From contig JAJTHZ010000069.1 in NCBI GenBank assembly GCA_021299185.1, forward strand, positions 1-49,890: DNA of 49,890 nucleotides. Direction: 5' to 3'. The notes beneath the pieces are model-generated. The model was not told where the DNA came from. It ran no database searches and worked only from the letters and a program-made list of their open reading frames with translations. The position numbers and the translations under genes are program-made. Source of the stretch: Lysobacteraceae bacterium. Lineage in GTDB: Bacteria; Pseudomonadota; Gammaproteobacteria; Xanthomonadales; Ahniellaceae. Shown one piece after another: positions 1 to 49,890 of this stretch (positions are counted from its first letter, which is position 1; every line of letters begins with the position of its first letter).

Positions 1-6
1 CCTTTC

Positions 7-89
7 GTAGGAGCGCGCTTGCGCGCGACCGCAAGCCCACATGCCGCGGCGAGCGTGGTGGTGCCGGTCGCCCGCAAGCGGGCTCCTGC
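7..89. repeat. REP-like palindrome pair in inverted orientation
   Basis: Two 24-nt units face each other at 7-30 and 66-89. The first begins GTAGGAGCGCGC and the second is nearly its reverse complement, ending GGGCTCCTGC. Each unit is itself a short palindrome (GCGCGC-TT-GCGCGC and CCCGC-AA-GCGGG). This matches the GTAGGAGCG-type REP elements common between genes in Xanthomonas, Stenotrophomonas and Lysobacter relatives. The pair lies just past the 3' end of the oxidoreductase gene, a usual place for REPs. No coding potential is seen here. Confidence 0.75.
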
Positions 90-122
90 GAGAGCCCGCG
101 GGTGCGCGGCCTCGGGGGTGGC

Positions 123-1124
<1,002 letters not shown>

Positions 1125-1143
1125 GGGGTGTCCTCGATGGCGG

Positions 1144-2811
1144 TCACGGGCCGCCGAGGTTAGCGGGTCTCGGCACCTGGACGGGAATGCCCTGCGTATC
1201 GCAAAGCCCGGCATCGCACAGGCGCTGGCGCAGGCGCGGGGTGGCCTGCACCATCAGGTGGAACAGCACGTGCTGCTCGAGGCTGCCGCGGAACGCGTCG
1301 GCGCCGGGCCCGAGCGCATACACGGGCACGTCCTCGCCACCGTGGGTTTCGTCCTTCATCGGCACCATGGCTTCCTGCAGGAAATCGGGGTGAGTGGGAT
1401 CGACCTGGCGCAGGTCGGGGCGCCCGCGCCGTATCGCGGCCATCGCGCTGAAGTCGTGGCGGTATCGCTTGGCGCCCTCGGGCTGGCGATCGGATTCGCC
1501 GGCATAGCCCGGTCCGTTGGCGTAGGACAGCGTGGTGTAGGGCAGGCCCAGCGCATCGAGGGCGTAGGGACCCGCGGGGCTTTCCTCGCCGCTGGTGCCG
1601 CGCACGAGGCCGAGGATCGGGTTGCCGCGCGCGGGGTAGCCGGCGAAGCTCAGCACGTGCGAGTGGTCGGCGGTGACCACCACCAGGGTTTCTTCGGGAT
1701 TCGTCGCCTCGACCGCGGCGCGGACCGCGTCGGACAGCGCGAGGGTGTCGGTCAGCGCGCGCCAGGCGTTGCCGAAGTGGTGCGCATGGTCGATGCGCCC
1801 GCCCTCGACCACCAGCACGAATCCCTCGGGGTGGCGCGACAGGCGCGCGATCGCGGCGCGGGTGAGGTCGGCTAGACGCGGCTCGCCCGGCGCCACGCGC
1901 GGCCGGTCATGCTCGAACTGCAGGTGGTCGCGCGCGAACAGGCCGAGCCACGGCACGCGGTCGGCCGGATCGAGGGCGGCGAGTTGCGTGGCGTCCTCCA
2001 CGTAGCGGCCGCCGGTGCGGGCGCGCCAGGCGGCGACCAGGTCGCGGCCGTCGCCGCGCGTGCCGCCGGCCTCGCGCGGCAGGAACCGATCGCGCCCGCC
2101 GCCGAAGGCGACGTCCGGACCGCGGCCAAGCCGCAGTTCGACCAGTTGCCGCGCGATGTCGATGCAGCCGGCCGCCGCCGCGGCCGGCGCCAACGCGACG
2201 TCGTCCTCCCAGTTGCGTTCGGCCGAGCGTGCATAGGTCGCCGCCGGCGTGGCGTGCGTGATGCGCGTGTTGGTGACCACGCCGGTGGCCATGCCGGCGA
2301 GCGCGGCGATCTCCAGCAGGCTCGCCAGTTCATCGGCGCGCGCCGCCGCGCAGTCGGTGCGGCGCGCCGACGGACCGACCGCGAGCACGCCCATGCGCGT
2401 CTTCACGCCGCTGGCCATCGCGGTCATGGTGCCGGCGGAGTCGGGCGTCTGCCGGTCGGTGTTGTAGGTGCGCGAAAACGCGGTGTACGGGAAGTCCTCG
2501 AACGCGAGGCGATGCTCCTCGCCCGGCGCACCCCGCTGCTGGCCTTCGAGGATGCGCGCGGCGGCGACGGTGGTGAACCCCATGCCGTCGCCGACGAACA
2601 GGATCACGTTGCGCGCCCGCCCCGCGGGGGCGCCGCGACGGGCGGCGTCGGCGGCACCGGCGCGGAACCACCAGGCGCTGGATTCGCCGTCGGGGCGCGC
2701 GATGCGCGGCACGTCGACCTGGGCGACGGGAGGTGCCGCGGCCGGGATCGGCGCGGTCGCGCATCCGGCGGCGAGCAGGGCGAGGCAAGCGGTCAGGGCA
2801 CGCAGTCCCAT
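1144..2811 (-). CDS. alkaline phosphatase, lipoprotein form
   Basis: A 555-residue PhoA-superfamily alkaline phosphatase that hydrolyses phosphomonoesters outside the cytoplasm. The N-terminus is a lipoprotein signal, with lipobox LAAGC and the acylated Cys at residue 17, so the enzyme is probably membrane-anchored in the periplasm. The metal and active-site motifs are intact: NVILFVGDGMG (metal Asp75), TPDSAGTMTAM (phosphorylated Ser125), and GRIDHAHH and TADHSH for the zinc sites. The chosen start gives the lipoprotein signal; longer in-frame starts add 69 residues of low-complexity sequence. The gene is divergent from the FG-GAP protein gene with 115 bp between the starts. No Pho box was recognised. 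Codon use resembles the neighbours. Confidence 0.92.
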   Translation of the reverse strand: MGLRALTACLALLAAGCATAPIPAAAPPVAQVDVPRIARPDGESSAWWFRAGAADAARRGAPAGRARNVILFVGDGMGFTTVAAARILEGQQRGAPGEEHRLAFEDFPYTAFSRTYNTDRQTPDSAGTMTAMASGVKTRMGVLAVGPSARRTDCAAARADELASLLEIAALAGMATGVVTNTRITHATPAATYARSAERNWEDDVALAPAAAAAGCIDIARQLVELRLGRGPDVAFGGGRDRFLPREAGGTRGDGRDLVAAWRARTGGRYVEDATQLAALDPADRVPWLGLFARDHLQFEHDRPRVAPGEPRLADLTRAAIARLSRHPEGFVLVVEGGRIDHAHHFGNAWRALTDTLALSDAVRAAVEATNPEETLVVVTADHSHVLSFAGYPARGNPILGLVRGTSGEESPAGPYALDALGLPYTTLSYANGPGYAGESDRQPEGAKRYRHDFSAMAAIRRGRPDLRQVDPTHPDFLQEAMVPMKDETHGGEDVPVYALGPGADAFRGSLEQHVLFHLMVQATPRLRQRLCDAGLCDTQGIPVQVPRPANLGGP

Positions 2812-2926
2812 GGGCGATCCAGCGTCGGTCAGGGGATCGTGATTGTGATCGATCCTGGTTGCGGCGCCGCGACGCGCGCTGCCGGTTCCGCCGCGGCGTT
2901 GGCATTCCCTTCCGCCGCGCCATGCG

Positions 2927-5413
2927 ATGCTTCGCCACTCTCCTTCGTGGTCCCTGCCCGTGCGCCCTCTGCTGCTGCTGCTCCTGTCCTGCCTGCCCGT
3001 GACGGCCCCCGCCGGCACGAGCGATTTCGGCCCGCCGCAGCGGCTCGATCCACTGGCCGTCGGCGATGGCGCGGTCGGCGACCAGTTCGGTGGCGCGCTG
3101 GCGCGCGACGGCGCGACCCTGGTGGTCGCGGCGCGCCAGCTCGTGTTGCCCTCAGCCGAGGCGGCGGAAGGCGTCCAGAGCGGGGCGGTGTTCGTTTACG
3201 AAGACATCGCCGGCAGCCTGCAGCCGGTGCAGCGCCTGCTGCCGCCGCTGCCGGGCGAGGGCGATCTGTTCGGCGAGTCGGTCGCGCTGTCCGGCGACCT
3301 GCTGCTGGTCGGCGCCGGCGGCGTGGATGCCGGCGGCATCGAAGACCGCGGCAGCGCGCATGTGTTCCGGCGCGCCGGAGCCACCTTCGTGCACGAGGCG
3401 GAACTCGCCCCGCCGGTGCCTGCGGCCGGCCAGCGCTTCGGCACCACGGTGCGCGTGGTCGATGCCACGACCATCGCGGTCGGCATGCCGCGCGGAGCGG
3501 TCGGTGCCGCCGCGGAGGCCGGCCAAGTGGTGGTGTTCCGCCGTGTCGCCGCCACCTGGAGCGCGGTCGCCACCCTGCAGTCGCCCGATGCCGCGGCCGG
3601 CGACGGATTCGGCGCGGCGATCGCCGCGCACGGCGACCGCCTGCTGGTCGGCGTGCCCGGCGGCGATGCGCCTGGCGCGCCCAACGCGGGCCGCGTGGAG
3701 GTGTTCGACACCGCGGGTGCGTTCCCGTGGCTGGGGCGGCTGGAGGAGGCGCAGGCCGCGGCAGACGCGCGATTCGGCGCCAGCCTGCGGCTGGACGCCG
3801 ACCTCGCCCTGGTCGGCGCGCCGGGCAACCTGGCCGCGACTCGCGGCTTCGTGCGCGCGTACGTCCGCAGCGGCGGGACCTTCGGCGTCGCCGAGCGCAT
3901 CGCGGCGTCCGATGCGCTGTCCGGCGACGGCTTCGGCTTCGCCCTCGACCGGGTCGGCGACACCCTGCTGGTCGGCGCGCCCGGCCGGTTCCAGGGCGCG
4001 GGTGGCGGCTACGTGTTCTCGCGCGTGGGTGGCAGCCTCGTGCAGCGCGCGCTGCTCGAAGACCGCAGCACGCCGGAAGGCGACGGCCTGACCGGCGTCG
4101 CGGTCGCGCTGTTCGGCACGCGCGCCCTGCTCGGCGCGGACCTCGCGGTGGTGCTGCCGAACCGTGCGCAGGGCCTGGTGCGCGTGTGGACCGGCGCCGA
4201 TGCGACCTGGACCGCGGCACCGCGGATCGATCGCGGCGATGGCGTGGCGGGCGAGTTCTTCGGCACCGCGCTGTCGGTCGACGGCAACCGGGTCGCGGTC
4301 GGTGCCTATCTCGACGACACCGCGTTCGGCGGTGACGATGCCGGCACGGTCACGCTGTTCACGCGCGGCGACGCGGGCTGGACGCGCAGCGTGCGGCTCG
4401 ACGCATTCGACGGCGCGCCCGAGGACTGGTTCGGCCGCAGCGTGGCGCTGGCCGGCGACTGGCTGCTGGTCGGTGCGCCGCGCGACATCACCAGCGGCGT
4501 CGCCGACACCGGCTCGGCCTATCTGTTCCGACGCGTCGCGGCCGGCTGGACGTTCTCGCGCAAGCTGGTGCCGAGCGATGCCGTGTCCGACGATGGATTC
4601 GGACTGGCGCTGGCGTTCGACGGCCGGCGACTGGTGGTCTCGGCGCCGGGTCGCGACGACGGCGAAGTCGACCGCGGTGGCGCCTATGCCTGGACGCTGC
4701 TGGACGACGGCACCCTGCGTTTCGACGGCAAACTGGTGCCTGCCAGCGTCCCGGCGGGCGGGCTGGCGGGGATCGCGCTCGCGCTGCAGGGCGACCTGCT
4801 GGCGATGGGCGCGCCGCAGGCCACCGTGCAGGGACGCGCCGGGCGCGGCATGGTGGCGCGCTTCCGCTGGAACGGCAGCGCCTGGGCCGAGATCGAACCG
4901 GTGATCGCCGCCGACGGCGCGACCGGCGACCTGTTCGGCAATGCCGTGGCGCTGTCGCCCGACGGCACGCGGCTGGCCGTCGGCGCCCCCGGCGTGCGCA
5001 TCGATGCGATGAACGGCGGCGCCGGCGCAGCCTACGTGTTCCGGCTCGACGCTCCGGTGGTGCAGGAGGCGCGCCTGCTGCCGGCGGAACGCCAGGCCGG
5101 CGCCGGCTTCGGTGTCGCGGTGGCGCTGGACGATGCGCGCCTCGCGGTCGGCGCTTCCGGCGAGGACATCGACGGCGCCGCGAACCGCGGCCGGGTGCAC
5201 CTGTGGCGCCGCGACGCCGGCGCATGGGCCGCGGCCGGGACGCTGGAGCCGGCGGACGCGATCGCGCAGTCGTTCTACGGTCGCTCGCTCTCGCGCGACG
5301 TCGGCCTGCTCGCGGTCGGGGGGCCGCTGCGCGCCACCGCCGTCAACCCGGCGGCCGGTTCGGCCTGGATGCACCCGGATGCCGACGCGTTGTTCGCCGA
5401 CGGTTTCGACTGA
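2927..5413 (+). CDS. secreted FG-GAP repeat protein with 14 repeats and C-terminal LFADGFD
   Basis: An 828-residue exported protein. Residues 1-29 form a Sec signal peptide (leucine-rich core, likely cleavage after APA). The rest is 14 repeats of about 56 residues built on GDxFGxxxAxxGDxLLVGAP. They start near residues 49, 111, 166, 223, 278, 331, 383, 440, 497, 553, 610, 665, 723 and 779. FG-GAP units form beta-propeller blades, so 14 would make two seven-bladed propellers (inference). Classical DxDxDG calcium loops are not obvious. The protein ends DADALFADGFD, a short acidic-aromatic tail I associate with many secreted proteins of Rhodanobacteraceae-like bacteria; its function is unknown to me. 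The role is probably extracellular or surface binding. It converges with the ACMSD gene. Confidence 0.9.
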   Translation: MLRHSPSWSLPVRPLLLLLLSCLPVTAPAGTSDFGPPQRLDPLAVGDGAVGDQFGGALARDGATLVVAARQLVLPSAEAAEGVQSGAVFVYEDIAGSLQPVQRLLPPLPGEGDLFGESVALSGDLLLVGAGGVDAGGIEDRGSAHVFRRAGATFVHEAELAPPVPAAGQRFGTTVRVVDATTIAVGMPRGAVGAAAEAGQVVVFRRVAATWSAVATLQSPDAAAGDGFGAAIAAHGDRLLVGVPGGDAPGAPNAGRVEVFDTAGAFPWLGRLEEAQAAADARFGASLRLDADLALVGAPGNLAATRGFVRAYVRSGGTFGVAERIAASDALSGDGFGFALDRVGDTLLVGAPGRFQGAGGGYVFSRVGGSLVQRALLEDRSTPEGDGLTGVAVALFGTRALLGADLAVVLPNRAQGLVRVWTGADATWTAAPRIDRGDGVAGEFFGTALSVDGNRVAVGAYLDDTAFGGDDAGTVTLFTRGDAGWTRSVRLDAFDGAPEDWFGRSVALAGDWLLVGAPRDITSGVADTGSAYLFRRVAAGWTFSRKLVPSDAVSDDGFGLALAFDGRRLVVSAPGRDDGEVDRGGAYAWTLLDDGTLRFDGKLVPASVPAGGLAGIALALQGDLLAMGAPQATVQGRAGRGMVARFRWNGSAWAEIEPVIAADGATGDLFGNAVALSPDGTRLAVGAPGVRIDAMNGGAGAAYVFRLDAPVVQEARLLPAERQAGAGFGVAVALDDARLAVGASGEDIDGAANRGRVHLWRRDAGAWAAAGTLEPADAIAQSFYGRSLSRDVGLLAVGGPLRATAVNPAAGSAWMHPDADALFADGFD

Positions 5414-5440
5414 GCGCGCTTCACGCGGGCCCGCAGTGTC

Positions 5441-6451
5441 CTAACCTTCGAAGCGCGACGCCGGCAGCCCCAGCCACTCGAGCGCGGTGCCGTGGAACAG
5501 GCGCGCGCGCTCGCCGTCCGGCAGCGCCAGGGCGTCGATCAGCGCCCCCGGCTGCTGCTCGCCGAGCGGGAACGGATAGTCGGTGCCGAACATCACCTGC
5601 GAGGCGCCGACGGTGTCGATGAGGTAGCGCAGCGCGCGCGGGTCGGCGACCCAGGAATCGAAGTACAGGCGCGACAGGTAGTCGCGCGGGTTGCGCGGGT
5701 TGTCGGTGGCCACCAGGTCCGGGCGCATGCGGAAGCCGTGCTCGATGCGGCCGATCGTGTACGGGAAGGACCCGCCACCGTGCGCGAGGCACACCCGCAG
5801 CCGCGGCAGCCGTTCCAGCACGCCGCCGAACACCAGGCAGCAGGCGGCGCGCGCCTGCTCGGCCGGCATGCCGACCAGCCACGGCAGCCAGTACTTGGGC
5901 ATCGACTCGCTGCCCATCATGTCCCAGGGGTGGACCAGGATCGCGGCACCGAGGTCTTCCGCCGCGGCGAAGAAGTCGAACAGCTCCGGCGCATCGAGGT
6001 TCCACTCGCCGATGTGCGAGCCGATCTGCACGCCGGCCAGCCCCAGCGACTCCACGCAGCGCGACATCTCCTCGATCGCCAGCCGCGGCGCCTGCAGCGG
6101 CACGGTGCCGATGCCGGCGAAGTGCGCCGGATGCGCGCGGCAGATCTCCGCCGTGTGCTCGTTGAGCGCGCGATGCAGTTCCAGCGCCTGGTGCGGCTTG
6201 GCCCAGTAGGAGAACATCACCGGCACCGTGGACACCACCTGCACGTCGACGCCGTGCGCGGCGTATTCGGCGATGCGCAGCGCCGGGTCCCAGGTGTTGG
6301 GGCCGATCTCGCGGAAGAACTTGCCGCCGCGGTAGATGCGATGCCGTCCTTCGGCGACGTGCATCACCGGGAAGCGGTCGTCGCCGTACTTGCTCGCGAG
6401 GTCGGGCCAGCGCGCGGGCAGGATGTGGGCATGCGTGTCGATCTTCAGCAC
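5441..6451 (-). CDS. nbaD: 2-amino-3-carboxymuconate-6-semialdehyde decarboxylase (ACMSD)
   Basis: A 336-residue amidohydrolase-family, zinc-dependent decarboxylase that converts 2-amino-3-carboxymuconate semialdehyde to 2-aminomuconate semialdehyde, diverting the 3-hydroxyanthranilate product away from quinolinate. Visible metal motifs are DTHAHILP (His7, His9), VHPWDMMG, LAHGGGSFPYT and MFGTDYPFP (metal Asp). The length matches bacterial ACMSD (about 335). The start is a GTG (VLKIDTHAH), because no ATG lies near the HxH motif and the open frame upstream is the neighbouring permease gene. It is the last gene of the 3HAO - permease - ACMSD string, 10 bp behind the permease. The nba symbol follows the Pseudomonas 2-nitrobenzoate/3-hydroxyanthranilate pathway. 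Confidence 0.9.
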   Translation of the reverse strand: MLKIDTHAHILPARWPDLASKYGDDRFPVMHVAEGRHRIYRGGKFFREIGPNTWDPALRIAEYAAHGVDVQVVSTVPVMFSYWAKPHQALELHRALNEHTAEICRAHPAHFAGIGTVPLQAPRLAIEEMSRCVESLGLAGVQIGSHIGEWNLDAPELFDFFAAAEDLGAAILVHPWDMMGSESMPKYWLPWLVGMPAEQARAACCLVFGGVLERLPRLRVCLAHGGGSFPYTIGRIEHGFRMRPDLVATDNPRNPRDYLSRLYFDSWVADPRALRYLIDTVGASQVMFGTDYPFPLGEQQPGALIDALALPDGERARLFHGTALEWLGLPASRFEG

Positions 6452-6461
6452 GGCGCGGCCC

Positions 6462-7421
6462 TCACGGCGCCAGCCACGCCGCGAACGCGGCGTACGCCGG
6501 GATGCCGAGCGCGAGGTTGAACGGGAAGGTGATGCCGAGGGCTGCGGTGACGCAGCGGCCCGCGTCGGCCTCGGGCAGGGCGCTGCGCACCGAGGCGGGA
6601 GCCGCGATGTAGGACGCGCTGGCGACCATGGTGCCGAACACGGTCGCGCCGCTGGGCGACAGGCCGACGAGATGGCCGGCGAACGTGCCTGCGATGCCGT
6701 GCACCAGCGGCACCACGGTGCCGAAGGCGACCAGGCGCAGCGCGCCATCGCGCAGTTGCCGCAGTTGCGCGGCGGCGACCATGCCCATGTCGAGCATGAA
6801 CAACATCAAGGTGCCCTGGAACAGCTGGAAGTACATGTCGTCGACCGCGCGGATGCCCTTCTGGCCGGCGATCGCGCCGATCGCGAGGCCGCCGAGCAAG
6901 AGCACCGCGGTGCGCCCGGCGAGCACCTCGCCCAGCGCCTTGCGGTCGATGCCGCCGCCGCCCTTGGCCAGCGCCAGCCCCAGCAGGATGGCGGGGATCT
7001 CCAGCGCCACCACCAGCGCCACCAGCACGCCTTCGGCGGGCGCGCCGGTGCGCTCGGTGAACTGCTGCGCGGCGATGAAGGTCACCGCCGACACCGAACC
7101 GTAGTGCGCCGCCATCGCGCCCGCGTTGAGGCGGTCGTCGCGCAGCCACGCGCGCGCCACCGAGTAGGCGGTGAATGCGGTCACCACGCCGGCCACCAGG
7201 GTCACCGCGACCAGCAGCGCGAGTTCGCCCAGCGGCTGCGCGCGCAGCGCCACGCCGCCCTTCAGGCCGATCGCCAGCAGCAGGAAGATCGCGAGGTACT
7301 GCTGGATCTGCGGCGGCACCTCGAGGTCGGAGCGGATCAGGCGCGCGACCATGCCGAGCACGAAAGCCAGCACCACCGGCGAGAGCAGGTTGGCGGTCAG
7401 CAGTTCCGGCGAGAATTGCAT
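6462..7421 (-). CDS. SbtA-like sodium-dependent bicarbonate transporter family permease
   Basis: A 319-residue integral inner-membrane protein with about ten hydrophobic helices, of the SbtA (formerly DUF897) family. Recognisable family features are the N-terminal NLLSPVVLAFVLG helix, the IFLLLAIGLKGG segment and the C-terminal ALGITFPFNLALGIPAY motif. Cyanobacterial SbtA takes up bicarbonate with sodium; the substrate of proteobacterial relatives is mostly unproven. The gene lies between 3HAO (13 bp upstream) and ACMSD (10 bp downstream), all on the same strand, so it is very probably co-transcribed with them. A role in moving bicarbonate, a pathway intermediate or another small anion is possible (inference). 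No SbtB/PII-like partner is encoded nearby. Confidence 0.85.
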   Translation of the reverse strand: MQFSPELLTANLLSPVVLAFVLGMVARLIRSDLEVPPQIQQYLAIFLLLAIGLKGGVALRAQPLGELALLVAVTLVAGVVTAFTAYSVARAWLRDDRLNAGAMAAHYGSVSAVTFIAAQQFTERTGAPAEGVLVALVVALEIPAILLGLALAKGGGGIDRKALGEVLAGRTAVLLLGGLAIGAIAGQKGIRAVDDMYFQLFQGTLMLFMLDMGMVAAAQLRQLRDGALRLVAFGTVVPLVHGIAGTFAGHLVGLSPSGATVFGTMVASASYIAAPASVRSALPEADAGRCVTAALGITFPFNLALGIPAYAAFAAWLAP

Positions 7422-7434
7422 GGTCGGCGCGGGC

Positions 7435-7956
7435 TCAGGCGTAGCGCGACGGCGCGGGATTGAGGTGCCCGCAGGCGCCGCAGGTGCGGTGCGCGGTGGA
7501 GCGGTAGTAGCGCTCGAATACCGGCGCGAACTGGGTCTCGATGTCGAGCAGCGCAAAGCGCTCCTCGTACAGCCGGTGGTTGCAGCGCTCGCAGTACCAC
7601 TGCAGCGCGTCCTGCTCGCCGGGCAGGCGGCGGCGCTCGATCACCAGGCCCACGGAGCCGGCCTTGCGCTGCGGTGAGTGCGGCACGCGTGGCGGCAGGT
7701 AGTACAGCTCGCCGGCGCGGATCGGGATGTCGCGCGCAGCGCCGTTTTCCTGCACGCGCAGCACCATCTCGCCCTCGATCTGCAGGAAGAACTCCGGACC
7801 TTCCTCGACATGCCAGTCGGCGCGCTCGTTGGGGCCGCCGACGATCATCACGATGAAGTCGCCGTCGACGATGCACTTGTTGCCGACCGGCGGCACGAGC
7901 AGGTGCCGGTGCTCGTCGATCCAGCGGGCGAGGGGAATGGGAAAGGCGGCGGTCAT
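7435..7956 (-). CDS. nbaC: 3-hydroxyanthranilate 3,4-dioxygenase
   Basis: A 173-residue cupin dioxygenase that opens the ring of 3-hydroxyanthranilate to 2-amino-3-carboxymuconate semialdehyde using non-haem Fe(II). The iron ligands are His49, Glu55 and His93, and the substrate-binding arginines are Arg45 and Arg97, with a conserved Glu at 107. They follow the spacing known from the Cupriavidus enzyme. The C-terminus keeps the second, rubredoxin-like iron site of bacterial homologues: CERC (122/125) and CGAC (159/162). The start MTAAFPIPL removes 13 unrelated upstream residues. It is the first gene of a three-gene string and is divergent from the glycosyltransferase-like gene, with 82 bp between the starts holding both promoters. 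Confidence 0.95.
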
Positions 7957-8038
7957 GGCGTATCCTGGAACCCGAACTTTCCGCGGCGGCCGCACATTCT
8001 AGCGGCGCGAGGGCGTCGCGGACACGAGTGAAGCGCCG

Positions 8039-9760
8039 ATGCTTGCCGACGCCTACATCGCCGCGGTGCCGGGCCACGCAGCGCCGCTCGATGGCGAGCG
8101 CATGCTGTGGCAGCAGCACGGCGGCCCGCGGGTGGCCGCGCTGCCGGCGATCGAGGCCACGGTGCTGGCCCATGCCGGCCGTTTCGAAACGCACGCGTAC
8201 CACCTCGAGGCGATCGTCGCCGCCACCCGCCTGCCGCGGGAGCGGATCGATGCCGCGCTGACCCGCCTGGCCGAGCAGGGGCTGCTCCTGCCGCTGGCGG
8301 CGTTCGTTCCCGCGGCTGCGGCCGCGCCGCCGCCGCCGCCGCCGTTGCTGTGCATCCGTACCTGCGCGCGTCCCGCCTCGCTGGGCTTGCTGCTGCAATC
8401 GCTGCTGGAGGACGAACGCCGCTTCGACCTGCGACGCCGCTACGTGGTGATCGACGACACGCCGCCCGACGCCGACGCGGCGACCCGTGGCGAGGTGGAG
8501 GCCTTCGCGCGCCGCTCCGGATCCGACGTGCGCCTGCTGGATGGCGCCGAGCGCGCGAGGCTGCTGGGCTGGCTGGGGAAGGACGTCGACCCCTGCGCCG
8601 ACCTGTTCGATCGCCGCGCGCTCGATTCGGCCAGCGGCGGGCGCGCCTGGAACTGGGCCCTGCTGCTGGCGGCCGGCGGCACGCTGGGCCTGCTCGACGA
8701 CGATTTTCGCTTCCCGATGCGCCTGCCGCGTGGCGCCGCGCCGGAGATCGACCTGGTCACCGAGTACGCGCTGGAAACCGAGTTCCTGGACGGGCCGGAC
8801 GGCCTGCGCCAACTGGCGCCGCCGGACGAGGATCCGTACGCCCTGCTGCTGCGTTTGCTCGGCCAGCCGGCCGGGGCGCTGCTGCGCAAGCACGGACACG
8901 CACCGCAGTCGGCGCGCCTGCGCAGCGCGGCCTCGCTGGCCTGCCTTGCGCCGCCGGCCCAGGTGGCGGCGATCTGCGGCGGCATCCACGGGGCGCTGAA
9001 CTACGACAGCAGCATCCACCTGTCGATGCCGAACCGCAGCACCCTGGGCAGCCTGTTCAAGCCACCCTTCGACGAACGACGGCTGGAAGGCGAGGACCTC
9101 TGGCAGGGCCGGCGGCGCCCGCACTTCATGACCACCGGCGGCTTCACGCCGCTGCTGCTCGACGCGCGCGCGCTGCTGCCCCCGACCGGCACCCTGGGCA
9201 AGTCCGACGATGGGCTGTTCAACGCGCTGCTCTCGACCTGCGCGCCGGCGGCGATCGCGATGGCGGTGCCGGCGTCGATCGGCCATTTCCCGCCTGCGGG
9301 TCGCGCGCGACGCGCGGCGGCGGAGCAGTCGGCGATCGAGGACGTGTCGATCTTCTGTGCGGGCGTGGCGCTGTCGATCGCGCCGATGCTGCGCTCCACG
9401 GACCGGGCGTTGCGCCTGGCGGCGGTGGCGGCGTTGATGCGCGACCTCGCCGGCGGGTCGGACGAGGCCATTGCCGGCATTTACGGCGCCTGGCGCGACC
9501 GGCTGCTGCTCGGGACGTTGCAAGGCCTGCAGCGCAGCCTGCGCGAGTCCGGCGCGTCGGCACCGCCGACCTGGATCGAACACGTGCGGCGTGCGATCGC
9601 CGCCAACGAGGCGGCGCTGCGCGAGCGGGTCGTCCCACCGGCGCGGGTCGCGCTGGCGCGGTCGGCGCTGGAGCAGCTGGCGCGCGCCCTCGTCGCCTGG
9701 CCTGCCTTGTGGGCGCGCGGCGGCACGCCGCTGCTGGCGCAATTGCGCCCGCTGCGCTGA
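8039..9760 (+). CDS. glycosyltransferase-like protein with N-terminal winged-helix-like region, function unknown
   Basis: A 573-residue soluble protein I cannot place in a named family. Residues 40-85 look like a small helix-turn-helix/winged-helix unit (ERIDAALTRLAEQGLLLP), followed by an Ala/Pro linker at 90-103. From 103 it resembles a GT-A glycosyltransferase. It has a first strand with LLCIRTCARPASLGLLLQSLL, then RYVVIDDTPPD at 135-144 and a DxD-type LLDDDFRF at 218-225. These are followed by HFMTTGGFTPLLLDARALL (362-380) and KSDDGLFNALL (388-397), like the acceptor-side GG and (E/D)D motifs of family 2 enzymes. The last 150 residues are helical. No signal peptide or membrane helix is seen. 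It is the only plus-strand gene within the kynurenine cluster, and it converges with the RidA gene 17 bp away. The assignment rests on motif reading only. Confidence 0.6.
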   Translation: MLADAYIAAVPGHAAPLDGERMLWQQHGGPRVAALPAIEATVLAHAGRFETHAYHLEAIVAATRLPRERIDAALTRLAEQGLLLPLAAFVPAAAAAPPPPPPLLCIRTCARPASLGLLLQSLLEDERRFDLRRRYVVIDDTPPDADAATRGEVEAFARRSGSDVRLLDGAERARLLGWLGKDVDPCADLFDRRALDSASGGRAWNWALLLAAGGTLGLLDDDFRFPMRLPRGAAPEIDLVTEYALETEFLDGPDGLRQLAPPDEDPYALLLRLLGQPAGALLRKHGHAPQSARLRSAASLACLAPPAQVAAICGGIHGALNYDSSIHLSMPNRSTLGSLFKPPFDERRLEGEDLWQGRRRPHFMTTGGFTPLLLDARALLPPTGTLGKSDDGLFNALLSTCAPAAIAMAVPASIGHFPPAGRARRAAAEQSAIEDVSIFCAGVALSIAPMLRSTDRALRLAAVAALMRDLAGGSDEAIAGIYGAWRDRLLLGTLQGLQRSLRESGASAPPTWIEHVRRAIAANEAALRERVVPPARVALARSALEQLARALVAWPALWARGGTPLLAQLRPLR

Positions 9761-9777
9761 AGCCCTGGCGTCCGCGG

Positions 9778-10197
9778 TCAGCGGCGCAGGGCCGCCACGC
9801 ACTTCAGTTCGATCGCGATCGGCGTCGGCAGGGCGCTGATGCCGAGCGTGGTGCGGCACGGCGGATCGACCGCGAAGTATTCCGCCCACAGGCGGTTGTA
9901 GGCGGGAAAGTCGCGCGCCATGTCGGTGAGGTAGACGGTGACGTCGACCAGGTCCTCCCAGCGCGCGTCGGCCGCTTCCAGCACCGCGCGCACGTTGGCG
10001 AACACCTGCCGGCACTGCGCCTCGATGTCGTAGGCGACCAGGCGGCCGTCGGCGTCGTGCACGTTGCCGGGGATCACGTTGCTGCCCGGCGTGCGCGGGC
10101 CGATGCCGGACAGGAACAGCAGGTCGCCGACGCGTCGTGCGTGCGGGTAGGCGCCGACCGGTTGCGGCGCCTTGCCGGTGTGGATGATGTCTTCCAT
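9778..10197 (-). CDS. nbaF: RidA family protein, probable 2-aminomuconate deaminase
   Basis: A 139-residue RidA/YjgF/UK114-type protein, normally a trimer of about 130 residues. It begins MEDIIHTGKAPQPVGAYPHARRVGDLLFLSGIGPR and keeps the RTTLGISALPTP region, which holds the family arginine that binds carboxylates. General RidA proteins deaminate reactive enamines/imines. In 3-hydroxyanthranilate and 2-aminophenol pathways a dedicated member hydrolyses 2-aminomuconate to 4-oxalocrotonate and ammonia. The position 7 bp behind the 2-aminomuconate semialdehyde dehydrogenase gene strongly favours that role. The start was chosen at MEDII; nine codons upstream (MSASPTEDR) also stay open but would overlap the dehydrogenase gene. 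Confidence 0.85.
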   Translation of the reverse strand: MEDIIHTGKAPQPVGAYPHARRVGDLLFLSGIGPRTPGSNVIPGNVHDADGRLVAYDIEAQCRQVFANVRAVLEAADARWEDLVDVTVYLTDMARDFPAYNRLWAEYFAVDPPCRTTLGISALPTPIAIELKCVAALRR

Positions 10198-10204
10198 GCG
10201 ATCC

Positions 10205-11665
10205 TCAGTAGGCGATGCAGACATTGCGCGGCTCGGTGAAGAAGCGCATCGCCTCCCAGCCGCCCTCGCGACCGCTGCCGGACTGCTTCATGCCGCCGAA
10301 CGGCGTGCGCAGGTCGCGCAGCAGCCAGCAGTTGATCCACACCACGCCGGCCTCCAGACGGGCCGCCATGCGGTGCGCGGTGCCGAGGTCGCGGGTGAAC
10401 ACGGATGCGGCGAGCCCGTAGGCGACCGCGTTGGCGAGCGCCAGCGCGTGCGCCTCGTCGTCGAACGGCTGCAGGGTCACGACCGGGCCGAAGATCTCCT
10501 CGGTGTTGGTGCGGCAGCCCGGCCCGAGGCCCTCGATGACGGTCGGCGCGACGAACCAGCCGCCGGCGCAGCGGCCCGGGACATCGGCGCGCGCGCCACC
10601 GCACAATACCGTGCCGCCCTCGGCCCGCGCGGTGTCGATCGCCGCCAGGACCTTGTCGAAGTGGGCCTGCGAGGCGAGCGCACCGAAGGCCGTCTCCGGC
10701 TGCATCGGATCGCCGGGGGCGAGCGTGCGCGCGCGTGCCACGAAGGCGTCGCGGAAACGGGCGTACAGCGGTCGCTGCACGAGGATCCGCGAGCCGCACA
10801 GGCAGACCTGCCCCTGGTTGGTGAATGCCGCGCGCAGCGCGGTGTCCAGCGCGGCCTCGAAGTCGGCGTCGGCGAACACCACGAAGGGGTTCTTGCCGCC
10901 GAGTTCCAGCGAGACTTTCTTCAATTGCGGGGCAGCGACCGCTGCGATCGCGGTGCCGACCCGCGTGCTGCCGGTGAACGAGACCGCCTTCACGCCCGGG
11001 TGCGCCACCAGCGGCGCACCGGCCGCGTCCCCGCCGCCATGCACGAGGTTGAACACGCCGGCGGGCAGGCCGATGGCGCGTGCGACCTCGGCCAGCAGGG
11101 TCGCGGTGGCGGGAGTGACCTCGGACGGCTTGGCGACCACCGTGCAGCCGGCGGCCAGCGCCGGTGCGACCTTCCAGGTCAGGAGGTACAGCGGCAGGTT
11201 CCACGGCGAGATGCACGCCACCGGCCCGAGCGGCTGGCGCAGCGTCACATTGAGGCCGACGCCCTCCATCGCGTGCGATTCGCTGGCGAACTGGGTCGCC
11301 GCGGCGGCGAAGAAGCGCAGGTTGGCGACCGCGCGCGGGATGTCCATGCGCGCGGCCAGCGACAGCGGCTTGCCGGTGTCGCGCGACTCGGCGGCGGCGA
11401 AGCGCGCCGCATCGGCCTCGATCGCGTCGGCCATGCGAGAGAGCAGGTGCGCGCGCCGTTCCGCCGGCGTGTCGCGCCAGGCCGGGAACGCGCGCGCGGC
11501 GGCGTCGACCGCGGCGTCGACATCGGCGGCGCCGGATGCGGCGACCTCGGCGTAGGCGGCCGCGGTCGCGGGTTCATGGACCGGCAGCCAGGCGCCGCCG
11601 GCGGGATCGGCGACCGCGCCGTCGATGAAGTTGCGGAAACGCAGGCGTTCCGCGTCCACGCTCAC
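10205..11665 (-). CDS. nbaE: 2-aminomuconate semialdehyde dehydrogenase (aldehyde dehydrogenase family)
   Basis: A 486-residue NAD-dependent aldehyde dehydrogenase. Catalytic residues are intact: Asn156 in SPWNLP, Glu254 in LELGGKNP and the nucleophile Cys288 in NQGQVCLC; the NAD-binding FTGSTRVG is at 230-237. The C-terminal FGGMKQSGSGREGG is typical. Context with 3HAO, ACMSD and the RidA deaminase makes oxidation of 2-aminomuconate semialdehyde to 2-aminomuconate the likely reaction; the closely related 2-hydroxymuconate semialdehyde dehydrogenases are the main alternative. The start is a GTG whose bases overlap the SDR stop codon (GTGA), implying translational coupling; no ATG exists near the N-terminus. 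Confidence 0.88.
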   Translation of the reverse strand: MSVDAERLRFRNFIDGAVADPAGGAWLPVHEPATAAAYAEVAASGAADVDAAVDAAARAFPAWRDTPAERRAHLLSRMADAIEADAARFAAAESRDTGKPLSLAARMDIPRAVANLRFFAAAATQFASESHAMEGVGLNVTLRQPLGPVACISPWNLPLYLLTWKVAPALAAGCTVVAKPSEVTPATATLLAEVARAIGLPAGVFNLVHGGGDAAGAPLVAHPGVKAVSFTGSTRVGTAIAAVAAPQLKKVSLELGGKNPFVVFADADFEAALDTALRAAFTNQGQVCLCGSRILVQRPLYARFRDAFVARARTLAPGDPMQPETAFGALASQAHFDKVLAAIDTARAEGGTVLCGGARADVPGRCAGGWFVAPTVIEGLGPGCRTNTEEIFGPVVTLQPFDDEAHALALANAVAYGLAASVFTRDLGTAHRMAARLEAGVVWINCWLLRDLRTPFGGMKQSGSGREGGWEAMRFFTEPRNVCIAY

Positions 11666-12447
11666 AGCGACTGCGTGCGCCCGCCGTCGACCGGCAGGTT
11701 GATGCCGTTGATGTAGGCGGCCGCGGGCGAGGCGAGGAAGGCGATCGCGGCGCCGATCTCCGACGGATCGGCGAAGCGGCCGGCCGGGACGTGCGAGCGC
11801 ATCTCGGCGCGCACCTCGTCCTCGCTGCGCCCGCCGCCGCGCGCCCGGGCGGCGACGATCTGCGCGATGCGCGGCGTCTCGGTCGAGCCGGGCAGCACGT
11901 TGTTGACCGTGATCCCGTGCGGGCCGAGTTCGTGCGCCAGTGTCTTCGCCCACGACGCCACGGCGCCGCGGATGGTGTTGGACACGCCGATGCCCGGGAT
12001 CGGCTCCTTGACCGAGGTCGAGATCACGTTCACCACCCGGCCCCAGCGCGCGGCCTTCATGCCGGGCAGGACGGCCTGCAGCAGGGCGTGGCCGCCGAGC
12101 AGGTGCTGCCGGAACGCGGCGAGGAAGGCCTCCGCGTTCGCATCCGCGACCGTGCCGGGCGGCGGGCCGCCGGAGTTGTTGACCAGCACGTGCACCGGAC
12201 GCTGGGTCGCGAGCGCCTCGACCTGCGCGGCGGCGGCGGGATCGGCGAGGTCGGCGGCCAGCCAGGCGTGCGACTGGTTCGCGCGCGGGCGGGGCAGTTC
12301 GTCGACCAGTGCGCGCAGGACGTCGGCGCGGCGCGCGAGCAGCGTCACGTCGGCGCCCAGCAGCGCGAGTTCGACCGCCGCCGCGCGGCCGATGCCCTGG
12401 CTGGCGCCGCACACGAGGGCATGCTTGCCGGAAAGGTCGAGGTCCAT
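11662..12447 (-). CDS. SDR family protein lacking the catalytic Tyr/Lys
   Basis: A 261-residue short-chain dehydrogenase/reductase fold protein. The cofactor motif is present (GASQGIG, residues 14-20, and LVNNSGG near 88-94), as are the active-site-type Ser at 143-145 and the C-terminal AYINGINLPVDGG. The expected YxxxK is replaced by SNTIR, so Tyr becomes Ser156 and Lys becomes Arg160. It resembles the BKR-like SDR subgroup known to lack the canonical tetrad. Such members recur beside 2-aminomuconate semialdehyde dehydrogenase genes in kynurenine clusters (from memory). It may use other chemistry or act non-catalytically. The gene is 4 bp behind a small unknown gene, and its stop overlaps the GTG start of the dehydrogenase gene. 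Confidence 0.85.
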   Translation of the reverse strand: MDLDLSGKHALVCGASQGIGRAAAVELALLGADVTLLARRADVLRALVDELPRPRANQSHAWLAADLADPAAAAQVEALATQRPVHVLVNNSGGPPPGTVADANAEAFLAAFRQHLLGGHALLQAVLPGMKAARWGRVVNVISTSVKEPIPGIGVSNTIRGAVASWAKTLAHELGPHGITVNNVLPGSTETPRIAQIVAARARGGGRSEDEVRAEMRSHVPAGRFADPSEIGAAIAFLASPAAAYINGINLPVDGGRTQSL

Positions 12448-12451
12448 GCCG

Positions 12452-12751
12452 TCACCGCAGGCGTTGGGTCATGAGGCGCACCAGGCCCGGGCCGTCGGGC
12501 GCGTCGGGCGGCGCGAGGTCGTCGAGCGCGAAACCCAGCGCCGCGGCGTCCTCGGCGTCGAGTCCGTCGAAGGCGCGGTAGTCGGCGCCGAGCAGGTAGT
12601 GACGGCCGCTGTCGAGGTCGTCGAAGCGCACCGTGAGGCCGCTGGATTCAAGCACCTCGGCGCCGGTGTCCTCGCGCAGCCGCAATCGCGCCCACAGCAG
12701 CACGCCGGGCTCGGGCGACCACAGCCACCAGTCGGGACGCGTCGCGTTCAT
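12452..12751 (-). CDS. small hypothetical protein, 99 residues
   Basis: A 99-residue acidic protein beginning MNATRPDWWLWSPEPGVLLWARLRLRED. No signal peptide or membrane helix is visible, and I do not recognise a family. The sequence looks like an all-beta N-terminal half (WARLRLREDTGAEVLESSGLTVRFDD) and a helical, Asp-rich end. Its ATG overlaps the stop of the preceding membrane-protein gene (ATGA), and the SDR gene starts 4 bp after its stop. It is therefore probably translated from the kynurenine-pathway transcript. The codon third-position GC is as high as in its neighbours, supporting a real gene. Confidence 0.7.
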   Translation of the reverse strand: MNATRPDWWLWSPEPGVLLWARLRLREDTGAEVLESSGLTVRFDDLDSGRHYLLGADYRAFDGLDAEDAAALGFALDDLAPPDAPDGPGLVRLMTQRLR

Positions 12752-13041
12752 GCGCGCAGCCAGAACCCGAACGCGGTGCCGACGATGCCCACCGCCATCG
12801 TCCACAGCATGATGCGCGCCGGGGTGGCCAGCGGATCGAGCGCGCGATCCTTCAGCGCGCGGTAGCGCCCGCTGAGCAGGAACGCCCAGAACGCCGGCGC
12901 GAACGAGGTGCCGCCGAGTCCCGCCTCGGCCTCGCGGTCCTCGAGGTGGCGGAACGAGAGCGGTCCGAAGATGAGATAGCCGGTGAAGCCCGCGGTCAGC
13001 ACGCCGAGGCCGGTCATCAGGACGAGGTCGGGCCAGAACAT
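12748..13041 (-). CDS. small membrane protein, 97 residues
   Basis: A 97-residue protein with two predicted transmembrane helices, about residues 5-27 (LVLMTGLGVLTAGFTGYLIFG) and 75-96 (IMLWTMAVGIVGTAFGFWLRA). They are joined by a hydrophilic loop containing RHLEDREAEAGLGGTSF. The family is not recognised. It is the first gene of the minus-strand string that continues with the 99-residue protein (ATGA overlap), SDR, dehydrogenase and RidA. It starts 15 bp after the asnS stop, so transcription may come from asnS or from a promoter inside it. Confidence rests on the overlap and on the good hydrophobic pattern. Confidence 0.7.
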   Translation of the reverse strand: MFWPDLVLMTGLGVLTAGFTGYLIFGPLSFRHLEDREAEAGLGGTSFAPAFWAFLLSGRYRALKDRALDPLATPARIMLWTMAVGIVGTAFGFWLRA

Positions 13042-13056
13042 CCGGGTCTCCTCCGT

Positions 13057-14457
<1,401 letters not shown>

Positions 14458-14600
14458 GGGGGAGAGGCTCCGATGGCGTGCGGCTGACGGCGGCCGCGCA
14501 GACCTGCGATGATAACCAAAGCAAGCCTGCACGCGGGTCGGCGCCTTGATCCGGCGCGCGCCCGCCACCACACCGGGTGCAGGATGCGAGGATGCCCGCC

Positions 14601-14942
14601 ATGAACGTCGAAGCCCGCCCGATCCAGATCACCGAAGCTGCCGCCGCGCGCGTCGCCGCGTTCGTCGCCGGTCGGCCGGGCGCGGTGGGCCTGCGCTTCG
14701 GCGTGCGCCGCACGGGATGCTCGGGCTGGGCCTACACGGTCGACCTCGCCGATGCCGTCGCCGACGACGACACGGTGTTCGAGCTGCGCGGCGTGCGCGT
14801 GGTGGTCGATGCGCGCAGCCTGCCGCTGGTGGCCGGCACCGAGATCGATTTCGCCAAGCGCGGGCTCAACGCGGAGTTCGTGTTCCGCAACCCGAATGCG
14901 ACCGGCGAGTGCGGCTGCGGCGAGAGCTTCAGCACCGCCTGA
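14601..14942 (+). CDS. A-type iron-sulfur carrier/assembly protein (IscA/HesB family)
   Basis: A 113-residue protein of the HesB/IscA/SufA/ErpA family, which carries Fe-S clusters to target proteins in the cytosol. The three conserved cysteines are present in RTGCSGWAY and the C-terminal GECGCGESF. The start [11 protein letters not shown] was preferred; MPAMNV (three codons upstream) is equally possible. It lies alone, divergent from asnS (143 bp between starts), not inside an isc or suf operon. The exact subtype (IscA, SufA or ErpA) cannot be fixed by eye. A 405-bp non-coding stretch follows before rpsF. Confidence 0.9.
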
Positions 14943-15026
14943 GTGCTCCGCATGCCGCGTCGCGGTAAGCGGTTTCCCCACGATTCCCTCTACGGCATCC
15001 TGCGCACGCTCGCCATCGGGCGGCTT

Positions 15027-15056
15027 TCCGTTCTCCATTCCGGCGTGGAGAACGGA
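15027..15056. repeat. perfect 11-bp inverted repeat (hairpin), role unknown
   Basis: The arms TCCGTTCTCCA (15027-15037) and TGGAGAACGGA (15046-15056) are exact reverse complements around an 8-base loop. No T-run follows, so it is not a typical intrinsic terminator for the upstream Fe-S gene 85 bp away. It could be an operator or an RNA hairpin. Confidence 0.6.
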
Positions 15057-15235
15057 TTGGAATCGCCGTGCGGAACGAAGGATCAATGACTTGCAGCGAG
15101 GCAGCCGCCTGCCGTCGGTCGACCAATCGCTCTATTTTGTTCTCCTCGCGCCCGCGAATTGTCAGTCTTTCATTAAGCCGATGATTTTATTGATTTTTTC
15201 GTTTGCCTGCCGGCGACGGTTCGGCGCCGCGCGGG

Positions 15236-15264
15236 TTGAGGCGGAGCGCCGATTGCCCTACCAT
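15236..15264 (+). promoter_or_regulatory. candidate sigma-70 promoter of rpsF operon
   Basis: TTGAGG (15236-15241), 17 bases, then TACCAT (15259-15264). Predicted transcription would start near 15271, just before the leader hairpin. The same -10 hexamer with a 17-base spacer occurs before tRNA-Pro. A TTGTCA at 15159-15164 in the AT-rich block is an alternative -35, but without a good -10. Confidence 0.5.
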
Positions 15265-15272
15265 TCGCCGCC

Positions 15273-15297
15273 CCGCAGCAGTGTTTTCCGGCTGCGG
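15273..15297 (+). promoter_or_regulatory. candidate S6:S18 leader hairpin
   Basis: CCGCAGC (15273-15279) pairs exactly with GCTGCGG (15291-15297) around an 11-base loop ending in CCG. In many bacteria the rpsF mRNA leader binds the S6:S18 complex through an exposed CCG in a bulge or loop, giving autoregulation. Position at the start of the predicted transcript fits, but the consensus cannot be checked by eye. Confidence 0.35.
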
Positions 15298-15347
15298 TCC
15301 TTGCCTCACCGCACCGACGGGAGGCCATTCGTCCGAGAGGAGTTGTC

Positions 15348-15758
15348 ATGCGTCATTACGAAGTCGTGTTCATGGTCCACCCGGACCAGAGCGAACAGGT
15401 GCCGGCGATGGTCGAGCGTTATCGCTCGCTCATCGAAGGCGACAAGGGAACGATCCACCGGCTCGAGGATTGGGGGCGCCGCCAGCTGGCCTTCCCGATC
15501 GAGAACCTGGCCAAGGCGCACTACGTGCTGATGAACATCGAGTGCTCGCAGAACGTGCTGGCGGAACTGGTCTCCAGTTTCCGCTTCAACGACGCCGTGC
15601 TGCGCCACCTGGTGATCCACCGCGAAGGTCCGGTGACCGAGATGTCGCCGATCATGAAGCAGAAGGACGAGAAGCCCGAGCGTCGCCCGCGCGACGAGGA
15701 AGGCTTCGGCGGCGGCGAGAGCCGCGGCGATTCGTCCGACGAAGCGCGTGCCGCCTGA
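15348..15758 (+). CDS. rpsF: 30S ribosomal protein S6
   Basis: A 136-residue protein of the small ribosomal subunit that pairs with S18 on the platform. The start [25 protein letters not shown] and the [30 protein letters not shown] segment are characteristic of S6. A charged C-terminal tail rich in Glu, Arg and Gly (from about residue 105) extends the family core, as in E. coli, where the tail is polyglutamylated by RimK. The ribosome-binding site GAGGAG is well placed. It is the first gene of rpsF-rpsR-rplI, which lacks the priB gene found between rpsF and rpsR in enterobacteria. Confidence 0.98.
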
Positions 15759-15782
15759 CCTGGTGCCTGAAGGAATCGACCC

Positions 15783-16007
15783 ATGTCCAAGTTTTTCCGC
15801 CGCAAGAAGTTCTGCCGCTTCACCGCCGAGAAGGTGGTCGAGATCGACTACAAGGATCTCAACACCCTGCGCCAGTACATCACCGAGACCGGCAAGATCG
15901 TGCCGAGCCGCATCACGGGGACCAAGGCGCGCTACCAGCGCCAGTTGGCCACCGCGATCAAGCGCGCGCGCTTCCTGGCCCTGCTGCCGTACTGCGACAA
16001 CCACTGA
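15783..16007 (+). CDS. rpsR: 30S ribosomal protein S18
   Basis: A 74-residue basic protein, partner of S6 on the 30S platform. The sequence [52 protein letters not shown] is near-identical to the usual S18, including the N-terminal FCRF that can bind zinc in some species (here a single Cys). It starts 24 bp after rpsF and is followed by rplI after 19 bp. The length is normal. Confidence 0.98.
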
Positions 16008-16026
16008 TCGAGCGAGGCGATAGACG

Positions 16027-16476
16027 ATGGAACTGATTCTCCTAACCAAGGTGGTGAACCTTGGCAACCTCGGCGACAAGGTCCGGGTCAAGCCGGGCTA
16101 CGGTCGCAATTTCCTGGTGCCGCATGGCAAGGCTGTGCCTGCCACTGCGGCCAACGTCGCGGAGTTCGAGAAGCGTCGTGCCGAATACGAGGCCAAGGCG
16201 GCCGCCCTCCTGGGCGACGCCGAGTCCCGCAAGGCCCGCCTCGAGAACGCCGCGGTGACGATTCGCGCCAATGCCAGTACGGAAGGCAAGCTCTACGGCT
16301 CGGTCAACACCCGGGACATCGCCGAAGCTTTCACGGCAGCGGGCTACCCGCTGGCGAAGAGCGAGGTGCTGCTCGGCGAAGGTCCGATCCGTCGTACGGG
16401 CGAGTTCGACGTCCAGGTGGCCCTGCATGCGGATGTGCAGACCACCGTGAAGGTCGTGGTCGTTCCGGAAGAGTGA
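16027..16476 (+). CDS. rplI: 50S ribosomal protein L9
   Basis: A 149-residue large-subunit protein with two globular domains joined by a long helix. The N-terminal 23S rRNA-binding domain shows [40 protein letters not shown]. The central helix covers about residues 41-75 ([20 protein letters not shown]) and the C-terminal domain contains [14 protein letters not shown]. It is the last gene of the operon and is followed by a strong terminator. Confidence 0.98.
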
Positions 16477-16535
16477 TTTGGCCGAAAAACTCCGCCGGCT
16501 TCGTGCGCTGGTGGATGCTGCTTCCATGGATGTTG

Positions 16536-16568
16536 AGGCCGCCGTCGACCCCGGCGGCCTTTTTTTTT
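16536..16568 (+). terminator. intrinsic terminator of rpsF-rpsR-rplI
   Basis: AGGCCGCCG (16536-16544) pairs with CGGCGGCCT (16552-16560) around a 7-base loop, followed at once by eight more T residues (16561-16568). It lies 59 bp after the rplI stop. This is the clearest Rho-independent terminator in the first half of the window. Confidence 0.92.
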
Positions 16569-16653
16569 GCGCGCGGCGGACGCTGAGCGCAGTCCCGGCG
16601 GCCCGCTGAGGCCCGCGTCGCTCGCACGACGGGCGCGCGGTCTCGCCCGCTGA

Positions 16654-16674
16654 GATATCCCCCGGATATCCACA
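16654..16674. promoter_or_regulatory. GATATCC palindrome overlapping a near-consensus DnaA box
   Basis: GATATCC (16654-16660) and GGATATC (16664-16670) form an inverted repeat around CCC. The right arm runs into ATATCCACA (16666-16674), one mismatch from the DnaA box TTATCCACA. It lies 67 bp upstream of dnaB, so it could control the helicase gene; this is inference. Confidence 0.35.
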
Positions 16675-16740
16675 GGGTTGTGCGCAGCCTGCGCGGCCCC
16701 GGGCCGCTAACATGGAACGCTTGCGCCGAGGGAATTCCCC

Positions 16741-18132
16741 ATGTCCGCCACCCCGAGCAGCTTCGAGTCCAGCCAGCGCATCCAGCCACTGCGGGTGCCG
16801 CCGCACTCGCTGGAAGCCGAACAGGCCGTGCTCGGTGGCCTGATGCTGGCGCCGGAAGCCTGGGATCGCGTGGCCGACAAACTGCGCGAGGAGGACTTCC
16901 ACCGCCGCGACCACCAGTTGATCTTCCGCGCGATCGGCGAACTGGCGGAGAAAGGCCGGCCCTGCGACGCGGTCACGCTCGGCGAGTGGTTCGAGGCCAA
17001 CAAGCTGTCGGAGCAGGTCGGCGGCACGCGCTACGTGATCGAGCTGGCCAACGCCACGCCGAGCGCGGCCAACATCGCGGCCTATGCCGACATCGTGCGC
17101 GAAAAGAGCGTGCTTCGGCAGTTGATCGATGCCGGCAGCCAGATCGCCGGCGACGGTTTCCAGCCCGAGGGGCGTTCCGCACAGGAGATCGTGGAGGCCG
17201 CCGAGCAGCGCGTGTTCGCGATCGCCGAGGCCGGCAGCCGCGGCCGCCAGGGCTTCGTGTCGATGCGCCACGCGGTCAAGGACGCTTTCGAACAGCTGCG
17301 CCAGCGGGCCGAGAACAAGAGCGCGGTGACCGGCATGCCCACCGGCTTCACCGACTTCGACCACAAGACCGCCGGCATGCAGCCCGGCGACCTGATCATC
17401 GTCGCCGCGCGTCCTTCGATGGGCAAGACCGCGCTGGCGCTCAACATGTGCGAGTACGCGGCGCTCAAGACCGGCCGCGCGGCGGCCGTGTTCTCGATGG
17501 AAATGTCGGCCTCGCAGCTCGCGTTCCGACTCATCTCGTCGCTCGGCCGGATCAACCAGCAGCACCTGCGCACCGGCGACCTCGCCGACGAGGAGTGGCC
17601 GCGGGTGACCTCGGCGATCACCCTGCTGGCGGACGCAAAGATCTTCATCGACGACACGCCGGCGCTGTCGCCGCTGGAACTGCGCGCACGCGCGCGCCGG
17701 CTCAAGCGCGAGCATGACCTCGGCATCATCATGATCGACTACCTGCAGCTGATGCAGGTGCCTGGGAACAAGGAGAACCGCGCCACCGAAATTTCAGAAA
17801 TCTCGCGCAGCCTGAAGGCCCTCGCAAAGGAGCTGCAGGTGCCCGTGATCGCGCTGTCGCAGTTGAACCGCTCGCTGGAGCAGCGCACCGACAAGCGCCC
17901 GGTGATGGCCGACCTGCGCGAGTCCGGCGCCATCGAGCAGGACGCCGACGTGATCGTGTTCATCTACCGCGACGAGTACTACAACCCCGAATCGGCCGAC
18001 AAGGGGCTGGCCGAGATCATCATCGGCAAGCAGCGAAACGGCCCCACCGGCACGGTCAAGCTGGCCTTCCTCGGCCAGTACACGCGGTTCGAGAACTTCG
18101 CCGGGGAGACCTACGCCGGGGGCTTCGAATGA
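16741..18132 (+). CDS. dnaB: replicative DNA helicase DnaB
   Basis: A 463-residue hexameric 5'-3' helicase that drives the replication fork and recruits DnaG. The N-terminal DnaB domain begins around residue 19 (VPPHSLEAEQAVLGGLMLAPEAWDRV). The RecA-like ATPase core follows, with Walker A ARPSMGKTALALN near residues 222-234, Walker B IIMIDYLQLM and the C-terminal IIIGKQRNGPTGTVKLAF. No intein is present, unlike in some dnaB genes. The rplI-dnaB-alr order is conserved in gammaproteobacteria. Its stop overlaps the alr start (ATGA). Confidence 0.98.
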   Translation: MSATPSSFESSQRIQPLRVPPHSLEAEQAVLGGLMLAPEAWDRVADKLREEDFHRRDHQLIFRAIGELAEKGRPCDAVTLGEWFEANKLSEQVGGTRYVIELANATPSAANIAAYADIVREKSVLRQLIDAGSQIAGDGFQPEGRSAQEIVEAAEQRVFAIAEAGSRGRQGFVSMRHAVKDAFEQLRQRAENKSAVTGMPTGFTDFDHKTAGMQPGDLIIVAARPSMGKTALALNMCEYAALKTGRAAAVFSMEMSASQLAFRLISSLGRINQQHLRTGDLADEEWPRVTSAITLLADAKIFIDDTPALSPLELRARARRLKREHDLGIIMIDYLQLMQVPGNKENRATEISEISRSLKALAKELQVPVIALSQLNRSLEQRTDKRPVMADLRESGAIEQDADVIVFIYRDEYYNPESADKGLAEIIIGKQRNGPTGTVKLAFLGQYTRFENFAGETYAGGFE

Positions 18133-19229
18133 GCCGCGCCACCCGCGCGACGATCCACCTCGCCGCGCTGCGCGAAAACCTCAAGCGCGTGCGCGAGGTG
18201 GCGCCGCGCTCGAAGGTGATGGCGGTGGTCAAGGCCGACGGTTACGGCCACGGGCTGGAGCGCGTGGCGCGCGAACTGTCGGCGGCCGATGCCTTCGGCG
18301 TGGCCTCGATCGCCGATGGCCAGCGGATCCGGGCCACCGGGCTGTCGAACCGGGTGGTGGTGCTGTCCGGCATCGACGAGCCGTCGGACATCGCGCAGAT
18401 GCGCCGGCTCGACCTGGAATCCGTGCTGCACCACGAATCGCAACTGGCCTGGCTGGAGGAAGACAGCGCGCCGGCCGGCGCGAAGCCGCTGCGGACCTGG
18501 CTCAAGGTGGACACCGGCATGCACCGGCTCGGGTTCGCGCCGGATCGGGTGGCCGGCGTGCAGGCGCGCCTGCGCGCGCTGCCCGGCGTCGATCCGCGCA
18601 GCGTGCTGATGACGCACTTCGCCAACTCCGACGTGTTCGACGATCCGATCAGCATGCTGCAGATCGACCGCTTCGAAGGCGTGGCGCGCGCGTTCACCGG
18701 CGAGCGCTCGCTCGCCAACTCGGCCGGCGTGCTCGGCTTTCCGCAGGCGCATGCCGACTGGGTGCGGGTGGGCGGGCTGCTGTACGGCATCTCGGTGGTC
18801 GCGGGACGCAGCGGGTCTGCGTTCGGCTTCCACCCGGCGATGACCCTGGGCACGCGGCTGATCGCGATCAACCGCGTCGCACGCGGCGAGCGCATCGGCT
18901 ATGGCGGCACCTGGCAGTGCCCCGAGGACATGGACGTCGGCGTGGCCGCGATCGGCTACGGCGACGGCTATCCGCGCCACGCGCCGCCGGGCACGCCGGT
19001 GCTGCTGCGCGGACGCGAGGCGCCCGTGGTCGGGCGCGTGTCGATGGACCTGGTGACGCTGGACCTGCGGGCGCATCCCGACGCGCGGGTCGGCGACGAG
19101 GTGCTGCTGTGGGGGCCCGCGCTGCCGGTCGAGCGCGTCGCCGAGGCGGCCGGCACCATCGGCTACGAACTGGTCTGCGGCATGACGCGGCGCGTCGATT
19201 TCGTCGAAGATCACGCTCCGCTGCATTGA
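18129..19229 (+). CDS. alr: alanine racemase
   Basis: A 366-residue PLP enzyme making D-alanine for peptidoglycan. The PLP-binding motif AVVKADGYGHG has the Schiff-base Lys at residue 35. The second catalytic base Tyr is in ERIGYGGTW (near residue 260), and the C-terminal beta-domain includes GRVSMDLVTLDL. The length is normal. Translation is probably coupled to dnaB by the ATGA overlap. The Alr/DadX distinction cannot be drawn; the position behind dnaB favours the biosynthetic Alr. Confidence 0.97.
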   Translation: MSRATRATIHLAALRENLKRVREVAPRSKVMAVVKADGYGHGLERVARELSAADAFGVASIADGQRIRATGLSNRVVVLSGIDEPSDIAQMRRLDLESVLHHESQLAWLEEDSAPAGAKPLRTWLKVDTGMHRLGFAPDRVAGVQARLRALPGVDPRSVLMTHFANSDVFDDPISMLQIDRFEGVARAFTGERSLANSAGVLGFPQAHADWVRVGGLLYGISVVAGRSGSAFGFHPAMTLGTRLIAINRVARGERIGYGGTWQCPEDMDVGVAAIGYGDGYPRHAPPGTPVLLRGREAPVVGRVSMDLVTLDLRAHPDARVGDEVLLWGPALPVERVAEAAGTIGYELVCGMTRRVDFVEDHAPLH

Positions 19230-19243
19230 CCGGAGGTGGTGCC

Positions 19244-19582
19244 ATGGCACGGGTATCGAGGGCTTTGCCCAGTCGGCGCGACTTCGCGGGTCGCCTGCTG
19301 CGTGCGGTCGGATTCGGCACCGCGATCATCGGCATCTCGCTGGCGGCGGGCATGCTGGGCTACCGATGGTTCGAAGGCATGGCATGGATCGATGCCTTCG
19401 CCAACGCGGCGATGATCCTGTCCGGCATGGGCCCGCTGCAGCCGCTGGTGACCCCGGCCGGCAAGGTGTTCGCCGGCCTCTACGCGATCTACAGCGGGCT
19501 CGCGCTGATCAGCATCGCCGGCATCGTGTTCGCGCCGGTGGTGCATCGTTTCCTGCACCGCTTCCACCTCGAGAACAACTGA
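19244..19582 (+). CDS. small two-helix membrane protein
   Basis: A 112-residue conserved-looking membrane protein with helices at about 16-42 (LRAVGFGTAIIGISLAAGMLGYRWF) and 66-98 (VTPAGKVFAGLYAIYSGLALISIAGIVFAPVVH), ending HRFLHRFHLENN. The helix-loop-helix with AMILSGMGPL between the helices recalls the pore fold of two-TM ion channels, but the selectivity-filter TVGYGD is absent, so channel function is unproven. I recall similar hypothetical proteins ending in a LH-FHLE motif in other proteobacteria. It lies 14 bp after alr and one base before radA, so it belongs to the same transcript. Confidence 0.8.
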   Translation: MARVSRALPSRRDFAGRLLRAVGFGTAIIGISLAAGMLGYRWFEGMAWIDAFANAAMILSGMGPLQPLVTPAGKVFAGLYAIYSGLALISIAGIVFAPVVHRFLHRFHLENN

Positions 19583-19583
19583 G

Positions 19584-20957
19584 ATGGCGAAGGCGAAGAC
19601 CGCGTTCGTCTGCTCCGAGTGCGGGGGCAGTTCCAGCAAGTGGCAGGGCCAGTGCCCGGACTGCGGGGCGTGGAACACGATGGCCGAGATCCGCCTGGAA
19701 CCGGCGCGCGCGGCCGCTGCGGCCCCGGCGCGCGCCGGCTATGCCGGCGGCGCCGCGGGCGCGCCGAAGGTCACCCCGCTGACCGAGGTGCTGGGCGTGC
19801 AGGAAGTGCGTCGACCGACCGGCATCGGCGAGTTCGATCGCGTGCTGGGCGGCGGGCTGGTGCAGGGCTCGGTGGTGCTGGTCGGCGGCGACCCGGGCAT
19901 CGGCAAGTCCACCTTGCTGCTGCAGACGGTGGCGGCGGTGCGCGGCAGTCAGCGCAGCCTGTATGTCAGCGGTGAGGAGAGCCTGGCGCAGATCGCCAAC
20001 CGCGCGCAGCGGCTCGGCCTGCCGCTGGAGGGCATCGAGGGGCTCGCCGAGACCTGCGTCGAGCGGATCGCCGAGCAGGTGGCGGCGCACCGGCCGGACC
20101 TGCTGGTGATCGACTCGATCCAGACCCTGTGGTCCGAACTGCTCACCGCGGCCCCCGGTTCGGTCAGCCAGGTCCGCGAGTGCGCCGCGCGACTGGTGCG
20201 GATGGCGAAGGAGTCCGGCACCGCGGTGTTCCTGGTCGGGCATGTCACCAAGGAGGGCGGCATCGCCGGCCCGCGCGTGCTCGAGCACATGGTCGATGCG
20301 GTGCTGTACTTCGAGGGCGAGAGCGGCAGCCGTTACCGCGTGCTGCGCGCATTCAAGAACCGCTTCGGCGCGGTGAACGAACTCGGCGTGTTCGCGATGG
20401 GCGAGCGCGGGCTGAAGGAAGTGCCGAACCCTTCCGCGATCTTCCTCTCTTCGCACGGCGAGCCTGCGCCCGGCAGCGCGATCATGGTCACCCGCGAGGG
20501 CACGCGGCCGCTGCTGGTCGAGGTGCAGGCCCTGGTCGACGCCTCGCCGCTGGCCAATCCGCGCCGGGTGGCGCTGGGACTGGAACAGAACCGGCTGGCG
20601 ATGCTGCTGGCGGTCCTGCACCGCCACGGTGGGGTGGCGGCCTACGACCAGGACGTGTTCGTCAACGTGGTCGGCGGCCTGCGCGTGCAGGAGACTGCCG
20701 CCGACCTTGCCGTGCTATTGGCCGTGCTCAGCTCGTTCCGCAACCGTCCCCTGTCGCGCAAGCTGGTCGCCTTCGGCGAGGTGGGACTGTCCGGTGAACT
20801 GCGCCCGGTGCCGAATGGCGAGGAGCGCGTGCGCGAGGCCGCCACCCACGGCTTCGAGCGCGTGGTGCTGCCGCGCGGGAACGCACCGAAGAAGAAGATC
20901 GGCGAGTTGGAGATCATCGCCTGCGATCGCCTCTCGGAAGCGATCGCCGCCCTGTGA
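19584..20957 (+). CDS. radA: DNA repair protein RadA (Sms)
   Basis: A 457-residue RecA-related helicase/branch-migration factor in recombination. In order it has the N-terminal zinc finger CSECGGSSSKWQGQCPDCGAW (residues 10-30) and Walker A GGDPGIGKSTLLLQ near 97-110. These are followed by Walker B LLVIDSIQTLW, the RadA-specific KNRFG motif (KNRFGAVNELGVF) and a C-terminal Lon protease-like fold without the protease dyad. The length matches the family. It converges with the PilZ gene, leaving 10 bp between the stops. Confidence 0.97.
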   Translation: MAKAKTAFVCSECGGSSSKWQGQCPDCGAWNTMAEIRLEPARAAAAAPARAGYAGGAAGAPKVTPLTEVLGVQEVRRPTGIGEFDRVLGGGLVQGSVVLVGGDPGIGKSTLLLQTVAAVRGSQRSLYVSGEESLAQIANRAQRLGLPLEGIEGLAETCVERIAEQVAAHRPDLLVIDSIQTLWSELLTAAPGSVSQVRECAARLVRMAKESGTAVFLVGHVTKEGGIAGPRVLEHMVDAVLYFEGESGSRYRVLRAFKNRFGAVNELGVFAMGERGLKEVPNPSAIFLSSHGEPAPGSAIMVTREGTRPLLVEVQALVDASPLANPRRVALGLEQNRLAMLLAVLHRHGGVAAYDQDVFVNVVGGLRVQETAADLAVLLAVLSSFRNRPLSRKLVAFGEVGLSGELRPVPNGEERVREAATHGFERVVLPRGNAPKKKIGELEIIACDRLSEAIAAL

Positions 20958-20967
20958 GCGGCGCGCC

Positions 20968-21339
20968 TCAGGTGCCGAGCGAGGCCAGTTCGCGCGCGGT
21001 CGTCTCGGCGTCGCCGAGGTTCAGTTCCACCAGCCGCTTGAGGCGCACGAAGGAGTCGAAGTCGATGCGCCCGAAGCGGTAGCCGATATAGCGGCCACCG
21101 GCATGCGCGATCACCGCGCTGACGCTGATGATCAGTCCGGTCGCGACGCGCAGTTCGAGGCGCTGGGTGCGGCCGGCCTGGCCCTCCCAGCCGTCCGGGC
21201 GTTCGATCAGCGCGCCGTGCAGCGAGATGTCGTGCAGGCGCGTCGGCCACATGGCCTTTCCCGAATACAGCCGCACCTCGCCGTCGAAGCGGATTCGACG
21301 GAACGCGCGGCGATCTTCGGGGCGCACGATGGCGTGCAC
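20968..21339 (-). CDS. PilZ domain protein (probable c-di-GMP receptor)
   Basis: A 123-residue single-domain PilZ protein. Both ligand motifs are present: the arginine motif EDRRAFRRI (residues 8-16, RxxxR) and D-x-S-x-x-G as DISLHG near residues 37-42. PilZ domains with these residues bind cyclic di-GMP and transmit the signal to motility, adhesion or polysaccharide synthesis. No output domain is attached. The gene follows the CcsA-like gene on the same strand after 103 bp, and its partner is unknown. The C-terminal extension (RLVELNLGDAETTARELASL) is helical. Confidence 0.9.
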   Translation of the reverse strand: MHAIVRPEDRRAFRRIRFDGEVRLYSGKAMWPTRLHDISLHGALIERPDGWEGQAGRTQRLELRVATGLIISVSAVIAHAGGRYIGYRFGRIDFDSFVRLKRLVELNLGDAETTARELASLGT

Positions 21340-21442
21340 GGGTTCGGTCCTTGAAACAAGGGCTTGCAGCGAGATTATCAGAACGACGAGGCGGCGCCAG
21401 TCGCGCGCCGATCGCTCTCCATCCGCTCTCTTCCCGGGGTTC

Positions 21443-22252
21443 TCAGCCGCGCTGCAGGAGGATTTCGAGGACGAACTTGGAACCGATGAAGGCCAGCAGC
21501 AGAAGGCCCATGCCGGACAGCGTCATGCGCGCCGCGCGGCGGCCGCGCCAGCCCCAGCGCCAGCGGCCGAACAGCAACAGCCCGAACACCAGCCAGGCGG
21601 CGAACGACAGCACGGTCTTGTGCGCCAGGTCCTGCGCGAACAGGTCCTCGACGAACAGCGCCCCGGTGACCAGGGTCAGGGTCAGGCCGACGAAGCCGGC
21701 GGCGATCAACTGGAACAGCAGGCCCTCGACCAGGGTCAGCGGCGGGAAGACGCGCAGCAGGCCGGTGAGCCGGCGCTGGCGCAGGGCGGTTTCCTGCACC
21801 GCCAGCATCACTGCGACGAGGGCGGCGATCGAGAGCACGGCGTAGGCGAGCAGGGCCATCAGAACGTGCAGGTTGATCTGCCACGAGACGGCGATCGTGC
21901 TGGCCCTTGCGTGGCCGAGCGCGTGGTCGGTGACCAGCAGGAAGGCCGCCAGCGGGAACACCACGGCACCGACCGTCTCCACCGGCCGCACCCAGGCGAC
22001 CGCGACCGTCACCGCGGCCATGCCGAGCCCGACCAGCGACAGTGCGGCGAAGAAGGTCAGGTCGAAGCCGCCCACCGCGCGGTTGGTCGCCCAGTGGTAG
22101 GCCAGGTGCAGCACCACCGCCATCAAGGCGAACGCCAGCGGGGTGCGACGGCCGCCGGGCTGGTACTCGTCGCCGCGCAGGCGGCTGACCAGCATCGCAG
22201 TCGACAACGCGTACAGCAGGCCCGAGGCCCAGGTGAAGTATCCGACGCCCAT
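21443..22252 (-). CDS. ypjD: CcsA/YpjD-like cytochrome c assembly family membrane protein
   Basis: A 269-residue integral membrane protein with about eight helices, of the CcsA/HemX/YpjD family. Family signs are SWQINLHVLMALLAYAVLSIAALVAVMLAVQE and the final VLSFAAWLVFGLLLFGRWRWGWRGRRAA. The tryptophan-rich WWD haem-handling motif of true CcsA/CcmC is not evident, as is usual for YpjD. Its biochemical role is unsettled. Divergence from ffh (98 bp between starts) is a well-known arrangement in gammaproteobacteria. The start MGVGYFTW was preferred over one six codons upstream. Confidence 0.9.
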   Translation of the reverse strand: MGVGYFTWASGLLYALSTAMLVSRLRGDEYQPGGRRTPLAFALMAVVLHLAYHWATNRAVGGFDLTFFAALSLVGLGMAAVTVAVAWVRPVETVGAVVFPLAAFLLVTDHALGHARASTIAVSWQINLHVLMALLAYAVLSIAALVAVMLAVQETALRQRRLTGLLRVFPPLTLVEGLLFQLIAAGFVGLTLTLVTGALFVEDLFAQDLAHKTVLSFAAWLVFGLLLFGRWRWGWRGRRAARMTLSGMGLLLLAFIGSKFVLEILLQRG

Positions 22253-22308
22253 CCGTGCAGTGTCGCACACGGCGGCGCGCGTTCGTCGTCCGTCGGCGCG
22301 GCTGGGCC

Positions 22309-22314
22309 TATACT
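22309..22314 (+). promoter_or_regulatory. candidate -10 element of ffh promoter
   Basis: TATACT lies 36 bp upstream of the ffh start, five of six bases matching TATAAT. The -35 at the right distance (TCGTCC) is poor. Because ypjD starts only 98 bp away on the other strand, both promoters must share this gap. Confidence 0.4.
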
Positions 22315-22350
22315 CGCGGGACCCGACCCCCGGTTGCCGGTTCCGCCGCC

Positions 22351-23721
22351 ATGTTCGAATCCCTGACCCAGCGCCTCGCCGCCACCGTCGACAAGCTGCG
22401 CGGCCGTGCGCGGCTCACCGACGAGAACATCCGCGAGGCCCTGCGCGAGGTGCGGGTGGCCCTGCTGGAGGCCGACGTGGCGCTGCCGGTGGTGCAGGCC
22501 CTGATCGAACGCGTCAAGGTGCGCGCCGTCGGCCAGGAGGTGCTGCGCAGCCTGTCGCCCGGCCAGGCGCTGGTGAAGGTGGTGCGCGACGAACTCACCG
22601 CGGTGATGGGCTCGCAGAACGCCGACCTCGACCTCGCCACGCAGCCGCCGGCGGTGATCCTGATGGCCGGCCTGCAGGGCGCGGGCAAGACCACCACGGT
22701 GGCCAAGCTGGCGCGCTTCCTCGGCGAGCGCAAGCGCAAGAAAGTGATGGTAGTCAGCGCCGACGTCTACCGCCCGGCGGCGATCGACCAGCTGGAGACG
22801 CTCGCCACCCAGGTCGGCTGCCTGTTCCATCCCTCGACCGGTGCGCAGGACCCGCTCGACATCGCGCGCGGCGCGCTGGATGCCGCGCGCAAGTCCTACG
22901 TCGACGTGCTGATCGTCGACACCGCCGGCCGGCTGGCGGTCGATGCCGCGATGATGGACGAGATCGCGCGCCTGCATGCCGCGCTGTCGCCGATCGAGAC
23001 CCTGTTCGTGGTCGACTCGATGACCGGCCAGGACGCCGCTGCCACCGCCAAGGCGTTCGCCGCTGCGGTGCCCCTGACCGGCGTGGTCCTGACCAAGACC
23101 GACGGCGATGCGCGCGGCGGCGCGGCGCTGTCGGTGCGCTACGTCACCGGGCGGCCGATCAAGTTCGTCGGCGCGGGTGAGAAGACCGACGCCCTCGAGC
23201 CCTTCCACCCCGACCGCGCCGCGCAGCGCATCCTCGGCATGGGCGACGTGCTGTCGCTGGTCGAGGACGTGCAGCGCAAGGTCGACGCCGACAAGGCGCA
23301 GAAGCTGGCCGAGAAGGTCGCCAAGGGCAAGCGCTTCGACCTCAACGACATGCGCGACCAGCTGGAACAGATGGTCAACATGGGCGGCATGGCCGGCCTG
23401 CTCGACAAGCTGCCCGGCATGGCCTCGGTGCCGCAGAACCTCAAGGACAAGGTCAACGACCGCGAGGTCAAGCGGATGATCGCCATCATCCAGGCCATGA
23501 CCAAGAAGGAGCGGCGCCACCCGGACCTGCTCAACGGCTCGCGGCGCGCGCGCATCGCGCGCGGCTCGGGCACCCAGCCGGCGGACGTCAACCGGCTGAT
23601 GAAGCAGTTCATGCAGATGGAGAAGATGATGTCCAAGCTGGGCGCCGGCGGCATCAAGGGCCTGATGCGCCAGATGGGGGGCATGCTGCGCCCCGGTGGC
23701 GGCGGCATGTTCCCGCGCTGA
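22351..23721 (+). CDS. ffh: signal recognition particle GTPase Ffh
   Basis: A 456-residue SRP54-type GTPase that with 4.5S RNA delivers nascent membrane proteins to FtsY. It contains the N domain ([19 protein letters not shown]), G domain P-loop [15 protein letters not shown] (residues 104-118) and VDTAGR and [14 protein letters not shown] motifs. The methionine-rich M domain follows ([30 protein letters not shown]). The start at MFESLTQ gives the standard N-terminus; upstream open codons are not family-like. Confidence 0.98.
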
Positions 23722-23790
23722 GCGCCGCGCGCGGCCGGCGGCGGCGGCGCTTCCGCGCCGCAAGTCCCCGCCGCGCTGGATTTTTTCAGG

Positions 23791-23818
23791 GGCCCTCGGT
23801 AGGATACCGGGCCTTTTT
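23791..23818 (+). terminator. probable intrinsic terminator between ffh and rpsP
   Basis: GGCCCTCGGTA (23791-23801) pairs with TACCGGGCC (23805-23813), leaving a two-base bulge, followed by TTTTT (23814-23818). It sits 69 bp after ffh. The same bases contain TAGGAT, which could instead be a -10 for rpsP, so the two readings compete. Confidence 0.55.
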
Positions 23819-23882
23819 CCCCGGCCCATGCCCCGCTGCATGGGGCCGGCAACGTTCGAACACCGGCACCGAGAACAGCATC

Positions 23883-24137
23883 ATGGTGAAGATTCGTCTG
23901 TCCCGCGGCGGCGCCAAGGGCCGCCCGTTCTATCACATCGTCGTCGCCGACGAGCGCTATGCGCGCGACGGCCGCAGCATCGAGCGCCTCGGGTTCTACA
24001 ACCCGATCGCCGCCGGCAAGGACGTCAAGCTGCAGCTCGACACGGCCAAGGCCGCCGAGTGGATCAAGAAGGGCGCGCAGCCGACCGAGAAGGTGCGCCA
24101 GCTGATCAAGCAGGCGTCCAAGCAGGCCGCGGCCTGA
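23883..24137 (+). CDS. rpsP: 30S ribosomal protein S16
   Basis: An 84-residue ribosomal protein needed for 30S assembly. The N-terminus [41 protein letters not shown] is diagnostic. The length equals the usual 80-90. It is first in rpsP-rimM-trmD-rplS, the conserved operon. Upstream, a near-perfect hairpin around CCGGCCCATG (23821-23850) lies in its leader. Confidence 0.98.
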
Positions 24138-24147
24138 TCGTGCGCCC

Positions 24148-24651
24148 GTGGACGACCGGCAGGTTCTGCTCGGCAGGATCGTCGGCGTCTTCGGGGTCGA
24201 CGGCTGGGTGAAGCTGCACTCTTTCACCGAGCCGCGCGAGAACATCTTCCGCTACCGTCCCTGGACGCTGCGCGGGCCCGCCGGCGAAAGCATGGTGGCC
24301 GCGCCGCAGGGACGGACGCAGGGCAAGGGCGTGGTGGTCCGGCTCGACGGCGTGGGCGACCGCGACGCGGCCGCAGCCCTGGTCGGCACCGAGGTCTGGG
24401 TGCCGAGGGCCACGCTGCCGAAGCCGCGGAAAGGCGAGTACTACTGGGCGGACCTCGAGGGCCTCGCGGTGCGCACGGCGGAAGGCGTCAACCTCGGGCG
24501 CGTGTCGCATCTGTTCGCGACCGGGGCCAACGACGTGATGGTGGTGCAGGGCGAGCGCGAACGGCTGATCCCCTTCGTGCAGGGCCTGCAGGTGGTGAAG
24601 GTGGATCTCGACGCGGGGCTGATCGAGGTCGACTGGGATCCGGCGTTCTGA
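24148..24651 (+). CDS. rimM: ribosome maturation factor RimM
   Basis: A 167-residue protein that binds S19 and helps mature the 30S head. The N-terminal beta-barrel has [34 protein letters not shown] and the C-terminal PRC-barrel domain has [13 protein letters not shown] with [26 protein letters not shown]. The only suitable start is a GTG ten bases after the rpsP stop; no ATG precedes the conserved region. Two bases separate it from trmD. Confidence 0.97.
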
Positions 24652-24653
24652 CC

Positions 24654-25403
24654 ATGCGGATCGACGTGGTCACGGTGTTCCCGGATTTCGTCGCCGAGGC
24701 GGCGCGGGTCGGGGTGGTCGGGCGGGCGCAGGAGCGCGGCCTGCTGGCGGTGCACGGGTGGAACCCGCGCGACTTCGCCACCGACAACTACCGCACCATC
24801 GACGGCCGGCCGTTCGGCGGCGGGCCGGGGATGGTGATGCTGGTGGAACCGCTGCGCAAGGCGATCCACGCCGCGAAAGCGGCAGCCGAAGGACCGGCGC
24901 GGGTGGTGTACCTGTCGCCCCAGGGCGCGCGGCTGACGCAGCGCCGGGTCGAGGAACTCGCCACCCTGCCGCGGCTGGTGTTGCTGTGTGGCCGCTACGA
25001 GGGCGTGGACGAGCGCCTGATCGAGCGGGAGGTCGACGAGGAGCTGTCGATCGGTGACTACGTGCTGTCGGGCGGCGAACTGGCCGCGGCGGTGCTGGTC
25101 GATGCGATCGGACGCCTGCGGGAGGGTGCGCTCGGCAACGCGCAATCGGCCGCGCAGGACAGTTTTTCGGATGGTTTGTTGGACTGTCCCCACTACTCGC
25201 GCCCCGAGCGCGAGGGCGGGGATGCGGTACCGGCGGTGCTGCTGTCCGGCGACCACGCGGCGATCGCGCGCTGGCGCCTGAAGCAGAAGCTCGGCCGGAC
25301 GTGGCTGCGCCGGCCGGACCTGCTGGCGCGCTGCGAACTCGACGCCGGCGCGCGTGCGCTGCTCGAGGAGTTCCGCCGCGAGTGGCTGGCGGCGCAGGTT
25401 TGA
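24654..25403 (+). CDS. trmD: tRNA (guanine-N1-)-methyltransferase TrmD
   Basis: A 249-residue SPOUT methyltransferase making m1G37 in tRNAs that read CNN codons, preventing +1 frameshifts. Recognised by [39 protein letters not shown] and the deep-trefoil-knot SAM site [13 protein letters not shown]. The [17 protein letters not shown] segment contributes the catalytic Asp. The length matches E. coli (255). It partly uses rimM translation, being only two bases downstream. Confidence 0.98.
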
Positions 25404-25578
25404 TTCATCCGTCCCGCGAGGGGCGGCCAGGGCCGGACGGCGCGCGGGCAACCGCGGCGGCTGCCGGGACACAAAGCGTTGCGCATGCAACCGGCTGCAC
25501 CACCGTCACCGCCGCGAGGCGGCCGGGTGCCCGGGCTTGGCCTCTGCGAACCGACCAGAAGACGACCCGAGGGACAAC

Positions 25579-25938
25579 ATGAACATCCTCCAGCAGTTCG
25601 AGAAAGAGCAGATGGCCCGCCAGTTGCCGGCGTTCACGCCCGGCGACACGGTGGTGGTCAACGTCAAGGTGAAGGAAGGCAACCGCGAGCGCGTCCAGGC
25701 CTACGAGGGCGTGGTGATCGCGATCAAGAGCCGCGGGCTGAATTCCTCGTTCACCGTGCGCAAGATGAGCCACGGCACCGGCGTCGAGCGCGTGTTCCAG
25801 ACCTACAGCCCGGCGATCGAGTCGGTGACGGTCAAGCGCCGCGGCAAGGTGGCCCGCGCCAAGCTGTACTACCTGCGCGAGCGCGAGGGCAAGAGCGCCC
25901 GCATCCGGGAAGACCTGGGCGCCTCGCTGGGCGATTGA
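25579..25938 (+). CDS. rplS: 50S ribosomal protein L19
   Basis: A 119-residue protein at the 30S-50S interface. [74 protein letters not shown] is typical. A 175-bp gap after trmD is unusually long for this operon. It carries no gene but includes the small inverted repeat GTTGCGCATGCAAC near 25478-25491. The gene is followed by a strong hairpin terminator. Confidence 0.98.
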
Positions 25939-25964
25939 TCCCGGCGGCGACGACCCGGATCCCG

Positions 25965-25997
25965 CGACGGCCGCCCTCGGGGCGGCCGTCGTCGTTT
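25965..25997 (+). terminator. terminator hairpin after rplS
   Basis: CGACGGCCGCCC (25965-25976) pairs perfectly with GGGCGGCCGTCG (25980-25991) around a 3-base loop, followed by TCGTTT. The U-run is short. Its 3' end shares a 19-nt identity with the terminator at 42752-42787. It ends just before the htpG heat-shock-type promoter. Confidence 0.75.
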
Positions 25998-26003
25998 CCG
26001 CCC

Positions 26004-26032
26004 CTTGAAAAAGCGCGCCGCCGACCGCAATC
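26004..26032 (+). promoter_or_regulatory. candidate sigma-32 promoter of htpG
   Basis: A perfect CTTGAAA -35 (26004-26010) is followed after 14 bases by CCGCAAT (26025-26031), a fair match to CCCCATNT. Placed 46 bp before a heat-shock chaperone gene, this is a plausible sigma-32 promoter. Confidence 0.55.
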
Positions 26033-26077
26033 GCTGCGCGTCGGCCCGTCGCTGGGCCCCCGACCCGACCGACCGCC

Positions 26078-27955
<1,878 letters not shown>

Positions 27956-27970
27956 GGCTGGCGCGGCGCC

Positions 27971-28549
27971 TCAGCGGCGCCGCGCGCGGTTGCGGAACCA
28001 CAGCAGCACCAGCACCGCCAGCGGCACCGACACCGCAAGCGCCACCAGCGGGTGCGCGGCGATCGGCAGTTGCGCCACTGCGACCAGGATCGCCAGCAGC
28101 ACCGCCGCCGCCACGATGTTGAAGCGGCTGCCGGCGCGCGTGGCTTCGACATGCGCCTTCGCGGCCGCCGTGCAGTGCGCGATCCAGGCGCGCGCCAGCG
28201 CCTCGTGGTCGGCGTCGAGGTCCACGATGCGCGCGAGCGGCTCGGCGTGCACCTGCAGCCCGAAGCGCTGCTGCAGGTGGCCGGCCGACTGCAGCAGGAG
28301 GCCGAACGCCTGCTCGGCGCGCGCCGGCTTGACGCCCGACACCTGCGGCGCCACCACGATGCGCGCCGGCTCGATCAGCCAGTCGAGGCCGATCCCCTTG
28401 CGCGGCACCAGGCTGATGCCGCCTTCGTCGTCGCGGATCGGCTCCCCCAGGTCGGGGTCGAGGCCGCGCAGCTCGGCGACGATGGACGCGCGGTCGGCGT
28501 CCGACCAGCGGACACCGTCGGGTGGGGTGAGGGTCAGGGCGAAGGTCAT
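27971..28549 (-). CDS. hypothetical protein with C-terminal membrane hairpin
   Basis: A 192-residue protein. Residues 1-135 are soluble (MTFALTLTPPDGVRWSDADRASIVAELRGLDPDLGEPIRDDEGGISLVP) and of mixed alpha/beta character. Residues 143-185 form two hydrophobic helices (FNIVAAAVLLAILVAVAQLPIAA and PLVALAVSVPLAVLVLLWF), ending in RNRARRR, a positive-inside signal. I do not recognise the family. It converges with htpG (15 bp between stops). Longer upstream starts run into the REP element, so MTFALT is preferred. Confidence 0.75.
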   Translation of the reverse strand: MTFALTLTPPDGVRWSDADRASIVAELRGLDPDLGEPIRDDEGGISLVPRKGIGLDWLIEPARIVVAPQVSGVKPARAEQAFGLLLQSAGHLQQRFGLQVHAEPLARIVDLDADHEALARAWIAHCTAAAKAHVEATRAGSRFNIVAAAVLLAILVAVAQLPIAAHPLVALAVSVPLAVLVLLWFRNRARRR

Positions 28550-28616
28550 GGGCGGGGTGCCGGACAAAGCGGCATTGTAGGGCCGCACCCCGGAGGGCGG
28601 TTGCCGCGGCGCGCCT

Positions 28617-28642
28617 GTGGGAGCCGCTTCAGCGGCTCCCAC
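28617..28642. repeat. REP-like palindrome
   Basis: GTGGGAGCCGC (28617-28627) and GCGGCTCCCAC (28632-28642) form a perfect 11-bp stem with loop TTCA. It belongs to the same GTAGGAGCGGC/GTGGGAGCCGC type of intergenic repeat as the pair at 7-89 and lies between two divergent genes. Confidence 0.8.
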
Positions 28643-28738
28643 GGGCTTGCGCATCCGTTCGCCGAAAGGACCCGTCCACGTCGCAGCCGGCGACGCGCCT
28701 TGCTACCCTCGCCGGATCGCCTGCGTTTCCTCCCGACC

Positions 28739-29839
28739 ATGGACCTCAAGGCTCTCCGCGACCAGCTCGATGCCGTCGATGCCCGCTTCATCGAACTCGC
28801 CGCGGAGCGCCAGCGCATCGTGGGCGAGATCGGCCGCTTCAAGCGCGCCCAGGGGCGCCAGGTGCGCGACTTCGCGCGCGAGCGCCAGGTACTGGAGCGG
28901 GCCGCGGCGAATGCGCGGGCCGCCGGGCTGGAACCCGCGCTCGGGCAGGAACTGCTGCGCCAGTTGATCGAGGCCTCGCTGGCCGCGCAGGAGGCCGAGC
29001 GCGTGCGCGCGGAAGGCGAGGGCAGCGGCAAGTCGGCGCTGGTCATCGGCGGCGGCGGGCGCATGGGCCAGTGGTTCGCCCGCTTCCTCGATTCGCAGGG
29101 TTACGCCGTGACCGTGGCCGATCCCGCGGGCTGTCCCGATGCGTTCGCCCATGTCGCCGACTGGCGCGTGCTGGACCTGGTGCACGAGCTGATCGTGGTC
29201 GCGGCGCCACTGCGCAGCAGCGCCGGGATCCTGCACGAACTCGCCGCGCGGCGGCCGTCGGGGGTGGTGTTCGACATCGGCTCGCTGAAGTCGCCGCTGG
29301 CCGACGGTCTGCGCGCGCTGCGCGCGGCGGGCGTGCGCGCCACGTCGGTGCACCCGATGTTCGGCCCCTCGGTGAACGTGCTGGCCGGCCGCCACGTGAT
29401 CTTCGTCGACATCGGCGACGAGGACGCCAACGCCGCGGCGCGCGCGCTGTTCGCGCAGACCATGGCGGTGCCGGTGTCGATGGGGCTCGACCAGCACGAC
29501 CGCCTGATGGGCTACGTGCTGGGCCTGTCGCATGCGCTCAACATCACGTTCTTCACCGCGCTGGCCGAATCGCACGAGATGGCCGAGACCCTGGACCGTG
29601 CGTCCAGCACCACCTTCGACCGGCAGCTCGCGATCGCGCGCGGGCTGGCCAACGAGAACCCGCACCTGTACTACGAGATCCAGCGCCTCAACGAACACGG
29701 CGGCGAGGCGCTGGCGGCGCTGGAGTCGGCGCTGTCCAAGGTGCTCGCGACGATCCGCGCCGGCGACGAGGCGGGCTTCGTGCGGCTGATGGACGCCGGT
29801 CGCGCCTACCTCGAACGCCGCGACGCGGCGCCGCGCTGA
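28739..29839 (+). CDS. tyrA: bifunctional chorismate mutase/prephenate dehydrogenase (T-protein)
   Basis: A 366-residue enzyme for tyrosine synthesis. Residues 1-90 are an AroQ-type chorismate mutase (LRDQLDAVDARFIELAAERQRIVGEIGRFK). From about 100 the prephenate dehydrogenase begins, with the NAD-binding VIGGGGRMGQWFARFL (GGGGRMG 104-110), the catalytic-region SVHPMFGPS and LSHALNITFFTALAE. The fused order and the length match the enterobacterial TyrA (373). It is first in a tight run with the transporter gene 10 bp downstream. Confidence 0.96.
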   Translation: MDLKALRDQLDAVDARFIELAAERQRIVGEIGRFKRAQGRQVRDFARERQVLERAAANARAAGLEPALGQELLRQLIEASLAAQEAERVRAEGEGSGKSALVIGGGGRMGQWFARFLDSQGYAVTVADPAGCPDAFAHVADWRVLDLVHELIVVAAPLRSSAGILHELAARRPSGVVFDIGSLKSPLADGLRALRAAGVRATSVHPMFGPSVNVLAGRHVIFVDIGDEDANAAARALFAQTMAVPVSMGLDQHDRLMGYVLGLSHALNITFFTALAESHEMAETLDRASSTTFDRQLAIARGLANENPHLYYEIQRLNEHGGEALAALESALSKVLATIRAGDEAGFVRLMDAGRAYLERRDAAPR

Positions 29840-29849
29840 GGCCCACCCC

Positions 29850-30713
29850 ATGCAGGCCGGACTGATCACCAACCTGCTGCTGCCGCTCGCGCTCGGCGTG
29901 GTGATGCTCGGCCTCGGGCTCGGCCTGACCCTGGCCGATTTCCGCCGCGTGTTCGCGATGCCGCGCGTGGTGCTGGTCGGGCTCGCCGTGCAGGCCGTGC
30001 TGCTGCCCGCGGTGGCGTTCGCGATCGCGGTCGGATTCGGGCTGGCGCCGGAACTGGCGGTCGGCCTGGTGCTGCTGGCGGCTTCGCCGGGCGGTGCCAC
30101 GGCGAACATCTACAGCCATCTCGCGCGCGGCGACGTGGCGCTCAACATCACGCTCACCGCCACCAACAGCGTGCTCTGCCTGCTGACCCTGCCGCTGATC
30201 GTGAACTTCTCGCTGGCGCACTTCATGGAGGCGGGCCAGTACGTCCCGCCGCCGGTGCGCAAGGTGGTCGAGGTGGCGGTGATCATCGTCGGGCCGGTGG
30301 CGCTGGGCATGCTGCTGCGCGCGCTCGCGCCGCGGGTGTCGGAGAAGCTCGCCGGCCCGGTGAAGGTGTTCTCGGTGGCGGTGCTGGTGCTGGTGATCGG
30401 CGCCGCGCTGGCCGCGGAATGGAACCGCCTGCCCGAGTACTTCGCCGCCGTCGGCCTGGCCTGCCTGGTGTTCAACCTCGCCAGCATGGGCGCGGGCTAC
30501 GTGGTGCCGCGGGCGCTGCGGCTCGACCGCCGGCAGGCGATCGCGATCGCAATGGAGATCGGCATCCACAACGGCACGCTGGCGATCTTCGTCGCCCTCA
30601 ACGTGCTGGGCAACGCGACCATGTCGGTGCCGGCGGCGATCTACAGCCTGATCATGTTCGTCACCGCCGCGCTTTTCGGCTGGTGGATCAACCGCCGTCC
30701 CGCCGCGGCATGA
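29850..30713 (+). CDS. bile acid:sodium symporter (BASS) family transporter
   Basis: A 287-residue inner-membrane protein with about nine helices. Family signs are the N-terminal LLPLALGVVMLGLGLGLTLADFRRVF, the GLVLLAASPGGATANIYSHLARGDVALNITLTATNS segment and the EIGIHNGTLAIFVAL motif near the crossover of the second half. BASS proteins carry bile acids, pantothenate, pyruvate or other organic anions with sodium, so the substrate here is open. It sits between tyrA and hslR, whose start overlaps its stop (ATGA). Confidence 0.92.
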   Translation: MQAGLITNLLLPLALGVVMLGLGLGLTLADFRRVFAMPRVVLVGLAVQAVLLPAVAFAIAVGFGLAPELAVGLVLLAASPGGATANIYSHLARGDVALNITLTATNSVLCLLTLPLIVNFSLAHFMEAGQYVPPPVRKVVEVAVIIVGPVALGMLLRALAPRVSEKLAGPVKVFSVAVLVLVIGAALAAEWNRLPEYFAAVGLACLVFNLASMGAGYVVPRALRLDRRQAIAIAMEIGIHNGTLAIFVALNVLGNATMSVPAAIYSLIMFVTAALFGWWINRRPAAA

Positions 30714-31108
30714 ACGCGCGGCCACAAACCGCCGGCGTGCGGATCGACGTCTGGCTGTGGGCGGCGCGGCTGTTCAAGACGCGCTCGCTGGCCAAGGCAT
30801 CCATCGAGGCCGGGCGGGTGGCGATCGACGGCGTGGCCTGCAAGCCCTCGCGCCAGGTGCGCGTCGGCGACCGCCTAGTGGTGTCGCGTGGCGGCGAGCG
30901 CATCGAGTTCGACGTGCGCGCGCTGTCCGACCAGCGTGGCCCCGCGCCGGTCGCCCAGGGGCTGTATGAGGAAACCGCTGCCAGCCGCGCCGCGCGCGAG
31001 GCGGCGCGGGAGCAGCGCCGCCTGCACGGCGCCGGCTACCAGGCGCCGCCCGCGCGGCCCGACAAGCGCGCGCGACGCGAGATCCTGCGCCTGATCGACG
31101 AGGCCTGA
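30710..31108 (+). CDS. hslR: heat shock protein 15 (S4 RNA-binding, HslR)
   Basis: A 132-residue S4-domain protein. It begins with RIDVWLWAARLFKTRSLAKASIEAGRVAIDGVACKPSRQVRVGDRLVVSRGG (about residues 11-62), followed by a basic tail rich in Arg/Ala (RREILRLIDEA). Hsp15 binds stalled 50S subunits carrying nascent chains after heat shock. The length matches E. coli Hsp15 (133). It is translationally coupled to the transporter gene before it (ATGA), and two bases separate it from the next gene. Confidence 0.93.
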   Translation: MNARPQTAGVRIDVWLWAARLFKTRSLAKASIEAGRVAIDGVACKPSRQVRVGDRLVVSRGGERIEFDVRALSDQRGPAPVAQGLYEETAASRAAREAAREQRRLHGAGYQAPPARPDKRARREILRLIDEA

Positions 31109-31110
31109 GC

Positions 31111-33321
31111 GTGTCGGCCGCGGAAGCCCAACGCCAGTTCGAACTGGGGCTGGCCCTGCATCGCCAGGGCCAGGCCGGACTGGCGGAGAGCCACTACCTG
31201 CGCGCAGTGAAGCTCGATCCCGCGCTCGCGGACGCCTGGCACCTGCTCGGGGTAGTGGCCTTCCAGGCCGGGCAGTTGCCCAAGGCGGCCAAGCACTTCC
31301 GGCAGGCGGTGGCGGTGCGGCCCGGTTTCGCGCAGGCCTGGAACAACCTCGCGCTGGCGCTGAAGGCGATGGACGAACCCGAAGCTGCGCGCGAGGCCTT
31401 CGCGCGCGCCTTGTCGGTGCGACCCGAGTACGTCGAGGCGGCCTACAACCTCGGCATCCTGCAGCAGCAGGCGGGCGATGCGGCGGCTGCGGAAGCGAGC
31501 TGGCGACAGGCGCTGCAGTGGCAGCCCGCGCATGCGCTGAGCCTGACCAATCTCGGCAACCTCCTGCGCATGCAGGGTCGTTTCGACGAAGCGGCGCCGC
31601 TGCTGCAGCGCGCCGAGGATGAGGCGCCGAGCGGCGACAGCGCGCTCAACCTGGGCCTGCTGGCGCTCGACCGCGGCGATCCGGTCCAGGCGCGCGCGCT
31701 GGCCGCCGAAGCAGCGCGGCGCGATCCGTCGCTGGTCGACGCGCTCGAACTCGAGGGCGTGGCGGCGCGACTCGCGGAGGACGTGGACGGTGCGCTGGTC
31801 GCGCTTGAGGCGACGGTCGCGCGCGAACCCCGGCGTGGCGGCGCCTGGTTCGAACTGGGTCTCGCGCGCGGCGCCGCCGGGGACTGGCCCGGTTCGCGCG
31901 CCGCGCTGTCGAAGGCGCGCAGCCTCGACGGCAAGTCCGCCAAGCTGGCGTGGCATGCCGCGCTGGCGCTGCCGGCGCTGCCGTCCGACGAGGCCGAGGT
32001 CGAGGCCGCGCTGCGTGCCTTCGGCGAGGGCGTCGACCGCCTGCGCGCGCGGATCGCGAAGGCGCCGCCGGCGGAACTCGCCGAGCACTTCGAGGCGGCG
32101 GCCAGCGTCGCGCCGTTCCACCTCGCCTACCTGCCGCGCGATCCGCTGCCCGTGCTCGCGCCGTTCGGCGACCTGCTGGCGGCGCTGGTGGCGCGCGCCG
32201 TGCCGGCGCTGGCGGAGCCACCGTTGCCACGCGCCGCCATCGACGGGCGGCTCCGGGTCGCCTTCGTGTCCGCGTACTGGACCCGCCACACGGTGTCGCG
32301 CTACTTCGCCGGCTTCGCGACCGCGCTCGACCGCGCGCGCTTCGCGGTGACGGTCTGGCACACCGGCGCGAGCACCGACGCCGACAGCGCGGCCACGGCC
32401 GCGGCGGTCGAACGCTTCGAGCACGCGCGCGAGGGCGTGGTCGCGCTTGCGGACCGCATCCGCGGATCGTCGCCCGACGTGGTCGTGTTCCCGGATGTCG
32501 GCATGGATCCGCGGCAGCAGGTGCTGGCCGCCTGCCGGCTGGCGCCGCGGCAGGTCGTGCTCTACGGACATCCACTGACCACCGGCCTGCCCACGGTGGA
32601 CGTGTTCGCCGGTGCGGCGGCGCTGGAGCCGGCCGGGGCCGACGCCCACTACCGCGAGCGCCTCGTGCGCCTGCCCGGCCTCGGCGCGATGCCGCGCCGT
32701 TGGGACGCGCAGCCCGAGCCCGCGCCGTTCCGGGCGCGTGCCGCGGGACGCCCTGCGGTGCTGTGCCCGCAGAACCTGTCCAAGATCACGCCGTCCTTCG
32801 ACCGCGTGCTCGCGCGCATCCTCGCCGGCAGCGACGCCCGCCTGTTCCTGTTCGACCGCGAAGGGCCGCTGAGCCGCCGCTACCTCGCGCGGCTGTCGCG
32901 CGCGGCGGCCGCCGAGGGCGTCGCGCTCGACGGTCGGGTCCAACTGCTGGGCGCCTGTCCGTATCCCGAGTTCCTCGGCGCCCTGCAGGCCGCCGACCTC
33001 GTGCTCGACACGCCGTGGTTCTCCGGCGGCGGCACCAGCCTCGATGCCTTCGCACTGGGCGTGCCGGTGCTCACGACGCGCAGCACGGCGGCGCGCGGTC
33101 GGCAGACCGCCGGAATGCTCGACCTGATGGGAATCGACGGGCTGGTCGCCGCGGACGACGATGCCTTCGTCGCCACCGCGCTGGCGCTGCTGCGGGACCG
33201 CGCGCGCCATCGCGACCTCGGCGCGTTGATCGCGCCCCGCGCCGGCGTGCTGTTCGACGGCGCTGCGGCGCTGGCTGCCTTCTCCGACCTGCTCGCCGGC
33301 ACCGTGGCGCCGCGCGGCTGA
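31111..33321 (+). CDS. TPR repeat protein with GT41 (O-GlcNAc transferase-like) catalytic region
   Basis: A 736-residue soluble protein. Residues 1 to about 275 are TPR repeats (AWHLLGVVAFQAGQLPKAAKHFRQAVAVRPGFAQAWNNLALALKAMDEPEAAREAFARAL and others). From about 378 it follows the GT41/SPINDLY pattern: LRVAFVSAYWTRHTVSRYFAGF, VVLYGHPLTTG, CPQNLSKITPSFDRVLARIL and DTPWFSGGGTSLDAFALGVPVLT. In human O-GlcNAc transferase the last motif reads GHTTG; here it is GGGTS, so a sugar-nucleotide-contacting His is missing (from memory). Bacterial relatives glycosylate cytoplasmic proteins or adhesins, and the target here is unknown. The start is GTG, two bases after hslR. Confidence 0.85.
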   Translation: MSAAEAQRQFELGLALHRQGQAGLAESHYLRAVKLDPALADAWHLLGVVAFQAGQLPKAAKHFRQAVAVRPGFAQAWNNLALALKAMDEPEAAREAFARALSVRPEYVEAAYNLGILQQQAGDAAAAEASWRQALQWQPAHALSLTNLGNLLRMQGRFDEAAPLLQRAEDEAPSGDSALNLGLLALDRGDPVQARALAAEAARRDPSLVDALELEGVAARLAEDVDGALVALEATVAREPRRGGAWFELGLARGAAGDWPGSRAALSKARSLDGKSAKLAWHAALALPALPSDEAEVEAALRAFGEGVDRLRARIAKAPPAELAEHFEAAASVAPFHLAYLPRDPLPVLAPFGDLLAALVARAVPALAEPPLPRAAIDGRLRVAFVSAYWTRHTVSRYFAGFATALDRARFAVTVWHTGASTDADSAATAAAVERFEHAREGVVALADRIRGSSPDVVVFPDVGMDPRQQVLAACRLAPRQVVLYGHPLTTGLPTVDVFAGAAALEPAGADAHYRERLVRLPGLGAMPRRWDAQPEPAPFRARAAGRPAVLCPQNLSKITPSFDRVLARILAGSDARLFLFDREGPLSRRYLARLSRAAAAEGVALDGRVQLLGACPYPEFLGALQAADLVLDTPWFSGGGTSLDAFALGVPVLTTRSTAARGRQTAGMLDLMGIDGLVAADDDAFVATALALLRDRARHRDLGALIAPRAGVLFDGAAALAAFSDLLAGTVAPRG

Positions 33322-33336
33322 GCGTTCGCGGTCGCG

Positions 33337-35916
<2,580 letters not shown>

Positions 35917-35918
35917 TC

Positions 35919-36186
35919 AGGGAACCTCTGGACAAGTATCCGCGTCCGCGCCGGAGGTTGTGCGGCCAGCCAGCAAGGCGCGCGTCGCAGGGCGTGGTGG
36001 TTCCACGCGCAAGACGCGCAATGCCGCTGGATGGCCGCACAATCCCGGCCCGCAGGGTTGCCTCTGTGCGCGCCCGCACCCGCGTTGGCCGCCTTGGCCG
36101 TGGAACCACCACGCCCTGCAGCGCCCGCCTTGGTGCGGACGCGCACAGAGGCAACGCGGATGCGGATGCTTGTTCAGAGGTTCCCT
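35919..36186. repeat. 268-bp element of nested inverted repeats (MITE/REP-like) between mutS and pncC
   Basis: The ends AGGGAACCTCTG (35919-35930) and CAGAGGTTCCCT (36175-36186) are exact reverse complements, and similarity continues inward for about 80 bases per side. The inner matches include GCAGGGCGTGGTGGTTCCACG near 35987-36007 against its complement near 36099-36120. A third exact pair, TTGCCTCTGTGCGCG (36058-36072) and CGCGCACAGAGGCAA (36140-36154), is nested inside. No transposase or credible gene is present. It begins three bases upstream of the mutS start codon and ends 55 bp before pncC. A clear target duplication is not visible. Confidence 0.8.
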
Positions 36187-36241
36187 AGACGGCGCGCGCT
36201 GTGTGGGCTAAAAGCGGAACTTTACCGGAGCGGCGACCGCC

Positions 36242-36751
36242 ATGCCCGATGCCCCAATGCCCGACGACGCCCGCCTGCACGACCTCGCCGCCGACGTCGG
36301 CGCGCGGCTGCAGGGCGCCGGGCAGATGCTGGTTACCGCCGAGTCCTGCACCGGTGGCTGGATCGCCAAGACCATCACCGACATCCCGGGCTGCTCCGCG
36401 TGGTTCGAGACCGGGATGGTGGCGTATTCCTACGAAGCGAAGCAGGCGCTGCTCGGCGTGCGGCCGGAGACCCTGCTCAAGCACGGCGCGGTCAGCGAGG
36501 AATGCGTGCTGGAGATGGTCTCCGGCGCGCTGATCCACGCCGGGGCCGGCGTGGCGGTGGCGGTGACCGGCATCGCGGGTCCCGGCGGCGGCACCGCCGA
36601 CAAGCCGGTCGGCACCGTGTGGATCGCGTGGAAGCGGCGCGGTGGCTACCCGCTGATGCGGCGTTTCCAGTTCGACGGCGACCGCGAGGCGGTGCGTCGG
36701 CACACGGTGGCCGCCGCGCTCGAGGGACTTCAGAAAATTCTTACGCCCTGA
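36242..36751 (+). CDS. pncC: nicotinamide-nucleotide amidohydrolase PncC (CinA C-terminal family)
   Basis: A 169-residue stand-alone CinA-C domain enzyme that deamidates NMN to NaMN, recycling pyridine nucleotides. Diagnostic motifs are [38 protein letters not shown] and [24 protein letters not shown]. The N-terminal molybdopterin-like domain of full CinA is absent, as in E. coli PncC (YgaD). Its place just upstream of recA is conserved in gammaproteobacteria. MPDAPM was taken as start; Met6 is an alternative. Confidence 0.95.
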
Positions 36752-36788
36752 CGCTGCGTTCGCCGCTGCCGGGGCAACCTGCCTGTGG

Positions 36789-36794
36789 GATAAT
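36789..36794 (+). promoter_or_regulatory. candidate -10 of recA promoter
   Basis: GATAAT (five of six to TATAAT) lies 75 bp before recA. The -35 region around CTGCCG is weak. Neither the CTGT-N8-ACAG nor the TTAG-N6-TACTA LexA operator could be found in the 117-bp gap. Confidence 0.4.
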
Positions 36795-36868
36795 TCCGCC
36801 CGAATCGCAGGCGCTGAGACGCCTTCCCGCGACAAAGCGACCCGCACCCCATTCCCCGAGGATTCCCG

Positions 36869-37900
<1,032 letters not shown>

Positions 37901-37905
37901 GCCGG

Positions 37906-38379
37906 ATGCGCCGGAAGGACCCCGGCGCGACCCCGCCCGGCGCCTGCGAAACGGCGCTGGGACTGCTCTCGCGGCGCGAGCACTCGCGCCGCGACCTCGG
38001 GCGCAAGCTGGCCCGGCGCGGCGTGGCCGCCGAGGACGCGCAGGCAGCCATCGACCGCCTCGCCGGGGACGCCTACCAGTCCGACCGCCGCTTCGCCGAA
38101 TCCCTGGTCCGCCAGCGCGTGGGGCAGGGCTACGGCCCGCGCCACGTCCAGGCCGAACTCGGCACGCACGGCATCCCCTCCGACACGATCCGCGAACTGC
38201 TCGACGAGCCCGACTGGGACGCCGTCGCGCGCGACCTGGTCGCGCGTCGCCTGCGCGATCCGGGCGACCCCGACGCCCGCCGCCGCGCGGCGGGCCTGCT
38301 GCAGCGCCGCGGCTTCGGCGGCGACACCATCCGCCGCGTTCTGGGCCGACGGCCCGACGGCGGCGAAACCGGCGACTGA
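37906..38379 (+). CDS. recX: regulatory protein RecX
   Basis: A 157-residue modulator that blocks RecA filament extension and ATPase. It has three-helix repeat modules: [69 protein letters not shown] and the C-terminal [23 protein letters not shown]. The length is typical. Translation almost certainly depends on recA read-through, since only five bases separate them. Confidence 0.96.
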
Positions 38380-41130
<2,751 letters not shown>

Positions 41131-41450
41131 CGCCGTCGCGGCGCATTCGTTCACGAGCCGGCGCGCGAGGCGCGCCGGTCCCCGCACAGCAGGTTGGTGC
41201 GGGGCCATGGGGGCTTCCGCCGGGCGCACGGGCGAGGGACGGCTTCCGGGCCCTTTGTGAAATTGCTGTCTTGGCCAAAAGTACGTACCAATTTCATTGC
41301 GCCGGACGCCGGGGCGGGACTACCATGCGGGCAAGGTCTCCAGCGCTCGCTAGGGATGTCCGGGGCGCGTGGCAGGAGCGCGCCCAGGATCGCACGACAG
41401 TGCACCCGGCGACGGCCGAGGGACCGGCCAAAGCAGAGGACTAGAAAAAC
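41131..41450. other. 320-bp intergenic region between alaS and csrA
   Basis: No convincing gene is seen. The middle has a locally AT-richer segment with the inverted repeat GAAATTG (41259-41265) and CAATTTC (41289-41295), enclosing TTGGCCAAAA and the palindrome GTACGTAC (41281-41288). About 26 bases later ACTACCATGCG contains TACCAT, the -10 hexamer seen at other promoters here, with TTGCGC 18 bases upstream. The end holds AGAGGACTAG before the csrA ATG, where the GGA could be a CsrA self-binding site. Confidence 0.6.
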
Positions 41451-41654
41451 ATGCTGATTCTGACCCGACGGGTGGGCGAGACCTTGATGATCGGTGACAA
41501 CGTCACCGTCACGGTCTTGGGTGTGAAGGGCAACCAGGTGCGCATCGGCATCAACGCGCCCAAGGACCTCGCGGTGCATCGCGAGGAGATCTACCAGCGC
41601 ATCAAGCGCGAGCAGGAAGGCGGCTTGCCGCCGCACGACAAGAGCGGGACCTGA
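41451..41654 (+). CDS. csrA: carbon storage regulator CsrA (RsmA)
   Basis: A 67-residue dimeric RNA-binding protein that represses or stabilises mRNAs at GGA motifs. [51 protein letters not shown] is nearly canonical; Arg44 and Leu4, the RNA-binding residues, are kept. The position between alaS and tRNA-Ser is conserved. A GGA just upstream of its start suggests autoregulation. Confidence 0.98.
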
Positions 41655-41663
41655 GCGGCGCCG

Positions 41664-41693
41664 TTTACCGCGGTAGCGGCCGCGCGTTATCCT
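41664..41693 (+). promoter_or_regulatory. candidate promoter of tRNA-Ser/tRNA-Arg
   Basis: TTTACC (41664-41669), 18 bases, TATCCT (41688-41693), followed by a GC-rich discriminator (TGTCGGGG), as in stringently controlled stable-RNA promoters. It starts right after csrA and 95 bp before tRNA-Ser. Confidence 0.4.
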
Positions 41694-41787
41694 TGTCGGG
41701 GTCGGGGTTCCCTGCCGCGTGGCAGTGGAACCGCGATCCGCACGGTGCATGGCCTGGTGCAGGCGCGGCGCCGGCGGGACAAGACCC

Positions 41788-41880
41788 GGAGAGATGCCCG
41801 AGAGGCCGAAGGGGCTCCCCTGCTAAGGGAGTATAGGGTCAAAAGCTCTATCGAGGGTTCGAATCCCTCTCTCTCCGCCA
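41788..41880 (+). tRNA. tRNA-Ser (GCT)
   Basis: The acceptor GGAGAGA pairs with TCTCTCC, with G discriminator and encoded CCA. The anticodon loop within CTCCCCT-GCT-AAGGGAG gives GCT. The long variable arm and the 93-nt length are those of a class II tRNA. It follows csrA as in many gammaproteobacteria. Confidence 0.97.
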
Positions 41881-41986
41881 ACCGTGTCGAGTCGTTCCGA
41901 CCGGTCGGCGCGTCGATCGTTTGGGCACGGAGTGATCGCAGCCCCGTTGACGCAAGCGGCAGCACGCCGCATACTTTCGCCTCTTC

Positions 41987-42063
41987 GCGCCCGTAGCTCA
42001 GTTGGATAGAGTACCAGGCTACGAACTTGGTGGTCGGGAGTTCGAATCTCTCCGGGCGCGCCA
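41987..42063 (+). tRNA. tRNA-Arg (ACG)
   Basis: Acceptor GCGCCCG/CGGGCGC, D loop AGCTCAGTTGGATAGAG, anticodon ACG in CCAGGCT-ACG-AACTTGG, T loop GTTCGAATC, encoded CCA. The A34 would be edited to inosine by TadA to read CGU, CGC and CGA. Confidence 0.97.
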
Positions 42064-42073
42064 GATCCGGCGG

Positions 42074-42101
42074 AAAGGGTGCTTCGGCGCCCTTTTCGTT
42101 T
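42074..42101 (+). terminator. UUCG-loop terminator after tRNA-Arg (ACG)
   Basis: AAAGGGTGC (42074-42082) pairs with GCGCCCTTT (42087-42095) around TTCG, followed by TCGTTTT. It lies ten bases after tRNA-Arg and would end the Ser-Arg transcript inside the tRNA cluster. Confidence 0.75.
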
Positions 42102-42138
42102 TGCGGCACGGCGGGAGCGCTGACGGCGCGCACCGCGA

Positions 42139-42167
42139 TTGACGCTCCGCGGCGTGGTTCGTACCAT
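42139..42167 (+). promoter_or_regulatory. promoter of the tRNA-Pro to tRNA-Lys group
   Basis: TTGACG (42139-42144), exactly 17 bases, TACCAT (42162-42167), followed by the GC-rich GCCCGCGCGCG. It lies 47 bp before tRNA-Pro and after a terminator, so it probably drives Pro, Arg, His and Lys. Confidence 0.65.
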
Positions 42168-42214
42168 GCCCGCGCGCGACGGCCAGCGGGACGGTCGTCG
42201 CCGAGTGCAGATCG

Positions 42215-42291
<77 letters not shown>

Positions 42292-42407
42292 ATCCACCGG
42301 GGTCCTGCTGCTTGCAGCGCGGGGCCGGGCGGGGCGGTCGCAAGTCCGATCCGGCGACGGCGCCGGGCCGCGTCGGTCGGTGCCGTCACTGGAGCCCGTC
42401 GTCCGAA

Positions 42408-42484
42408 GCGCCCGTAGCTCAACCGGATAGAGCATCGGCCTTCTAAGCCGACGGTTGCAGGTTCGAGTCCTGTCGGGCGCGCCA
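42408..42484 (+). tRNA. tRNA-Arg (TCT)
   Basis: Acceptor GCGCCCG/CGGGCGC, anticodon stem TCGGC/GCCGA with loop CTTCTAA giving TCT, T loop GTTCGAGTC, encoded CCA. It reads the AGA/AGG codons, which look rare in these genes. The acceptor stem is identical to that of the ACG isoacceptor. Confidence 0.97.
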
Positions 42485-42518
42485 ACGGCAGGACGCCGGG
42501 CAGGTACCCAAGGTTTCT

Positions 42519-42596
42519 GGTGGGCGTAGCTCAGCTGGTTAGAGTACCGGATTGTGATTCCGGTTGTCGGGGGTTCGAATCCCCTCGCTCACCCCA
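42519..42596 (+). tRNA. tRNA-His (GTG)
   Basis: Acceptor GTGGGCG/CGCTCAC with the extra G-1 (42519) opposite the C discriminator, the histidine identity element. Anticodon stem CCGGA/TCCGG with loop TTGTGAT gives GTG; encoded CCA. Confidence 0.96.
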
Positions 42597-42613
42597 AATT
42601 CGAAGCGTTCCGT

Positions 42614-42689
42614 GGGCCGTTAGCTCAATTGGTAGAGCAGCGGACTCTTAATCCGTAGGTTTCAGGTTCAAGTCCTGAACGGCCCACCA
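42614..42689 (+). tRNA. tRNA-Lys (CTT)
   Basis: Acceptor GGGCCGT/ACGGCCC, D loop TAGCTCAATTGGTAGAGC, anticodon loop CTCTTAA giving CTT, T loop GTTCAAGTC, encoded CCA. CTT reads AAG, the dominant lysine codon in this GC-rich sequence. Confidence 0.96.
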
Positions 42690-42751
42690 ATTCAGCCCCT
42701 GAAGTTGCCATCCAGCGCGTCCGTGCTGGGCACCTCGGTAGCAGTCACTCA

Positions 42752-42787
42752 CGACGACGGCGCCTCAATGGCGCCGTCGTCGTTTCC
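42752..42787 (+). terminator. terminator after tRNA-Lys
   Basis: CGACGACGGCGCC (42752-42764) pairs perfectly with GGCGCCGTCGTCG (42770-42782) around TCAAT, followed by TTT. A 19-nt stretch at its 3' side is identical to the rplS terminator. The following 120 bp to the tRNA-Leu promoter hold nothing else recognisable. Confidence 0.75.
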
Positions 42788-42909
42788 GCCCGAAGCGAAC
42801 CCTCAGCCCCTCGGACCCGCCGTCCCCCACCGGCCTCAGTCTCCGAACCACTAGGCCGCCATTGTCGATCGCCAGCCAGGCGCACGATGCCCGGCCACCC
42901 CACCACGAC

Positions 42910-42938
42910 GCGACACCACCGCCCACCTCCGGTATGAT
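42910..42938 (+). promoter_or_regulatory. promoter of tRNA-Leu
   Basis: GCGACA (42910-42915), exactly 17 bases, TATGAT (42933-42938), the best -10 in the tRNA region. It lies 21 bp before tRNA-Leu, and transcription may continue into tig. Confidence 0.65.
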
Positions 42939-42959
42939 CCCCGCCCCCGATTCCACGTG

Positions 42960-43044
42960 GCGAAAGTGGCGGAACTGGTAGACGCGCTGGATTTAGGTTC
43001 CAGTGGGGTGACCCGTGAGAGTTCGAGTCTCTCCTTTCGCACCA
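42960..43044 (+). tRNA. tRNA-Leu (TAG)
   Basis: Acceptor GCGAAAG/CTTTCGC, A discriminator, encoded CCA. Anticodon stem CTGGA/TCCAG with loop TTTAGGT gives TAG. The variable arm GTGGGGTGACCCGT makes it an 85-nt class II tRNA. It lies 63 bp before tig with no terminator between. Confidence 0.97.
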
Positions 43045-43107
43045 ACCAGATGCACGCCGCGCCGCGCCGCCCCCGGGCGACGCGGGCCCTGTCCTTGAGG
43101 AGCACCC

Positions 43108-44403
43108 ATGCAAGTCTCGCTTGAATCCGTCGGCAAGCTCGAGCGCAAGCTGACCGTCCGCTTCCCCGCCGCGCAGGTCGAGACGCGCGTGCGCGCCCGG
43201 ATCGCGGAACTCGGCCGCACCGTGCGCATCAAGGGCTTCCGGCCGGGCAAGGTGCCCTCGCGCGTGCTCGAGCAGCGCTTTGGCGCGCAGGTGCGCAACG
43301 AGGCGATGTCGGACGCGATCTCCTCGTCGTACCAGGAGGCGCTGCGCCAGCAGAACCTGCGCCCGGCGATGGCGCCGTCGATCAGCGCGCGCGCCGCCGA
43401 AGGCAATGAGATCGAGTACGTCGCCACCTTCGAGGTGGTGCCCGAACTGCCGCCGGTCGACGTGTCCGGCCTGCAGGTCGTGCGCACCGTGTCGGCGGTC
43501 GAGGAGGCCGATGTGGACCGCATGATCGACACCCTGCGCCAGCAGCGCCGCCAGTGGCAGGTGGTCGAGCGCGCCGCGGCCGCCGGCGACATGGTGATCT
43601 TCGAGTACGCGGCCACCGCCGACGGCCAGCGCCATCCGGCCGAGGGCTTCGAGCGGGCCGGCACCATCCTCGGCGCCGGCGCCCTGTTCGCCGAGTTCGA
43701 GTCGGTGCTGGCCGGCGCCGCCGCCGGCGAGTCGCGCAGCGGCAGCGTGCAGTTCCCGCCCAACTTCCGCGAGGCCTCGCTGGCCGGCAAGTCGGCCGCG
43801 GTCGAGGCGAAGGTGGTGCGCGTGCAGCACGCCGTGCTGCCCGAGGTCGACGACGCGTTCATCGCCAGCTTCGGGGTGCGCGAAGGCGGGATGGAGAAGT
43901 TCCGCGCCGACGTGCGCGCCAACCTGGAGCGCGAGCTCAACGCCGCGGTGCGCGGCCGCACCAAGGCCGACGCGGTGTCCAAGCTGCTGGCCGCCTGGGC
44001 CGATCTCGAGGTGCCGCGTTCGCTGGTCGAGACCGAGGCCCGCGCCCTGCTGCAGCAGGCGCAGCAGAACGCCCAGCGCGCCGGCGTGCAGCCGCCGCAG
44101 GACGCCTCGCTGTTCGCCGCCGACGCCGAGTCGCGCGTGCGCGCCTTCGTGTTGCTGAGCGAGATCGCGCGCCAGAACCAGATCGTGCCGGATGCGCGCC
44201 GCGTCAACGAGATGCTGGCCACCATCGCCTCCACCTACGAGGAGCCCGAGAAGGTGGTCGAGTTGTACGCCCGCGACGCGGAACTGATGTCCACGCTGCG
44301 CAACCGCGTGGTCGAGGACCAGGTGGTCGACTGGGTCGTCGAGCACGCCAAGGTGTCCGAGCAGCGTCTGTCGTTCGCCGACCTGATGCAGCCGCAGGGC
44401 TGA
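43108..44403 (+). CDS. tig: trigger factor
   Basis: A 431-residue ribosome-associated chaperone and prolyl isomerase. The ribosome-binding loop in the N-terminal domain reads [20 protein letters not shown] (GFRxGKxP signature). The FKBP-like middle domain spans about residues 155-240 and the helical C-terminal domain follows. The length equals E. coli TF (432). It is first in tig-clpP-clpX-lon-hup, a conserved order. Confidence 0.98.
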
Positions 44404-44419
44404 CCCGCGGCCGGCCGGG

Positions 44420-44447
44420 CTTGAATGACCGCGCCGCGCCGCCATAC
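44420..44447 (+). promoter_or_regulatory. candidate sigma-32 promoter of clpP
   Basis: CTTGAAT (44420-44426), 13 bases, CGCCATAC (44440-44447), a good match to CTTGAAA-N11-13-CCCCATNT. It sits between tig and clpP, 27 bp before the clpP start. Confidence 0.6.
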
Positions 44448-44474
44448 TGGCTCCAGGAACCGAGGACGAATCCG

Positions 44475-45092
44475 ATGATCACGAACCTGAACCTGGTGCC
44501 GATGGTGGTCGAGCAGACCTCCCGCGGCGAGCGCGCCTACGACATCTACTCGCGCCTGCTGAAGGAGCGGGTCGTGTTCTGCGTGGGTCCGGTCGAGGAC
44601 TACATGGCGAACGTGATCGTCGCCCAGTTGCTGTTCCTCGAGGCCGAGAACCCGGACAAGGACATCAACCTGTACATCAACAGCCCGGGCGGCTCGGTCA
44701 CGGCCGGCATGGCGATCTTCGACACCATGCGCTTCATCCGCCCGCAGGTGAGCACGATCTGCATCGGGCAGGCGGCCAGCATGGGCGCCTTCCTGCTCGC
44801 TGCCGGCGCCAAGGGCAAGCGCTACTGCCTGCCCAACTCGCGGGTGATGATCCACCAGCCGTCGGCCGGCTTCTCGGGCCAGGCTTCCGACATCGCGATC
44901 CACGCCAAGGAGATCCTTTCGATCAAGGCGCGGATGAACGAACTGATGGCCGGCTTCACCGGCAGGCCGCTCGAGCAGATCGAGAAGGACGTCGACCGCG
45001 ACTACTTCCTGTCGGCGGCCGAGGCCCGCGATTACGGCCTGGTCGACAGCGTCCTCGACCGGCGCCCCGACGACACCGTTCGCGCCGGCTGA
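44475..45092 (+). CDS. clpP: ATP-dependent Clp protease proteolytic subunit
   Basis: A 205-residue serine protease forming the tetradecameric chamber used by ClpX and ClpA. The catalytic triad is Ser102 ([11 protein letters not shown]), His127 (MIHQPS) and Asp176 (VDRDYFLS). [30 protein letters not shown] is the usual processed N-terminal region. The length is typical (E. coli 207). The open frame extends far upstream inside tig, but the ATG here gives the family start. Confidence 0.98.
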
Positions 45093-45225
45093 ACACGCGC
45101 TTTTCCGGTTTTCACATTCGTGCAGGCGGCCCGGCGGGCGCCGGGCCGTGGCACGATTTCCCTGTGTTATCCTCGGCCCGCAACGCCCGCTTGCGGGCCG
45201 TGAACCGTGGCGAGGCAGGCGGACA

Positions 45226-46507
<1,282 letters not shown>

Positions 46508-46509
<2 letters not shown>

Positions 46510-46556
46510 GCCGGCCCGCCGGCGCCCGGCTCCGCGGCCGCCGGCTTGCTTTTTGC
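46508..46556 (+). terminator. possible terminator after clpX
   Basis: AGCCGGC (46508-46514) pairs with GCCGGCT (46540-46546) around a loop that can itself fold, followed by TGCTTTTTG. It overlaps the clpX stop codon and the putative lon promoter, so it may be an attenuating structure. Confidence 0.4.
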
Positions 46557-46573
46557 ATCGCAGACCCGCATAT
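46545..46573 (+). promoter_or_regulatory. candidate sigma-32-like promoter of lon
   Basis: CTTGCTT (46545-46551), 13 bases, CCCGCATAT (46565-46573), roughly CTTGAAA-N13-CCCCATNT with one inserted base. A small inverted repeat ACCCGC-ATATG-GCGGGT (46564-46580) overlaps the -10 and could be an operator. Confidence 0.4.
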
Positions 46574-46712
46574 GGCGGGTAAGGCCGCGGTCCGGCCGGC
46601 GCCCGCGTCACCGGGGTTCCACCGGCCTGCGTGAGGGCGTGCGCCGTCGCGGTGCGTGCCCAGCCATCCGTTCCGGCGGACGTCCAGCCGCCCACCACCC
46701 GGGGGAGTCCCC

Positions 46713-49187
<2,475 letters not shown>

Positions 49188-49227
49188 AAGCGAGGGCATG
49201 CGCGGCGCCGCCGCGCGTGCCCGCGTG

Positions 49228-49257
49228 TTGCGCCCGTGCGCGTGGGGCTGGTATAAA
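49228..49257 (+). promoter_or_regulatory. promoter of the HU gene
   Basis: TTGCGC (49228-49233), 18 bases, TATAAA (49252-49257). The -10 has five of six consensus bases. The remaining 139 bp to the start codon form a long leader without a recognised motif. Confidence 0.6.
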
Positions 49258-49396
49258 TGCGCCCCCGCTGCGCCGACCACGGCTCCCGGTTCCGCCACCA
49301 GGCGCGGTCCCGAGGCCTAGTGAATCGCGTCGATCGGGCATTCCGCGACGCGGATGCCGGGCAGGGCCCGGAACAAGTCACTGAGGGATTTCCCAG

Positions 49397-49669
49397 ATGA
49401 ACAAGTCGGATTTCGTCAACGCGGTCGCCGATGCCGCGGAGATCAGCAAGACCGACGCCGCCAAGGCGCTGGACGCGGTGATCTCGGTGATCGAGAAGAC
49501 GCTGAAGAAGGGCGAGCAGGTGACGATCGTCGGCTTCGGCACCTTCGCGGTTCGCAAGCGCGCCGCGCGCACGGGTCGCAACCCGCGCACCGGTGCGACG
49601 ATCAAGATCAAGGCTTCGAAGGTTCCCGCCTTCAAGGCTGGCAAGGCGCTTAAGGACGCAATAAACTAA
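49397..49669 (+). CDS. hupB: DNA-binding protein HU-beta
   Basis: A 90-residue nucleoid protein that bends DNA as a dimer. [90 protein letters not shown] has the DNA-binding arm RNPRTG with the intercalating Pro. The length is exactly the family norm. The position after lon is that of hupB in E. coli. Confidence 0.98.
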
Positions 49670-49685
49670 GCAACTCGTTCGCCGC

Positions 49686-49760
49686 GGGTGCTTAGCTCAG
49701 CGGTAGAGCGTCGCCCTTACAAGGCGAGGGTCGGGGGTTCGAAACCCTCAGCACCCACCA
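49686..49760 (+). tRNA. tRNA-Val (TAC)
   Basis: Acceptor GGGTGCT/AGCACCC, D loop TAGCTCAGCGGTAGAGC, anticodon stem TCGCC/GGCGA with loop CTTACAA giving TAC, T loop GTTCGAAAC, A discriminator, encoded CCA. It starts 17 bp after the HU stop with no own promoter seen, so it may be read through from hupB. Confidence 0.97.
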
Positions 49761-49766
49761 AGTTCA

Positions 49767-49843
49767 GGAGTGGTAGTTCAGTCGGTTAGAATACCGGCCT
49801 GTCACGCCGGGGGTCGCGGGTTCGAGTCCCGTCCACTCCGCCA
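49767..49843 (+). tRNA. tRNA-Asp (GTC)
   Basis: Acceptor GGAGTGG/CCACTCC, G discriminator, encoded CCA. Anticodon stem CCGGC/GCCGG with loop CTGTCAC gives GTC. Only six bases separate it from tRNA-Val, so both come from one precursor. Confidence 0.97.
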
Positions 49844-49850
49844 ACCGACG

Positions 49851-49881
49851 AGGGCGCCGGCGACGGCGCCCTTGTTTTTTT
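49851..49881 (+). terminator. intrinsic terminator after tRNA-Asp
   Basis: AGGGCGCC (49851-49858) pairs with GGCGCCCT (49865-49872) around GGCGAC, followed by TGTTTTTTT. It is a strong Rho-independent terminator ending the hupB-tRNA transcript. Confidence 0.92.
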
Positions 49882-49890
49882 CCGGACACC

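Follow-up and report, generated by a model that had tools for sequence, protein, structure and literature searches.

Bacterial MITEs are commonly held to be insertion sequences that have lost their inside, a view given in the available excerpt of the report on MITEPsy1 (PMC3189936). MITEPsy1 is an IS5-related MITE of 100 nt from Pseudomonas syringae pv. phaseolicola and was shown to transpose (PMC3189936, excerpt). It has 18-nt ends with letters similar to those of the element analyzed here, one of them GTATCCTCTGAAAAAGCC, and a 4-nt target duplication, CTAG or YTAA (same excerpt). By its ends and its target, as this excerpt presents them, MITEPsy1 is the closest known system. The IS5 family itself (NF033581 type) has the same terminal repeat as our element and the CTAG target, but our element differs from it in carrying no transposase and in having only the outermost ~16–18 bp in common.

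The element lies in a 49,890-bp stretch of DNA, the whole of which we call the window, between mutS on the minus strand and the divergent pncC-recA-recX-alaS genes. The closest MutS sequences are those of Rhodanobacter, Rudaea and Lysobacter, which points to the order Lysobacterales. The 268-bp block that a preliminary description had placed at 35919-36186 is present, with 12 bp at either end that are perfect inverted copies of each other. Such ends alone are not significant, since the rest of the window has 21 further exact 12-bp inverted pairs spanning 100-400 bp (overlapping pairs counted apart). Exact inverted pairs of at least 14 bp with this span are found only in the block. The extended inverted similarity was borne out by pairs of 71 nt (76%), 45 nt (80%) and 24 nt (96%). 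The inner exact inverted pair was also there, at 21 bp (35987-36007 with 36099-36119) and not the 15 bp given before, and the distance to the mutS start, put at three bases, is two bases from the ATG (35916, minus strand) to 35919. Bounded by its IS-type ends, the element spans 35921-36184 (264 bp), four bases from the mutS ATG, with 4-bp flanks TCAG/CTAG. At 264 bp the element is too short for a transposase and has none; the open reading frames that overlap it are mechanical only. Its single-strand folding is far beyond that of shuffled sequences (z of -11.8 as RNA and -14.0 as DNA). The features of the locus are as follows.

33337-35916, minus strand: mutS, 859 aa, intact, with all five MutS domains and an in-frame TGA directly before the ATG
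35917-35920, no strand: mutS-side 4-bp flank TCAG, a putative, decayed target duplication (relatives have YTAR duplications of IS5 type)
35921-36184, no strand: MITE core, 264 bp, Y-shaped, an outer stem with two hairpins in opposite directions
35921-35936, plus strand: terminal inverted repeat GGAACCTCTGGACAAG; its minus-strand reading has AGAGG (35929-35925), 8 nt before the mutS ATG
35921-35948, no strand: outer stem, left arm; 25 of 28 pairs with the right arm are Watson-Crick and 3 are G.T on the plus strand
35949-36049, plus strand (sense on the plus strand): hairpin unit A, 95.3 bits to model R1, one of the 13 units from which R1 was built
36057-36157, minus strand (sense on the minus strand): hairpin unit B, 104.6 bits to model R1, also one of its 13 builders
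36157-36184, no strand: outer stem, right arm
36169-36184, minus strand: terminal inverted repeat GGAACCTCTGAACAAG, with identical letters in IS-like copies of the same genome
36185-36188, no strand: pncC-side 4-bp flank CTAG
36242-36751, plus strand: pncC (CinA domain), first of pncC-recA-recX-alaS

The element is almost certainly a non-autonomous MITE. This reading, already proposed from the letters of the window, is supported by other copies in the genome, by ends in common with IS5-family elements and by IS5-type target duplications around its relatives. The genome search recovered a multi-copy family, so this is no single-copy element: contigs C119 (89% over 264 bp) and C66 (87% over 268 bp) hold full copies, C14 a partial one (86% over 219 bp), and C135, C6 and others weaker ones. 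The element's ends, GGAACCTCTGRACAAG, match the ends of insertion sequences of the IS5 family within its own genome. A 17-bp end pattern, GGGAACCTCTGNACAAG, was found at 16 places in the genome with at most one mismatch, including the window's own two ends and several element copies or remnants, and at none with the reversed control. Some of these ends run into an open reading frame, MAQLTFGDAEFAGK, and others into a second, different sequence. The frame is visible for 57 aa and scored 29.6 bits against NF033581, below the cut-off. Its relative in another genome, G370, is a truncated IS5 transposase (NF033581, 263.9 bits), and it is from this match that we assign the frame to the IS5 family. 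The left end of the G370 transposase element reads CTAG followed by GGAACCTCTGAACAAG. A full-length insertion sequence was not assembled in the element's own genome, where fragments are found at contig ends only. A second IS-like sequence, with the same ends and a different interior (GTCGCCTGACAATCTACGG..), is present at five of these contig ends (L022, L030, L031, L039 and L040).

Among ten two-ended copies in G370, the flanks were CTAG/CTAG in seven and TTAA/TTAA in one, and imperfect in two (TTGA/TTAA and CGAG/CTAG). None of the three copies in the element's own genome has an exact duplication (TCAG/CTAG in the window, TTAA/TCAA at C119 and GTAG/CTGG at C66), so the insertion at mutS looks old, or its flank appears to have changed since. 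Three G370 elements (L139, L145 and L147) are bordered by the repeat CTAGTGTCCTGTCCCGG, which is similar to the end motif of the Y element at L238. Searching with the 268-bp sequence as a DNA query gave no match in plasmid and phage collections, matches in 2 of 10 genomes of the family, its own included, and in 4 of 398 genomes of the order (two candidates scored per genome). The other match in the family, G007, consists of one 85-bp end stretch and four short end matches.

Compared by eye with ~140 bp of the insertion sequence at contig ends, the element showed no resemblance beyond the terminal repeat. Its interior hairpins do not look like leftover insertion sequence and belong to a structured hairpin family of their own. 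The element folds into an outer stem and two ~100-nt hairpins, as RNA of the minus strand and as DNA of the plus strand. In the hairpin unit, of 101 positions, stems of ~24, 7 and 8 pairs follow one another, separated by two internal loops, and the last is closed by a 5-nt loop. Two further elements of the same genome, on C135, have the same plan and loop motifs and many different stem letters, and across genomes most stem pairs have been rewritten with pairing retained. In an alignment of 15 copies (A1), 20 of 96 pairs were changed on both sides, compared with 6.0 in shuffled alignments and 1-6 when partners were slid. Model R1, built from 13 units (A2), found 8 places in genome G312 versus one by DNA comparison. 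For model R2, from 20 hand-chosen units (A4), both sides were changed in 30 of 40 pairs (22.1 shuffled, 10-16 slid), with 158 double-change cells versus 52.2 shuffled and 89.5% of cells paired; all these covariation counts take in related sequences. No family of Rfam release 15 covers the window element, for which four miRNA matches (E 0.002-0.04) fell well short of their gathering scores, and none covers the 13 related loci that were compared with a limit of E 0.01. Some units end in GTT..AAC and others do not; an integron attC site was considered and set aside, as was an AAV-like terminal hairpin, which resembles the Y-shaped element in shape only. At locus L006, on C135, two Y elements (549-814 and 935-1196) lie inside what appears by eye to be a single slipin/SPFH coding frame, which both keep, fully open in the first and with a single TAG in the second. 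At the start of the contig (3-103) there is a third unit that has diverged further.

Model R2 found the unit well beyond the reach of DNA comparison. With E up to 1e-6, it matched 126 of 398 genomes in the order (40 of 98 genera) and 46 of 369 in the class, the gammaproteobacteria (36 of 272 genera), the element's own genome being in both counts and at most 10 candidates scored per genome; these E-values are rough, from short calibrations. Set against 4 of 398 genomes by DNA, these matches imply that DNA comparison strongly under-counts the family. None of the nine other family members had an R2 match, and G007, despite its DNA match, had none with R1 or R2. A weak R1 match in G002 (E 1.1e-6) was lost with R2 and stricter filters. 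The near-empty mutS loci (see below) and the inspection of matches by reading speak for the specificity of the models. We fetched 27 loci from the order, of which 24 lay away from contig ends. Of these, 22 gave an element of 263-279 bp, two with an outer pair of only 14 bp (L212 and L223), and the remaining two (L209 and L218) did not resolve. Together with seven loci of G312, they make 31 order loci, in which the loop motifs are retained only in part, with AAGGYG in the 5' internal loop in 11, CAAG-like letters opposite in all 31, and CAACG in 7. In the class, AAGGCG was found within the first 45 nt of all 13 analyzed loci out of 19 fetched.

The ends differ between loci, with GGAACCTCTG again in L230 and L233, and AGAGCCTGTTCAA, TAGAGCGTGTTATG, AGTGTCCTGTCCC-like and other ends elsewhere. 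In six G312 loci (L174, L180, L183, L186, L189 and L192) the second hairpin is of another type, with the core AGGCAAGGAAGAGCGAGG..AACTGAGCGATGACGCGG, and letters like these recur at several further loci of the order, among them L202, L214 and L220. Copying of the outer arms from the target flank, suspected at L180, was set aside, the G312 arms aligning with one another by eye. At the same locus (1471-1500), an arm apparently encodes the beginning of a sigma-70-family open reading frame, with its start codon and the residues that follow first.

The wobble pairs of the units are polarized by strand. Read on each unit's own strand, G.T pairs outnumber A.C pairs by 77 to 11 in the element's own genome and G370 (30 units listed, 28 distinct, those with an indel not listed), by 42 to 4 in 27 B units of the order (55 to 12 in all 31) and by 16 to 5 in 12 units of the class, counts that ignore relatedness. 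For the order, 31 of 34 loci were examined, three lying near contig ends, and a mismatch limit left 27 rows for B, 24 for A and 22 for the outer stem. For the class, 13 of 19 loci were used (five near contig ends and one cut short), with 12 B rows kept and orientation set by the AAGGCG motif. The partner hairpin on the same strand shows the reverse, 8 G.T to 24 A.C (24 rows, order), from which it follows that on each strand the 5'-proximal hairpin is the one that tolerates wobble. There is no G.T excess in the outer stem, with 7 to 13 in the order, 20 to 21 in the class, and 9 to 25 in the own genome and G370, where two C135 rows are out of register. There is about an even chance that the G.T excess reflects selection on a folded single strand, be it RNA or single-stranded DNA. 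Strand-biased C-to-T mutation could contribute.

Pairing could also be kept without selection, by arm-to-arm template switching (quasi-palindrome correction), which would leave the interior a passive cargo. In several copies the outer stem runs for 30 pairs without a mismatch although its sequence differs from copy to copy, as such a process would have it, and the lack of a G.T excess in the outer stem fits it too. However, conversion between arms explains neither wobble pairs polarized in opposite strands of the two hairpins nor unpaired motifs, some of which recur across the class, and we regard this explanation as rather unlikely. We tentatively propose, at less than even confidence, a class-wide superfamily of Y-shaped mobile elements, the window element among them, that is defined by structure more than by sequence. 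Its members would have two opposed ~100-nt hairpins, the 5'-proximal one on either strand selected to fold single-stranded, as RNA or DNA, and varied IS-type ends on the same interior, so that the folded unit, not the parent insertion sequence, evolves. At start codons, the long folded leader would replace that of the gene, with the element's end as the ribosome site.

The mutS gene would be a case in point. Its start is the ATG at 35916, since TGA precedes it in frame and the next in-frame ATG falls within the conserved HTPLM motif. The only ATG that retains the conserved MutS start thus lies 4 bp from the element, whose sequence makes up all but the last four of the 16 bases leading up to that ATG, TCCAGAGGTTCCCTGA. 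The sole Shine-Dalgarno-like motif seen, AGAGG, is the element's own end, 8 nt from the ATG, and when the flanks are joined without the element no such motif is seen by eye. The earlier claim that the block must carry or replace the ribosome-binding site is therefore supported by position, and the element probably supplies the mutS Shine-Dalgarno sequence. The same claim is not supported for the promoter: a scan of 35850-36300 found no sigma-70-like promoter, and a scan for terminators gave none either. AGAGG is a weak Shine-Dalgarno sequence, and none is obvious by eye in the tight mutS spacers of relatives, so that translation of mutS may do without one. Transcription of mutS would either read through from an old promoter on the pncC side or start inside the element, and translation would use the AGAGG in the terminal repeat. 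In a read-through mRNA the terminal repeats are expected to pair and hide AGAGG, with predicted unpaired probabilities of 0.00 compared with 0.09-0.73 per base for starts inside the element. MutS synthesis would then probably be lowered, or depend on where transcription starts. That the element actually reduces the level of MutS is a possibility that, on this folding model, we rate a little short of even. The tuning of mismatch repair suggested in the preliminary description is likewise a prediction.

In a stronger version, the element would act as a strong roadblock, leaving mutS almost silent and the strain a mutator as a result. The predicted hiding of the Shine-Dalgarno sequence in the read-through leader fits this, but mutS is intact with all its domains and thus seemingly still under selection, and the modeled silencing is improbable.

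Other elements also lie close to genes. In 7 of 39 elements, a gene start supported by Pfam is within 15 nt of an element end: mutS (4 nt), a trpD-like transferase (overlapping by 1), a ddlB-like ligase (3), an aldo-keto reductase (0), a citrate-transporter-family gene (12), a cyclopropane-synthase-family gene (15) and a flagellar rod gene (15). The starts were taken by eye from mechanical open reading frames with no control set, and Pfam was applied to nine candidate genes besides mutS, chosen by eye, of which eight matched a family; a tendency of element ends to adjoin gene starts is thus suggestive only. Two other ends that abut starts (L200 and L224) have no Shine-Dalgarno-like letters by eye, and a "portable Shine-Dalgarno" may be confined to the type of end found at mutS and not be a general trait. 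The C119 copy (L002) lies, by eye, apparently between the end of a hicA-like and the start of a hicB-like gene.

A further candidate is a compound repeat of the REP, BIME or REPIN kind that owes its mobility to a RAYT tyrosine transposase. REPINs are inverted pairs of hairpins, as is our element, and single-strand polarity would suit an enzyme acting on single-stranded DNA hairpins. Yet the unit is a hairpin of ~100 nt and not a REP of 20-40 bp, so that the compound-REP half of the preliminary description is not supported, and the whole is a 264-bp element with IS5-type ends and duplications. Judged by size, ends and duplications, this origin is very improbable.

Comparison of the mutS 5' region among relatives shows that the element is an insertion at mutS and not a conserved mutS-pncC spacer, as far as the sequences of these genomes tell. 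The spacer is 325 bp with the element and 57 bp after removal of the element and one duplication. Four order relatives with the divergent pncC-mutS pair have element-free spacers of 89 (L044), 57 (L045), 88 (L051) and 50 bp (L057), with start codons chosen by eye. A fifth, L059, measured by the same rule, has 306 bp without a unit, and a long spacer alone is therefore not telling. Scanned with model R2, all 57 named mutS loci lacked the unit. A further set of 31 loci, 29 at mutS, gave one match (L120), downstream of mutS and not at its start: a single R2-matching hairpin (5600-5697, E 1.1e-7) just 3' of mutS in an Ectothiorhodospiraceae MAG. Within the family, mutS was recovered from six of nine other genomes, and the element is at none of them; the comparison is one between genera, the genus being represented by this genome alone. 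The position in the mutS 5' region and the strong folding would also fit an ordinary mutS-pncC spacer or an RNA that regulates mutS alone, in cis, but copies elsewhere in the genome and in the genome of another family, together with the empty mutS loci just described, leave this reading almost no probability.

Taken as a whole, we think it likely that an IS5-type MITE was inserted before the mutS ATG and that its Y-fold has been maintained. An IS5-family transposase acting in trans would have brought the MITE into the short promoter region between the divergent genes, and the folded single strand, RNA or DNA, would most likely matter for the element's own spread or persistence. If the polarity is due to selection on the folded strand, it would indicate that small mobile elements pass through a stage, as RNA or single-stranded DNA, that has gone unrecognized. 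The mutS locus also provides an actual example of a 5' leader, here that of the mismatch-repair gene, rewritten by a mobile element.

Literature on MITEs near mutS yielded no description of this element among the matches listed, at the level of titles and abstract openings. The same holds for the listed matches on IS5-type MITEs, on Xanthomonas or Lysobacter MITEs and on folded or palindromic elements, a literature in which subscription journals are mostly not included. The letters of the end motif led only to unrelated papers. MITEPsy1 differs from the element in its length of 100 nt, and the excerpt mentions neither a Y-shaped covarying interior nor a link to mutS (PMC3189936). QMITE1 and QMITE2 of Coxiella burnetii are likewise families of small MITEs whose transcripts fold strongly and in some cases give rise to small RNAs, but they are other elements in another lineage, and the excerpted report mentions no covariation test (PMC5896051). 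REPs and REPINs share palindromic units, many copies and inverted arrangements with our element. In the excerpts available, however, their units are of 20-40 bp with GTAG/CGTC tags, whereas the window element has ~100-nt units with internal loops (PMC3733652, PMC2817692). The folded interior recurs through much of the class, with compensatory changes in the stems, some conserved unpaired motifs and several unrelated-looking ends, in contrast to the common view, in the excerpt cited above, of MITEs as insertion sequences with a lost inside (PMC3189936). Thus, the kind of element, a MITE, is known, whereas an IS5-ended MITE built around a structurally conserved Y-shaped interior that is absent from Rfam 15 is new.
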